Shown: positions 1 through 64,000 of the stretch, in pieces
Position numbering within the stretch: the stretch's first letter is position 1
Layout: every line of letters starts with the position of its first letter
From: Daphnia pulex
Taxonomy: Eukaryota > Arthropoda > Branchiopoda > Diplostraca > Daphniidae
Assembly: GCF_021134715.1 (NCBI RefSeq)
Contig: NC_060024.1
Span: 3,038,001-3,102,000, forward strand
Reading direction: 5' to 3'
Length of the DNA stretch: 64,000 bases
Program-made: the position numbers and the translations under genes
The notes under the pieces: model-generated
Told to the model about the DNA's origin: nothing
Database searches by the model: none
What the model saw: only the letters and a program-made list of their open reading frames with translations

Positions 1-203
1 ATACTTGGAAAGGGGAAGTACTGAAAAATAACGCACTTAGACAGGTCTGTACCACCAAAAAGGCGATTAATGTAGGACAACACCCAGACAGGTGCAGCCA
101 CTAGGGCGCGACCAGACGACGTGAGACGACATGAGATGCTAAACAGCATCTCCGTCGGCGCGAATGTTTATTTGGTTTGATTTATAGAAAATAAAACTCA
201 ACA
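1..203 (-). repeat. 3' LTR of copia-1 (truncated by window edge)
   Basis: Read on the minus strand, the sequence after the polypurine tract starts TGTTGAGTTTTATTTTC, the expected TG start of a copia-type LTR. It runs off the window at position 1, so its full length is unknown. It contains a perfect 8 bp hairpin (GAGATGCT/AGCATCTC, about 132-152). No matching 5' LTR was seen on the other side of the element. Confidence 0.7.
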
Positions 204-215
204 CTCTCCCTCAAA
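204..215 (-). other. Polypurine tract of copia-1
   Basis: Minus-strand TTTGAGGGAGAG lies directly against the TG start of the LTR. This is the usual plus-strand priming site of Ty1/copia elements. The equivalent TTTGAGAGAGGG is in the same place in copia-2. Confidence 0.7.
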
Positions 216-469
216 CCAATAACCCTCATTCATCAAAAGAAATTAACAAACATAACATTACACAAAACATAAACATGGACATAAGATTTTTAGTCAGATC
301 TTTTTCCAACACCAATTTTTTTTCGCATGGTTATAAATTTTGGACTTGGAAGTGCTTTAGTAAAAATATCTGCCAGTTGATCATTAGTAGAAATGTACTT
401 GACTTCAATTTTTCCTTCTGCAACTTGTTGCCGAATATAGTGGTATCAAACCAGCACGTGCTTTGTTCT

Positions 470-1522
470 CTAGTGAAATTCAGCATTGTACGCCAGCCGA
501 ACGGCGCTTTCGTTATCACAAAACATTGGGACCTTTTGTTGATCCGTTCCAGAGAAATCTTGGAGAAGGCAGCTGAGCCATACAGCAGTCTTCGTAGCCT
601 CGCATGCAGCAATGTATTCAGCTTCGGTCGTGGACAAAGCCGTGCAGGTTTGCTTCTTACTTGACCACGATACCGGACCTCCGTGGAAGAAGAAAATACT
701 TCCAGATGTTGATCGATAATCGTTTTTGTCGCCGGCGAAATCAGCATCGGTGTAACCAATTAGTCCCGTCCGCTCTCCACCAAGCCAGATGCCAAAATCC
801 ATAGTTCCGTTTAAATAAGCAAATATTTGAGTAACGGCATTCCAATGAGATTCGTTGGGGTTTTGACAATATTTGGATACTTGGCCTACTGCGTAGGAAA
901 TGTCCGGACGGGTCATCAGAGCAAGGTATAGAAGAGCACCAACCGCTTCTCTGTAGGGGTAAGGTGAAGTGGTCTTCTCTCCCTCGCTCTTCGGAGACTT
1001 GTTCGCAATAAGACGGATTGATGGATCTGCCGGAATAGATTTTGGGGCTAGATTAGACATTCCGAATCGGCTAGACAGTTTTTCAATCATGTGGGACTGG
1101 GATACAAAGATTCTCTTATTTGGTCGATTTCGCAAAATATTGAGACCAATGTAGCGAGTGGGTGGAACAGTGTGCATTATAAATTCAGCGCCAAGATGTG
1201 TCCCGATGTCAACGAGGACGCTCCTCTTGCTGCTTGCTGCAATGCCGTCGTCCACGTGAGCAATTACGATAGTCGTTTCATCTGAAGTACGTCGAATATA
1301 GATGCATCGATCAGCCGCACAGTTTTTAAGTCCAAATTTGATCAAAACTTCGTCGAACCTGTGGTGCCACAATCGGGGAGCTTGTTTGAGTCCGTAGAGA
1401 GATTTGACGAGTAAACATACGTGATCCTCTTTTCCCGGAACAACAAATCCTTCGGGTTGTTTCATGTAGATAGGCTTGTCGAGTTTTGCATACAAAAAGG
1501 CAGTCTTGATGTCAAACTGCAT
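470..1522 (-). pseudogene. Copia-1 reverse transcriptase (C-terminal part) and RNase H
   Basis: This 350-residue open stretch begins in the copia RT motif DIKTAFLYAKLDKPIYM and carries the polymerase active-site motif HVDDG. The RNase H region follows: YTDADFAGD, then the STTEAEYIAACEATKTAVWL block, then FCDNESAVRLA. The frame breaks near 470, so the end of RNase H is lost in this frame. A frameshift separates it from the N-terminal RT piece upstream. In life it would copy element RNA into DNA in the cytoplasmic particle. It is now a broken copy. Confidence 0.9.
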
Positions 1523-1542
1523 GATTTCAAGATCAAGGGATG

Positions 1543-1896
1543 CTATTTCAGCAAATGCGGCTTTGACGGCTTCTTGATGTGGAACCGGAGCAAAAACTTC
1601 ATCGTAGTCAACGCCATATTTCTGTCTCGAACCGATAGCATCAAGTCTTCCTTTGTAGCGTTCTGGAATACTGTCGTAAGCTGGTTTAACTTTCCCAATC
1701 CACTAGCAATTGATTGAGGTACTGCCGGGAGGAAGAGGAACAATTTCCCAAGTCTTGTTTGCAATCAACGAATCATATTCTTCTTTAAATGCCGCCATCC
1801 ATTTGTCTACATGTTCAGATTCAAGAGCTTCCTTGTAGCTCTGTGGTTCAAAAGACTCGTTGAACAAAGCAGTGGCATGCTTAATTTTGAAATGAT
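1543..1896 (-). pseudogene. Copia-1 reverse transcriptase, N-terminal fragment
   Basis: The minus-strand peptide ESFEPQSYKEALESEHVDKW, followed by MAAFKEEYDSLIANKTWEIV, is the conserved start of the copia RT domain. The frame then breaks at about 1703 and resumes in another phase down to 1543. The first codon is split by the proposed intron at 1966-1897 (G + AT). The same region of copia-2 is intact, so these breaks are decay. Confidence 0.85.
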
Positions 1897-1966
1897 CTAG
1901 ATAAAATGTCATAAATTACAGATTAGTTCACTTTCCTACAGATATTTAGTTTGACGTTCAATTTAC
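1897..1966 (-). other. Putative intron C of copia-1 (70 bp)
   Basis: Donor ATCG|GTAAAT and acceptor TTTTATCTAG|AT join in phase 1 and restore an open frame from the integrase-RT linker into the RT start. The 70 bp size and pyrimidine-rich acceptor fit small arthropod introns. Its position differs from intron C of copia-2, which is closer to the SDRTPKY-type linker motif. Confidence 0.5.
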
Positions 1967-2336
1967 CGATTAGTGTCGTCAACCCGAGTGATCGTCGGAA
2001 CTCTTGATATCTCGCACTGTACTTTGGAGTGCGGTCTGATCTTCGCAAAGCATTTTCCTGTTCAATATCATGTTGGTCGAGAGGTTGAATAACTTCAGGA
2101 AGTAGAGCATTATCCTCGAGTGCACGTTGGGCATTTTGAGGAAGTGGAAGGTTTTCAAGCTCTTCCACTTGATGATCATCACCGATATCCATATCAAGGT
2201 TAGGTGGTTCATCTGCTGGTTCTAAGACGTTGATTGGCTGATCTTCTACGTGTTGAATGACGACGTCATGCTGTTCTTCAACCAGATTAATCATATCGGG
2301 ACCCGTCGTTTCATCCTCAAGTGGTGTACCAGGGTC
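1967..2336 (-). pseudogene. Copia-1 acidic integrase-RT linker
   Basis: This acidic, low-complexity reading frame contains EEQHDVVIQHVEDQPI, then DMDIGDDHQVEELE, and ends in the copia linker motif RRSDRTPKYSARYQEFRRS. Linkers of this kind join integrase to RT in copia polyproteins and have no known catalytic role. The frame is open across the whole exon, and its 5' edge is the acceptor of the 2411-2337 intron. Confidence 0.7.
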
Positions 2337-2411
2337 CTAATTTGACGCATTGGAAAAAAATACGAATACTGTTTATCACATGCACAATATAAGAAATAAA
2401 ACATGATATAC
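2337..2411 (-). other. Putative intron B of copia-1 (75 bp)
   Basis: Donor GGCCTG|GTATATCATG and acceptor CGTCAAATTAG|GACCCTGG, phase 0. Reading through meets a stop. Splicing joins the open integrase frame to the open linker frame. Copia-2 has an intron at the same place and phase (22897-22769). Confidence 0.6.
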
Positions 2412-3256
2412 CAGGCCAAGTATTCCAGTTGCCAGCAAGAATGGATCAAATATAGTACTATAGGACTGGTTCGATGCGTTGTGATTGGAGTCGTCTTTGA
2501 AGTCACTGATCAGCAGATTCTCATCAAATATCACGTCCCGGCTTACGATAATTTTTCTAGAGACGGGGTCCCATAGTCTCCATCCCTTCGTTTCTTCACC
2601 ATACCCTACCAGCCAGCATGGAGTTGCCTTCGAGTCCAGCTTCTTTCGTTTACAATCGGGAACATGGACATAGGCCCTGCAGCCAATTACGCGAAGATTC
2701 TCGATGTTTGGTTTCTTCTTGTAGAACAATTCATGAGGTGTCTTGGTGGATGAATTAGACGTGGCAGAACTAGACAGAGTGCGGTTCAGTACGTAAATAG
2801 CGCTTTTCAAAAATTCTCCCCACAGCTCCAGAATTGAGTTGTCGGCTTTCTTAAACAGATTTGTTAGTCTGTTGCTTCTCATGTGCAAACTGCTTCGGGT
2901 TGACTCCATTGCTGTCCGGTTCATTCTTTCAGAAACACCATTCTGTTGGGGAGTGTAGGAGTTGCTAGTTTGGTGAACGATTCCGGAGGTAGCCAGAAAG
3001 TTGTTAAGGTAACCGTTGTCATACTCTTTACCGCCGTCCGTCCTTAAAATTTTCACCGTTTTTCCGGTTGCAGTTTTTACAAAAGCAACAAATTTAATGA
3101 AAAAAAATCAGCTGCATCGGATTTCTTTTTCATCAGCGCCATCGATGTCCAGTTACTATAGTCGTCTTTAAAAATTGAATAGTAGCGTTCACCATTAGGA
3201 GTCGGAACAGGAACGATTCCGATGTCGGAGTGGATGATGTGACCTACATGTTCTGC
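2412..3256 (-). pseudogene. Copia-1 integrase core
   Basis: The catalytic motifs KILRTDGGKEY and YTPQQNGVSERMNRT (the second D and the E of the DDE triad) are present. After them come the copia block LWGEFLKSAIYVLNRTL and GCRAYVHVPDCKRKKLD. The segment 3056-3256 holds the first part of the core (HIIHSD-like and FKDDYSNW-like), but in broken frames around a poly-A/T run. The enzyme would insert element cDNA into chromosomes. Here it is inactivated by frameshift. Confidence 0.85.
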
Positions 3257-3940
3257 CTAAGTAGAGCTGGTAGGAAAAGGAGACCTGCTCATCTTTCCGA
3301 ATATACATCCTTCGCATAGTTGGTAGTCAAGATTGTTTAAGTCAAGATCGAGTCCAGCGACAGCATTAGTTCTTGCCATTTTCAAAATAGTCTTGCAGTT
3401 GAGATGGGCTAGAGGTTGATGCCAGATTGGAATGGGACGAGTAGTGCTGGCAGCGGCTGCATAAGTGCTGTCTTGGTTGGAATTCTTGGCTATTACTTTA
3501 AGATGATACAGCGACTTGCCGACTCTCTGGCCAGAAATTATCTCTGTGCCATTCTTCACAAATGCAACAGTGTCCTTGATGAAGTGCGCGTCAATACCAG
3601 AGTCGGTGGCAATTCCGATCGAGAAAAGATTCGTTCCCAGTCCAGGAACAAAAAGGACATCATGAAATTCGTCATTTTTTCTTTCTCCGTGGACATAGGA
3701 ATGAACTGGGATAGTGCCGATTCCCAACGCGTTTAGCTGAGCACCACCGATGCCGTTCACCTTCCAAGTTTCACAGTCGATTTCCTTAAATGAGCTGAAA
3801 AAGGAACGTTGATCAGTCATATGATGCGTCGCGCCAGAGTCGGCATACCAGTCGATGGGTTTTCGTGCAACAAAACAGAGAGAAGAGAGAGCGGCAAAGG
3901 AGTTGTTTTTAGAGTCGTAGTCGAGAAAAGAAGGCAACAT
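3257..3940 (-). pseudogene. Copia-1 protease and GAG-pre-integrase domain
   Basis: The aspartic protease motif DSGATHHMTDQRSF is followed by the conserved FHDVLFVPGLGTNLFSIGIA. Further on come the GAG-pre-integrase zinc-binding residues in PIWHQPLAHLNCKTILKMA and LCEGCIFGKMSRSPFPTSST. The stretch equivalent to the protease intron of copia-2 is continuous coding sequence here. The frame ends at 3257 at a stop; the gag frame upstream is in a different phase. Confidence 0.85.
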
Positions 3941-4186
3941 CAGCAGGATCTGCTACACCATGGGTTTTGGCTCTGAGTTCTTCCGTTACGAGTCTCCCCG
4001 TTAAGTTAGCGATAGTTTGATCAGCTCGTGGAACACTATCCCAGGCCGACAAAAAGGATCGATAACTGGGTGGAAGTGTTTGAAGAATTCTCACAATTAG
4101 AGTTTCTTCATATATTGGGGAATTGACACTCTTTAGTTCGTCAGCCATCAATCTGAGTCTATTTATGTAAGCCATTACTGAATGAT
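3909..4186 (-). pseudogene. Copia-1 gag, middle part
   Basis: This is the copia gag core (UBN2/DUF4219-type): HSVMAYINRLRLMADELK, then IVRILQTLPPSYRSFLSAWD, then NLTGRLVTEELRAKTHG. The first codon is split (G + AT) at the acceptor of the 80 bp intron. No zinc knuckle is visible between this and the protease, so that part of gag has been deleted or scrambled. Confidence 0.8.
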
Positions 4187-4266
4187 CTGGTAAATAAAGA
4201 AAATGTCAGACATTATTCAATCATTCACATTTCGTGTCTAAACGAGTTCCTTCAATAATTATTTAC
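4187..4266 (-). other. Putative gag intron of copia-1 (80 bp)
   Basis: Donor CCCG|GTAAATAATT and acceptor TTTATTTACCAG|AT, phase 1, splitting the codon after the proline of the gag motif DP(E/D)H. Without splicing the frame stops at once (PGK then stop). Copia-2 has an intron at the same codon and phase (25164-25091). Confidence 0.65.
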
Positions 4267-4600
4267 CGGGATCCATTCGATATTGATGGAACTTTCCAAG
4301 AAGATGGGCAGAGTTGGCCACAGCTACTTGGGCATATTGCAGTATCAACCTATTCCACATTTCATGAGCAGTAGCAAATCCTTCGATGGAGGTTTGATAC
4401 GTTGGCTCAATGTTGTAAAATATGATGGAACAGGCATCCACGTCTCTTTCGTTCCATGAGTCAATTGCATTCTGATTAGTCACCACATTTACTCCATCTC
4501 TCTCTTCAGGCACCTGTTGTTGTGATTCAAAAATAGAACTCTCTGAATATATGTCAAAATGATATCCACAACACAGTACTGTTTCAAATTCTATCATCAA
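4267..4600 (-). pseudogene. Copia-1 gag, upstream exon
   Basis: The peptide NQNAIDSWNERDVDACSIIF, followed by SIEGFATAHEMWNRLILQYA and FHQYRMDP, is the copia gag region after the N-terminal exon. A good acceptor (CACAACAACAG|GTGCCTGAAGAG) lies at about 4514, so the true exon probably starts at 4513 and the residues upstream are intronic. The same arrangement occurs at 25402 in copia-2. Confidence 0.7.
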
Positions 4601-4669
4601 GAATAGGTTGAAATAATTATAGAATCCTCTGTAGTTTCAAAATACACATTCGTTTTCACAGTCAGCTAT

Positions 4670-4880
4670 TAAGTTACCTGTGCTACTCAATCATCGCAAT
4701 CGGTAAGTTACTTGCCGTATTCTCAATATTCAATCAACAGCCATATTCAATATGTTACCTGTGATACTCAAATCACAGTCAATATGTCGCATAAGTTACC
4801 TGTTGCACCCAACAGTCAATGCCATTCATGACACAGCCAACAATAAGTTACCTGTTGCACTCAACAGTCAATTTCACATT
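4670..4880. repeat. Imperfect tandem repeat (about five units)
   Basis: The motif AAGTTACCTGTTGCACTCAA, often followed by CAGTCAAT, recurs about every 35-55 bp near 4672, 4712, 4756, 4790 and 4843. It lies just upstream of the copia-1 gag exon, probably in its leader or first intron. On the minus strand each unit contains CAG|GTAAC, a good match to a splice donor. Confidence 0.6.
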
Positions 4881-5640
4881 TGTCGTACTCTATTGATCAG
4901 TTGATTACGTCTGAAGTTCTTTTTGACTCAATCACTTGTGTCTCACTCGTTGAAATATTTGACTAATACTTTGTTACAAATATGAATCATTGTTCGATGA
5001 CACATTCAGGCTATAAAGAATTTCTACGAGTGTGACACATGTGTGTGAGACAACTTAGTCAATACAGGAACAATCTAAAGTTTCAAGTTTAGGCCTTAGT
5101 AGGTCTAAGGCCTTCACATTAGACCCATTGCATTTATACAGGCCTTCATATATAGTGACCCCAGATTTCTTATTGGCCGATGTATAAGACCTTCTGCTGG
5201 CTTCCGCCAGGAGCGCAGCGGACCGTACGAAAAAATGGCTGCAAGCCAGGGAGGGAAACCAGCTAAATTATCCTTTCACTAAATCAGTCATATCTCAACC
5301 AGTAAAATCCGGAAAGGAAATTCCTTTTGGATTTTGGTGGTTGAGTATGCAACAAACCTTTTGAAAAAATTAGTTTTTTCCCTAGCTCCCCCGCTTTTCC
5401 GAAAATGGATGTCAAAGCCCCCCCACTTTCTGACAAAATTCAAAAAACCCAAACTTTAGAGCTAAATAACTCCTAATCGGGTGGGAATTTTGTAATTCTG
5501 CAAACGCAGGTAAATCCTGCGTGCGAAGACAAACATGCCTTTATTTTTTTTATATTTTTAAGGCCTTTTCCGGATTTAGATCTGGAAAGCCCCTCCATGA
5601 TTTCGGTCTACTTGAATCGTGGATCGCTTGTTAAATTTCT
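4881..5640. other. No gene seen; dispersed repeat sequence
   Basis: No supported coding region. The part around 5200-5470 (AAATCCGGAAA, a C-rich run, then a CAAAATT-type sequence and AAACCCAAACTTTA) resembles 11560-11820, so it is a dispersed repeat. Confidence 0.4.
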
Positions 5641-5644
5641 CTGA

Positions 5645-5930
5645 ATGCTACATCTATTGAAGCGTAGATCAAATTTCAAAAAAATAAGTTAACATGAAGA
5701 AAATTAACGAATGAAGTTGGGGGGAGGGCTGGACAATTCGACAACAGATGGAGAAGTGGGAGGGGCATCTTAGATATTGCCTATCTATTGCGTCTAGTCC
5801 AGTATCACCCCTAAAGAGGGTCTCTTTTTAATTCATTAACAACTCTTTAACTATAAACCGTATATAAACCGGCTGTGTAAAATTAAATAAATGAACTAGC
5901 TACTTTAACTATAATATTCATTTTTTACGA
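5645..5930. repeat. Dispersed repeat, copy 1 (mate at 11007-11275)
   Basis: About 270 bp nearly colinear with 11007-11275. Both share AACATGAAGAAAATTAACGA, then ATGAAGTTGGGG, CATCTTAGATATTGC and CGTCTAGTCCAGTATCACC, and end in an AT-rich tail. No coding capacity. The mate sits in intron 1 of the FkbM gene. Confidence 0.75.
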
Positions 5931-7944
5931 GTCATAGCGTGGGCAATACCAAAAATTGTGCTGTAAAGATGAAAAGTCATCCCTTTTTTGTTTCCTCTAT
6001 AACTTTTGTATTTATAAGAATTTCAGGTGTTTTTTTCACATATCGAAATTTACATTGACAACATCCCAGTATTTATTTCCCCCCAGTTCATCATTACCAA
6101 GACCCGTAAATGCTACTATCCTGTTTGGTACGTGTCCTCTATAACCCCGCTCTCCCCTACTTGTGAATTTTTGAACTTGGGATGGGGAAGGGACAAACAA
6201 CACGAATATCAAAGAACATCATTAAGGCAGATTTAATTGCTATAAAACGGAATGAACCTCAAATATTCACTAAAAAGACCAGGACCGTTGAATTTTTATT
6301 ATTTTTTAAATATTTATCATGGAGATTGGGGAAAATTGGCATTGGGGCATATTCGCAAACCGTATTTTTCGATAGGTCAGTATAATTTGAATTCCACAAT
6401 GAAAAGACGTTATAAATGTTATCAATGAGCATCTTTAAAAAAATCAGTAGTAAAGTAAAATAATTGTAAGAAAAACAAATAAAAATAGTTTGGCGCATTT
6501 AATTGGTACCGACCGAACCACAGACTAATTAATTAATTTTTAATATTTAAAAAATAAAATTTTAATCAAGCTGAATCAAGCATTCTTTTCTCTTTTAACT
6601 GTCAATGTTAAATTTTGTTTTATTAAATATAAATCTTACGTTAAGATTTATATTTAATAAAACAAAAGATTAGATTCTTAGATTCTTTCTTTCAAGTTAA
6701 GATTCTTAACAAAAAAAAATGTAACATTTCTAAAACCCTTTTATTTCGGAGCAAGTTACCTTGATAACAAGGGGTAATTTTACCCTGTAGACATTTTACG
6801 TCATATTCAAAACAAACTTATTTGTGGTAAATTTTTTAAAACCATTGGTGGTCATTATAGAGAAAAAAGAGAAACTATGCAAAATCGTCCTTTAAAGTTC
6901 TTTCTGTAAGAAGAAATGCCGCCAAAAAATTTAACACAAACTAAACCCTACTTACAAGTGAGACAATAGTCATCACAAATTGAACCCACGTCTATAAAAT
7001 TTCAAGCGGAGTTTCTTTCAATGGGTTACTCTAGTTTTAGTAATGTTAAACTTATAAATGGGAACTCATACTTTTTCAGTTGGAACTTTGACATTTTTCG
7101 TATTGAAAATTCTTACACTTAATTTGATATGATAGTAACTGTTTTGTATGACGCTTTCTAAGTTTGGAAAAGCATATTTTGCATGATAATCTCCCTCACG
7201 TTCTTTTTAGAAAATTCTTACATTTTTTAGTATTTAGTTTATTTTTATTTCGATTTTCGGATTAATTTTATTACAGTAATAGGATATAATTTAGTCACGA
7301 TAATAATTACTTGAAATACTGTACCCACCACAGGTATTGGATCACCCCCGTGAAAAAGTGGTGTTTTAACCCGCGGGAGATAGGCCCTATGGTTCTCGCG
7401 GCGGAATTTTTTTTAGTAGACTTAGATTGGACCTACGAGTTTCATTTTGTTTTTCTCGGAAAGACAAAGGAATATTCTTTATCCACGATTTTTTCTTAAA
7501 AAAAGTGAAACGGTTCTGTATTTTTATGTTTAGTTTTTAAATATTGGATCATCCTAAAAATAGGTCGCAATAGTCTACTAAAAAGATTCCCGCGCGAGAC
7601 ACCGTAAGGCCTAAAATACTCAAAATTGTAGATATAAGCAGAATAACAAAAACAAAAAAGTGAGCCAACTAGTACAACTCTCTCCTACTCTTCTTATACC
7701 ATGTAGGTGGATCCTATATATTAATCCAATATTTCAAAAAAATTGAGTTTTAGTTGAGACCCAACACTACCTGACAAAGTGTTTTATTCACCTAAATCGA
7801 AAAATATCTTAAGTATGTTGAGTCCCTCATGTATTCCCTAAAAATATGTGATTTGAATTGTATAAAGAATTTGTGATAGCTAAGACTCGAGAAGAATGCT
7901 CAGAAATTGACAATCTTAAACAGCCACTTGCCCTCTACGAGCAA
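5931..7944. other. AT-rich intergenic DNA, no gene recognised
   Basis: Only short open frames without recognisable motifs. The one clear structure is the long perfect hairpin at 6613-6667, listed separately. Confidence 0.5.
6613..6667. repeat. Perfect 26 bp hairpin with 3-base loop
   Basis: The arm TTTTGTTTTATTAAATATAA plus ATCTTA (6613-6638) is matched exactly by its reverse complement at 6642-6667; the loop is CGT. It could be a folded AT-rich insertion, the core of a small MITE, or a hairpin RNA precursor. Confidence 0.85.
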
Positions 7945-8082
7945 TCAACGTTTGATGAAAACTATGTCGTAATATCCAGGTCCGTCCATCAATTCAACAT
8001 TTTCATATCCTTGTTTTTCCATATATCTTGTAAGATCGTGTAAGTCTCGTTGGTTTCGTGTCGTGATCTCCACTGTCAGCGT
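7945..8082 (-). CDS. FkbM gene exon 5 (C-terminus)
   Basis: Acceptor TTTACAG|ACGCTG in phase 0, 45 codons, then TGA. It continues from EIK into TLTVEITTRNQRD, the usual continuation of this domain. Confidence 0.85.
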   Translation of the reverse strand, partial: TLTVEITTRNQRDLHDLTRYMEKQGYENVELMDGPGYYDIVFIKR

Positions 8083-11000
8083 CTGTAAATGAAATAATGA
8101 TAAATATAATTAGGGGAGAATGTATGGGGCTAGAATTTCTATTTATATAGCACTGATTTTTTTTATTTGAAAATATTACCATGTGTGCATTATCATCATG
8201 TGCACTAGTTTTCAACTTTTCAACAATATATGACAAGCCGTTCTAAAGATTTAAAAAAGACACTTTTCGACTCGTAGACGACGCTCACCAAAATCAACCT
8301 TTTCGTATTTCACCTTTAGGCTCTAAGGGCGAAAGAGGGTTGTAGACAGCCGTAGGCAGGAAACCGTAGTCATTTTAAAAATATTTAAAAATACCATGAG
8401 AATCAGCGTAAAAAAGTGATTCTTACCAGGTATATTTTAAACAAATTTAAATTTCATAAAACGACCCTAATCACAATAAGTCAACTTGCCTTACCTAATA
8501 ACAACTAGTCGACTAGGAAATTACGCAAAAGTCTATAGAATGATAAATAATATTGTATATAAATCAGAAATAAATTTCCGCTTAGTCAATGAAAATCAAG
8601 TCCCAATAAGGATGGCTAAAATACCTGATAATTATTTAATAAAAAACTTTTCGATTGTAAAAAATTAATCTAGCAGTGATTAAACGAAGGTGTTTTTAGA
8701 TGGGTTAAGAATCCACTAATTTTTTATGTGAAAAAAGTGCCGTCGGACTAGCTTCGGTATTTATTTTTGGACTTGAAAAGTGTACCACGCACTTATCTAT
8801 GATACACCTTATAAGAGCGTTATCAGTTTGAATAGGCCCACTATAGTTTATTCCGCACGAAACTGCACTTTCCCGGGTACATTACAAGTGTAGTCCAGTT
8901 AGGTAGCAATTGTGTAGAGAAACAAAACTGATTTTTTATGTAAGACTATTCTTTATTTACCTTTATTTCAACATGATTCCAGGGTATGTTGACGAGGATT
9001 TTGATTTCACTACCCTCTACGTCGAGACTAAAGTATTCCACGCGAGTCTGGCCCACAGCTAACAAAATTGAGTAGAGTGGAAAGCATTGTACTTCAATGA
9101 GCCAATTTGATACGTTCTCTTGTTGAACTGATGTTTCATCTTTTCCTGGTTCATAAATTTTTCCTGCTTCGTCATTTGCATCAAATTGCACCTAAATTAT
9201 TTTTTTTTATGTTTACAGTTTGTAAAGTTAGCATTCAAGAATTTCGACCTTAAAATGCGAGTTTTCAATTTATTGGAAATCTGCAAAATTAAGGTACAAA
9301 AAGTCGAGAAACCACACATACTTTGGTACACTTACAGTAACCACGAAAGTTTTCACCAAACGAGTAGAAAATACGGTGGAAATAGCCCAAATCATGAGTG
9401 CTTATAAGAATCCAAATGAGTTCACTTTCCTACATCATGATGGAATGATGTGAAATCACTTTGGATTCACATGATATATTTATGATTTCTCAGTGACTAT
9501 AGACCTGAAATTTTTTTATGATCCCTTCTTTTTCACTGATGTATTTTATGTGAGTCAGATCCATTATATGAGAAATAAGGTACAATTACTCATTTACTTT
9601 TCATGATAACCTTAAGTGTGGCTTCGGAGACCCACAGAAGGTCCGTGTAACAAGTACCAACAAATTAAGCGTGACAAAAAGTGTTAATATATTAGTGCAT
9701 GACCAATTAATATATTGTAGATTTCCAAAATTTCTCTGTTCCTTTTGTGATAATTGCGAACTTCTTTTTAATTTAAAGCAACAAATAAGGATAGAATATT
9801 ACTCACTTTAGTAGGGTATGGTTCAGTACTCAGGCAAACTGGAAGAGACCAAGCATGACGTCGTTTTGCTAAGATTTCTTTAAATAATTCTCTGTTTGCT
9901 TCGATCAGTATTCCTTTCCACTGAAGGTACCGTTCCATGTAAAGCGTATTAGAGCCATATTCACCATCTAATGCACCACACTCAACGAAAAAAGCTCCTG
10001 ACTTTAGACATATAGAAATAAGAATAAATAAGTGTTAACGTTAAATGTCTCAGCAGCTGTAGCAAACCTACTTGATTGTTCAGGAGAGTTAGGATTACTT
10101 TGGATTGACCAGAAGATGAATCTAATACAGCAGGAAAAGAAAGATTAAGTGAATACTCCAGTGGGGCTGGCTGATGCAAAAAAAAATTTCTGATGAGTTC
10201 GACGACACATGGGTGATCTTGTTGTAAACGGTTGGCGTTTGCGAATTCTATTGCATTTCAATGCAAACGTGGGTTAAGAATTAAAAATATATAAATTTTT
10301 CACGCTAAATTTACTATGTTCGTATACATTAAGTAAATCCTACTTAAAATATTTCCCGATGTTAGCCTACTAAAATTAAGAGCAAATATACTTATACAGT
10401 TGTGGCTGCAAGTTTGTTAGGTGTAGCTCTAAAACTCGCCTTTTTACTGTGTATTGGCGGATGGTATTAGCCTGTGGTAGATGTTGAGTTACCTTATTTG
10501 CTTGATTTTATAAAGTTTTACCCTCTAGCCTTTTTCCCCTCCGACAATGTTTGTTGGCGCGGCTTTCTAAACTATGGATAACCATGGCCGAAAATCAGAC
10601 AATTGCATCGATGCCCAATAAACTAGCAATAGCTATTAAATGAAACGGTGATATGACAGAGGATTAATCAGTTTGTTTTTATGGCCATTTCTTCATCGAT
10701 TGGTTTCATTTTAGCATTAGGCAATAGGATTGCGTAACATTTGCGATATCGCAGGTAAATTACTAATTGATGTTTAAAGGGAAGGTAAAGTAAAGAAGTG
10801 TGGTTAAAAATAAAAAAAACGAGAAAATAAGGTCGGGGTAAGCGGGGTCAAACAGGACAAAAACTTTGTTTTGTCTATAATTCAGTTTGTAACAATGTTA
10901 TGCGGAAATAAATTATATTAGTTTAAAGAGCGTTTGTTTATATAACATTTTGGTTTCTAGTTATTAATGGAAAAACGAATTCTCTAAATACTTTATCAAT

Positions 11001-12030
11001 AAAACATCTATTGTAGCGTAGATTAAATTTTAAAAACAATGAGTTAACATGAAGAAAATTAACGAATGAAGTTGGGGAAGAGGACTGGACAAATTGGAGA
11101 AGTGGGAGGAGCATCTTAGATATTGCTTATCTATTCCGTCTAGTCCAGTATCACCACCAATATTTTAAATTCATTCACAACTCTTACACTATAATCCGTA
11201 AACAAATTTTTATAAAGGCTCTGTATAATTAAATGAATAATCTAGCTACTTTAACTATTATAATTATTTTTTACTGTAATATTCCCTTCCGTTCGGGAGA
11301 TTTTTTATGTTAAAGTTTGGTTTTTTTTCAAATATTGGCAATTTTTTTTTCGGGGGGGGGGGAGCCCAAAATAAAAGGTATTGCTTTTTGGGAAAAGGGA
11401 ACATAAAAAAACTAATTTTCACAAAAGTTTGCCAAAGTTACGCGTTCTTGGCCTTCACCTAAGGCCAAGGGATATGCTGTAGGCCCTCTCATATAGTCTA
11501 GTAGCCAATATTTTGAAGCCCGAGGTGCAGAGAACTCGTATGCTTCGGCTGTCATCCACTCGAGGAAGTGATAAAAAATGGCGACTAGGCTGGGTGGAAA
11601 ATTGGCCAAATGAGCCCTTTACTAGATTGCTAATAACTCGGCGAATCAAATCCGGAAAAAAGATTTCATTTTCGATTTTCATTGAGGGGTGGCCAAACAA
11701 ACTTTTGGGAGAAATAGTTTTTTAAGGTTCACTTTTTCCCAAAAAACGAAAGCAAAGCGGTCCCTCCCCCCCAAAAAAAAATTGACAAAATTTGAAAAAA
11801 CCCAAACTTTAACATAAAAGATCTAAGATATTACCGAGAGTACAGAATGAATCGGGAAACGATGATTCCGCGGCTGAGTGCTCCCCATAAAACTCTTCCA
11901 TCAAATTATAAAGATGAATGTCAGAATTCCAAGAATTGAGAGACCAGAAATGGAAAAAAGCAAAGATGAAAACAATAAAGATCAAACATGGCATTGACTG
12001 TCGATAACGGCGTGAAGCAATGAAGAACAT
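7945..12030 (-). CDS. FkbM-domain (Star-like) type II membrane protein, five exons
   Basis: Five exons, 12030-11835, 10247-10072, 10001-9807, 9191-8961 and 8082-7945, have GT-AG borders and compatible phases (1, 0, 0, 0) and give about 311 aa. Exon 1 encodes a short basic N-terminus (ASRRYRQS) and a hydrophobic segment (about residues 14-30), a likely signal anchor. Exon 3 has the FkbM glycine motif FVECGALDGE, then SNTLYMERYLQWKG and ILIEANRELF. Exon 4 has VEYFSLDVEGSEIKIL, the second FkbM block. Exon 5 ends DGPGYYDIVFIKR then stop. FkbM domains are methyltransferase folds; Drosophila Star, a secretory-pathway protein, carries one. Substrate and activity here are unknown. No stop or frameshift interrupts the model. 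Intron 1 (about 1.6 kb) contains dispersed repeats. The start is the only in-frame ATG before the anchor; an untranslated exon further upstream is possible. Confidence 0.85.
8961..9191 (-). CDS. FkbM gene exon 4 (DVEGSE motif)
   Basis: 77 codons, phase 0 at both ends (AATTTAG|GTGCAA and ATAAAG|GTAAAT). The motifs VQCFPLYSILLAVG and FSLDVEGSEIKIL are characteristic of FkbM methyltransferase-fold proteins. Confidence 0.9.
9807..10001 (-). CDS. FkbM gene exon 3 (VECGALDGE motif)
   Basis: 65 codons, phase 0 at both ends (CTAAAG|TCAGGA and ACTAAA|GTGAGT). It holds the first conserved FkbM block and CLSTEPYPTK. Confidence 0.9.
10072..10247 (-). CDS. FkbM gene exon 2
   Basis: Acceptor GCAATAG|AA completes a GAA codon with the last base of exon 1. 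It encodes QQDHPCVVELIRNFFLHQPA and the typical SGQSKVILTLLNNQ. It ends CAA|GTAGGT in phase 0. Confidence 0.85.
10391..10550. repeat. Dispersed repeat, copy 1 (mate at 61287-61440)
   Basis: Colinear with 61287-61440: a TGGCTGCAAGTTT-like start, CGCCTTTTTACTG, GGCGGATGGTAT, TGTGGTAGATGT, then CTTATTTG and TTTTACCC. It lies in intron 1 of the FkbM gene. Confidence 0.7.
11007..11275. repeat. Dispersed repeat, copy 2 (mate at 5645-5930)
   Basis: Colinear with 5645-5930 at roughly 80-85% identity by eye. It lies in intron 1 of the FkbM gene. The segment 11560-11820 likewise matches about 5200-5470, so the two loci probably share a longer, interrupted element. Confidence 0.75.
11835..12030 (-). 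CDS. FkbM gene exon 1 (signal anchor)
   Basis: Starts at the ATG at 12030 and ends CTCG|GTAATATC in phase 1, giving 65 codons plus one base. The hydrophobic run CLIFIVFIFAFFHFW follows basic residues. A TTTTAG acceptor-like site lies just upstream of the ATG, so a 5' untranslated exon may exist. Confidence 0.75.
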
Positions 12031-12057
12031 TTGAACAAATAGAGACCTAAAATACAA

Positions 12058-12760
12058 GGCATAGAAAATAAAATGTTATGAACGAAGAAATATAACGAGA
12101 ATAAATTAATTTGTAATTAAGAGTGGGGTAGTTGCCAGAAATCGGTACGGGGGGTTGTCTACTCATTGTTTGGGTGTATAAATTTGAAATAAAAACACAC
12201 AGTGGTGGTTTGACACTGAAACACTAAGTAGTTCAGTGGCCCACGCCACTTATTTTTGCAAATCCACTTAAAAAACATGCAAAACACTATTATTATTTTA
12301 ATTGAATGCCTACTCGATTACTATTTTTCAAGAAACAAGTATGACAACTTTCGTCAAGTATAAAATATGCACAAAGGAATACACGCGTAGCTTTACTAAA
12401 ACTATCAGTAGTTTGGGTCTATTTACAAGCCTTTTATTAAAAATCACGTGATATATTGAATAAGTGCCAACATACTACAATTACAAGTACTCGAGGTACT
12501 TGCATGAAAAACCCTATTATTAAAATCCACGCGAAGTACGAAAAAGTGCTGCTGTACTAAACCTAATTCTTTACTCGAGGTACTTGTATTAACTGAAGGC
12601 AAAAATTAAGTATTTACATACTTATATTGCGATTTGGTATTTATAGAGAAAACTTGGATTACATATACATACACACGCTTGATTACTAACACTAACTGTG
12701 AAGAGAAATTAGCCACTAAAATATAGGCTTTAAGTGTCTTTTTGGTAGTACCTATCTCCA
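12058..12760. other. No gene recognised
   Basis: AT-rich sequence upstream of the FkbM gene start; it may hold its promoter, but no clear core element was seen. Between 12480 and 12600 the words CTCGAGGTACTTG and ACTCGAGGTACTTGTA recur, a short local duplication. Confidence 0.4.
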
Positions 12761-13090
12761 CTTGAAAAGTAGCACTTTGAAAGAAAAAAGAATTTCCTTT
12801 TTCACCAGTGCGTTTTTTATAAATATAATTCGAATATTAAATATAAGTCGTTGCAGCACTCAGGAGAAAAATGGGAAATCCCCTGGCTCTGTTTAGTTTA
12901 ACCCCAATTTTTTTCTTAATTTTTTCCTCTAAGATTTTATTAAATAGCTATCAAATAATTCTACCAGAAAATTTTTTAATTTTACCAAATATAAATAAAT
13001 GCCAGAGTATCATTCCCATACTTTTATTTTTTTCTTAATTTTTCTTTTAAAAAATTGGCAGTGAAAAAAAAAGTGTTCCACATAGCCCCA
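12760..13090. repeat. Dispersed repeat fragment (matches 40600-40920)
   Basis: Shares CCAGTGCGTTTTTTATAAAT, AGAAAAATGG, CCCTGGCTCTGTT, TTTAACCC, ATAAATGC, TTTTTTCTTAATT and AAAAAATT with 40600-40920 in the same order. The open frame at 13024-13296 on the minus strand runs through it and is not taken as a gene. Confidence 0.65.
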
Positions 13091-13299
13091 GGCCTCCTTG
13101 CATACAGATAATTGATACATGCTTCCGCAGGAATAAAACAGCTAGAAATGCACACCATCACTCTGGCAGAACCAACCGGTAACGTTTTATACCAGAAAAC
13201 TGTGGAAATTTTTAACAGTGTATAGGCCTTTATTCGTTCTCTTTCGAGAGAAGAAATTTCAACTAAATCACCCAAAGCTTGGGAAAACGTGCACATAAA

Positions 13300-14150
13300 A
13301 TATTCCGCACAAAATTGTAGATGAACATTAGTAAAACGCCAGATCTAACAATAAGAATGGACACCGAACATCAACATATTTAGATGTTGAGCTACGATGT
13401 GCTAATCCGAATCACTAACTAACGAGACAACTATAAACTTCAAATAATCCGTATTCTTTGGATTCCCATCTTTATTAAGACAGTAGTTTATTTAATTGGA
13501 GTTTTATTTAAATTATGTGACTCGATTAAATTCACATCTACTGTACGCCTACGAATGATCACGTTCAATGAGAACGTGATGCATCTCTGTTCCCACTGTT
13601 GGAACCTGAAGTTTCAAAAAAATCTCGTAACCAGGATAAGTTAGGGGAGAGCGGGGCTATTCTGAACAAAATCGTAAAAACCTTGTTAGAGTTAAAATAT
13701 CTTTTGATTCTCGAAAATAAACTTAATTATCTAAGTACCATTTTGTAGCCCTTTCTTTCTTCTAAAGCTAAGTTTAAAGCTACAATTTCAAAATTTGTTG
13801 ATGACTAGTAGTTTCCTTTGTAGACATTTTTAGCGAAACCGCATTTTGTACAAAATAACCCCTTCACCTTGGGGCTAAACTGTACAGCTTAAAAGATCAT
13901 TTATTTCAAGTTTTTTAGCCATTTTTTTGGATACATAAATGCACCAATCGAATCAAACTAGCATTTTCTATCTAAATTTATCAATATGTTTCATGGATAT
14001 GAAAATAAATGAATGGAATTAATAAAATAAGAAAAAATTGAAGAAAACAAGTGAATTGAGGGAATTTCAAGGCGGATATTATTGTAGCAGACGGCTTTGT
14101 TTACCAGTCATACCGTTTTTCCTGTCCCCACAAAAGACTATTTAGAATCC
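13300..14150. other. No gene recognised
   Basis: Includes a GGGGAGAGCGGGGCTATTCT sequence near 13650, like the head of the repeats at 40110 and 61993. Nothing coding is supported. Confidence 0.4.
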
Positions 14151-14159
14151 TTTAAATTA

Positions 14160-14700
14160 ATCAAAAAAGGAAAAAAGTAAAAAGAATATGTGGTGCGACC
14201 AGAACAAAAAAAATCCATTTACTTAATTAGTTCTCCTGTAATTTATGAAAAACTGCTAAAATAATTGCTTAACGACAAGTGAAATCTGGCGGTTGCGACT
14301 AGAACTTTTTCACCTTAGGCTAAATTTCACTTTCCATTATAGCCTTAGGTTCCCTCGTTTTTGGTTACCTTTACTTTTTTTTTTACTTTTTGGTCTTAAA
14401 AATTAGACAAAAAATATGCGGTACGACCAGAACAAAAATAATTTAATTTACTTACTCCCGATAATAATGAAAAACTGCTAATTGATAATTGCTAAACGAC
14501 TAGTGTCATCTGGCGGTTGCGATTACAATTTTTTTCACTTCAGGTCTAAATTCCACTTTCCACAATAGCTTCCCCCGTTTTGGGTTTTTTGCAGAGTCCT
14601 GCCATGTCCATGCGTGAAAACCTCTGTCGAGCAAATTTACCGCCGGAGGTTAAGCGTGAAAACCCTTTATCCTGCAAATATATCTCCGGAGGCCATTGCG
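14160..14700. repeat. Composite repeat, copy 1 (mate at 60018-60563)
   Basis: Two tandem copies of a unit of about 200 bp (markers TGCGGTRCGACCAGAACAAA, then GAAAAACTGCTAA, TCTGGCGGTTGCGA and TTCCACTTTCCA) are followed by about two copies of the 42-43 bp minisatellite (CAAATTTACCGCCGGAGG). The same architecture recurs at 60018-60563. Confidence 0.8.
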
Positions 14701-14772
14701 CTGGGGGGCGAAGATGGATGGTTCAAGTCCATCTCCACCAATATTATTTATTGTGAACAGCGGCGTATTTGT

Positions 14773-14951
14773 GTTATTCCAACCAAAATGTAGTAGAAAA
14801 ACTGTCTGCTTCTCGAACAAAGGATTTTACCTACGTTAAGTGTCAAGCGCAATAAAAATTTTCGTTCTGCTATCGGCCGCAGTGGTGCGCATCGGCGTAA
14901 ACTGCGCACGAGACTTTTTGGCATGTCTACTACTTTTTGGTTGGAATAACA
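14773..14951. mobile_element. Small TIR element (MITE-like, 179 bp)
   Basis: GTTATTCCAACCAAAATGTA followed by GTAGA (14773-14797) is the inverted repeat of 14927-14951 with one mismatch. It has no coding capacity. No convincing target duplication could be defined, so superfamily is unknown. Confidence 0.65.
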
Positions 14952-14964
14952 TCTAATCGTGGCT

Positions 14965-15045
14965 AAAGAGCGGAGCACGTGCTGCATAGGTAACGTTGCC
15001 AAGCTAGATTGTATTGTTTTACCCCAAACACTGTAGGCTCAAGTC
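14965..15045. repeat. Repeat shared with 28125-28200 and 28470-28545
   Basis: TGCATAGGTAACGTTGCCAA, then GCTAGATTGTATTG and TTTTACCCCAAACACTGTAG, are repeated almost exactly at 28133-28190 and more loosely at 28475-28540. The copies flank the minisatellite on both sides of the non-LTR insertion. Confidence 0.75.
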
Positions 15046-15364
15046 AGTATGTGTGTATGTGTAGTCAACGTTTGGTACCGATGAAATATCGTGATAACAA
15101 ATTTTTACGAAAAAACACGACAATGACGCACAACAATAAATTTAATTTGATTGTGGTTCATTATTGTAGATAAGAGATAGTATATTGATTATAGAGCTGG
15201 TCTGGTAAAAAAGGATCTTGGTTCAAATCCTATTAAAAAGAATTTTTTCAGGATAAAATATTGTTTTGACGATGTTTTTGTTAACCATGACTCAGACAAG
15301 TAAAAATTTCGCGAAAAATTTTTTTTTCACAAAATTGAAGAGAAAAATCGGAGAATTTACAGTA

Positions 15365-15658
15365 AAAAATTACCGCAGGTGAACTTGCGTGAAAATCTCT
15401 GCACTAAAAATTTATCACAGAAGGCAATGCCTGAATATCCTATGTCATGCAAATTTACCGCCGGAGGCAATGCGTGAATTTCCTCTATCCTGCAAATATA
15501 CCGCCGGCTGAAATGTGACACAACCTCTATCCTGCAAATTTACAGCCGGATGCCATGTCTGAAAATCTCTCAACTACAAATTTACCGCCGGAGGTAAAGC
15601 GTGAATATTCTCTATCCTACAAATTTTTCGCCGGAAATGCGTGAATATCCTCTATCAT
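15365..15658. repeat. 42-43 bp minisatellite, left part
   Basis: About seven imperfect units with core CAAATTTACCGCCGGAGGCA, then ATGCGTGAATATCCTCTATC. The array was split by the non-LTR insertion and continues at 27703. Units abut without unique spacers, so this is not a CRISPR array. Confidence 0.85.
15647..15658. repeat. Left target-site duplication of the non-LTR element
   Basis: ATCCTCTATCAT is repeated exactly at 27703-27714, directly after the element's poly-A tail. It fixes both ends of the insertion. Confidence 0.85.
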
Positions 15659-16183
15659 TTTCAAGTTTTTTTAAAAGCAGGAAGTGAGTGGTATAGATTC
15701 CACCCCGTCCGGTCTGGTTGTAAGCAACAAACGAAAAAGGCTTGGTCCCCTCGGGTTTTTTGCTCATAGAGCATATATCTCTGGTGATCTCTCTTGTCCT
15801 CCCTGAGCGAGTAGCACGACCGGTGCCAAATCCGTCCTCGTGTCGTGGGCTTCTGCGGAAGTGCCGTAAACCTTTTGGTGGAGACCTTGGGGGGTTTTGG
15901 ACGCTGGTCAATCTGCTCATGCTCTGTGTGGGGGGGGGACTGGGGGTAGTCATAGCCTCCTTCTGACGCCTTGTCCGTCCTTGCATTCCTCCCAGTGTCA
16001 AAGAGGATCTCCTGCATTTCTTCCTTCATTTCTCTTATTGGTTGTGTGTACTTCGTCTACTACTGTCAAACAGTCACGTAGTTTTAGCCCCTGGAACCCC
16101 CCTCACCTGCTCTTCTCTTCTGTTAGGCTGGTTATATTTGTTGTTTTTTCTCTTCCTGGCTTACTAGTAAGCCAAAGGCAGAG

Positions 16184-17643
16184 ATGCCGGATAGCTCAGA
16201 CGGTGACTCCGTCAGCAATCTGAGCCAGTCGATCAGCCAGTCAATCAATTGTCACAGTGAGGAGTTCAAGCTCATGTTTGTCCCCCCAAACAAAAAGTTC
16301 AAGTATTGCCCAAACTGTAGAGATAGAGCAAAAGTAACTCCCAAGTCAGGTGGCGTCAAACGTGCTGCCATTATTTCCCCTCTGTCTGATTCAAATCACC
16401 CGAAACATTCTAAGGGAGAAGATTTTGCGTTTGCTTTCAACGGGACGTTCGGTCTTGACGTAGAGGACTTCATGGTCATGGAGAGAGACGGTCAAATTTA
16501 GGTGTTTAGAACTCTCATCAGCAATCTCCGTGAAAATGATTCCAAAGTTGATGAGAGTATGTCCCAGCTTAGAGAAAAAGATTAGTGACTTAGAGAGCGA
16601 GCTGTCCATTGCCAGGAACTCTCAACCAATGTTATCTGATATGAAAAAAAGAACTCGTGCTTGTCAAACTTGCTCTCGACGATAAAGACATTAAGCTTTT
16701 TGAACTCACTGATGGTGCATCAAGCCGAGTCCCAAGTCACGTCCCATTGCCCTCTGCTCAGTTAACTAACGTCAATCAGTCCTCGTCAATTGTGTCTTGC
16801 CCGTTGACTGCGCCTCCGATTAGAAAACCGCCTGCTATCATACCGGTAAAACCATTTTTGATCGCCAGAGTCAGGAATACGATCTCCGTTAAATCGACCA
16901 CGGAAAGTTCTGTGGATGGCTTGCTCGGTCTAGAGGAGGATAAAGGGGGACGAGTCGTACAACAGTTGATCCGACACAGCGGAAATTCAGTAAAGTAAAT
17001 CTTTAGGGACGAAGCTAACCCCGACAAAGCCCGAGATCTCCTGGACTGTCCGGCAGCAGATAATGTTTTTCAGAATGTACATGCCCTGGTGAAATGCTAC
17101 CCGGCCATTCTCAGGCTGAACGGTGTGTCCGGGCTTAGTATGATTAGAGAAGATGGATCAATCGACAGCGCCGAGTTATTTAATGCTAGAACCAAGCAAC
17201 GTTGCAATCTCATAAACAAGCTAAATTCCGAAAATCCATTACTGAAAGGTAGAATTGCTAGTGTCAGAATCCTTATCAATCGCGCCGACTTCTCGTTAGT
17301 CAGATTAAGCTTTCTCTGCAAAGATACCCGCGATCATTATCTGGAACAGGGACGCTTAAAATTAGACAATATGTCACATGCCGTCATTGAAGTAGACAAC
17401 AATTAAGAGGTCAGATTCTGCAATCGATGCCAAGGCTATGGGCACATAGCCAGGTTTTGTACCAAGCCAGGTGCATGCGGAAAATGCAGCCAAGCGCATG
17501 CCAAGCAGTCTTGCAATGTCTCCCACCCAAGCCTAAAATGCGCTTCTTGTTCCCTGAATCATGCTGATGGCTCGTATGGTTGCTCAGCCCATCTCAAAGC
17601 AGTTGCGAATATTGTTAAATACAACTCCACTGCCCAACCATGA
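16184..17643 (+). pseudogene. Non-LTR ORF1 (gag-like, zinc-knuckle protein)
   Basis: Begins MPDSSDGDSVSNLSQSIS and ends in TAQP then TGA. A central region (about 17089-17403: KCYPAILRLNGVSGLSMIRE, then RCNLINKLNSENP) resembles the RNA-binding fold region of arthropod non-LTR ORF1 proteins. The C-terminus has three zinc knuckles: CNRCQGYGHIARFC, CGKCSQAHAKQSC and CASCSLNHADGSYGC (about 17418-17590). ORF1 proteins package the element RNA. At least three in-frame stops (about 16499, 16997, 17404) and a shift near 16600 break it. Its stop overlaps the ORF2 start as ATGA. Confidence 0.8.
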
Positions 17644-20372
17644 ACCACACCCTTTCCTCTCCTGTCACACCTTCACCACGTAGCTCCGCTAACCTAATCT
17701 GTTTTCAGATCAACCTCAAGCACTCTCGTTGCGCTGCGTTTAATGTCTCGCAATTGATACTGGATCTTGATATTGAAGTGATTTTAATTCAAGAGCCGTA
17801 TTCAGCTATGTCCCCCCTGTCTTTTTCGTTTGAGCCTAAATTCGTTCCTCTTGGCTACTCTTCTTTACACAGTATCTCTTCCGAGCATGCTTTCGGTGCC
17901 CTGATTATTGCCAAAAGTTCTCTTAACGTTTCGCTCTGCAATTTTGGTCTATCAAATAACTGTTGTGGCGTCAAGCTGTCCAACGATCTTTTCTTCTTCT
18001 CTATTTACTGCAGACCGTCTCTGGTATCGATTACTTTACACCTCGAGTCAATTTTGAAATCTTTTCCGCCTGCCGCAAAAAAACACGCCATTTTCGGCAT
18101 TGATTGCAACGCCAAAAGTCAGGCCTGGAATAGCGTTCGCTCTGACCACATCGGCGTTGACTTAGAGCTCTGTTTCCTAAATAACGCTCTCTCTGTTTCA
18201 AATGTGAATCTTAACCTTCTTTCGCACAAGCCGTCTAACACGTCCTTTGTTGACGTCACTCTGGCTGTGGACTCCGTCTCCCTCAATTGTTGGCAATACC
18301 CGGCCTATCCGTCTCTTTCTGACCACCCTTTTATCTCTTTCCGTGTGCCCTTTGGTTGTCGTGTTGCCCCGCCTGCACGCACTGAGGTCCGTCTTCCGTC
18401 TCTTCCCAACTGCAACATGACGCTTTTTCTCTAAAACCTTGAAGCCTCCCTCGGTACCATGGTCATCCCCAGTACTATACAGACGTTTACCTCTCCTCAT
18501 GATATCGAAGCATTCATTGCAAATTTGACTGACTCTATCAAGTCGGCTGCTCTGAAAAGTAAACTCCCATTTCATTCCTCCCCTGCTAGGATGCTAGGAG
18601 CCCCTGCTAGGATGCCCTGGTGGTCCGAAAATATGTGGTCTCTGCGTAAAAAGCTGAGAGACGCCTACAAACTCAGTCGTGAATCTCCCTCTCAAGGGAA
18701 TAGAGACGCGTACAGTCACCTAAAAGCCGAGTACCAAAGGACCCTCAGAGCAGGAAAAAAAGAAAGCTGGAAATTCTTCTGGTCCAATAACCTAAACGGA
18801 GATATTTTTGGAGAGTTAAAAAGTTGACATTATCCACCCCAGTAAACAATCATCCTTCAGAACTACTAATTGATGAAGTTTCCATTACCGACCCAAATGA
18901 CATCCTTTCTGCCTTCAGCTCGCACTTCTTCCCGACTAACCCTCCAGATGACTCATTTCAAAAATCCGCTCTGCTCTCCTCAACTACCTTCTGCGAAGCA
19001 CCTCTCTCTTCTATGGAATATCTCGTCCTCCCTCCCAAAGTTAAGCAGGCCTTCGATAGTGTGCGTCTCTCTAAGTCCGCCGGCTCGGATGGAATCTCGT
19101 CCATCTGGCTAAGCCATTCCTTCGATTTAATCAAATCCTATTTAGCGGCCCTCTTCTCGGTTTGCCTTAACCTCGGTTACTTTCCTAAATGCTGGAAAAC
19201 CGCCTCTATCGTCATCCTTAAAAAAACAAAAAACCGAACTACCTTCATCCAAACTGTTTCAGGCCAATCAGTATAATCAACAGCCTCTCTAAACTGTTTG
19301 AGAAAATCATTCTTGCTAAACTCAAGGCTTTGGCTGCTACGCACTCTTGGTTCAGCCCCAGTCAGCATGGTTTCAGGGCAGGTCTATCCACAAAAACGGC
19401 CTCCCTCTCTCTTATTTAGTTAATCGAAGGCGACAAAAAAAGAAGATGGTCGTTTGTTGTGCTTTTTTAGACATTAAGTCAGCCTTTGACGTGGCCTGTT
19501 ACCCAGCCATTCTGAACAGCCTAATTTAAAAAGGCTGCCCCCAGTTCTTAGTAAAAATTCTGGGTGACTTCCTCAGCTCTCGCTCAAGCATTTTGGAAAA
19601 CGTTTCAACCTCCTTCACTGACAACACTGAGCTCGGTTGTCCACAAGGCAGTGTCCTCTCGCCGTTTCTTTGGAAAATTCTTATAGAAGAACTGCTAAGC
19701 CTTAGTTTCCCTATTCTCTCCTTTATTTTGGCGTATGCCGATGAAATTATTCTCTGTGCTATGGACAAAGACTTCGAAACTGCTCTTGCCAACCTTCAAG
19801 CAATAAGAGATTCCGCTGTAGCATGGGGTCTTTCGGTCAAACTAACTTTCAGCGGCTTAAAATCCGTCTTCATGGTCTTCTCCTCTAAACGATCCCTGCC
19901 GTCATTGCCCTTGAAGGTTGACAACGTATGTGTTGCTCGTTCCCATTTTTGCCTGTACCTTGGTCTAACCATCGATGACAAACTCAGCTGGAACACCCAC
20001 ATATCTAACAAATGTGCTGCGGTAAAAAAACTTTTGTTCCTCATTTAAAAATGCTGTTGGCTGTCTTGGGGCCTTTCGCGCAATGCAATTTCTCTTCTAT
20101 ATAAAACAACCACAATTCCCACTATACTTTACAACTGTTCTGTTTGGGCTTCGGTCATCCGCAGGAAGCGAGTAATTGCAGCCCTGAAATCCGACCAACG
20201 CCTTTTTGCGCTGACCATTGGCCGACTGTTCAAGTCCACGTCTACTGACGCGGCTTTCATTCTCGCCAACATCCTCCCTCTGCACCTCAAAATCATCGAA
20301 ACGGTTCTAAAGAGATCCATCTCTACCCTAGCTGCTCTTCTGCCACCCTCGTCGTTACAAGTTGCTGGCGGT
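17640..20372 (+). pseudogene. Non-LTR ORF2: endonuclease and reverse transcriptase (5' part)
   Basis: The AP-type endonuclease occupies about 17640-18430 (CFQINLKHSRCAA, EVILIQEPY, IFGIDCNAKSQAW, then FVDVTLA and the final SLSDHPFISF). RT follows at about 18820-19950 (SAGSDGISSIWL, CFLDIKSAFDVA-like and LGCPQGSVLSPFLW). The active-site box reads YADE, not YADD, so a catalytic aspartate is changed. Stops near 18433, 18827, 19276, 19529 and 20048 break the frame. The sequence reaches the copia-2 insertion at 20378 and resumes at 26700. Confidence 0.85.
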
Positions 20373-20377
20373 ATCTC
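20373..20377. repeat. Left target-site duplication of copia-2
   Basis: ATCTC precedes the LTR here and follows the other LTR at 26700-26704. With copia-2 removed, the non-LTR ORF2 reading frame is continuous across one copy of it. Confidence 0.85.
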
Positions 20378-20657
20378 TGTTAAAATAAATAAGATACAAT
20401 ATACTTGGGTATATTGTTGATGACACCAGTGATACAAAAGTCACATTTGAGACACACACGAAACACAGAGCACATACACCGTTACCTCACTCCACGAGAA
20501 CATAGACAAGAAGGAGGAAAAAGGAAGCCCCCCCCCCTTTTCTAAGATGTCTCCCTCCCACGTTGCCAGACTTAAAGTAAAGCCTGGTGTCGTCACTTGT
20601 TCTAAAGAAGGGGAAGGGGGTAAAGCGGGTTTGCCAAATGGACGGCCGTTTCTTATA
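20378..20657 (-). repeat. Copia-2 3' LTR
   Basis: 280 bp from TGTTAAAATAAATAAGATAC (plus-strand view) to CGTTTCTTATA, matching 26425-26699 apart from scattered substitutions and a longer C run near 20530. The open frames seen across it are not genes. Confidence 0.9.
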
Positions 20658-20669
20658 CCCTCTCTCAAA
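20658..20669 (-). other. Copia-2 polypurine tract
   Basis: Minus-strand TTTGAGAGAGGG directly before the LTR, the same design as TTTGAGGGAGAG in copia-1. Confidence 0.7.
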
Positions 20670-20680
20670 CCCGCACCTCC

Positions 20681-21992
20681 TCAATTCTTCTCGTATGGTC
20701 CTACCCCGATGCGTTCACGTAACTCTTGGAATCTTGGTGCTGGTAAAGCCTTCGTGAAGATGTCGGCCAATTGGTCTTTGGAGCTAACGTATTCGACGGC
20801 GATCTTGTTGTTTTCTTGCAGCTGTCTCACAAGTGATATCTCATGTCGATGTGTTTTGATCGCCTCGGATGGACCGGATTTTTGACCAGACAAATAGCGC
20901 TTTGATTGTCGCAATACATCTTAACGGGATTTGGTGGTACCTCGTTGCCTGAAGACTTTTCTTTTGGGACCGGAGATGAGTTTAGCCCGTCAGCCAGCGC
21001 GTTGAGCCATAGAGCTGTCTTCGCTCCATCGGATAAGGACACATATTCCGACTCGTTAGTTGAGATAGATACACATTCTTGTCTCCTGCACGACCATGCG
21101 ACTGGCCCTCCCTCGTAGAAAGCGATGCACCCTGAGATGGATTTTCGGTCGTCTACATCGCTGGCGTAGTCGGCGTCGGTGTAGACTACGGCTCCTTCAT
21201 CCTTCCGTCCACCCAGCCATATACCGAAGTCGAGTGTACCTTCAGATAAGCGAATATACGTTTGACCGCGTTCCAGTGCGCTGGCTGTGGGTTTTCGCAA
21301 AATTTTGACACTTGTCCAACGCCGTAGGCAATGTCCGGTCTATTGGTAGATGAGAGATAGAGCAGGAATCCAACTGCCGCACGGTAGGGGATTAAAGACA
21401 TGTCCACTTTCCCCTCGTTTCGTGGCACCATCGAACTTGAAAGGTGGACGCTGGATTCGGCTGGGGTCAGCTTGGGATGGCTGTCCGTCATGCCGAACTG
21501 TTCCAGTGCCTTGAGTATGGAGTGCTGTTGCGAGAGAAATATTTGTTTGTTTTCCCCGTCGTACTCGATGTTCATACCAACGAATCTGGTCGGGGGGAGA
21601 CATCTTACTTCAAACTCGTTACCGATCCAAGTAGCGAAGCGTTGACACTCCTGATCAGAAATGCTAGAAAACCATCCGTCATCTACCCAGATGAAGAGAT
21701 ATGACACGATGCTCTTGTTTACCAGGATGAACACGCACATATCTGCGTCCAGTGCCTTGAAACCATATCTGAGTAGGGCGGCGATGAAGGTCTTGCACCA
21801 AAGACGGGGAGCCTGCTTTATGCCGTAGACTGCTTTCAAAAGCTTACAAACGTGGTCCTCTTTTCCAGACACCACGAATCCTTCGGGTTGGGTCATAAAG
21901 ATTGGTTTGTCAACATCCGCGTTCAGGAACGCTGTGGCCACGTCGAATTGAAATGATTTGTATCCGAGCGATGCGGTGAGTAATAGAACAGA
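20681..21992 (-). pseudogene. Copia-2 reverse transcriptase (C-terminal part) and RNase H
   Basis: RT continues from FDVATAFLNADVDKPIFMTQ with the active-site box WVDDGW. RNase H follows: YTDADYASDVDDRKSISG, ISTNESEYVSLSDGAKTALW and MYCDNQSAICLV, ending LADIFTKALPAPRFQELRER. The in-frame TGA near 21990 separates it from the RT start upstream. One-base losses near 21245 and 20890 shift the frame. These few breaks are the only visible damage in this exon, which runs from 22434. Confidence 0.9.
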
Positions 21993-22434
21993 TCAAATCG
22001 AGTCAAGGCGTGGCTCAGGTGCGTACGTTTCTTCGTAGTCGACGCCGTACTGCTGGTGACATCCAACAACTGTCAATCTTCCTTTAAAGCGTGGGGCCAC
22101 GAAATCTGGCTGCAGTGGGTCTCCATAGCCCGGCTTATATTTCCCAACCCATTTGTGAGGCAGTATAGCGCACTCAGTTGGTACTTGGGATTTGGGGATG
22201 AGCACCCACGATTTGTTCTTGATCTGAGAGTCATACTCTGCCTTGAAAGCTGGTAACCACTGTTCCGCATATCTTGATTCCACCGCTTGTTTGTAGGTTT
22301 GTGGTTCATCAATTTCTAGTTCGAAAAATGAAGAGCGCTTAGGGGCTGGATCAGTGGATGCTGCATTTCCGAATGATTCCATATATTCAACGTATCGATC
22401 CGTGTATCTTGGCACGCGGCCGGATCTTGTTGGT
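21993..22434 (-). pseudogene. Copia-2 reverse transcriptase, N-terminal part
   Basis: Begins in the linker (PTRSGRVPRYTDRYVEYMES) after intron C and enters RT (EPQTYKQAVESRYAEQWLPA, then KSWVLIPKSQVP and HKWVGKYKPGYGD). It is open until the TGA near 21990; the coding sense resumes in the same frame directly after that codon, so it looks like one nonsense mutation. Confidence 0.9.
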
Positions 22435-22499
22435 CTATGAAATATATATAGAAGGTGGTGAGCGCCAGTAATTGTTTCGTAACGGCGATTAGTTTTTAC
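22435..22499 (-). other. Putative intron C of copia-2 (65 bp)
   Basis: Donor CGAAG|GTAAAAAC and acceptor TTTCATAG|A, phase 2, restoring an AGA codon. Reading through is not compatible with the downstream RT frame. Confidence 0.65.
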
Positions 22500-22768
22500 C
22501 TTCGATAATTGTGTGATTCGTGAATCGATATTGGTGGGGCGTCAACGTTGGGGACTTCATCCGCTTCTTGATTCTTGTTGGTGTGATCAGGAGTCACAAC
22601 GTGAACAGGTTCCGCATCCGCAACGTCGAGGACTTCCGTACCATTTCTGCCGCCAGGAGCCCGTTCAATCTCCTTCTCTAAGGCCTCGACTTGGGAAGCT
22701 TCTTCGACTGATGCATCTTGATTATCGGCTTTGTCTTGGCTTTCATCTACACCTTCGATTAGTTGAGT
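22500..22768 (-). pseudogene. Copia-2 acidic integrase-RT linker
   Basis: Open phase-0-start exon starting TQLIEGVDESQDKADNQDAS, rich in acidic residues and ending HESHNYR. It corresponds to the acidic linker of copia-1 by place and composition, but the residues are hardly conserved. Confidence 0.75.
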
Positions 22769-22897
22769 CTGGTGGAAAAAAAACGGATATATATACATAA
22801 TATATATATAAATATATAAATATACACATACATAAATATATATACACAAAAATAGATTTTGTTTGTTTATGTATGGCTACTAGTATAAGCAAGATAC
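22769..22897 (-). other. Putative intron B of copia-2 (129 bp)
   Basis: Donor AATCAG|GTATCTTG and acceptor TTTTTTTTCCACCAG|ACT, phase 0. The interior is a TA-rich simple sequence with a stop soon after the donor. It occupies the same integrase-linker junction and phase as 2411-2337 in copia-1. Confidence 0.7.
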
Positions 22898-24043
22898 CTG
22901 ATTAAGTACTTCTACTAATAGTTGCATTGGTTCCATTGGGCTATTGCCCTTTACAGCTGTGAGTGGGTGATCTCCAATCAGGATTGTTTCATCGAAGGTC
23001 ACATCACGGGAAACGATTATTTTCCTCTCGACAGGGTTCCAAAGTCGCCAGGCCTTTTGATTTTCACCGTAGCCGACCATCCAACATGCTTCGCCTTTAG
23101 GATCTAGTTTCTTGCGTAGCTGGTCGGGAACTTGCGCGTATGCGCGGCAGCCGAGAACCCTTAGGTGGGCCACCGATGGTTTCTTGCTGAATAATTTCTC
23201 AAACGGAGTGACTTCTGTGTGGCTGGTAAGAGTCCGGTAAAATATGTAAACGATAGACAGAAGAAATTCGCCCCAGAGTTCTCTGACTTCATTTCTGATG
23301 TTGCACGGAAGTTGGTTGCTGTTGTCGTTAGTGTACAGGCCACTTCTCACGGCCTCTACAACTGTACGCATTGTTCTCTCGAAACGAGAGTTTTGTTGTG
23401 GAGTGTACCTAGCAAGAGTTTGATGAATAAGGCCAGTACGTTTTTTGTATTCGCTAAAGTTTCCGCCGAGGATGTCGGTTCCTTGGTCCGTACTGAGTAT
23501 TTTTATTGGCCTTCCGGTTTGGGTTTTCATCATTTCTGCAAATTCCATGAAATGCGTGCCAGCTTCGTTTTTCGTCTTCATGAGTTTGGCTACTGTATAA
23601 CTGCTGTTGTCGTCTTTGAAAATGACGAAGAAGCGATGGCCTTCAGGAGTTGGCACGTGTAATAGACCCCCGACATCGGAGTGGATCAAGTCGCCGATAT
23701 TTTCCGCGCTTCCGCATCCGGTTGGGAACTTGCTACGGTGGAGTTTTCCAAAGATGCAACCTTCGCATATGAGTGGTTTTTTGACGTCGTTGAGGTGCAG
23801 GCCGTATACTGCTTTAGATTTGTTGATCTTTGAAATGTCCTGACAGTTGAGATGGCCGAATCTTCTATGCCAAAGTTCGAGGGACGCCTTGGTACTCCCA
23901 TTACCAACACCGTAGAGCGCTGTTGAAGATTCTTCGTTCAGTTCCGTTGGGTTTTTGGTCGTAGCGCATAATCTGTAGAGAGAGTTTTCGACACGAGAGC
24001 CAGTCATGAATTTTTCGTTAGTTTCCTTATTAGCGAAAAAGAC
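22898..24043 (-). pseudogene. Copia-2 GAG-pre-integrase and integrase
   Basis: A single long open exon. The zinc-binding part has LELWHRRFGHLNCQDI and LICEGCIFGKLHRSKFPTG (HHCC). The catalytic core has LIHSDVGG, ILSTDQGTD and RYTPQQNSRFERTMRT, so D, D and E are all present. It continues with LWGEFLLSIVYIFYRTL and VLGCRAYAQVPDQLRKKLD. No break is visible in the exon itself. It would join element cDNA to host DNA in the nucleus. Confidence 0.92.
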
Positions 24044-24114
24044 CTGTTGGTAACGAAATATTTATAAACATAAATCTCGAGTCATGACTGCAATTTTTAC
24101 GAGTTGTATCATAC
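24044..24114 (-). other. Putative protease-region intron of copia-2 (71 bp)
   Basis: Donor ACACAG|GTATGATAC and acceptor CGTTACCAACAG|GTC, phase 0, between TDTQ and VFFANKETNEK. Copia-1 has continuous coding sequence at the same place, so this intron is present in only one of the two elements. Confidence 0.65.
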
Positions 24115-25090
24115 CTGTGTATCAGTGAACTCAACATTGACGTTACAGTCGGTGGCTGCTCCAATTGAAAAAGATTAATTCCAAGGCCGGGAACGTATAA
24201 CACGTCGTGGAATGTTTCTTCAAGCTTCACACCATCTACTTCTGTAATGACGTCGATGTTTCCTATACCAAGGGCTTGTAGTTCAACACCACCAATTCCG
24301 TTAATTTTCCATGTTCCGGGTGGCATTATTTTGAAAGTGGTGAAGAAGGACCGTTGATCAGTCATGCGATTGGTTGCGCCCGAATCAGCGTTCCAGACCT
24401 TGTGTTCCCGTGCAACCAGACACAATGACGAAGAGATACAGCCAAAGCCTCTTTTCTTGTTGAGGTTTTCGTTTCTCGCTTGTCCACGTTCTTCTTCTCT
24501 TTTTGTTGGACACTGATAAGCTTTGTGTCCGTTTCCATTGCAGTTGAAGCAGACGACTGTGCCGGCGTGTTGGCTGCTTTGCTGCTGATCGTTTTGTTGT
24601 TGTCCATCTTTTCGAGCGTATGAGTGGTTGTGCGGATAGGAGCTACCACCACCTCTACCTCTTCTTCCTCCTCGGCCTCTGCCAAGTCCTCGCCATTCAC
24701 CCGTAAAGTAAGGACCTCGTCCGCGGCCACGAAATCCACCTTGCGCGTGTGCTGCGTTGTCGAAACTTTGCCCTGAGGATGTCTTTGCAGCGCTCTCCCC
24801 AGCGAAAGCGGCGGCCTTAGGTGTGTGAAACGCAAAGAAGGCCGCATCGGTCGGATCCATCGCGCCGTTGTTGGCCGCTCTGCTGATGGCTTCTTCGTTT
24901 ACCAGTCTTGGTGTTAGGTTTGATATCGTTTGCTCGTTCCTTGGTAGATTGTCCCAAGCTGAACGGAATGAGCGAAAACTGGGGGGTAGTGTTTGGATAA
25001 TTTTCACAACGAGTTGTTGTTCAGTGACAGGTGATTCCAAGTTTCTCAGCTCTTCTGCCAAGTTTTTGTATACTGCCACATTTAAGTACT
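24115..25090 (-). pseudogene. Copia-2 gag (middle and C-terminal) and protease
   Basis: Starts with a split GAG codon, then YLNVAVYKNLAEEL. The gag core ILVKIIQTLPPSF-like block and NLTPRLVNEEAISRA are followed by an RGG-type Arg/Gly-rich stretch and a zinc knuckle CFNCNGNGHKAYQC. The protease has WNADSGATNRMTDQRSF and ETFHDVLYVPGLGINLF. One T is missing from a T-run near 24170, which shifts the frame just before the end of the exon. Arg/Gly-rich regions and knuckles bind element RNA. Confidence 0.9.
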
Positions 25091-25164
25091 CTGTGTTCTG
25101 TGAACGGTAATCATGTGTGAGTCAACAAGATTCTTTAGTTTTATGAACTGTATAGTTAGTATAC
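25091..25164 (-). other. Putative gag intron of copia-2 (74 bp)
   Basis: Donor CCTG|GTATACTAAC and acceptor AACACAG|AG, phase 1, splitting the codon after the proline of the gag DP(E/D)-type motif exactly as in copia-1. An upstream CAG is an alternative acceptor but gives the wrong frame. Confidence 0.7.
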
Positions 25165-25402
25165 CAGGATTGTATTTGTAGTTGAAAAATTTCTCTAGCA
25201 GTAGATTGCCGTTGATAGGAGCAGCGTTGGCGTATTGCAGTATCAGACGCTCCCACATTTCCGCGGAGGACGCGCATCCTTCGATGAGAGTTTGCTGTGG
25301 TCCCTCAACGTTGCAGAATATTATAATTCTCGCCTCTGCATCCTTCATGTCCCAAGCCTCTATCAGATTTTGGTTCGCGACTTCCTCGTTCTCATTGAGG
25401 TT
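25165..25402 (-). pseudogene. Copia-2 gag exon 2
   Basis: Acceptor TTGACAG|AACCTC, phase 0. It encodes NQNLIEAWDMKDAEARIIIF, GCASSAEMWERLILQYANAA and FFNYKYNP, colinear with the copia-1 gag exon. It is open throughout. Confidence 0.85.
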
Positions 25403-26237
25403 CTGTCAATAATTGAACATAACGTTAATTAATTGGCGTGCGTAATAGGCCACGTCTGCGGAGATGAGATCTCAATGAACGGCATAATTTTGTGTGAATT
25501 CTCAATAGAATAAACAGTGATACTCTGGTATTCTGTCGTGTCGTGGTACGCGCATAAAATATGTATACATACATATATTTATATATAAATATACATATAT
25601 AATTGTTTTAATCAAACGATCGTGACTTTCACCACTCGTTAGACGCGAGTGTGGCGTGTGTGAGGCCTGAGTGACGTGAACGATCGTTTGTCCCAAGCAA
25701 ATGCGTTTACACGACTTACAACGACATAAACCTTCTTCACAAATCATGCTAGAATGGCAGTATAGTGTTTCTATTTCAGACCGAGGCTGTATAATGAGAG
25801 GATTAATTCAGACTGCTTTAGCCGAAAACAAAATCTAGCTTACAAGTATCATGTGAAATGCCTATCTGAAAGAAACACTATTTACAACTGCAAAATTGAA
25901 CAATAAGCCAACCATTTAATGTTTTTCCATCATCAGGTAGTGTCATGTTTCTATACCAACACGTGGCTGCAAAGAAGTAAGTCTGACCCCACGATTACTG
26001 TAATTCGTTTCAGAATAAGAAAAACTGGTCATTGACTTCATTCTGAGCAGTCGTTGGGTAGAAACATCACTTACAACTACTCGTAAAATCTCTTTCTTCT
26101 ATGTCCCGGAAATAGCTCAGTCTTTTGCCATCATTACAATTTTTGTCTCTCTCCTTTTCTTTTGCAAAAAAAAATTCTCAAAATTCAAGCCTTTTTCTTT
26201 GTCTCGCAAGACGTCTACATAGAAAGACAATAATTAC
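25403..26237 (-). other. Putative first intron of copia-2 (835 bp)
   Basis: Donor CCG|GTAATTATTG and acceptor TTCAATTATTGACAG, phase 0. It contains TA-rich sequence near 25550-25600 and no recognisable coding region. It joins the short gag N-terminal exon to the rest of gag. Confidence 0.6.
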
Positions 26238-26387
26238 CGGTTCGGGTCGAGGTTCAAGTCTCGTGACGACGTTGAAAACACGTGCTCGTTGCAGCAGCAG
26301 TGTACACCCATATCTAAACGAGGTCCATTTTTCTGGACCGCTCAGCTTCGTTATTCTGTTGACTTCTCTCGCGGCTTCGTGATTCAT
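26238..26387 (-). pseudogene. Copia-2 gag exon 1 (N-terminus)
   Basis: Starts at ATG (26387), 50 codons: MNHEAAREVNRITKLSGPEK, then WTSFRYGCTLLLQRARVF, the usual N-terminal copia gag motif (L.GPENW...). It begins only about 25 bp after the primer site, leaving a very short leader. Confidence 0.8.
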
Positions 26388-26410
26388 TCTTGTCAATTAA
26401 TCGGCGTGTT

Positions 26411-26424
26411 CTGGGCCCATAACC
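26411..26424 (-). other. Copia-2 primer-binding site (half initiator-tRNA)
   Basis: Minus strand GGTTATGGGCCCAG directly after the 5' LTR is complementary to the anticodon stem-loop of initiator methionine tRNA. This is the half-tRNA priming known for Drosophila copia. Confidence 0.8.
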
Positions 26425-26699
26425 TGTTAAAATAAATAAGATACAATGAACTTGGGTATATTGTTGATGACACCAGTGATACACAAGTCACATTTGAGAC
26501 ACACACGAATCACAGAGCACATACACCGTTACCTCAATCCCCAAGAACAAAGACAAGAAGGAGGAAAAAGGAAGCCCCCTTTTCTAAGATGACTCCCTCC
26601 CACGTTGCCAGACTTAAAGTAAAGCCTGGTGTCGTCACTTGTTCTAAAGAAGGGGAAGGAGGTAAAGCGGGTTTGCCAAATGGACGGCCGTTTCTAAAA
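26425..26699 (-). repeat. Copia-2 5' LTR
   Basis: 275 bp, homologous to 20378-20657. The ATCTC duplication begins at 26700. Read on the minus strand it starts TTTTAGAAACGG and ends AACA. Confidence 0.9.
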
Positions 26700-27173
26700 A
26701 TCTCTGCCAAAATTCTGGCGTCTGAAGCTCCAGCAGGCATACCCCTTGGTCTGCACAGAAAAAGAGTGTTGCGCTCGGAAATGTTTTCCATGTGGAACGC
26801 AGCCTGGCAAAATGCAAACACGGGTGCCCAGACCCGCTTGTTCCTTCCCTCAGTGGAATCCACCTTAATTTTGTCTTCCTCTAAACTACCGTTCTTTCTC
26901 TGCAGCTTTCTCTCGGGCCACTGCGGTCTAAAAAATTTTCTTTCTAAAATCAAAAGGTCCCCGTCACCGCTCTTTCCCTGCCTGTCGGGGGAAGTGGAAT
27001 ACGCAGCTCACTTTTTGTTTGTCTGTGTAAGCCACGTCGCACACCGAGTCCGCCTTATTGATTCTGCAGCTGAGTTAAAGTTATCTTGGCCTGTCTCACT
27101 AGATGCCATCTCCCAATCGAAAACTCTGTGGTCCGCGTTTGTCAAATTCCTTTGTTCCATCAAAAGACTATAA
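26700..27173 (+). pseudogene. Non-LTR ORF2, C-terminal part after the copia-2 insertion
   Basis: The frame resumes exactly at the 5 bp target duplication and runs through FLSGHCGLKNFLSKI and a degenerate Cys/His tail (CLSGEVEYAAHFLFVC) to a TAA at 27171-27173. This tail is typical of R1/Jockey ORF2 proteins. The open frame at 26589-26699 just upstream belongs to the copia LTR, not to this protein. Confidence 0.8.
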
Positions 27174-27691
27174 CCATCATTACCTTCCCCATTTATTTAT
27201 ATTTTTTCTCTTCTCTTAATTGCGATTTGGCCACTCCTTTTGTTTTCGCATGAGTCCCTCGTGCCTTAATTTCTGTTGTATTTGACCCTGCTGTCACCCT
27301 CTGGCTCTAGCGGGCGCCTTAACCAGAACGTGGACGAAAGAGACGTCCGTTGCTTCGCGGTGCTGGTGGAAACCAAATCAGCATCGCGTCGCTCCGGACC
27401 ATCTAAGTGGTCGACAGCAGCAGATTTTACTCAGTCTGTTCTCGGTCTGTTCAGCCGGAATGCTCTCCTCTGCCTAAATATCGTGTGCCGTTCCACTTCT
27501 TTCTTTTTAGAACGCCAGTTCTCCTCCCGATCTTTCGCTCCTACTCCTGCCTAAATTTTATTCTTGGTTCCCTCTTCTGCCTACCCCTTTTCTTTTCTTA
27601 TTTTATCTCTCCTTCATATTATTTTGACTTTATATTTTACCGTGTCCTGACAATAAATTGGTAACATTCGCCTTCGGCGAATATACACCTT
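27174..27691 (+). other. Non-LTR 3' UTR
   Basis: About 500 bp, pyrimidine-rich, with no supported gene. The open frames at 27276-27664 have no recognisable motifs. It ends in a stem-loop and poly-A. Confidence 0.65.
27666..27682 (+). other. 3'-terminal stem-loop of the non-LTR element
   Basis: ATTCGCC TTC GGCGAAT is a perfect 7 bp stem with a 3-base loop, nine bases before the poly-A. Some non-LTR reverse transcriptases recognise a 3' hairpin of their RNA. That role is inferred here from position only. Confidence 0.7.
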
Positions 27692-27700
27692 AAAAAAAAA
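27692..27700 (+). other. Poly-A tail of the non-LTR element
   Basis: Nine A's directly before the right target-site duplication, as expected for target-primed reverse transcription. Confidence 0.75.
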
Positions 27701-27702
27701 TA

Positions 27703-27830
27703 ATCCTCTATCATGCAAATTTACCGCCGGAGGCAATGTGTGAATATCCTCCAAACTTCAAATTTACCGCCGGAGGCAATGCGTGAAAACCTCCCATTGG
27801 TAATTTTACCGCCGTAGGCAATGGCACTTT
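27703..27830. repeat. 42-43 bp minisatellite, right part
   Basis: Starts with the right 12 bp target duplication (27703-27714) and holds about three units (CAAATTTACCGCCGGAGGCA). It is the continuation of the array at 15365-15658. Confidence 0.85.
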
Positions 27831-28114
27831 TGCAGAGTTTGCATAAACAATGAGACTGTTGGTATAGTTAGAATTCCTCGATAAAGAATAACAGGAGATT
27901 AAACGATAAAATGAGACCAACAGCCATTAAGTAACGGGCAGGATGAGAATGACGGGCAGGGTGTTAATGGGCAACAAAAAATTTAATCGCTGTAAGTAAA
28001 AAAGAAAATTTGCAGCAACACCCAATGATGCCACGACGACCAATTTATCAACCAAAAACACAAATAACTGCATTTAACTTTGCCGATGCAAGCGGCCGAA
28101 GAGTGGCGCGGCTA

Positions 28115-28735
28115 AAGAGTGGAGCCCACGCTGCATAGGTAACGTTGCCAAGCTAGATTGTATTGTTTTACCCCAAACACTGTAGGCTCAAGGCAGATGA
28201 ATAACACGGAATTTCGGGCGCGGGCCCACGAAGGGGGCCCGTGACCGAAGTTGCAAATCACTTAAGAAAAAATAATATGCCTATACAAGCAGCCATAACG
28301 AAAAAATCACAAAGCAGATGCAACGTTGCCAACCGAAATTTCTTTTTCACGTATGACACTGACTGCTCAAGGAAGGCCTTTAGCCAAAAGTCGGACTTAG
28401 AACTGAGACAACTAGGACCGGCCTCAGAAGGGCTAAAATTTACTAGGTTGTGTCGAATCGTATCGATATACGTTGCGGCATAGGCAACGTTGCCAAGCTA
28501 GAATATATATTTTTTTTAACTCCAGACTCTGTTTGATCAAGGTGGGTAATTGACAATAGTGCAATTCTTTTTTTAGAATTGACATTGAAAACTCAAGTTA
28601 GTACTGCAATAATAAGTGTAACCTCTTAAGCAGAAAAAAGTTACAAAAAATTGTTTTTAATGTTCAAGACTGATTGCTCAAGGAAGGCATTTAGCAAAAA
28701 GTCCGACTTAACAATAGGCCCTGAATTTGTCATTT
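28115..28735. repeat. Degenerate tandem duplication of about 310-340 bp
   Basis: Two blocks recur in order: the CATAGG(T/C)AACGTTGCCAA block at about 28135 and 28477, and TGCTCAAGGAAGGC(C/A)TTTAG with AAAGTC(G/C)GACTTA at about 28363 and 28676. The first block also occurs at 14975. No coding region. Confidence 0.65.
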
Positions 28736-29066
28736 AAGACAGTTTTCAACCGACTTACGACTATCCATTTGGCGAACTGATAATCTTGCTTTTCTATCTT
28801 AATCCGGTGGTCTTATTGTTGTCTGTGGCATGTAATCGCTTAAATGGCTAGATTTAGCTCGTTTCTGTCATTACTGAAGTTTGAAAAATATGTAACCCGA
28901 TAGTTGATCATGTCCATCAAGATACATCCATTTTCAAGTAGGCTTTTTGAAACGGGGCCCGTGTTGCTAAACATTTCCAACCGTCGACAAAATGTGTGTC
29001 AACCGGTATGGATTGCAGTAGGGCTGTGCACGTTTCTTTTGCATTTGCTCAGTCTAAATTAACAGT
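28736..29066. other. No gene recognised
   Basis: About 330 bp without motifs, upstream of the gypsy pol fragment. Confidence 0.4.
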
Positions 29067-29669
29067 TTACAATATGCGTACATGCTTGGACACCAGACAG
29101 AAGTATATCTTATGTAGTTTTACCGTGACTACGATCCTTCCTCCTGGATTGGCCAGAAGTCCGTTGGGAAGGATTTGAAATTCGTCCTCTTTTTCGAATT
29201 TATTTCTCTCCTCTACAGGCTTATTTTGTTCTGCCATAATTGTTTGGCAGAATGTGTCTTCCTTTTGAGCGATAATCAAGTCGTCAATTGCGAAGTTGTT
29301 AGACACTATCAGGTGCACTGGTATTCGTCTCAAGGCATCAGCATTTTGATGCATCTTTCCGGGCCAGTATTTAATTTCCATGTTAAATTGTTGCAGGTAT
29401 AGAGCCCATCTTGTGAGACGGCCTGCAGATTCTCGTTTAGTCATTAAGTATTCGGGGGCTGCATGGTCAGTTACTATGGTAAATAACGAGCCATACAGGT
29501 AGGGGGGAAAGGCTTTTACCGTGTGGATGATGGCGTAAGCTTCAATTTCAGTTTTGCACCATTTGACTTGGGTTTCCGTTAAGTTTTTAGACGTATAAGC
29601 GATGGGGTTTTCTCGTGATAGTGGAATATTATCCTCGTGGACGTCTTGGTTTTCCTTAGGTGACGGCAA
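29067..29669 (-). pseudogene. Gypsy-type RNase H to integrase fragment
   Basis: The open minus-strand frame contains ENPIAYTSKNLTETQVKWCK and TEIEAYAIIHTVKAFPPYLY, then the RNase H motif FTIVTDHAAPEYLM, and LTRWALYLQQFNMEIKYWPG with HQNADALRRIP. This is the classic Ty3/gypsy RNase H tail leading toward integrase. The integrase core is missing. A short RT relic (CIANKYRFSKEEVRYLGHIV) lies upstream in the minus sense at about 29820-29885. Confidence 0.85.
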
Positions 29670-29819
29670 TTAGACGCCATCGTAGCACGTCTGCTTCTCA
29701 GTACCCCGTTTCCATGGTACTTTTCTTTTTGTAAGCTAGATGAGTACATGGGTCTTGTTGATGAAATTGTAATTATGTTCTGTAGTTCGTTACTGATATA
29801 ATAACTTCGATTCCTCCTT

Positions 29820-29885
29820 AGGATACGATATGTCCTAAATATCTCACTTCTTCCTTTGAGAAACGATACTTATTGGCAATGCACT
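29820..29885 (-). pseudogene. Gypsy-type reverse transcriptase relic
   Basis: The peptide YRFSKEEVRYLGHIV is the conserved end of a Ty3/gypsy RT domain (usual form C.F....V.FLGH.VS). It belongs with the RNase H fragment at 29067-29669. Confidence 0.6.
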
Positions 29886-30427
29886 ATTTGATAGATTTAA
29901 CTTACGTAGAAGCATAAAAACTTCTCTAAGGGTAAAATATGTTTTGAGTGTGCCTGGTTTGAGTTTATACGATAATGAGAGTTTTGACACACGTTGGGTC
30001 AACACTCGAGAATGTTTTAGCTCCACTATCGGTTTCTTAGACAAGGGATACGTTGAAAAGGGTTAAGATAGAACGCCATAGTAATGTTTTCTTCTTGACT
30101 TCAAAAAGGGTTTTTGAAACGAGAGGGAAGCAGACTTATGATTTAATAGTCTTTAATTAGTAGCTAAAAAAAGGACGTTTGAGTTAAGCGATAAGCTTGA
30201 TAATTTTAGAAGGGTTTTACTAAGTAACACTACGCAAGGAAAATTGAATATTTTAAAATTAAAGTTGAGAATTCAGGGGTTGTCCTCGTCGATGGAACTA
30301 ATATAATATGTGGTGTAAATATGGTGGAAATAATATATGGTGTCATCAGCTGGTTCTTGTACTTCTCCAACAAAATTTATGTTGGTAAGTTTTGATTGTA
30401 GTTCCTTGTTTTCTTTCTGTTGCTGTT

Positions 30428-31032
30428 TTAGGGTCGTACTTGTGTATCAATATTAGAACTGATGAAAGTAGGCAGTTTTAGTACTCCACCGCTCGTTTCA
30501 GTTTTGTAGAGAGTGGTTTCACATCTCAATGCTGCTTTTTGTGCATCATCCCAATTAGTAACTTCTCGGAGCATTTGGTTCAAAACCACGAGTGTTTTAA
30601 TCGGCTTCAAGATGCCTTTGAGGAGGATCTTGACGAGTAAATCATTTTTTATCGCTAAGTTATTGTTACCCGTGTCATCGTATATAGCTTTGTAGGAGCC
30701 ATTAATTTTGTAGATAAACATTCGGACAGGTTGGTTGGGTTTTTGGGTCAGGTTCTCTAGTTTTTGTATCTGCTTGTCTCTGTCGGCTGGATGTTTGAAG
30801 TGGTCTTTCATAGCATGGTTCCATACGGCGTAGGCTTCGTTTGGGTGAGCTCGAGTGCACTGAGAGTGCCATTTTTAGGCAGGACCTTTGAGTCTTGAAG
30901 CAAAATTTTGTTTTTTAATTGCATCGTCCCAATTTGGGATGGTGGCGATTGCTTCTGCTTCGGAGAGCCATGATGAGATGTAGTGGTCTGTGGCGTTACC
31001 GCCGAAAAAGAAGATGGTCTGGATGTCTTCAC
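30428..31032 (-). pseudogene. Gypsy-type gag fragment
   Basis: Two overlapping frames together show a retroelement gag core: an FGGNATDHYISSWLSE-like start, NEAYAVWNHAMKDHFKHPAD, RDKQIQKLENLTQKPNQPVR and KNDLLVKILLKGILKP. The order (gag upstream of RNase H on the minus strand) suggests the same decayed gypsy element as 29067-29885, with most of pol missing between. Confidence 0.65.
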
Positions 31033-31231
31033 GTCGGTTTAGTGCCGTGATAAGGTCTTGTAAGGCGTACGCAATGATATGAGAATTAGATAGGTTCGGG
31101 TTTGGTTGTAGGAAGAACGTTGATGGTGAAGGCTATGATGAATCAATGGGTAATAGGGGGTATATGGTTGGAGTTGATTGCGATCCCGAAGGGCGAAGCT
31201 AATAATCGCATATGCAGAAAAAAAAGCCATG

Positions 31232-32011
31232 TCACTTTGTCTGTCTGTCTGATGATTGTAAATTTGAGACTAATTTAGGCGCTCTAGCGCCTCTGCTAAC
31301 TCGTTTTTGCCACCTACAAAGTTCGTCCCGTTGTCGGCATAGATGATCTTTGGGGTGCCTCGCGCCACTCGGAAGTTTTCGTAGGTTCAAATAAAGGCGT
31401 CGGCGTCCTACGCGTAAGCCATCTCCAGATGGATAGCGCGTGTGGTGAGGCAGGTGAATATACATCCCCATCTCTTGACGACGCGTTGGAAGAGTGTTAC
31501 CTCAATTGGTCCGAAGTAATCGATACCGTTGCAGGCGAATGGCGGCTGAAAAACTTGAAGGCGGGCAGACGGAAGCGCTGCCATAAGCGGCGATCCGGCC
31601 TTTGCTGCGAAACGCCGACAGAGGGTGCAGCGGTTAACTACGCGCCGGATAAGACGGCGTGGCGCAGGAATCCAATATTCACACTGCAGCTCCGACAGCG
31701 TCCTCTATGATGAAGTGTGTCCTTTACCCTTGATGTGAATGGCTCGAACGATTCTTTCGGTGACGATGGCTTTCGGTGGCAGCACGATCGGGTGTTGGAC
31801 GTCAAACGAGACTGGATCATTTACAATTCGTTCCCCCGACGCGAAATAGCCCCTGTTCTAAATAAGGGCTGACCTTTGCGAGCGGATAGGCAGCAACCAA
31901 TGCAACCTTACGGTTTAGGGCCTTTAATTCCGAAGCGTAAGCCCTTCGCTGCGCCAGACCAACAAGACTACTAACCACTGTGGCCGGCTCTTCTGGCGAA
32001 GGCTCCTCCAT
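31232..32011 (-). pseudogene. BEL/Pao integrase fragment
   Basis: The minus-strand frames contain LKALNRKVALVAAYPLAKVS with YLEQGLFRVGG, HxxH/CxxC zinc-finger remnants, ERIVRAIHIKG and CIFTC...TTRAIHLEMAYA-like blocks. They end in a SPKIIYADNGTNFVGGKNEL-like integrase core. This order is characteristic of BEL/Pao pol. Several stops and shifts break it. The right end abuts the foldback repeat that begins near 32036. Confidence 0.75.
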
Positions 32012-32035
32012 CTCAACATCTCTGGCTACGGCGAC

Positions 32036-32447
32036 GTACAGTATCCTACAAAAAATTCAGAACGGCGATTTCTTTGTTTTGAGCCACCTATCCATATTTC
32101 GGGAAACTGTTTGGCTTTAGACCTAAATTCGGGAGGCAAGGAACAAAGTGAATGGTGGGAACTGGGAATAATGAAAAAAGGAGTTATAGGCTCAATTAGC
32201 CTTTGGTCATGTCTCCACCCCATCCCCCCAAAAAATATGAACAAATTCAGACAGGCTGTCTAGAATTATCATGGCGCGAAAAAATGAACAACGAATTATT
32301 CCCGCTTTATATGCAAGATTTCGGCAGCTTTAAGGTTTTCTCGTCAATTGTCCAAAAATTGACAACGAGCCTAATTCTATTAAAGACATTACTTTCTTCC
32401 CACCTTTCGCTTTGTTCCTAGCCCCCCAATTTAAGTCAAAAGCCACA
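32036..32447. mobile_element. Foldback/MITE-like repeat, copy 1
   Basis: Inverted arms of about 50 bp at 32112-32161 and 32397-32447 (GGCTTTAGACCTAAATTCGG pairing with GGCTTTTGACTTAAATTGGG on the other strand, then AGGAACAAAG and GGTGGGAA). The 5' 80 bp (GTACAGTATCCTACAAAAAA...) are repeated at 54262-54341, and the whole resembles 44599-45114. No coding capacity. Confidence 0.75.
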
Positions 32448-32449
32448 TC

Positions 32450-33912
32450 AGAGTCTAATCAACTAATATCTGTATTTGTAACTGTAAAAAGATTTTGTCT
32501 TCATGGAGCAATCTCAGTTCAAATATATTATTTTAATAGTCAGCTGATCAAATCTGGTCTTTCGGATCGAACCCAAAGTTTAACATTTAATTGAAGGCTT
32601 CCCGTTCACGATAAAAAAATCCTTTGATGCAATGTTTCTTCATGTTATGAAGAACACACGATTAAAAAATGAAGAAAATATAATTTTTTTTGTGACGAAA
32701 AAATTCGAAACTAGGTGGAATGACCCTAGAGAAAGATTGTTTTTTTCCCGAGCAGCATAAAAGACGATCTTCAAATAAAAAAACTCCGAATTTTCGTATG
32801 ATTTATTTCCCACGGCTCGAATCATAAAATTAACCATCTTACCATTTAATTACCAATAAGGTAGCAAAATAGCAGCAGAGAAGTAAACAGCAATGGAAAT
32901 TTGATCTACATTTGGTCTACCAATGACATTTTGAGTGAATGGTAGACAAATTGGTAGGAGGCATATTTTACTTTTTTTTCCCTACTTTAGACAAATGGTG
33001 GTCACTCTTTACCAAATGGCAGGGCATCACTACCAAATTGTAGCCAATAGTATAGGGTAAAAGTTGGGGACATAAATTGAGTGCTGTGGGCTTAAGTGGA
33101 GTAAAAGTTTGTTTTACTACGTAGCGCTCTCTAATACGTTTGCAACATCTTTCTGATTATTATTTCCAACCCCAAATACTCAATAATTTTTCCCCTATAC
33201 TAGCATATTTTAATTGAAAGCTGACTACTAGCTACTAACACGACTAACTTATGATAGATGGATCGGCGAAAGCGCATCCCGTCATAAAATTGGCAACGTT
33301 TTCCCTCCCTCCTTTTCCCCCTCTTAAATGTCAGTTAATGTCGTCTGTAAAGCACGTTGAATTCTGGGCTTTCACTCTTTCTCTCTCGTGTTAAACTGAT
33401 TTGTCCGTGATTGCCCAAAGATAATTTACTGGGTTTAAGGACCCGCGTGTGTGTGTGTCGCTCTTCTTATTCTGAGGTATTTCGGCCATGAATTTATGTT
33501 GTATTTTCCCTACTAATTCTGTGTCCTATGTTTCTTCAGAGACGTCACTCGAGTTATCTCAAGTGTGTGACGATATATCCAACATTTGTGTGTCATAGGA
33601 CACTAATTGGTATGTGTTATTAATGAATTCATGTCAATCACCTTAATTATAATGTATGTTCCCTCCCAGGCCTATTCACCTCTGGGTGTTGACCCTGTGT
33701 ACGAGTGATTCTCACCTTGTGTGTAGCCTGTCTTCACAGGTAGCTAAATTTTTACTCGCTCTCTCTCTCATTATGTCCCTAACCTTATTTTATTCCTTCT
33801 CAGGAACCACCACTTCCATTATCATAAGTACACCGTGTTCATTTATATGAGCACAAGTCAAGTCGAACACAATACAAGAGATTTTGCTCTTACGAGCCAA
33901 ATCAGGTTTTCA
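32450..33912. other. No gene recognised
   Basis: Downstream of the SGNH gene stop codon. It holds short open frames without motifs, and a locally repetitive stretch at 32940-33060 with variants of GGTAGACAAATTGGTAG and TACCAAAT. It may include the gene's 3' UTR, but no clear poly-A signal was identified. Confidence 0.4.
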
Positions 33913-34094
33913 TTAAGTGGAAACAATAGAGCTTAAAAAAATCCTCTTCGAATTTTTCTTCAATACCTTTTTCATACTGAAATATGCTGCTGGTACGCCT
34001 AGACGGTAAACATAGTTGTACAGCAGAAAAAGTGAGCTAAGAATTGAAAAAGAAAGTCCCAAAGGCAATTTATGTTTTTTTTCAGAATTTTCGT
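33913..34094 (-). CDS. SGNH gene exon 5 with C-terminal membrane segment
   Basis: Acceptor AATTATCAG|AC in phase 1. It encodes a basic stretch (EKKHKLP), a hydrophobic span of about 19 residues and a Lys-rich tail (MKKVLKKNSKR) before TAA. This looks like a single C-terminal anchor. Confidence 0.7.
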
Positions 34095-37000
34095 CTGATA
34101 ATTGTATTATCATGTTGGCTAGACGACACAATTTTGAGAAATAAATATAATAAGTGTGCAAAATATATTTTTTCAAACGACGTATAGGGGAAAGAAATTT
34201 AATGAAATGTTTCCTTTTTACGAATTAGTATGTAAATGAAAATAAATTATATAGAAAGATAATATTTTTTTAGTTTTATGTACCCCAATAAGAGGTGTCT
34301 ATTCAAAATAATTAACACTTATTTGAATTGTGTTTTACAACTTTGATGTTGCTTCTGTAGATTATCATGATAACTTATCATAACTCTTTTTTTTACGTCT
34401 GTACTGATAAAAGTTTAAAACTACTTGAAATAGGGTGGATGTGGTAGTCTATCGCTGCTCTAAATGTTTATGTTAAATATCGAAAAGAAAATAATGTGTG
34501 CCACCGTGGTCTATAGATTTTCCCTATCATCACTTGTAATCTCTATTTTGGAATTACAAATATCATTAAACAGTATTTGAGTCGCTTGTGAGAGAGCAGC
34601 GTTACCAAAATGGATAAAATCTTTGCATGTTACATATTTTGCAAAATACTCACCATGCACTTCATCACGTTGAAAATTAACAGCACAACTACGAACGTAT
34701 TCTTCGGCCAAGGAGTTGCTGGAATCCCAAATGCGAACATTGCTCTGATTACTGAAAAATATATTTCAAAAATGGGTTTATGTTACGTCTGAAAAACTGT
34801 AAACAATAGTGGCTGGAAAAGCATATTTTTAAAAGGTACTTTCTTAATTTGAAAACAGTTTGAATCAACTATAGAGTGGTTCGAGGTTGCTATCTTGGAT
34901 GGCTATTCCCCCCCCCCTCCTCCCCTTTGGTACAGCCGCAACCCCAACGCATTGTGTTTGTTTTTTTCCATAAGCGAGGGGGTACGAATAGAAAGATAAA
35001 GGAGAGTGAAAAAAGGGACCAACCCCTTTCTTCCCCTCTTTATTCTTCCCTTCCTTGACTGCTCATAGTTCAAGTTCAATTAATTGCAATCAAATTCTTT
35101 CTTCTCAAATTCATTAGGTCAATCCAAAATGGCAACCTCGAACCACTCTATATTCTTTGTTGAAAATTTTTCTCATTTCAAATTGCTGTTTGGGTTTGTA
35201 GACATGGGGAAACAAGATTTCGGCAAATTTTTTTCATGACACAAAAGAAAAGTTTGTTGTTTTGTTGTATGGTCATAACAAATAGGCCTACACGGGTCAT
35301 CATATCCCACATACATGAGAAATTTTCCCAGTGCTTCGACCATCCCCCTTTAATTTTTGCGTTTTTTAAGAACTTTTTCGTTAACTAAAAACGCGTTTTT
35401 GATAGCTAATTTGTCCTCTTTCAGAGCAGCAACAAACTACTAAACTCTAACTATTCTGAATAAAGGGACGTTAATACTTATTTAATTTGCCTACTGAATT
35501 ATTATTTCGCACTTACATTTGATAACAAATCGTGACAAACGTAGACTTCTTGCGAACTTACGATACTACTATAGTCATGAACAGCCTACTGAAAGAAATC
35601 TTTGATTGTCTAGCCTAGTGGTGGAAACCTAGATTTTTAAAAATAGGTATTACTATTACTAAATAACTACTTTTACAAATGTCTAAGTAAAGTAGTCGCT
35701 AAAAAAGTAGGTTCAAATTAAAGTATAAAGTAGCAGAAAAGAATCTGAGAAAACTGAGTAACTTTGAGAGCTTGATGTTGATTCGAAAATGAAACGTAAT
35801 AAAAAAAGACTAACTCACTGAACACAGTAGTCTAATGATACTCATGTAATCAGAGACCTGAATCATCTGAAATACATTATTTTTTAATGAAAGCCTTGTA
35901 ATAAAAAATCTAGTTCTTACGTCAACAAAAGTAATTTAAATGTACGAATCATTTTTATGTTATGTATAACAATTACAGACTATCTCACTGAGATCCTGGA
36001 CAACCCCATTATTTCTTAGTTCATAAGAGAAGTCAAGACTTAAGAGTCCATACTCCACAGTTATTGAGTTGAAATTAGCAAAGTGAATAATCTTTTTCAC
36101 ATCGTTATATGTAATTATCAACGATAATTCAGACTGTGAAGCAAAAATACTCTTTCAGTATTCAGAAATATGGTTTACTCTCTAATAAAATCTTCCCACA
36201 GAACGTTTCCCGAAATGTGGAAGTTGCAATTAACATTCTGTCAGTAACGGAGGGATAGGAGAACACGAACGCAATGAGGAAAGTATGAAATTTGAAATTG
36301 AAGTAGGAAAGAACGGGGCAGTTAGGGTATTGTGTAAGTTGGCACTATTGATATTTAGATAGGTTTTAATGAAATCTAAGTGTCGAAAAAAGTGATGCTT
36401 ATACAACCCAAAAATCTCCATCCTTGAAAAAAACATCAAAAAAATTCAAAGGGTTAGTAATAAATGAAATAATAATTTTCGCGCCTTTAATTAGTATCAT
36501 CCGCTTCGACAGATTTTTTCAATTTACGGCTTTCAGAATTAGCATTAAATTTTAGTAAAATAAAAATTTTTAAGGAAATTTTTTCCTTTTTCAATCCCAT
36601 ATTTTTGTTCATTTTTAATCCTTAGAGGAGTGACAGATGGGGTAAGTATTGATGGATGGGGTAGAAGATTGGCAGATTGTGAGTATAAAATCTCTGTCGT
36701 CCAACGTCTAAATGGTAAGGTTAAAAAATTTGTCAATTTCTGTTAAATGTTAGATGATTAGGCATTAGATTAGAAAAACTGAACGTTATATTTAGATGGT
36801 TAAATTTTGAAAACTGTCAAGAAAGTCGTTGCTGAGAAAAAAAAAAGTATATGTTGTTTACAAAAGAAACTTCCACCCCAAAAAGATCTCTACTGAGATA
36901 TGTAAAAAATGTCTTGGCTGCTGGAATTCAACATGAGGCTGAAGTAACTACAATCATTGGGGGTTACAAAATACCTCGTAAGGAAAATCCACTTATAAAT

Positions 37001-40000
37001 TTTACTTTATATTTTTGTAGCAATGTTAACTCTTTCTTGTTCGCTCTAGGTTTCCAGCAGCGAACAATAAATTATTATTAGCAATTACGTCAAAAGGGCC
37101 AGTGACATTTATCATGGAATCACTGCCACAGACATCCAAAGATTGGCTAATCAGTACGCTACCCGAGAAAAATGTATTGTCCCTCTATCTTTTTCAGTCA
37201 AGCAGGAAGCTCGAAGAGACTGTCTCTATGGCTTCATGAGAAAACATCGAGACCTTTCAATCAGAAAGCACAAGCAACATCTCTAAGCAGAGATACCAGC
37301 TTCAACAAGCATAAAGTTGATTCCTTCTTTAACAATGTTGAAGTCATAAGGGCTCGAGGCATTCCACACTCTCGACCTTTTTCGGGCTACATATTTGTAG
37401 CTGGTGTACAAATTCGTCTTTGCACACCTTTTGTACCCGTATGTATATCCTGTTTAGGAAAAAACGATTTGTACGCCTCCTTTACAAGTATGCAAATTAG
37501 GTTTTTTCGTTTTTTTCACTCTTTTAGCGAAAGGAAGAGACCCAAAAATCTTTTTTTCGACCGCGTTGCTCTCCCATCCCTAACCGCCCTAATGTCAAGT
37601 TCTTTCTCGAAAACCCGCGCGATGGAAATCCATAATGGCGGCTAAAAACGAAAAAAATTTTCCAAGTCCCATCACCAAAATTCAATGCAGCTAGATGAAC
37701 ACTCGAAAAGTTGTTGGCTTTATATATTGTTAGCAAGCTCTTTAATTCAACAATGATTGCAATCAATAGCAATCTTGAAATTACAAGTTTCTTTCTCTGC
37801 CCTAAGAATTAATAAGCATTATAAGCTTCCTAATTTAAGTACATTAGTTGGTGGCACAGCAGATAAATACTGGATAGGAAAGCTGAGGTTTCGGGTTCGA
37901 CTCCCGAAAAAGCAAATATAATTTGACATAGAAGAGTCTAAAGAAAGCTATGAGTTACGAATTGTGAAGGAGGCTAATATCAAATAATGAGATAAAATAG
38001 AGGGAAGCAAAAAAATTTTCCTTTCATTCTTGAAAGTGGGGGATGGGTGAGAAAAACGGTGGTCGCGCGAATTTGATAAAACAAAGACGTTATGACCTCG
38101 TTCCAGGGTATACAGTACCTACCAAAAGTCTTTGGAAGCCCGAGAGGACCTTATGCAAAAACGCTGTTTAACGGATAACGGCCTTACCACTATTCTCCCC
38201 TATTCAATGTTCTGTTATTTTAGTAAAAAATTTAGTTTGGTCAGTAGTTGTATTAATATGAGTACTATACTGGTTACGGCAAAGTCACTTCACTACAATT
38301 TTTCACATATTTTCCTTTTGACTTAATAGTGTATTACTCTTTGTATCTCAAACTTATTTTGATATAAAGCGGTTATCGGTTTCTTTGATATATTCTTCAA
38401 ACATTTCATGTTTCTGCTGCGATAGGTAAACATGAACGTTTGCCTATAGGTAAACATTTTTTTACTATAAGCAGACTCCTCTTATGAGAGAGAGCTGCTG
38501 TGATGCAATAGTAAATCCTCTAGACCCTCATGCCATATTCTATCAATTAGAAGAAAAGAGATATAGACTATAGCTAAACACAAAAAATCCCTTAAGTAAG
38601 TAAACAAAGAGTAAGATAATTAAGATTGAAGGAAGAATCATCAACCAATGTCATAGTGCGAAAGCTGTAAACAAATGAAAAATGTGTGCGAAAGGAGCGG
38701 TTATTTAACGTAACAAAATCCTGGGAGGGGTTTCGTGCAATTTTCCTTTTGTTTACAACTTTCTTGCTGTGACAGTGCTTACTGTGTTGACAAGTTAAAA
38801 CAAAATAAAACGAAAGTGTGAGGAGCTTATAAGCTATTTTAGGTAATTTACTTCAATATATTTCGGATGTCTTTGTTGTAGCGGTGAATTTTTTCAGAAA
38901 AAATTTCCTGATGCGCTGGGTCAATTGTAGGGTATTGGTTTAGCCAAATTACTTTGCTAAAATTAGAAAAATGATCCAGTACTTTCCCAAGCTCTATCAT
39001 GCTCTTCAAGTACTGATTGTAGTCTGCTCCCTTGTATTTAACCATGTGGTGAACTTCCATATCTTGGAAAATATTAATAAAATCAAAACATTTGTTTAAA
39101 GAAATAAAAATATCGATAAGAAAGATAATCATCAAAAGCTACCACACACTATGAGTGGCCTCATACTTAATAGAATCCAATGAGGTCGATTAGATTGATG
39201 AATTTCAACCCATTTCCGTATCGTATCGGTGACATTTTTAGTGATACGAGGTCGCCATTTAAAGGATACGCGAAGTCTAAGCAGGCTACTAGTGAAGTCC
39301 ATATCTTCGTGAATGTAGTAAGGCAGTGGAGCTGGATGTGTTTTTTGGTCATAATCTGGAATTAGCTGAAGAATGAAACGTATTATTATACAGTCATACT
39401 GAATCAAAAGAACAATAGTAAACGGTATATTTTGAAACTCAATAAGTAGAAAATAGTTTTTTTTAGTAGGCCTATGATTTATTTATAATTATGTTATTAA
39501 TCTTTATCAATAATAACACTGGTTTGCGTCCCTGTATTATGACATACTAGTATTACCGTAAATTAAATTTATTAAACGGTACAAATGCTTATTAAGCATC
39601 AAATTCATTTATAAAAATTTTAAGTACATTAAATTTAGAATAGTATGTTGCTAAAAGTACTTGTATTGTAAAAATACTTAATTTTATTTTATTAAAATAC
39701 TTAATTTGTATTTACTTAATTTTTTAACTTAAGCATGATGTTCCACTTCAAAGCATGAAATTTTGTTTTTCAGTATGTTTATAATACTTACCAACCTGCT
39801 TAACGTGCCAAGCAATCTTAAAGTAATTTAAAGGGGGGTATATTAAGTATTCTATTATACCACTGCTGCAGTGGAGGTCCGTGGTTGTTAGTTAGGAAAA
39901 AATCGCAGAATGAACCACAACGAACATTTGGTGGTCAAAAAAGCCAAAATATTTATCTGAAGTTTGAATGAACCTTCGTCCTGCAAAACTCTACATATGC

Positions 40001-43000
40001 ACGTGAATCATCCCACCAATCCCTTCTGATATACCCTTCAAACGTTTTGGTGCCTTCTAGGGTACTACTATGTGGTATCAAAATAGATCACCATAATTAT
40101 TTAGCCCACTAGGGGAGACCGGGGCTATTTGGACCGCGAGGCTAAAATGTACAGGGCAGTTTTTATATATACAATTTGTTTAAAAATTCTGAAATAAATA
40201 CAGCGTATTTTAAATGGTGTCTTATTTTTTTTTAAAACTTTTTTTCCTGAATTTCTGATGAATTTTGCGAGTTTTATGGGAAAAACAAAAAAACGGGAAT
40301 CGGAAAAAAAATTTTGGTTGTTTAGCTTTCAATTTTTTTTATACTTCAATAAATATTTTTATTAAACCAAGATAGCTTTTTGATAGGGTTTTCTTTCTAG
40401 TTTAAGGTGTTTTTTTTTATTTTATAAGAAATGTGGGTTAAGTATTTGATAATTTAGTTCCTTTGATGTTGTTTGGGTCCGGGTTAAATGGTACAGCCAT
40501 CTGTTTCCAGGTAAACGATAAAAAAAGATCGAAAAAAAGACATCTTTTCTTTTTTGATTGTATCTCCACTTATACTCAATAGAATGAATAAAATAACAGT
40601 ACTTCTGAAAGAGAAATGAATTTCCGTTTCACTAGTGCGTTTTTTGATAAATTTAATCCATCCGTTGCGGAGAAAAATGGTGTTCCGTTTTGCCCCTGGC
40701 TCTGTTCCGTTTAACCCTAAAAATATTTATTTTCTTCATTTTTTCCTCTTTACATTTTATTAATTAACTATTACAAAGTTTTACGAAAAAAATTAAAAAA
40801 TAACCTAATGTAGATAAATGCATGGAAATCACGCCTATTTTTTTATTTTTTCTTAATTCTTCTATTAAAAAATTTTCAGCTTAAAAGAAAAAAGGGTCCC
40901 ATATAGCCGCGGTGTCCCCTACTAGATAGTATGCCAACCTACTATCTCAAATAGTAGAGGATTTACTATTGCATCACAGCAGCGCTCTCTCATAAGAGGA
41001 GTCTGCTAATAGTAAAAAAATGTTTACCTATAGGCAAACGTTCATGTTTACCTATCGCAGCTGAAACCTCAAATTTTTGAAAAATATGACGAAAAATAAA
41101 TGTTCTGTCATAAAACACCCGAGGTTCAAGGTATAAAAGGGAAAAAAAACATAGGAAAATTAATGGGAAGAAAAAAAAATGCACTTATTGAAGCTGAACA
41201 TCCCCCTAAAACCCATAATTTGATTTCTTTATCCCTTTTCCGCCGCCGAGAAAAATTTTGTCGCAGCCAACTGAAAATTTGTGCACATATTCCTGAGGAC
41301 GTCAGTACCTCACTAAAAAAACCAGTTCCGCCGGTTTTTAATGTACACTTCCACTCGTGTTGTTGTTTTGTCCCGACAGTAATGGCCAAATATCACCATT
41401 GCTGAGGTCTGGGGGGGGACACCTATGGCGGAAAAAGTGTCCCGAAAGTTACACACAGCAGCAACTCTTGTGAATATTTGTCCCGACGAACGGTTGGTCA
41501 CCAACAAATATATCGCTCGAACGTCTTTTGAGTTTAGGAGGCGTAGCCATACAAACTGTTCGAACCTTATCATGTTGGCCAAATTTTCAAGTTTTCGCAC
41601 CAATCATTTTCCTTATACAACGCTTTTCACCCTCAGACCGCCGGTTGTCTGGCGGCCATTAGGTGATAAGCGCGTGAATAAAGAGTTCATGGTTGCCTCT
41701 GGCGGCCATTTCTCCCGGGCATCTAGTGCCCTAAACGATAAATCGTTATAATTCAATAACGACGCGCACGAATGGACTGAAACTTAAACCCTTGACAAAG
41801 GATCGGTCAATTGACTTAAAGTGCAAAGGATATTCAATTCTGTGGTTAGGTCATTGAGAAAACAGCTTTAGTCTGAGGCAATTTTGCTGATTTATTTTCT
41901 CTCGTGTGGGGGCACATTTCTGCTGCCCACAATACTGAAAAGCCGTCAATTTTTTGATTTGACGGTCAAAAAAGGGTTATTCGAATTTGTTTCATAATGA
42001 AAATTCCATTACGATGTTTTCTATCATTAGTTTCACCAGGACACGGAGGATGAGAAGAAGGAGGAACATCGCTCCATAAGCCTATACAGGAAAAAGTGAC
42101 TACCCCAGTGTACCTTTCTGAAAAGTTGCCAGATTTTGGGAACTGGACCTGAGACCCCACATTGCCAGTTCTAAGAAACGAAGTTTTGGTGAAAGTCCCG
42201 TAAATTTATTTTTCCATGACGACAGTCGTCCACGCAGGGACCCATGGCCAAATCAAAACAACAATTTTCTGCTGTTTTTTCTTAGAACTTCCCCGAAATT
42301 ATGGGGAAAAAGTAGAAAGCAGGTAAAAATTTCTCGATGTGCTCCTTTAAAAACAGTGAAGAACTCCTTGTTCAAAACGGTCTCTTCTGAAGGTTTTTTA
42401 TCCTATCTAACATCCTTCCTATTGATCTTGGGGGTGTGGGGTGTAGTAGACTAGGGCGTCAACGCTGTGTTAAAAGGTAATGAAGCTCTGGTTTGGAATC
42501 CCAGCTGAACCCGTCATAAAACTGTAAGTAGCGCCCCGGAGGCTGCATGCTTGACACATGATTCTCGATTGCTTTCAAGAATATGACGTTTTTGTTTAAT
42601 CACATCTTCCAAACTGGAAACTAAAAAGCAGCGCTTTGAGCATTTCATGAAAAAGCCCTATATAAATCCTCGAAACATAAACATAAACATAAAATCTTCG
42701 TGTACGTGAGATTACTCAACTTTATTGCTGCTCTGCATCTGATTGTTCGTTTGCAACCTTATCACTCAACTGGCTTAGTAGGAACCTGCCTCGTTCAATT
42801 CCTAAATCCGAGTCTCTAAGACAGCATTTTAACTATTTATTTCCAAATTGGATTCCCTCTTTTCATCCCAGTCTTTTACGGGAGGGGAGTACCTTGTTGC
42901 CCTTAGACTCCGTTCAGCGAATTTTTGACGCTTTTTCTCTCTCTGCTACGTCATCATGTCGATTATGCCTTCTATCAACTTACATGACTAACGTTCTTGA

Positions 43001-45934
43001 TTTTAACTAGTGGCTCTCTGCTACTTCGAGAAACATGGGGTTTGCTAAGTTACAAACATTTTAGGGTTTGGAGATCTTTCCAAACGTATTTTAAGGTATA
43101 GGGAACAAAATGTTTAGGGATATGTAAACATTTGTTGGATTTAGCTATACGCAACATTTTAGTTTAGAGACATGCACAATGAATCTATCGGGACAGAAAA
43201 AAGCAAAAAAAAAGGTGCACTTTCTTTCCCTTTCTTTTGCTTTCTTCGATAAAAACAAAGAAAATAAAAGCTACCCCTCTTTTAGTCACCTGTAACTCCC
43301 AACATATATTAAGCGCCTTTAATTCTCTCTTTATTTCTTAAACCCAACACCCACATTTCTCTTAAGTGCTGAGACGACTGTTTATATCCCGTTACACCAA
43401 GGCCTATGAATTTCCTTTGAATTAGCGAGTGTTATGATGTTGAGATTCACCAGGCTAACATTCACGGTGACCAATATGTATGTTAGGCAAAATCACCTAT
43501 GCAATAAGTAACAATGTGTTGCGATAATCAGGGTTTGCAAGCAATAATTTACTATATTTTTTCCTATACATAACGATAGAAAAGCAGCGTAGCGCGGCAT
43601 GAGCTCTCCCGAATTAATGAAAAATTTGCAAATCCCTTTTTCTTCACCTGCAATTAGAGCTAAACCTTTTATTCTCATTACCCTATATCTTGAACTACCT
43701 CGGGTGTTTTATGACAAATAATTTTTGTTTTGTCAAACTATCTATGAAAATTTTATGTTTCAGCTGCAAAATGGGTGAACACATCTGTTTGGCTATAGCT
43801 TAACATTTGTTTAGTATTAGCAAACCCCTCTTATGAGAGAGTTGCTGCCGACTCTACTTTCCTTGCTATGCACCTTTCTATCTTGCACGCGATTACAAGA
43901 GCCTGACAAAAATAGACTCGATGAATAAAAAATGTTTGATTGCTCATTCCTTGATTCATTCTTCTGAAAAGAAAAGATGCGAGAAAGGAAAAGGCACCCA
44001 AACTCTTCCTTTTTATCTCACCACCCACCGCCTCGATGTCCTCCCTCGTACTCCTCCCTCAGATTTGGATTGGATGGATTTACCCAAGATCGAACCTGAG
44101 AACTCTTATTTCCTCAATTACTAACTCAGTGTGCAACTGACTACGTTATGATTCAATGTGACATTTGGAGCGGGGTTAAGAATATACATTTACTAGATAT
44201 AAGAAAAAGGACTTGATATCAATAAACGGAATACTTTTCAATCTCACGTTACTATCGTTTCAACTATTGGTCATGCATATAAGTTCCAATGGCTTTTAAA
44301 TCTTAGTTTACTAATGAACTACACCTTTAACATTTCTTTTACGATGTTGATAGTGACAGGACAATGATATTGCCGTCAATTAGTAAATTTAACGACTAAA
44401 CACAATGTTTTACGCCAAGCCTTCCATCGACCAAAAAAATCTTTCCATAATCCTTTTGCTGTCCTCTCCCTCCCGGTTCCAACTTTCTATCACCCTCTCA
44501 TCTACTTTTAACTGAAAGGATGAAATCCGTTTGCAGATTGACAGGAAGTGAGACAAATCAAACGAAAGACGTAAATGAAAAGCCGATGTTTTCGCATATG
44601 TACAGTACTCTAAAAAAAAATCCGAATGCGATTTATTGTTGAAAAGCCCCCTATCCATATTGCAGGGAACTATGCTGGGCTTTTAGCCCAAATTTGGGTG
44701 GCTAGGAAGAAAGCGAAAGGTGGGAAGAAAGGAAAAGAATTAATTAGCCACTGGCCATGTCTTCCCCCTCCCTTCCCCCCCAAAATATGAATGAAATCAG
44801 ACAGACTTTCTGGATTTTTCATGGCGCGAAAAACTGATTGAACCGACTTAAGCTTATTGTCGATTGTTGAACAAGTGACTTAAGGCGGTTCCTTTGAGTT
44901 TTTCACGGTTTCTGATGGAAGATTTGGAAGATTTTGGTTTTATCGTCACTTGTTCAAAAATTGACAGTGACCCTTAGGCTATTCCTTATTTTTTTCGGAA
45001 AGGGGAAGGGGTTTTTACTTCCCACCTTTTGCTATGTTCCTGAACCCCGAAATTTGTGGTAAAAGGCCAACACAGTTCCCCGCAGTATGGAAAGGGGGCT
45101 TTTTGAAAGAATATTCACTTTTTGGCGTCTTTGAAGAGTTATTTTTCCCCTATTTAGCGAGCGGCAAAGTAACCACTTTTTAATACGCTTCTACAGTGTG
45201 TTTCCAATTTTCTGCATCCATTTTTAGCTGCCCTCCCCTTAAATATAAAAATCTGAAAAAAATTCAGGAAGTAGCCAACTATTATGGCTACTTAAAAAAA
45301 ATTTCAATACCCTCCGTCAAAAACCAAATTTTTGGGAACGCGGCGAAAATCGGCTTTTTACATAAGCTTCCCTCGCGCGTTTCAAAACTTTTGGAAGGTA
45401 CTGTATATTATGTAAGGAATGGGGCAGTGGCTAGCATCCAGTCGGTTTTTTTTATATGGAACGATGTTTGATCCCTCCTCCAGCTACATTCTCAATAATG
45501 AGAAAAATATGGGAAAGTAGCAAATAGCCATTGGCGTGTTTTCGTTCAGAGATAATACTTTATTTTATCTACCTACCAATTAACTATGGGTTGTACCCAA
45601 TATATATAAGTTACCAATAAAAAAAACAGTTCTTACCCTTAGAAAATTAAAAAAATGTTGACGAATCCTAGAGTCCCCCATGAAAACAAAATTTAGCTCC
45701 ACTGGGCTATGTTTATTGTTGATAAAAGGACTTCGGGAAACATGCTCTTCAAATAAAACATCCAGACAGGTTACTGCTCGCTGAAGAGTATATGTTAACA
45801 ACCCGCATGAAATCCGATCTTGTTTTGTGGAAAGTAACACGTGACTATTGGCAAATTTTCTTCCAAGGGTTGTGAAATCCAAGTCTTGTTTACTAAGCAG
45901 GTTATTTATGCAGAGAGTTACTTCACTGGAATTT
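33913..45934 (-). CDS. CASD1/PC-esterase-like SGNH protein, 5'-incomplete
   Basis: Five exons, 45934-45637, 39365-39167, 39062-38852, 34751-34534 and 34094-33913, have GT-AG borders and compatible phases (0, 1, 2, 1). They give 368 aa with no internal stop. Exon 1 carries block I, FVFMGDSRIRQHFFNFL; its serine is the SGNH nucleophile. Exon 3 has VHHMVKYKGADYNQYL and KVIWLNQYPTIDPAH. Exon 4 has the DxxH block KDFIHFGNAALSQATQILF. Exon 5 has one hydrophobic segment (LGLSFSILSSLFLLYNYVY) and ends soon after. CASD1 is a Golgi sialate O-acetyltransferase with many more membrane passes, so this is a short CASD1-like or PC-esterase-like protein. The substrate cannot be read from sequence. The N-terminal exon was not found above 45934. 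Confidence 0.8.
34534..34751 (-). CDS. SGNH gene exon 4 with DxxH block
   Basis: Acceptor TTTTTCAG|T, donor ATTACAA|GTGATG. It encodes VRIWDSSNSLAEEYVRSCAV and CKDFIHFGNAALSQ. D and H of DFIH are the expected catalytic partners of the GDSR serine. An internal 33-base GTGAGT...CAAAG stretch could mimic an intron, but it is in frame and was kept. Confidence 0.8.
34870..35152. mobile_element. TIR element with TA duplication (MITE, 283 bp)
   Basis: TAGAGTGGTTCGAGGTTGCT followed by ATCTTGGAT (34872-34900) is matched in inverse by 35122-35150 with two mismatches, and TA flanks both ends. This fits a Tc1/mariner-type MITE. It sits in the SGNH gene intron upstream of exon 4. The short open frame inside is not a gene. 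Confidence 0.75.
35160..36840. other. Intronic AT-rich DNA, no gene recognised
   Basis: Only short frames without motifs, including minus-strand ones at 36230-36736. It lies within the intron between SGNH exons 3 and 4. Confidence 0.45.
36851..37330 (+). pseudogene. Pogo/jerky-like transposase N-terminal fragment
   Basis: Frames on the plus strand show a helix-turn-helix start (TSTPKRSLLRYVKNVL with GGYKIP). A second frame gives GITATDIQRLANQYATREK, VPLSFSVKQEARRDCLYGFM and RKHRDLSIRKH, ending FNKHKVDSFFNNVEVI. This resembles the DNA-binding half of pogo/Tigger or jerky-type DDE transposases. It is broken by frameshifts, and no DDE core follows. It is opposite in strand to the host gene whose intron it occupies. 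Confidence 0.6.
37852..37917 (+). repeat. tRNA-derived sequence (SINE-like or tRNA relic)
   Basis: The A-box-like GGTGGCACAGCAGATAAATA is followed at normal distance by a perfect T-arm TCGGG TTCGACT CCCGA (B box GGTTCGACTCC). The acceptor and anticodon stems are not convincing, so this is a tRNA-derived repeat rather than a functional tRNA. Confidence 0.5.
38330..38522 (+). repeat. Inverted-repeat family, copy 1
   Basis: GCTGCGATAGGTAAACATGA through ACGTTTGCCTATAGGTAAAC, CTCCTCTTATGAGAGAG and ATGCAATAGTAAATCCTCTA is found nearly unchanged in inverse orientation at 40950-41070. Similarity continues more weakly outward. Confidence 0.8.
38852..39062 (-). CDS. SGNH gene exon 3
   Basis: Acceptor TTTTCCAAG|AT, donor TTGAA|GTAAAT. 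It encodes MEVHHMVKYKGADYNQYLKS and SKVIWLNQYPTIDPAHQ, ending HRYNKDIRNIL, typical of the middle of CASD1-type SGNH domains. Confidence 0.85.
39167..39365 (-). CDS. SGNH gene exon 2
   Basis: Acceptor CTTCAG|CTAATTCC, donor TTAA|GTATGA. It encodes LIPDYDQKTHPAPLPYYIHE, then LLRLRVSFKWRPRIT and RPHWILL. The RLRVSFKWRP block matches the family's post-block-I segment. Confidence 0.8.
39420..40100. other. Intronic AT-rich DNA, no gene recognised
   Basis: Simple AT-rich sequence in the large intron between SGNH exons 1 and 2. Confidence 0.45.
40105..40920. repeat. Dispersed repeat of about 815 bp (fullest copy)
   Basis: Its first half (GGGGAGACCGGGGCTATTTG, then GGCTAAAATGTACAGGGCA) is colinear with 61993-62450. 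Its second half is colinear with 12760-13090. No coding capacity was seen. Confidence 0.75.
40950..41143 (-). repeat. Inverted-repeat family, copy 2
   Basis: Inverse of 38330-38522 (about 95% over the inner 120 bp by eye). The outer part, ATAAAACACCCGAGGTTCAA, matches in inverse the third copy at 43683-43850. Confidence 0.8.
41144..43680. other. Intronic DNA, no gene recognised
   Basis: The 41220-41740 part is more GC-rich and has two GGCGGCCATT words (about 41651 and 41702), which resemble YY1/Pho-type sites, but no coding exon could be supported. A tRNA-like T-arm occurs near 42490 (CTGGTTTGGAATCCCAG) without a matching body. Confidence 0.4.
43683..43850 (+). repeat. Inverted-repeat family, copy 3 (diverged)
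   Basis: Contains CCTCGGGTGTTTTATGACA, TTTCAGCTGC and CCCCTCTTATGAGAGAG in the same order as the other two copies. Confidence 0.65.
44599..45114. mobile_element. Foldback/MITE-like repeat, copy 2 (long arms)
   Basis: Arms of about 90 bp at 44641-44727 and 45018-45114 are inverted copies of each other (AAAAGCCCCCTATCCATATTG and GGTGGGAAG on the left arm). It starts TGTACAGTACTCTAAAAAAA, like the copies at 32036 and 54262. The left arm covers the open frame at 44410-44658, which is not taken as a gene. Confidence 0.75.
45637..45934 (-). CDS. SGNH gene exon with GDSR block I
   Basis: Acceptor TTTATTGCAG|A, donor CTAAGG|GTAAGAAC, phase 0 at its end. It encodes EVTLCINNLLSKQDLDFTTL and FEEHVSRSPF, then FMGDSRIRQHFFNFLR. 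The first base completes a codon from a missing upstream exon. Confidence 0.85.
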
Positions 45935-46411
45935 CTGCAATAAAATTAAACCGTATTCAAATAAAATATGGGAAGATGCCGATGTATAGGAATTTTCAAA
46001 TTGGTTATCTTCTCCGATTTCTTCTATTTAAATTCTTTACAAAGAGCCTTTTTAGAATATTTGTATAGTCATCTTAACATTTCTATCTCGGAAAAGTTGT
46101 AATTATAATTTTTAACACTGAGTCCACCACTCAAAGAGGCCAAAATTGGGGGTTTTGGGGGTTTCCATTTTTTTGAAAAGGGTGACCAAGGCATCGCAGC
46201 CAGTCCCAGTACAAACCATTTTGTGCGAAATTTTACGGACAACCCAATGGTGAAGTTCGCAATGTTCTAGCTAGCATAGTTTTTAAGTTATTAAATAAAA
46301 ACTAAGGGAACCCCCCAGAAATTGTAGCGTTTTTTCTGATTTTTGACATTTTCAGTTTTCGGGCAATTTACAAACACAAGACTTGCTTTTCAGCACAACT
46401 GATCCAGGTAC

Positions 46412-46620
46412 AATCCCATAAGGATTTCTCAAACGAATAATAAGGCCAAGCCTAAACTGTCACAGTGAACCTATCTTCACAATCTCATAGAGATTTCACT
46501 ATTACATTCCCAAAGGGAATATTTCTTGTTATTTTATTGCTACAATGGAACAGACATAAATTATAATTATCCCTGAGGGATTTAGTTTACTAAATTACCG
46601 AAGAAACCTTCGGTAATTTA
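46412..46620. repeat. Cluster of five short perfect hairpins
   Basis: AATCC/GGATT (46412-46426), AATCTC-ATA-GAGATT (46481-46495), ATTCCC-AAA-GGGAAT (46506-46520), ATCCC-TGA-GGGAT (46569-46581) and TAAATTACCGAAG-AAAC-CTTCGGTAATTTA (46591-46620, 13 bp stem). Smaller palindromes (AGGCCAAGCCT, ACTGTCACAGT) lie between. Confidence 0.75.
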
Positions 46621-47099
46621 GGGGCTCTTAACGCAGCACAAGTTACAGTAGTCTGCTGAGAGAGGCCCCCCGAAAGCCTTTATTGGGAATTTTCTCGACC
46701 AATCAGAATCGAGGAAATCCGAAAAACACGATTTAGGGTATATTTAAGGTTTAGTTTTTAACTATAAGGCATGACAAAGTTAGGTATAGAGCTTATTAGA
46801 CGTTCCTGAACCTCAAAAGAAAAACTATGTGATTCTTTTAACCTTTTCGATGCATTTAAAAAGTGAAGTAGCGGCCATTTACTTTTTGACAGCTGTTGTT
46901 TTCTGAGATAGTTCATAATGTGACAGCAGATTGCGCTACTAGGTTTAATGGGAAAATGTAAACACACAAAAATAGAATGACAGTTGCACAATTCTTTGAA
47001 AAGCAATCTATGGTGAGACATGGTAAGAAAACTAAATCATAGTAAAAAGTGGATGAGAGTTAGAAGCTGTTGATCATTAACTAAACAAAACCTAAATCC
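46621..47099. other. No gene recognised
   Basis: No motif in the short frames here; possibly the decayed 5' end of copia-3. Confidence 0.35.
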
Positions 47100-47139
47100 C
47101 GAAGGCACCCAAGGGGCTTCATTTATTATTTTCATAGGT

Positions 47140-47830
47140 GTTCGAAGAATCCTTCAGGAATGTAACACATCAAATTAAATGTGGGCCAGACTCACACAGA
47201 ACCGAGAATCTTTTGGTTTTTATCGATCATTTCTACCAGTATTCACCTGCAGGAAATGACAAAATGATGACATATCTTGCAAAGATTGAAGGAATGGTGG
47301 GCCAATTAAGAGATTAAGGATCTCCAATCCATGACAACCAAGTGGTCCCTAAAGTGGTGATGACACTCTCACCACAATATGCGCATTTTTGAGAATCATG
47401 GGGCTTACCACCTACCACAGAGAAGACTATAGGGCCAACTTGATCTCCAAATTATTACTGTTAGAATCCATGTTAGAACTGAAAACTAATCAAGAAGGAG
47501 CTGTCCGAAACCAAGAACATGATGTTGCTTTGGTAGCAAATTCATGAAATCCTCGAGGACAAGAAAGAAATGCTGGATCATCTAAGATGTGGTGCTCACC
47601 CTGCCGTACGAATAGTCACAACCATGCTGACTGTAGAAATATTTCCAGGCGTAACGAGAATCTACCTGACCATCAGCCATCCAAGAGGATGCGAGTTAAA
47701 TGTACCTACTGCAACTTCAACAATCATGTTCGTTAGGATTGCCGTTCACGACAAAGAAACAAAATAGAAGCACAGGCCAACGCGAAAAAGAAAAGAAAGG
47801 TTCTGTGGCTCATCTGGCAATCAATCAACA
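47140..47830 (+). pseudogene. Copia-3 gag with zinc knuckle
   Basis: Broken frames read FIDHFYQYSPAGNDKMMTYL and AKIEGMVGQLRD, then KTNQEGAVRNQEHDVALVAN, then a knuckle CTYCNFNNHVR*DC (CX2CX4HX4C, one residue replaced by a stop) near 47699-47742. This is the gag core and RNA-binding tail of a copia element. Multiple stops and frameshifts are present. Confidence 0.65.
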
Positions 47831-47919
47831 TAAAAGAAACCCCTAGCAAAAAGAGGTTTAACCTCGAACAAGCTTTTTCTGCATTTGATCTCGCCAGACG
47901 AATTAAAAAGACGACTTAA

Positions 47920-48142
47920 ACGATTGGTTTGCTTATTCCGCCTTAACTGAACATATGACAGAGCATCGCCATTACTTCACTTCTTTTGAGCTTGTCTTCC
48001 ACCAATGGAATTTTAGAGGTGTTGGCAAAGGTCACAAACCATTGGCTGCTAAAGGAAAAGGTTATATCAATATTCAAGTCATGATTGGTGATCACTTTTT
48101 CATTATGGAATTCTTCAAGACGTCCCCTTTGTTCCTGCATTG
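47920..48142 (+). pseudogene. Copia-3 protease remnant
   Basis: YSALTEHMTEHRHYFTSF is in the place of the usual DSGAT.HM motif, so the catalytic Asp is lost. KPLAAKGKGYINIQV and a DVPFVPAL-like end follow. The remnant stops at the TIR element and continues after 48728. Confidence 0.55.
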
Positions 48143-48727
48143 ACTACTCTAATTAAAGACGGGACTCTTCGGCGTTTCTTATGTCGGCCATGTGAATTTT
48201 TTTTTGGGAGAATCAGAATCAGAATTTAAAAATTACCGTAGAATTACCATATGTTCCTATGCCTAACATTTATTTTTAAAGAGATATTTCAATTCCTTTA
48301 CGGAAAATTTGAAATAGGGCAAAACACCGGTGCCATCTAGGAACCAAACCTCCTACGATCTTTGTTAGTTTGAAAGCAGATGCCCAAGCATGCATACCGA
48401 GGGAAAGAGAGACCACTCTCTTATCTCTAGTCCTCTGACATAGCTGCCTAACTATCTTTTACCTTGTAGCGTATATTCTTTAGAGCTTAGGTTAATTGGT
48501 TGCTATATGGCACCGGTGTTTTGTCCTTTTATCCCTACTCCTGTTTTTAAATTTTAAATATATAAATGATTAGTTTATTTCACTAAGATTTATATCCATA
48601 GTTGGAATCAGCGAAAAAAGCTGAATTTAATGATATTTTTTATTAATGTTTTCATGAAAATACCCCACCCGACTAGCTATAACAAGGCATGATAGGTGAA
48701 GAGTCCCGTCCTTAATTAGAGTAGTCC
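48143..48727. mobile_element. TIR element inside copia-3 (MITE-like, 585 bp) with nested inner inverted repeat
   Basis: GACTACTCTAATTAAAGACG followed by GGACTCTTC (48143-48171) is matched in inverse by 48699-48727 with one mismatch. Flanking GTTCCTGCATT and GTTCCTGGCATT look like an imperfect target duplication in the copia protease. An inner pair CAAAACACCGGTGCCAT / ATGGCACCGGTGTTTTG (about 48319-48335 and 48506-48522) bounds a second, nested unit of about 205 bp. No coding capacity. Confidence 0.75.
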
Positions 48728-48936
48728 ATGGTTCCTGGCATTGTATTTAACTTATTCTACATTGGAAAATCAACTAACCATGGAATCATATAGACGCTTT
48801 CAGGAAACAATATGTCAAAATTTACAGTGGTGACAACCTTGATCTGACCGAAACTCGTGCTGAAAAAGATCTCCATCAACTTAACTTCAAACCTCTGTCA
48901 CCAGAAGGATCACATTCCATAGCTGCATGATCAACT

Positions 48937-49545
48937 GTGTCAGGTAAAACTTCAGTCAGTTTTCCTGTTATGTCCCTCGTTGTATGGCATCGTCGTTTCA
49001 AACATGCCCATCATGCAGTCCTAAAGATAATGGAGGCAAAAAATGAATTCATAGGTCTTTGCCTCACAAAAAACTCTGTTGATTCCAAGCCTTGTGAAAG
49101 ATATGTTATGGAAAAAAGTCATAGACAACCATTTCCAAATTTAGGTCATCGCCGAGCAACAAAAATTTGTGAGATTGTTCATTCAGATCTCTGTGGCCTA
49201 ATGGGTGTCCCCTATATTACCCTAAACCTAAAAAGACTTCTGGAAAGCTTTTGTTCACTTTGTACGTTCTTTTCCAAGACGACGCATCGCGTTTTAGGGT
49301 TGTTTACTTTATAAAAATTAAATGTGAAGCCTTCAACCATTTTAAAACCTATGCTGCTCGAATGTTAAATGAAACGAAACGTATATTGTATCTCAATTCT
49401 GCATTTTGATAACGGGGGGATGTAGATGGGGATTTTAACCAGTACCTTTCTACCAACGGTATTCGACACAAAACCTGTGCTCCGTACACACCTGAGCAGA
49501 ACGGTGTTATTGAACGATGCAACAGAACCCTTATGAATCCGCCAT
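48937..49545 (+). pseudogene. Copia-3 GAG-pre-integrase and integrase fragment
   Basis: VVWHRRFKHAHHAVLKIME and PCERYVMEKSHRQPFPN are the pre-integrase zinc-binding region. KICEIVHSDLCGLMGVP starts the catalytic core. After a shift, RHKTCAPYTPEQNGVIERCN carries the conserved E. Copia homology ends near 49545. Confidence 0.8.
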
Positions 49546-49826
49546 GAGTAGTGTCGCGTGGTCAATGATGACGCTATGTAAAACAACTGGTATGTAGTCC
49601 AACCAGACGTATAGCATGACAGTGCCAGCCTTGCCGGGTATGTAAGCGTAGAGCGTCGGACTGATCAGGGCTGTTCCCTGGCTATCCGCGGCTGCTTACA
49701 GTGATTGTACTAGAATGTAGCCCTAGTAATACACCCCCTTATTTAGTACGTTACAGTAGTCTACTTGATTTAAATTGACTTCGTTATCTCTGAGAAGAAG
49801 CAGTAATTATATCTGTCTATATTAAT
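49546..49826. other. No gene recognised
   Basis: Short segment between the copia-3 break and the gypsy-type LTR. Confidence 0.4.
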
Positions 49827-50238
49827 TGTAAGGATCCGTCAACCGCGGCGTCGAAGAGCGTCATTATTTTTAATAGTTGATTTATTTTTTTAAATTTCCT
49901 TTTCTCGGTATTGAACTTTTTCCTCTAGAATGTTCTTTTCTTAGTTTGACTCTTTTTCACCCGCAATTCTAACGAAATCTCTTTCCGCCCCTTTCCTCTG
50001 TCTCTCTTATATTGCCCTTTAGAATTCTACGTAGTAACTTCTTTTCCTTCTAGAATTTTTCTTTCTCTCTTTATATAAGTTGCCATTTTCTCCCGTGCCA
50101 TTTTAAGTATAAAAGGCCGAACTGTCTTTCAATCCATGCGAACCCTTCTACATCTGTCGAGCTGAATACACGGTGAATTCAGAACTGGCAATTGAGTAGT
50201 AAACTATTTACTATGCAGCAGTAAGTAGGGTTATTACA
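49827..50238 (+). repeat. Gypsy-type 5' LTR
   Basis: 412 bp, starting TGTAAGGATCCGTCAACCGC and ending TTACA, so TG...CA. The first 250 bp match 59761-60016 closely. It ends just before the primer site. Confidence 0.9.
50108..50115 (+). promoter_or_regulatory. TATA box in the 5' LTR
   Basis: TATAAAAG about 130 bp before the LTR end, a plausible core promoter for the element. The corresponding part of the 3' LTR is missing. Confidence 0.55.
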
Positions 50239-50241
50239 TAA

Positions 50242-50259
50242 TGGTGTTAGAAGTCGGAT
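50242..50259 (+). other. Primer-binding site (leucine tRNA type)
   Basis: TGGTGTTAGAAGTCGGATTT lies three bases after the LTR. It matches, with one or two differences, the complement of the 3' end of leucine tRNAs (TGGTGTCAGAAGTGGGATT). Confidence 0.65.
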
Positions 50260-50261
50260 TT

Positions 50262-51282
50262 GAATGCAGTAATTTTTATCTTCGCCTTCTCCCTCTCCGC
50301 TGACATTTTTCGACCGGGTTTTGGAAATCGATAAAAGTCATAATGGGCCCAACTGTCTCGATTTTTAATTTGCACCGAAGAGTAAGAGGAATTATTTTGG
50401 AATCTCTTACTTCCTACCACTTACCACAGCCTGCTGGAAATTTGCCCCAAGTATTGAACTTGGCGGTCATTTTCAGATGTGGCTAACGTATTGGGAGCGC
50501 GAGGGACACCCAAAGTGAGCGTAAGAGATTTCTGGGTGGTCCGTGATCCCAAATCACGGGCTTCAAATAGAGATCTCCCAGCCTTTTGGACCGCGTTAGT
50601 AAATACGTACCTCTTCAAGCCTTTCTTTTGAGTATTGATTAGCGGTCAGCTCTCTAGTACAATTTCCGCTTGGGAATGAACCGAAAACGAGAGAACAGGA
50701 AGTGTCCGGTTCTTCTCGTTAGTAGTTTCATTTCTCTATCGTGCGGATTAGAGATTGCCAGCCAGGGTCAATATTTGATAAGAAGGGTAAGATAACGTCT
50801 TTAACAGACCGAGGACCCATGGTCATTAAATTGACTAGCCCATCCTAAAGGAACAACGAATGACTGGTAGCGATGTTGCTAGAAATGAATGCAAGTAACA
50901 AGCCCAATCAAACTGAGTTCCTTCCCGTTTGGTTCAGGTCTCAATTAATTACTCCCAAATCGACTTTTTTATCTGTCGCAGAAGGCAAATGGTTGTACTG
51001 ATGTAATAGAGGTGGGTTATCGAGGCCTTTTGCTACTGAAGTCCCTGTTGCCTCGTTGACAACGTGTAATCACCCAAAACACTATCTTACTTTCTCCAAG
51101 TTTAATAGAGATTAGCTGAACATGATTTGAGTAGAACTCTCACGTTCAGCCGCCTGATAGAGATCGCTCTCAGTGCAATTTAAAACAGATTGGTTAACGA
51201 GGACTATTGGGCCGATAGTTCGAACGGACCAACTCTTTTCCCATTTGAACTAGTGTTATCATTTTTTGAAATTTTTATAATC
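50262..51282 (+). other. Gypsy-type leader, no gene recognised
   Basis: About 1 kb between primer site and gag. No motif is seen in short frames on either strand. Confidence 0.45.
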
Positions 51283-53900
51283 ATGAATAGTTATCCAGAT
51301 AGCGGGATAGAGAATACTAGAGGGGAATCAGCAACAAAGAAGCGGCCAATACGTTGGATGCGCTCCTTTCGGGAGAAAATTTCAGCAAATCGTTTTGATA
51401 CCAAGTCGCGGTCTCTACCTTTCCAAACCCAGCATATATCCATTTTAAGAAGACAATTAAATAGCGAAGAACCACTAACTCCCGAAGCAGCTAATCAACA
51501 AGTTAATAGCCCAACTGACCAAATTCGATCAGTTCAACTTCAATCAACTCAGATCGACCCAAGAAGGTACGAGGAAATAAGGAACAATATGGGCAAAGCA
51601 AGTAAACCATCGTTGTCAAACGGAAGAGCCATAATCAGTAGTTTTACAGAACGATTCGGATAATCATTCAAACATTCCAGAACCTTTAATAGGAAAAAAC
51701 ACTAGAGATGTCCTTTCCTATAATCAACTTCTTGAGCAAGCTCGTGCTATTTTAGATTCGATTGAAACTCCGGAAAATAAAACAAATATAGGAGAAGATC
51801 CAACAAATCTTGTCGATATTGATTTTTCCAAACGAGGGAGTAGACCGTCTGTACTTTTTCAAACAGTTCGACCAGGATAATTGAGGTTCCTGTTGACGAG
51901 TTAATTTTTGAGTTGCAATACTTACGTAAATTTAATCAAAGGGCAGATATAACAAATACCGAGGTTGAATCTGCGTTTTGAGCTTTGCTTTTAATGGAAC
52001 CCACTATAATAACGCCTTTTGATCTTTTCTCGCATTGTCAATTCAAAACTAACTACGAACCTCCTACTGAATCGGAATACGAATCTGTTGTTTCAGAAAG
52101 GGAATAACTTATTGACAAAAATTTCAACCTATTGCCTTTACCAGATCAAGAAACTGAGTTAATTCCAGACGATTGCTCGGTAACCATACCCGTTTCAAAT
52201 CAAGCTGATTTAGTTATTTCCACTACTAGTGCCCAAATCACTCCTCTCAACCCTACTCTACCTTCTATTATAGAAAAAACGAGTACGAATCCATCCCCTT
52301 TAACATCTACTCCGATTAGCCATCAACCAAAGCTACCCAGTCGAAGGGTCACTTTTCCCCAATCTGGAAAAATCGCTCAGGGTAGAAATTCACCACCTGC
52401 TGGAATGTCGACAGGAGGAAAGAAACCGGATATTCCAATCATCATCTACGCCGGAGAATTGAGTAGATAACTAGAGTCAGGAATGTCCTATGAAGATGCT
52501 TCGGTAACAGCGGAATAGTGAAACATGTTATGGATAGTAGGAAATGTTCTCCGATATCTATTCCCGGAGCCATTCCCCGCGTTTCCCCCAAACAGATTAA
52601 TCAACCAACACCGCTTGGACAAACTCCTCTCCGAACGCTAGGTACATCATTTGTTCCTTTTTCTACCCATCTCACGGGGCAGAGCGGGCAAAAAACCCCT
52701 GCACAAAACAAACCCAAGCAGATTCCAGATAAACTCACTCCGAGACAAGGGTTGAATGCTACGTTTACGCTCTCCCTAACTACTCCACAGTCGATTGAGG
52801 CAATAAACAAAACTAGAGTCGACGAGACTTCAAATTTGGACAAGAATATAAAATTATTGCAGGGTCAGGCAATGACTTTATTCAGTTATGTGGGGATATA
52901 CATCGATCGAGATCGTTCCGGTCGCTTTGATGAATGGCTAGCTCACCTCGAATCGGTACTCATTCTTGGCGATTTTGAAGAATCTCGAAAGATTGCGCTA
53001 TAACAATCGAAATTGTACGGCGAAGCAGCCGACGAATTCGACAACTTTAAAATCGAAAGTCCAATCAGAGCACAGGATTACGATAAAATAAAGGAACGTC
53101 TCCACAAACTCTTTCATTCGACTGAGATTAGGTCGAAACAGAGTGTAGAATTCCGTAATATGCAGAGGAAACCCGAAGAGAACATGCGGCGCTATGCCAA
53201 TCGCATACGCAAAGCGTTTAACCTTGCATATCCAATGACAGGCATAATAGATAAAGCGATGTCCCATTCCAGAGAGCAAATCATGATGGATAGATTCTTG
53301 GAAGGTCTTTCGTTTGATGTACAAACCCGTCTTAAGTACAAATAATTTTCATCCTTTGAAAAATTGATAGAAAAGCAGAGATGACTGCAATGGCGGTGGA
53401 AGAATCACAAGTCAGAAATAGACTAATTGCTTTTCAAAGTAGAAAAGTTGAACCAAATAAAGAATTCGATAGAATAACAGAAGCGTTAGAGCACCTTAAC
53501 ACAAAAGTAGAGTCAAATACCCATCAGAACGATTTAGAAAAACGTATCGAGAAAATGCAACGACAATTAACTGCACAAAAAAGTGTAAGCTTCTCCCAAA
53601 ACATTCGTCAGATATACAGACCGCCCAATAAAACTGCAGATCTTTATTTTTGTGATTTTCATAACAGTTGGGGAATTCAGTAACCAGTAGGTGTAAGACT
53701 AAGGAAGGTCAAATAGATCGAACGTGTTTCAGTTGCCAAAAGACCGGACACTTAGCAACATATTGCCCGGAAATAAAAAATGGAAAACCTCTCCTCCACC
53801 GAGATATGACGCGAATGGAGTCAGGCAAGGCTCGACTGAGCAACGGGAAAAGTAGGTGTCACCGACAGGACCGTAGGGCCAATCGGTGACACAAAGATTA
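51283..53900 (+). pseudogene. Gypsy-type gag
   Basis: Starts near ATG 51283 (MNSYPDSGIENTRGES). A long Pro/Ser/Thr-rich region leads into a capsid-type domain (LFSYVGIYIDRDRSGRFDEW, then AADEFDNFKIESPI, FHSTEIRSKQSVEFRNMQRK, then RFLEGLSFDVQTRLKYK). A coiled-coil-like stretch and a zinc knuckle CFSCQKTGHLATYC (about 53722-53763) follow. Stops near 51661, 51978, 52108, 52468, 53001 and 53342 break it. Confidence 0.85.
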
Positions 53901-53935
53901 AGTCCCAACATTATATAAACAGTTTAGCAGCGAAA

Positions 53936-54261
53936 TCAACAGTACCTATAATTAAAATTAAAATAGGGAATTGCATTGTAGATGCTTTATTTGACACTGG
54001 AGCCGAAAGAAGCGTAATAAGTAAACAATTTTACAATAAATTTAAGGAAAATAAAGAAGTTATTAATTTTACAAGAGAGGTAGACGTGGATCTTTTCACC
54101 ATAAATGACAAGCGCCTCTTCACGGAAGGCAAAATCACAGTTAACTTTGTTGTGGCAGAAGAAACGCCACACCAATTACTTAAGCAGGAATTTATTGTCG
54201 TGAGTAGTATTGTTGAAAATTGCGTCTTAGGGCGTGATGCTCTTTTTAAACGTCATTTCAT
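53936..54261 (+). pseudogene. Gypsy-type aspartic protease
   Basis: The active-site motif VDALFDTGAERSVIS is near 53977-54020, followed by VVSSIVENCVLGRDALFKRH. It runs straight into the 80 bp foldback fragment at 54262, which replaces the end of the domain and brings in a stop. Confidence 0.85.
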
Positions 54262-54341
54262 GTACAGTATCCTACAAAAAAATCCGAACAGCGAATTTTT
54301 TTGTTTTAAGCCACCTATCTATATATCGGGAAACTGTGTTT
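54262..54341. repeat. 80 bp foldback-repeat fragment inserted in pol
   Basis: GTACAGTATCCTACAAAAAA, then TTTGTTTTAAGCCACCTATC, is nearly identical to 32036-32115. Only one end of that repeat is present. It interrupts the protease-RT region. Confidence 0.85.
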
Positions 54342-55620
54342 GACAACGGAAGGAAACCAACTATTTATCTCGGAAACTGATCACTTCCTGGAAAAAGAAA
54401 TCCCTTGTGCGATTGCACGCTCATTGAGAATTCCCCGATATTCTATGTGTGTACTAGAAAGTGGGAAGGAGGAAGCGCAGGATTCTCACATTTCCTGTCA
54501 TTTTGTTAAATGCAGTAACATACCAACCGGGCTTGACCTGGAACCTTTTATTTCCCTAGCACCAAGTCGTTCGTTCCGTGTGGTGGCTATAAATAGAACA
54601 AATACAACCATATCTCTACCTCGCCTAACAGTTTTGGGGACCCTTAATCTTCAAGAAACTCTTAAACAACCCCTCTCGCTTCGTTTTACGCATCCTCGAC
54701 TCAAATTGATATGGCAGCCATTGAAGCAGTCCTCCCTGACATTGATGAGGTTACTAAAGAGAAAGTACGAAGCTTAATAATTAGCAACTATAGGAATTTT
54801 GCCTTTAAAACAGATGAATTGGGCCATACTAACTTAGTAAAACATAGCAATGATACACAAGGGCAAGGGCCGATTCGCCAAAGAGCATATCGAAACTCTC
54901 CCAAACAAAAGGAAAAACGGCATGAAATTATGAAGAGCTCCGGAAAAATAAAATAATTCGATTTTCAATGTCTCCGTGGGCCGCACGGATTGTAATTAGT
55001 ACTAAAGAAAACAGGAGATACCCGTTTATGTGTAGATTTTAGAAAACTTTATGCTATAACGAAGAAAAATTATTTTCCTCTACCTCGAATAGATGACGTT
55101 TTAGATCTACTACAGGGACAGAAATATGTTTCAACTCTAGATCTAGCATCATGTTAGTGGCAGATAGAACTAGAAGAAGAGTCCAAAAAGAAAAAAGCCT
55201 TCATAGTGGACAATAATCTATATGAATGGAATCGTTTGGCATTTCGGTTAACCAATGCCCCAGGCACGTTCCAAAGATGAATGAATTCCGTTCTACGAAG
55301 CGTCATTGGAAAAATCTGTCTAGTATACCTTGATGATATCATTATATTCTCCCGTTTGATAGAAGAACATATTTCCAATTTAAAAACTGTATTTCCTTAT
55401 TAGAAGAAGGAAACCGAAAACTGAAACTGGCAAAATGTAAATTTTTAGCTCAATGTGTTCCATATCTGGGACATGTGATTACGACCGAAGGAATTAAACC
55501 CGACCCTTCCAAAATTTAGGCGCTTAAAAATTACAAAAGACCAGCTACAGTACGAGAGATGAAGTCATTGTTAGGATTAGCATCTTATATATTACCGTCG
55601 TTTTTTCGAAAATTTTTCTA
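54342..55620 (+). pseudogene. Gypsy-type reverse transcriptase
   Basis: An N-terminal region (54342-54950) leads to RT: TRLCVDFRKLYAITKKNYFP, LPRIDDVLDLLQGQKYVSTL and the active-site box VYLDDIIIFS (YLDD at 55326-55337), so both aspartates remain. Stops at 54952, 55155 and 55277 and a shift near 55390 break the frame. Confidence 0.9.
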
Positions 55621-55734
55621 CGATTGCCCATCCGTTATTGCTACTAACTAGGGAACAGCAAAGTGACGTTTTAAATTGGAATACCGACGCTATTTCAGCA
55701 TTTGAGCATATACGGCAATGTTGAATAAGTGAAC

Positions 55735-56193
55735 CCATTTTGCTATACCCAGATTTCTCGGAGAAATTCCTTATTTACACTGACGCCAGTAATTACGGGC
55801 TTAGAGCTGTCCTCTCCCAGATGCGCAATGGAAAAGACCAACCGATCACTTATGCAAGCCGACATTTAACTACTGCAAAAATGAAGTATTCTACGATCGA
55901 AAAAGAGGCAGCCGCACTTGTGTTTGGTATTAAGCGGTTCCGTCATTATCTACAGGACGAACCCTTTACCATTATCAGTGACCCCAGACCTCTTCAGTGG
56001 CTCCAAACGTTTTAGGACGAAACAGGTCGGCTTGGGCGATGGTCCATTCGGTTGTCAAATATGAAATTTACTGTGCAGTATCGACCAGGTCGTGTGCATG
56101 AAAACGCAGATTTCCTTTCCCGAGTACAAATGAATCTGATTTTGTGCATAAAAACGCAGATTTCCTTTCCCGAGTACAAATGAATCTGATTTT
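55735..56193 (+). pseudogene. Gypsy-type RNase H
   Basis: FLIYTDASNYGLRAVLSQMR, PITYASRHLTTAKMKYSTIE and RFRHYLQDEPFTIISDPRPL are the RNase H blocks; YRPGRVHENADFLSR ends them. An in-frame stop follows LQWLQTF. A 50 bp tandem duplication (56094-56193) adds a shift near the end. Confidence 0.88.
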
Positions 56194-57475
56194 AGCCCGA
56201 ACCGACGACAACATTGTTATGTGTCAAGAACAACAGAAAGATCCCCTTTGCAAAGCGATACTGGCGTTTATACGAAAAGATTGTCCGTGGAATAAAAAAG
56301 ATGGCCCGATGCCTCTGTGGGCTGCTGAGAAAGACTTATTTTTTTTATGGAAGACGGTCTCTTTTGCAAACATTAGGAACCTACGTCAACAAAACGAAGG
56401 TGATTTGCCCAACGCCAAGTTGTTGTTCCTCTTTCTCTTAGAAAACAACTTTGACAGGAGTATCATGACTCTCCTTTATCAGGAAACCTGGCGTACCGAC
56501 GAAGAGTCCTGCGTCTACGTGATAAATACTTTTGGCCATCCATGCTATCAGATGTAAAGCAATATTGATTTACTTGTGAATCCTGTGCGTTAGGGCGCCG
56601 AATTCATGGATCGAAAGACTTTCTCAATCCATTAGAACTCACTACCAAACCTTTTTAAATGATAGGAATGAACCTTTTAGGCCCCGTCAAACCTCCTTCA
56701 CTCTTAGGAAACAATTATGTACTAGTTATAACTGACTATTTTAAAAAATGGATCGAAGCCACGTCACGGCCATCGAAACGTCACGGCCCACCAAAAGCTA
56801 TCATTACCGATCGTGGAAGTAATTTTACGTCAGAGTTGTTTTCTGCGCTATGTAAAGCTTTAAACATTAAATGTATGACGACAACAGCATACCACCCTCA
56901 AACGAATGGACAAACAGAGTGATTTAACAAAACAGTTGCCGAAATGCTTAGGAAGTACCTAACGACTGGGTTTGAGAAATGGGAATATATGTTGGGCCCT
57001 GTTACGTTCGCCTACAATAATTCAACCCACTCCTCCACCCCAGAAACCCTATACTTCTTAAACCACGGCCGTGATCCCTTAATGCCAATAGACCAGTTCC
57101 TCCTTCCTTTACCTACGGCTATGGTTACTCCTTCAGACTTCAGAAGCCAGACTATGAGATGCTTACATGAAGCGTTTCAACAAGTCAAAACTAATCTTGC
57201 GCAGGCTCGGGACCAGCAAAAGATTCAATATGATAAACGTGTAAAACAATAAAAATTCAATATTGGAGATCAAGCATTACTAAATATGCGAACGCCCTTG
57301 AAGGGAGTAAGTAAAAAACTTATTCCACGTTTTATAGGACCCTTTCGGATTTTAAAACTAAACGATAATGCCACTGTAGTAATCCAACAACATGCTGGTA
57401 AACAAACACAGCTTGTTCATGTAAATCGAATAAAACCGCTATTCGAGTCAATGATCAGGAAAGACGAACCTTCGT
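56194..57475 (+). pseudogene. Gypsy-type integrase
   Basis: The core has YVLVITDYFKKWIEA (first D), AIITDRGSNFTSELF (second D) and TAYHPQTNGQTE (E), then VTFAYNNSTHSSTPE. A GPY/F-type C-terminal part follows (KLIPRFIGPFRILKLNDNAT, then LVHVNRIKPLFE). The zinc-finger region upstream is scrambled. There is an in-frame stop directly after NGQTE, and another at 57249. A 13 bp direct duplication (CGTCACGGCC) lies near 56762-56790. Confidence 0.88.
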
Positions 57476-57479
57476 AGAT

Positions 57480-58139
57480 TTCCTAGATATTCGAATTAGC
57501 AAAGAAGCTAACACAATTCTTCTCGAAAGTGTAAAAAAACTTGAAACTCCCTTTCCATTTGAAGAGATTCAATCTCAACCCATCATTGAATCTGAAACAA
57601 GTCCTCTTGTGACAGAAATCCTTCCAGAAATTACAAACCCCATTTCAGTTGTTTCCACTCTTCCTAATCCTCTTTTGGACCCGTCAACCATTCCAAAAAC
57701 CTGAGCGTCGTCTTGGATTATGTCCTAGGAATATTCTTAGACTTGTTGTTCGATACTAACTTTATGTTTTTATTACAAATAACCATGTAAAATTCAATTT
57801 TCTTTTCTTAAAACAAACCCTTTATTTGTGTTTTTTCCGTTTTATCGATACTTGTAACTATTGTTTTTTTGACTATTTCTTTTTATTTCTTTTTAGATCG
57901 TGCCTACTCCCACTCCTCCTCTTGTCCTTTCTTTTCCGGATTCATGCTTTCAACATTACCATTTGTGATTGTAAAGACTCAAATGGTTGAAAGGGGGCTC
58001 AAATTGTAAAGACTTAACCGAAAAGCTTTTTAAAATTTTCTAGCAATGACTTAAATTTTAAAACCAGTCCACTTGCACCAGTTCCTGTTTATTACGATGT
58101 ATTTTCCACCCTTCTTGAGATTACCTGATTCGTTGGCCA
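57480..58139 (+). other. Pol tail and pol-env spacer
   Basis: A low-complexity acidic/proline tail (57480-57700) is the end of pol. The rest has no gene. A splice acceptor for the env-like ORF would be expected here, but none is certain. Confidence 0.4.
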
Positions 58140-59688
58140 TACATGAAAATACATGAAAAAATGAGAGACTCTCGATTGTGCAATACAGAAACAATAGACT
58201 ACCTAGGCGACAACAAATGGTCTCTATAGCGTGTACCCAACGTCCAAGGAAAATGGCTTCTAGTCACATGAGATCAGCTGGTCAACTTTAGATTGGAAGA
58301 AGTAACCCTAGAGACCGAGTGCTCCAACTGTACCATTAGCTCGCCAATTGGTGATATCCCTGGTGGAACGAATGGTTCCATTTTGCATAATTTAGTGACA
58401 GTTATTTGGAAAGAGTCCTTAAGAGAAATCGAAGAGTCTAAGTTACGACTTGTAGAACAAGGGATTGCCCTACGTTTTATGACAGACAAAACAGGGGTCG
58501 AAAGGATCCGAGACGTCGAACAACAGCTTGATTTCGTTTACAACACCACAAGCAAAAAGTTTTGTAACTCATCAGCAAATATTTTAAAACCAGTCCTTAT
58601 GGATAAAGTGGTATTAAAAGTTTACCCTTTGGTCGATCACGAAGATCATCCAAACAAAACACTAGCAGCGGAAACAGAAAAAGTGGCAGACATAATCCGA
58701 GCAGAAATGAGTAGTGCCGCTCATTCGCAATATATCCGAGACAAAAAAACCGATGGAATAAATGGAGTAGCTCGAGAGCTTCGTGCCTTACAGTGTGAAA
58801 ACCGGGAATTAGCACACAAGAATGCAATCAGTGCAGCGCAACACAGCGGTTGGCTTGCTGCTAGTTACCTGAGTCTACCATTTTGATCCAAACTAATAGC
58901 AATAGGTGAATCCATAAGTGTCCATCAGTGTTCCCCAACAAACGTAACCTTCTCCACAGAGTTCACTAGCTGTGTCCCACAGCCTAAATTTGAGAACTAA
59001 ACTGTGGACATTGAAGGGTGGGAATTAACGCCATTTAATCCGTGTTACTGGCACTTGAACTTTGTGAACTTTAATGGCCATGCCCATTTTTAAAGAAAAA
59101 ATTCGTGGAATGCTGTTGTTCCTGGTATCATCGTCCAAGGAAATAATTTAATCGATACTTCCCCTTATGAAATCGACAACTTATTATCACTACGTTTACA
59201 CCCGATATTAACCTCTCACCCCATGAGTCCAGCAGCAGCCATCGCACAAATTATTGCTGCTGCCCGAGAGGAAAATAGCATCAATCTTTGAAATCCTTTT
59301 CACATGGATAGTGTTCTCTCGTCTACCAAAAAAAAGAGGTTATCTTTAATGGAAGATAATCAGTTGGACGACTAGTATCGGGTGGTTTCTTGGAATAGGA
59401 TTTATTATGTTCGTGATAATTCGCTACTGTGGAGTTGGATATCTCATTGCTCGATTTATACCCTGCTGTTCTTGTTTAACTACATGTAACCATTTTAGCT
59501 GTTTTACCAAAAACGCTAAAACTCCAGATCTGGAATTAGGTCACCAAGCCTTTTCTAACCCTCCCTCCATGTCCTCCCCCAATACGATTGTAAATGTTCC
59601 TGTACCATCCCAACGCTCTAACCCCGAATTTATTGTTTCGTCGGATTGGAAACAAGCGCGAAGGAAGAATTCATCCAGACGACCTTAG
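58140..59688 (+). pseudogene. Env-like third ORF of the gypsy-type element
   Basis: The longest open part is 58290-58886 (about 198 codons), with N-terminal cysteines, possible N-glycosylation sites and a helical central part. After stops and shifts, more Cys-containing sequence leads to a hydrophobic segment (FVIIRYCGVGYLIARF, about 59404-59450) and a Cys-rich tail (CCSCLTTC). Position after pol, glycoprotein-like composition and C-terminal membrane anchor suggest an envelope protein. I do not recognise its family. It is clearly disrupted. Confidence 0.65.
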
Positions 59689-59760
59689 GCGAGCTCAACT
59701 AGAGGCCGCGACACTCCTGAATTGAGATCGCGGGACGCGATCTTACGTAAGGGATAGCCA

Positions 59761-60016
59761 TGTAAGGATCCGTCAACCGCGGCGTCGAATAGCGTCATTA
59801 CTTTTAATAGTTGATTGACCTTTATTTTTTTCCTTTTCTCGGTATTGAACCTTTTTTCTCTAAAATGTTCTTTTCTTAGTTTGACTCTTTTTCACACGCG
59901 ATTCTAACGAAATCTCTTTCCACCCCTTTCCGTTGTTTCTCTTATATTGCCCTTTATAATTTTACGTATTAACTTCTTTACTTATAAAATTTTTCTTTTT
60001 CTCTATATATAAGTTG
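59761..60016 (+). repeat. Gypsy-type 3' LTR (truncated)
   Basis: Matches the first 250 bp of the 5' LTR (TGTAAGGATCCGTCAACCGC...). It stops at AAGTTGCC, where the composite repeat begins. The remaining 150 bp, including the TATA region, was not found downstream, so it was deleted. Confidence 0.85.
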
Positions 60017-60017
60017 C

Positions 60018-60563
60018 CGTCTTAAAAATTAGACAAAAAATAAGCGGTGCGACCAGAACAAAAAAAAATCAATTTACTCAATTAGTACTCCTGTAATTAA
60101 TGAAAAACTGTTAAAATAATTGCTTAACGATTGGTGACATCTAGCGGTTGCGACTACAACTTGTTCACCTAAGGTCAAAATTCCACTTTCCATTATAGCC
60201 TTATTGGTTTCCTGGTTTTGGGTTACCAGTACTTTTTTTTTACTTTTTGGTCTAAAAAATGAGACAAAAAATATGCGGAGCGACCAGAACAAAAATAATT
60301 TTATTAACTTAATTACTTCTCCCGTAATTAATGAAAAACTGCTAATTGCTAATTGCTTAACGACTAGTGGCATCTGGCGGTTGCGACTACATCTTTTTAA
60401 CTTCGGTCTAAATTCCACTTTCCACTATAGCTTCCCTCGTTTTGGGTTTTTACAGTGTCCTGACATGTCTATGCCTGAAAACCTCTATCGTGCAAATTTA
60501 CCGCCAGAGGCTATGCGTTAAAATCCTCTATCTTGCAAATATATCACCGGAGGCCATTACGCA
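60018..60563. repeat. Composite repeat, copy 2 (mate at 14160-14700)
   Basis: Same architecture as 14160-14700: two units of about 200 bp followed by about two 42-43 bp units (CAAATTTACCGCCAGAGG, CAAATATATCACCGGAGG). It abuts the broken LTR. Confidence 0.8.
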
Positions 60564-61286
60564 TTTGCAACGCAAAAGCTTGCAATAACGAAATAGAAAT
60601 TTTTAACTTTTGAAGAACAAACAAAACTGATGAGAGTGATTGATTACGCTCAGGGTAATCGAAGGCATACTCGAAGAGACCCTACCCGGCCTTCGAGTAG
60701 CCAAAAAGATTGAGAGTGTTCCATACATATACAATAGGAGAGATTCTATTTAAAAGCTAAAAAAAAAAAGATAAAGTCAATCTTATAGCGATTTTTTCAA
60801 GACGATCAATCCATGTTAAATATTTAAAAATAAAAAAAATTAATGAATAAGAGCCAACTGATCCCTCCTAGGGGGTAGGTTGCTCATACCAGCGGTTCGT
60901 TTTTCTTGTATTGTTTTTTTTTATATTTATAATAATTATTACTTACTCATACACCGCTATGATGTTTTGCATATTATTACGTTTTCGAGAGATATACTCA
61001 ATCAGCGAATCTTTGGAGAAGTTGAGAATACCTAAGATGAAAAATACCATCAGTAAATGCTCCAGAAATCTTCGACACGTTTCCATCATCGAAAAAAAAG
61101 CTGCGAGAACACTATCAAAATATAAAAGCAAAATTAGGCTAAAACTAGCTTAAAAATTGTTGTGGTTTCTAACAGCACGATTATCGGTAGATATAGGTGA
61201 AACCCGAGTTTCACTGTTAAAAGTTGTTTTATTTACAAGTTTTTCAAGAGAAATCTCTCTAACTGACCACACAATCCGGCGTACCC
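60564..61286. other. No gene recognised
   Basis: AT-rich, with short frames only. Confidence 0.4.
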
Positions 61287-61440
61287 ACAGTTATGGTTGC
61301 AAGTTTCTTTACCTGTACCTATAAAACATCCGCCTTTTTACTGGTTTTGGCGGATGGTATCAAAATAAGGTGTGGTAGATGTAGCTTATTTGGTCTTTTC
61401 TAAATTTTTTACCCCCCTTTTTACTTAACACTACGTTACA
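61287..61440. repeat. Dispersed repeat, copy 2 (mate at 10391-10550)
   Basis: Shares CCGCCTTTTTACTG, GGCGGATGGTAT and GTGTGGTAGATGT in order with 10391-10550. Confidence 0.7.
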
Positions 61441-61992
61441 TCAATTAGTTTTTTACCCGTGATCGATATGGCAAACGGTGCGCAACCCAATTACCTATTT
61501 TTCAATTAAAGTTAAATAGATAATAAAGGAAACGAGAGAATTACTAAGCAATCAGTCTCTCTCTAAGAAGGGTCACCAGGAAAATGCCGATGTTCATCGA
61601 CAAAATCGCCAGATGAATATGTCCAGCAGTTGGGTCAACGATGCCCCATTAACTTATTGTTTTTGCAATTACGCACACATTCCCAAGGGCAGAATACACC
61701 AACATCGATGTATGCAGACAGAGAGAGGATCAAACTTATTGTGCTGAGAACCTTGAAAGGCTTATGAAGGGGAAAAAAAAAATATTTCGAATATTTTTTA
61801 CAAATTTTATTCAAGCAATCACCTAAATAAATTTCATATTAAAAGTTTAAATATACTTTTTTCTTCATTCTAAATTATATGAACTTAATGCCGAAAGAAG
61901 GCATAGTCTTTTAATTATTTTCAAGGTCATGGTAGTGGGGGCAACCTTGTTATTTTCCGTAAAACTATGTAATAGTTATTTAATTAAATGTA

Positions 61993-62455
61993 GGGGAGAC
62001 TGGGGCTAAAATGTACAGGGCAATTTTCCAATTTTAATATGAACAATTTGTTTTAAAATTATAAAATAAATACATTGTATTTTAAATGATATTTTATTTA
62101 TCCTATAAACTTTTTTTTAGAATTTCTGATTAATTTGACGAATTTTTTGGGAAAAACCAAAAAATAGGATTCGATAAAAAATTTTTGGACGTTCAGGTTT
62201 CATTTTTTTTTATACTTCTATAATTATTTTTATAAAACCCAGATAGCTATTTTATAGGATTTCCTTTTTAGTTTAAGGTGGCATTTTTATTTTATAAAAA
62301 ATGTATTTCTAAGTATTTGATAATTTAGTTTATTTGATGTTGTACGGATTCAGGTTAAATGGTAAAACCATCTGTTGCCAGGTAAACCATCAAAAAAGAT
62401 TTTAAAAAAGACATCTTTACTTTTTTGATTGTATCTCCACTTATACGTAATCGAT
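61993..62455. repeat. Dispersed repeat (first half of the 40105-40920 family)
   Basis: GGGGAGACTGGGGCTAAAAT, then GTACAGGGCA, and the following 450 bp are colinear with 40105-40580 at roughly 80-85% by eye. Confidence 0.75.
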
Positions 62456-62952
62456 CAATATTCCTTCGGTAATGTCCTTTGGTAATTTTTTTTTAACGTT
62501 AAAGAGACAGAAAATCAAGGTTATAGTAGATTTATACATCCTATTACGTTTGGAAAATTCTAATTCCCTTTATTCTCTTTAATTAATTGATTCTTTAAAA
62601 CTAATTGACTATAATAATCTGTCAATATTATGAGTGGTGCGACTTAGGTGTGGGTCGAACTTCATGTTTAGATAAAGTTATAGCAACATTTATTACTATA
62701 GTAACATGGGATTAGGAAAATTTTTAGTTACATATAAACTATAAAGAAATGGATGTGCTCTTCTGGCAGTTAGATCAAACCACCGCTGAAAAAAATCTTT
62801 ATTAAGTCATATAACCTAAGTTTTTTAACGACCGGTTCCGAAATCGATACCGATAGTAGCGTCGCTAGCGATATTACCATAGCTTTACTTCGTCTTTCGT
62901 AAGTATTTGGTGAAGCATCAACCGGCCAATGCTTTCCTTTGAATTTTATGTC

Positions 62953-63027
62953 AATGGTGGTCTAATGGTCAAAGCAACCCGGCTGCCACTCGTATAGTTC
63001 TGGGTTCGAAATCTCGATCTAGTCTCT
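62953..63027 (+). repeat. tRNA-derived sequence (Gly/Glu-like relic or SINE head)
   Basis: TGGTGGTCTAATGGTCAAAG matches a tRNA A-box region. An anticodon-loop-like CTGCCAC is centrally placed, and GGTTCGAAATCTC is a B box. The T-stem and acceptor stem do not pair well, so a functional tRNA is unlikely. Confidence 0.5.
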
Positions 63028-63136
63028 TAGGAAAACTAAATTTGTAATTTTTGAAAAATTATACTTAAAAAGCTTTCCAACAAATGCTCACCAACTGAAG
63101 ACATATCTTTGTCTTGATTTTTTCAAATTAACAGAC

Positions 63137-63465
63137 AAAGCATTGTCTTAAGATTTGTCTGTTTTAAATACGATATTATTCCTCGCGCTAGTGATTGGTA
63201 GCTGTATTTAAAGTTGATTTATTCACGTTTTTGTCATTATATGTTAAGTTGAATTTTTTGGCCTTACCAAGAGGGCTGAATCTATCTTTTTTTAGAAAGA
63301 GCATTGTCTTAAGATTTGTCTGTTTTAATACCATATTATTCCTTGCTCTAGTGATTTGTAGCTGTATTTAAAGTTGACTTATTAATATTTTCGTCATTAT
63401 ATGTTAAGTTGAAGGTTTTTTTGGCCTTTACCAAAAGGGCTGATTCTGTCTTTTTTTCTTCAGAC
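63137..63465. repeat. Tandem duplication of about 162 bp
   Basis: GCATTGTCTTAAGATTTGTC starts both copies (about 63139 and 63301). The copies share TAGCTGTATTTAAAGTTGA, TCATTATATGTTAAGTTGAA and AAGGGCTGA-type endings at about 90% identity by eye. Confidence 0.85.
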
Positions 63466-64000
63466 ATAGCAAAGTCTTAATTTTTTTCCAATAGTTATTT
63501 CAAATTAAATTTAAAAAGTATTAAGGAATTTCATCATGAAATTTTACAATGAATAATTTTAAAATATTAGAAACTACAAATAACGTGGGATTATGAACAA
63601 AACAACGAACGATGTTTTATCAGCTATTTATTGTCTTAAGACATTGCATTGTCTGAAGATTATTTTTTATTGGTAAGGGGAGATCTATTTTACGAGGAAA
63701 ATCTTTGTTATTTATTTAATTAAAATTTTATTTAATCAAGAATAACATTAATTATTTATTTTTTAGTCAAACGATCTTTAGAGTTTAATGTAAGAATCCA
63801 AAAAAGAAATTTAAAAATTCAGACAAAGCCTTTTTAGAAGAATTACCTTGTTGTTTCGATTCGTTCGTTCGGTTGACGGTTCTCTATGGGAACCCAAAAC
63901 CGCCACTTTTTCATTATACAAATATTTCCAAATATTTATATAAGATAGAAAAGCAAGCTTATCAGCTCGCCGAATGGATAGTCGTAAGCCAGTTGAAAAC
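63466..64000. other. No gene recognised
   Basis: AT-rich sequence to the end of the window; further degenerate TGTCTTAAGA-type words continue the preceding repeat theme. Confidence 0.4.

What the first reader, a model, noticed from the sequence alone, without database searches (positions are those of the whole stretch)
20378..26699. A copia retrotransposon whose gag-pol appears to be divided by five introns
Copia elements normally have one uninterrupted gag-pol frame, because they replicate through RNA. In copia-2, five GT-AG segments (26237-25403, 25164-25091, 24114-24044, 22897-22769, 22499-22435) separate exons whose phases match, and every removed segment either holds a stop or shifts the frame. 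After removal the frame is broken only by a TGA near 21990 and three one-base losses. Since LTRs, polypurine tract, primer site and target duplication are intact, the introns were carried by the full-length RNA that inserted, not added later at random. It implies that unspliced RNA is packaged while spliced RNA makes protein.
Basis: partly seen in the sequence, partly recalled or inferred. Interest (0 to 1): 0.88.

Follow-up and report, generated by a model that had tools for sequence, protein, structure and literature searches.

The report
Copia retrotransposons carrying real spliceosomal introns
In the water flea Daphnia pulex, copia jumping genes that copy themselves through RNA nevertheless carry true introns in their coding sequence, and rare copies that have lost exactly one or two introns show that spliced RNA is sometimes copied back into the genome.

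Summary
The window copy (LTRs, 5-bp target duplication, tRNA-Met-type primer site) has five GT-AG introns. Four boundaries are as given; intron 2 ends at 25098, not 25091. Five full-length siblings carry introns 1, 4 and 5 at the same places. One lacks exactly introns 2 and 3, and all five carry a sixth intron that the window copy exactly lacks. A second family in the window has its own introns, one exactly absent from a sibling. Intron 1 lies at one phase-0 gag site in 17 of 22 copia families or subfamilies examined. Best single proof: a gag-only copia has 20 near-identical full-length copies with intron 1 (and one at 92%), plus one 100% identical copy, with its own target duplication, lacking exactly the 510-nt intron. 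So the introns are real, unspliced RNA is the usual template, and spliced RNA is reverse-transcribed now and then. That spliced RNA makes the protein is inferred from third-codon-position variation in the exons; no RNA data could be examined. Genome: Daphnia pulex. Ten PMC searches showed no matching report; not proof of novelty.

The parts
20378..26699 (-). copia-2, LTR to LTR, flanked by 5-bp TSD GAGAT
26425..26699 (-). 5' LTR
20378..20657 (-). 3' LTR (94.6% identical to 5' LTR)
26411..26424 (-). primer binding site GGTTATGGGCCCAG, complementary to the anticodon arm of tRNA-Met (CAT)
20658..20666 (-). polypurine tract GAGAGAGGG
26238..26387 (-). gag exon 1 (50 aa, starts ATG)
25403..26237 (-). 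intron 1, 835 nt, phase 0, present in all 6 copies and at the same gag site in 17 of 22 families or subfamilies examined
25165..25402 (-). gag exon 2
25098..25164 (-). intron 2, 67 nt, phase 1, exactly absent in L012; same position in family A, family B and others
24115..25097 (-). exon 3: rest of gag, zinc knuckle, Pol_BBD
24044..24114 (-). intron 3, 71 nt, exactly absent in L012
22898..24043 (-). exon 4: GAG-pre-integrase, SH3 (integrase region)
22769..22897 (-). intron 4, 129 nt with an AT-rich microsatellite, present in all 6 copies
22500..22768 (-). exon 5: linker
22435..22499 (-). intron 5, 65 nt, present in all 6 copies
20681..22434 (-). last coding part: reverse transcriptase and RNase H, with several frame breaks
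21620..21621 (-). point where five siblings carry intron 6 (69 nt GTAACTAATAAG..TTTTGTCAG in L009) that this copy exactly lacks
4187..4266 (-). intron 2 of the related family A, 80 nt, same position and phase as copia-2 intron 2
2337..2411 (-). intron of family A in the linker after SH3 (75 nt, near copia-2 intron 4)
1897..1966 (-). family A intron, 70 nt, exactly absent in sibling L024/L047

Best explanation
Copia-2 belongs to a copia group of Daphnia pulex whose coding sequence is split by host-spliced spliceosomal introns. Shown from DNA: the introns exist, lie at conserved places, have been inherited through many rounds of RNA-mediated copying, and are now and then removed exactly, to the base, in new insertions. 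Inferred: the spliceosome removes them to give the mRNA for Gag(-Pol), while the RNA that is packaged and reverse-transcribed is mostly unspliced; partly or fully spliced RNA leaks into particles at a low rate and leaves copies lacking one or two introns. Introns 1 and 2 in gag are old. Introns 3 and 6, and the 70-nt intron of family A, were seen in one family only and were probably gained later. What keeps the genomic RNA unspliced (slow splicing, nuclear export, or selective packaging) is unknown.
For: Six copies of copia-2 at six sites with six different TSDs (GAGAT, CGAAT, AGACG, AAGTA, AGCAT, AACAT; read) share introns 1, 4, 5. L012 lacks exactly introns 2 and 3; the window copy lacks exactly intron 6. 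L024 lacks exactly a 70-nt intron of family A. L080: a gag-only copia copy, 100% identical to the C1 copy over both aligned pieces, LTRs 200/200 identical, TSD GTCAC, lacks exactly the 510-nt GTAAGT..AATCAG intron 1 with no positional ambiguity, while 20 near-identical full-length copies and one at 92% keep it (counts are lower bounds by the tool's own note). Intron 1 at the same phase-0 site in 17 of 22 families or subfamilies examined, 1 at a nearby site, 3 without it, 1 undetermined. Third-position bias in the exons: variable columns by codon position 56/34/154, with the piece ex7 counted in its right frame; introns 1, 4 and 5 differ by 4.1-6.2% between copies against 1.4-2.4% for eight of nine exon pieces. 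A D. pulex gene model (P0078) crosses the intron-1 junction.
Against: No RNA reads were available, so splicing in the animal and the make-up of packaged RNA are not observed. Introns 3 and 6 have a 6-nt repeat at both ends, so their absence could also come from DNA-level deletion or recent insertion. The L080 copy shows that intron 1 is not needed for reverse transcription and integration, against a strict packaging signal in the intron. Intron-1 folding is not consistently strong (z from +0.30 to -5.95 in 17 introns) and its length runs from 65 to 840 nt. The linker exon 5 shows little third-position bias (9/6/11; 3.8% divergence) and introns 2 and 3 (2.1 and 3.3%, short) are not clearly faster than exons. 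P0078 may simply be the intron-less copy. Three families read straight through the intron-1 site (L057, L061, L062).
Confidence: 0.8

Rival explanations
1. The short introns are recent DNA-level insertions (intron gains, for example through repair with short direct repeats) and the copies without them are the original state; no spliced RNA was ever copied.
For: Introns 3 and 6 are flanked by 6-nt repeats (ACAGGT, GGTAAC). The reverse-transcriptase matches of the other families in the tree run through the intron-6 site, and families A and B read through the intron-3 site, so both were probably gained at some time. D. pulex is known for high intron proliferation (PMC5427498, passage seen).
Against: It cannot explain intron 2 (shared in place and phase by families at about 48% RT identity or less, so old; exactly lost in L012 with 1-nt ambiguity) nor L080 (intron 1 exactly lost from one of many near-identical copies, no ambiguity).
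Confidence: 0.1
2. The introns are not needed for protein: they are retained or alternative introns, as in Drosophila copia or barley BARE1, that tune Gag against Pol, and unspliced RNA is also translated.
For: Splicing in copia and BARE1 makes Gag-only RNA (PMC3735527, passages and first part of the Discussion read). Three of 17 intron-1 sequences hold no in-frame stop and two others have a length divisible by 3, though with stops. Intron 2 of L051 and L053 reads through without a stop. The gag-only L079 element has the make-up expected of a pol-removed RNA.
Against: In copia-2 intron 1 holds 15 in-frame stops, and its flanking exons match in phase so that removal continues gag rather than ending it; introns 4 to 6 lie inside pol. 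BARE1's intron ends the frame after Gag.
Confidence: 0.1
3. The whole pattern is an artefact of a decayed element: chance GT-AG pairs between frameshifts.
For: The window copy is old and broken; one reader boundary (25091) was of this kind.
Against: Exact absences in other copies, conserved sites and phases across families, third-position bias in exons.
Confidence: 0.01

Closest known systems
Ty1/copia retrotransposons of Daphnia pulex (Rho et al. 2010, PMC2996953; CoDpu clade of PMC3587641)
   Same: Same species, same group, copia abundant and diverse; LTR lengths comparable (288 nt on average in that paper's Table 1).
   Different: The strings intron and splic occur 0 times in either main text; passages only were seen. 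Membership of a named published family was not tested.
Drosophila copia and barley BARE1 spliced subgenomic RNA (PMC3735527)
   Same: Copia elements whose RNA is spliced by the host, with different RNAs for translation and replication (shown for BARE).
   Different: There splicing removes pol or ends the frame after Gag, and the full ORF is continuous without splicing; BARE1 DNA copies of spliced RNA could not be amplified. Here several introns interrupt gag and pol, and DNA copies of spliced RNA exist.
[quoted passage not shown] Arkhipova et al. 2003 seen only as a reference title)
   Same: Introns kept through retrotransposition.
   Different: Different RT class and mobility mechanism (recalled); this element has LTRs, PBS, PPT, TSD and a copia-type RVT_2 domain.
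Intron-lacking retrocopies of host genes (general knowledge)
   Same: Exact loss of introns by reverse transcription of spliced RNA.
   Different: Here the intron-less copy is of the retrotransposon itself, in competition with its own unspliced genome RNA.

Membership tests
Ty1/copia LTR retrotransposon | two LTRs, 5-bp TSD, PBS, PPT | tested here: met
   TSDs found for 6 of 6 copies
Ty1/copia LTR retrotransposon | domain order gag, zinc knuckle, protease/BBD, GAG-pre-integrase, SH3, RVT_2, RNase H | tested here: met
   Pfam hits on separate pieces, in that order; the integrase core PF00665 was not hit in the window copy but is listed for relatives such as P0002, P0004 and P0005; RNase H read by eye only
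Ty1/copia LTR retrotransposon | primer from an internal part of initiator tRNA-Met (half-tRNA, as recalled for Drosophila copia) | tested here: met
   14 nt complementary to the anticodon arm of tRNA-Met (CAT); 88 genomic matches to the tRNA word, ARAGORN calls tRNA-Met at the one fetched; that it is the initiator is recalled
Ty1/copia LTR retrotransposon | one continuous gag-pol reading frame | tested here: not met
   introns in all six copies; usual in the group, not strictly defining
spliceosomal (GT-AG) introns | GT..AG ends and matching exon phases | tested here: met
spliceosomal (GT-AG) introns | exact removal seen in nature | tested here: met
   L080, L012 and L024; the window copy for intron 6, where the direction is uncertain
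spliceosomal (GT-AG) introns | spliced RNA reads | not testable with these tools
   no RNA data on hand
BARE1/Drosophila copia Gag-only splicing | splicing ends the frame after Gag or removes pol | tested here: not met
   the introns lie within gag and pol; for introns 1 and 2 the flanking exon phases match; PMC3735527 for the definition
Penelope-like elements | Penelope-type RT without LTRs of retroviral type | tested here: not met
   RVT_2 and LTRs

The most novel reading that the evidence does not exclude
In Daphnia, splicing is a group-wide copia replication switch: an old gag intron just downstream of the primer site separates two RNA pools, unspliced genome RNA and spliced Gag-Pol mRNA, and has been kept by selection across most lineages despite steady leakage that deletes introns; active copia lineages at the same time gain new introns.
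Probability: 0.5. Interest if true: 0.85.

Novelty: new variant of a known kind. Interest (0 to 1): 0.74.

Why it matters
A retroelement that copies RNA into DNA should lose introns easily, so introns kept across many families are unexpected. They turn the open question of how an LTR retrotransposon divides its RNA between translation and replication (discussed in PMC3735527) into something readable from DNA: each new insertion records whether its template was spliced. In the gag-only element the present count is 21 copies with intron 1 (20 near-identical, one at 92%) to 1 without. The families also give a natural system for intron gain and loss on a short time scale, in an animal already studied for intron gain (PMC5427498).

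Tried and rejected
Intron 1 as a large conserved structured packaging domain: lengths 65-840 nt and uneven folding z-scores, and L080 integrated without it, so rejected as a strict rule. Tandem repeats in intron 1 (L048, L049, L054 and L079, beside a short AT repeat in copia-2): noted, no function shown. Origin of intron 6 elsewhere in the genome: only the 5 siblings match. Relatives in viral contigs: none with the six exon-4 peptide patterns used. More intron-1 losses in three other families: none seen in A (2 full-length matches, 2 partial, one of them the window copy), L054 (2 matches above 90%) or L059 (2 matches above 90%). Polarity of introns 3 and 6 by tree: not settled (splits {L009,L010,L011} 17 and {L012,win} 10 columns, window branch 125). 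Literature: ten searches; in the rows listed (15 of 46: 15 of 73: 8 of 146; the others in full) I saw no paper on introns in Daphnia copia; most listed papers were not opened, and the library lacks most subscription papers and Repbase reports. Papers opened: PMC2996953 (abstract, outline, passages), PMC3587641, PMC5718144, PMC3313927, PMC13148404, PMC2678813, PMC5427498, PMC12910113 (passages by word), PMC3266345 (word counts only, 0 hits), PMC3735527 (passages, first of two parts of the Discussion); in the passages seen, none but PMC3735527 describes introns in copia elements. Error of mine: one exon piece (ex7) was counted in the wrong frame; its codon positions were recounted, and its synonymous count was dropped.
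Full report
WHAT WAS CHECKED. The window is C8:3038001-3102000 of a 133.19-Mb, 13-contig genome. Two named Daphnia pulex proteins (P0078, P0081) lie on contigs of 14,242,098 and 16,340,441 bases, exactly the lengths of C8 and C10, so the organism is Daphnia pulex. The element is on the minus strand from 26699 to 20378, with LTRs of 275 and 280 nt, TSD GAGAT, a primer site and a polypurine tract. Pfam finds copia gag, zinc knuckle, Pol_BBD, GAG-pre-integrase, SH3 and RVT_2 on separate pieces in copia order.

SIBLING COPIES. A search with the 3' LTR region gave 14 matches, which resolve into six LTR pairs and two single LTR matches. The five siblings are L009 (C6), L010 (C7), L011 (C3), L012 (C5) and L013 (C10). 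Each of the six copies has its own 5-bp TSD. LTR pairs are 100% identical in L009 and L010, 99.6% in L011, 2 mismatches of 281 in L012, 97.9% in L013 and 94.6% in the window copy.

INTRONS IN THE SIX COPIES. Introns 1, 4 and 5 are in all six. L012 lacks exactly introns 2 and 3; the five siblings carry a sixth intron (67-69 nt in the matches; GTAACTAATAAG..TTTTGTCAG in L009) that the window copy exactly lacks. A pairwise comparison of five copies with L010 lists every length difference of 15 nt or more: these three exact intron absences, three length changes in the intron-4 microsatellite and one 1569-nt insertion in L013. The L012 junction shows that intron 2 ends at 25098. Introns 3 and 6 have 6-nt repeats at both ends; intron 2 only a 1-nt ambiguity.

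SELECTION. Counting variable columns once, nine exon pieces of the six copies (five copies for exon 3) give 56/34/154 at codon positions 1/2/3. This is the total with the piece ex7 recounted in its right frame. Without ex7, single-change codons split 109 synonymous to 70 non-synonymous. The window copy's own decay is included. The linker exon 5 is the exception (9/6/11). Pairwise difference is 1.4-2.4% in eight exon pieces and 3.8% in the linker; 4.1, 6.2 and 4.2% in introns 1, 4 and 5; introns 2 and 3 are short and at 2.1 and 3.3% (five copies for introns 2 and 4, four for intron 3). The exons look like protein-coding sequence kept by selection, and introns 1, 4 and 5 like freer sequence.

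A SECOND FAMILY IN THE WINDOW. A related copia (family A, about 48-49% identity in RT) occupies roughly 5089-128, minus strand, with its 5' end missing. It has introns of 80, 75 and 70 nt. The first has the same place and phase as copia-2 intron 2; the third is exactly absent from the sibling L024/L047, with a 1-nt ambiguity. Family B (L048) has introns 1, 2 and one in the linker after SH3, and reads through the sites of copia-2 introns 3 and 5.

HOW WIDE IS INTRON 1? Upstream regions of 20 further copia families were read (L046, L048-L066), picked from the RT hit list mainly among high-scoring hits with long open frames, plus copia-2 and the gag-only L079: 22 in all. Seventeen have a phase-0 GT..AG intron at the same gag site, usually after ..P.E: copia-2, A, B, L049-L054, L056, L058, L059, L063-L066, L079. 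L055 has one at a nearby but different site. L057, L061 and L062 read straight through. L060 was cut too early. Some of these are close pairs (L053/L054, L058/L059, L064/L065), so there are fewer than 17 independent lineages; acceptors were chosen by eye among in-frame options, the L063 site is the least clear, and L063, L064 and L066 have weak donors or acceptors. Acceptor sides are 71% pyrimidine in the last 15 nt against 51% at random places in the same introns (17 introns, L065 left out, L055 included). In the RT tree the families without intron 1 are a pair (L057+L062) and the sister of L055 (L061), while the most divergent family (L064/L065, 32% identity) has it, which fits an old intron lost at least twice; the deep forks are unresolved and the outgroup is a single long branch. 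Intron 2 is read at one phase-1 site in nine (copia-2, A, B, L049, L050, L051, L053, L054, L063; in L051 and L054 from the translations only), is absent in seven (L052, L056, L058, L064, L065, L066, L079) and was not covered or not decidable in six.

THE CLEANEST CASE. L079 is a short gag-only copia. A search from primer site to RNase H end finds 20 full-length copies at 100% rounded identity (scores 2913-2928, L079 itself included) and one at 92%, all with intron 1, and one copy on C8 in two abutting pieces (shorter, diverged matches not counted). That copy (L080) is 100% identical to the C1 copy over both pieces, has identical LTRs (200 nt) and its own TSD (GTCAC; the C1 copy has CCTAT), and lacks exactly the 510 nt from GTAAGT to AATCAG, with no ambiguity of position. 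This is best explained as a retrotransposed spliced RNA. It indicates that intron 1 is spliced, that spliced RNA can be reverse-transcribed and integrated, and that this is the minor route (1 of 22).

MECHANISM. Shown: introns, their inheritance, their exact loss. Inferred: spliced mRNA for Gag(-Pol), unspliced RNA as main genome, leak of partly spliced RNA. The joint absence of neighbouring introns 2 and 3 in L012 fits either partial splicing or template switching between two packaged RNAs; this is inference.

KNOWN AND NEW. Splicing of copia RNA is known in Drosophila copia and barley BARE1, where it makes Gag-only RNA; the BARE authors report that DNA copies of spliced RNA could not be amplified and leave open whether such strategies are general (PMC3735527). 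Penelope-like elements are described as retaining introns (PMC3313927). High intron proliferation in D. pulex genes is known (PMC5427498, passage). The two main texts on Daphnia and crustacean copia do not contain the strings intron or splic. I found no report of conserved introns in copia gag in the rows listed by the ten searches made, which do not cover Repbase or most subscription journals.

VERDICT. Observation confirmed and widened; interpretation partly supported; new variant of a known kind.

Noticed in passing
L079 (C1:4383300-4388300) and the other full-length copies listed: Gag-only, non-autonomous copia with pol removed between gag and the end of RNase H; 20 copies at 100% rounded identity, so very recently active. 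The pol-removal joint lies near a CACCAG|CTATG in relative L082, perhaps a copied Gag-only spliced RNA; not settled.
   Followed up: partly
proteins P0092 (Daphnia sinensis) and P0093 (Daphnia pulex): A 281-aa gag-like protein almost the same in two Daphnia species; possible domesticated gag or horizontal transfer.
   Followed up: no
intron 1 of L048, L049, L054, L079: Tandem repeats of 27-96 nt units lie inside intron 1 in four families; in L048 the unit holds a CACAG|GTAAC word that looks like a joined pair of splice sites.
   Followed up: partly
G000 C2:8740287-8775106, C7:4300901-4356157 and C7:7185353-7194838: Large arrays of tRNA-Met genes, many spaced about 417-480 bp (88 genome matches), with tRNA-Gly genes between them at the one locus scanned.
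   Followed up: no
L013, inside the copia-2 copy on C10: 1569-nt insertion with inverted ends CTCCCAGCTA..GCTAGCTGGG, probably a DNA transposon.
   Followed up: no
copia-2 LTR ends: In the siblings the LTRs begin TATTAG and end TAATA, TAACA or TATCA rather than the usual TG..CA.
   Followed up: partly
window 19347-20048 (+): Fragment of a non-LTR retrotransposon reverse transcriptase (RVT_1 on 19593-20048) about 330 bp from the copia insertion.
   Followed up: no
L047 against window 3406-3411: About 1073 extra bases in this family A sibling, probably a nested insertion; the window copy in turn lacks about 380 bases near 3923-3927.
   Followed up: no
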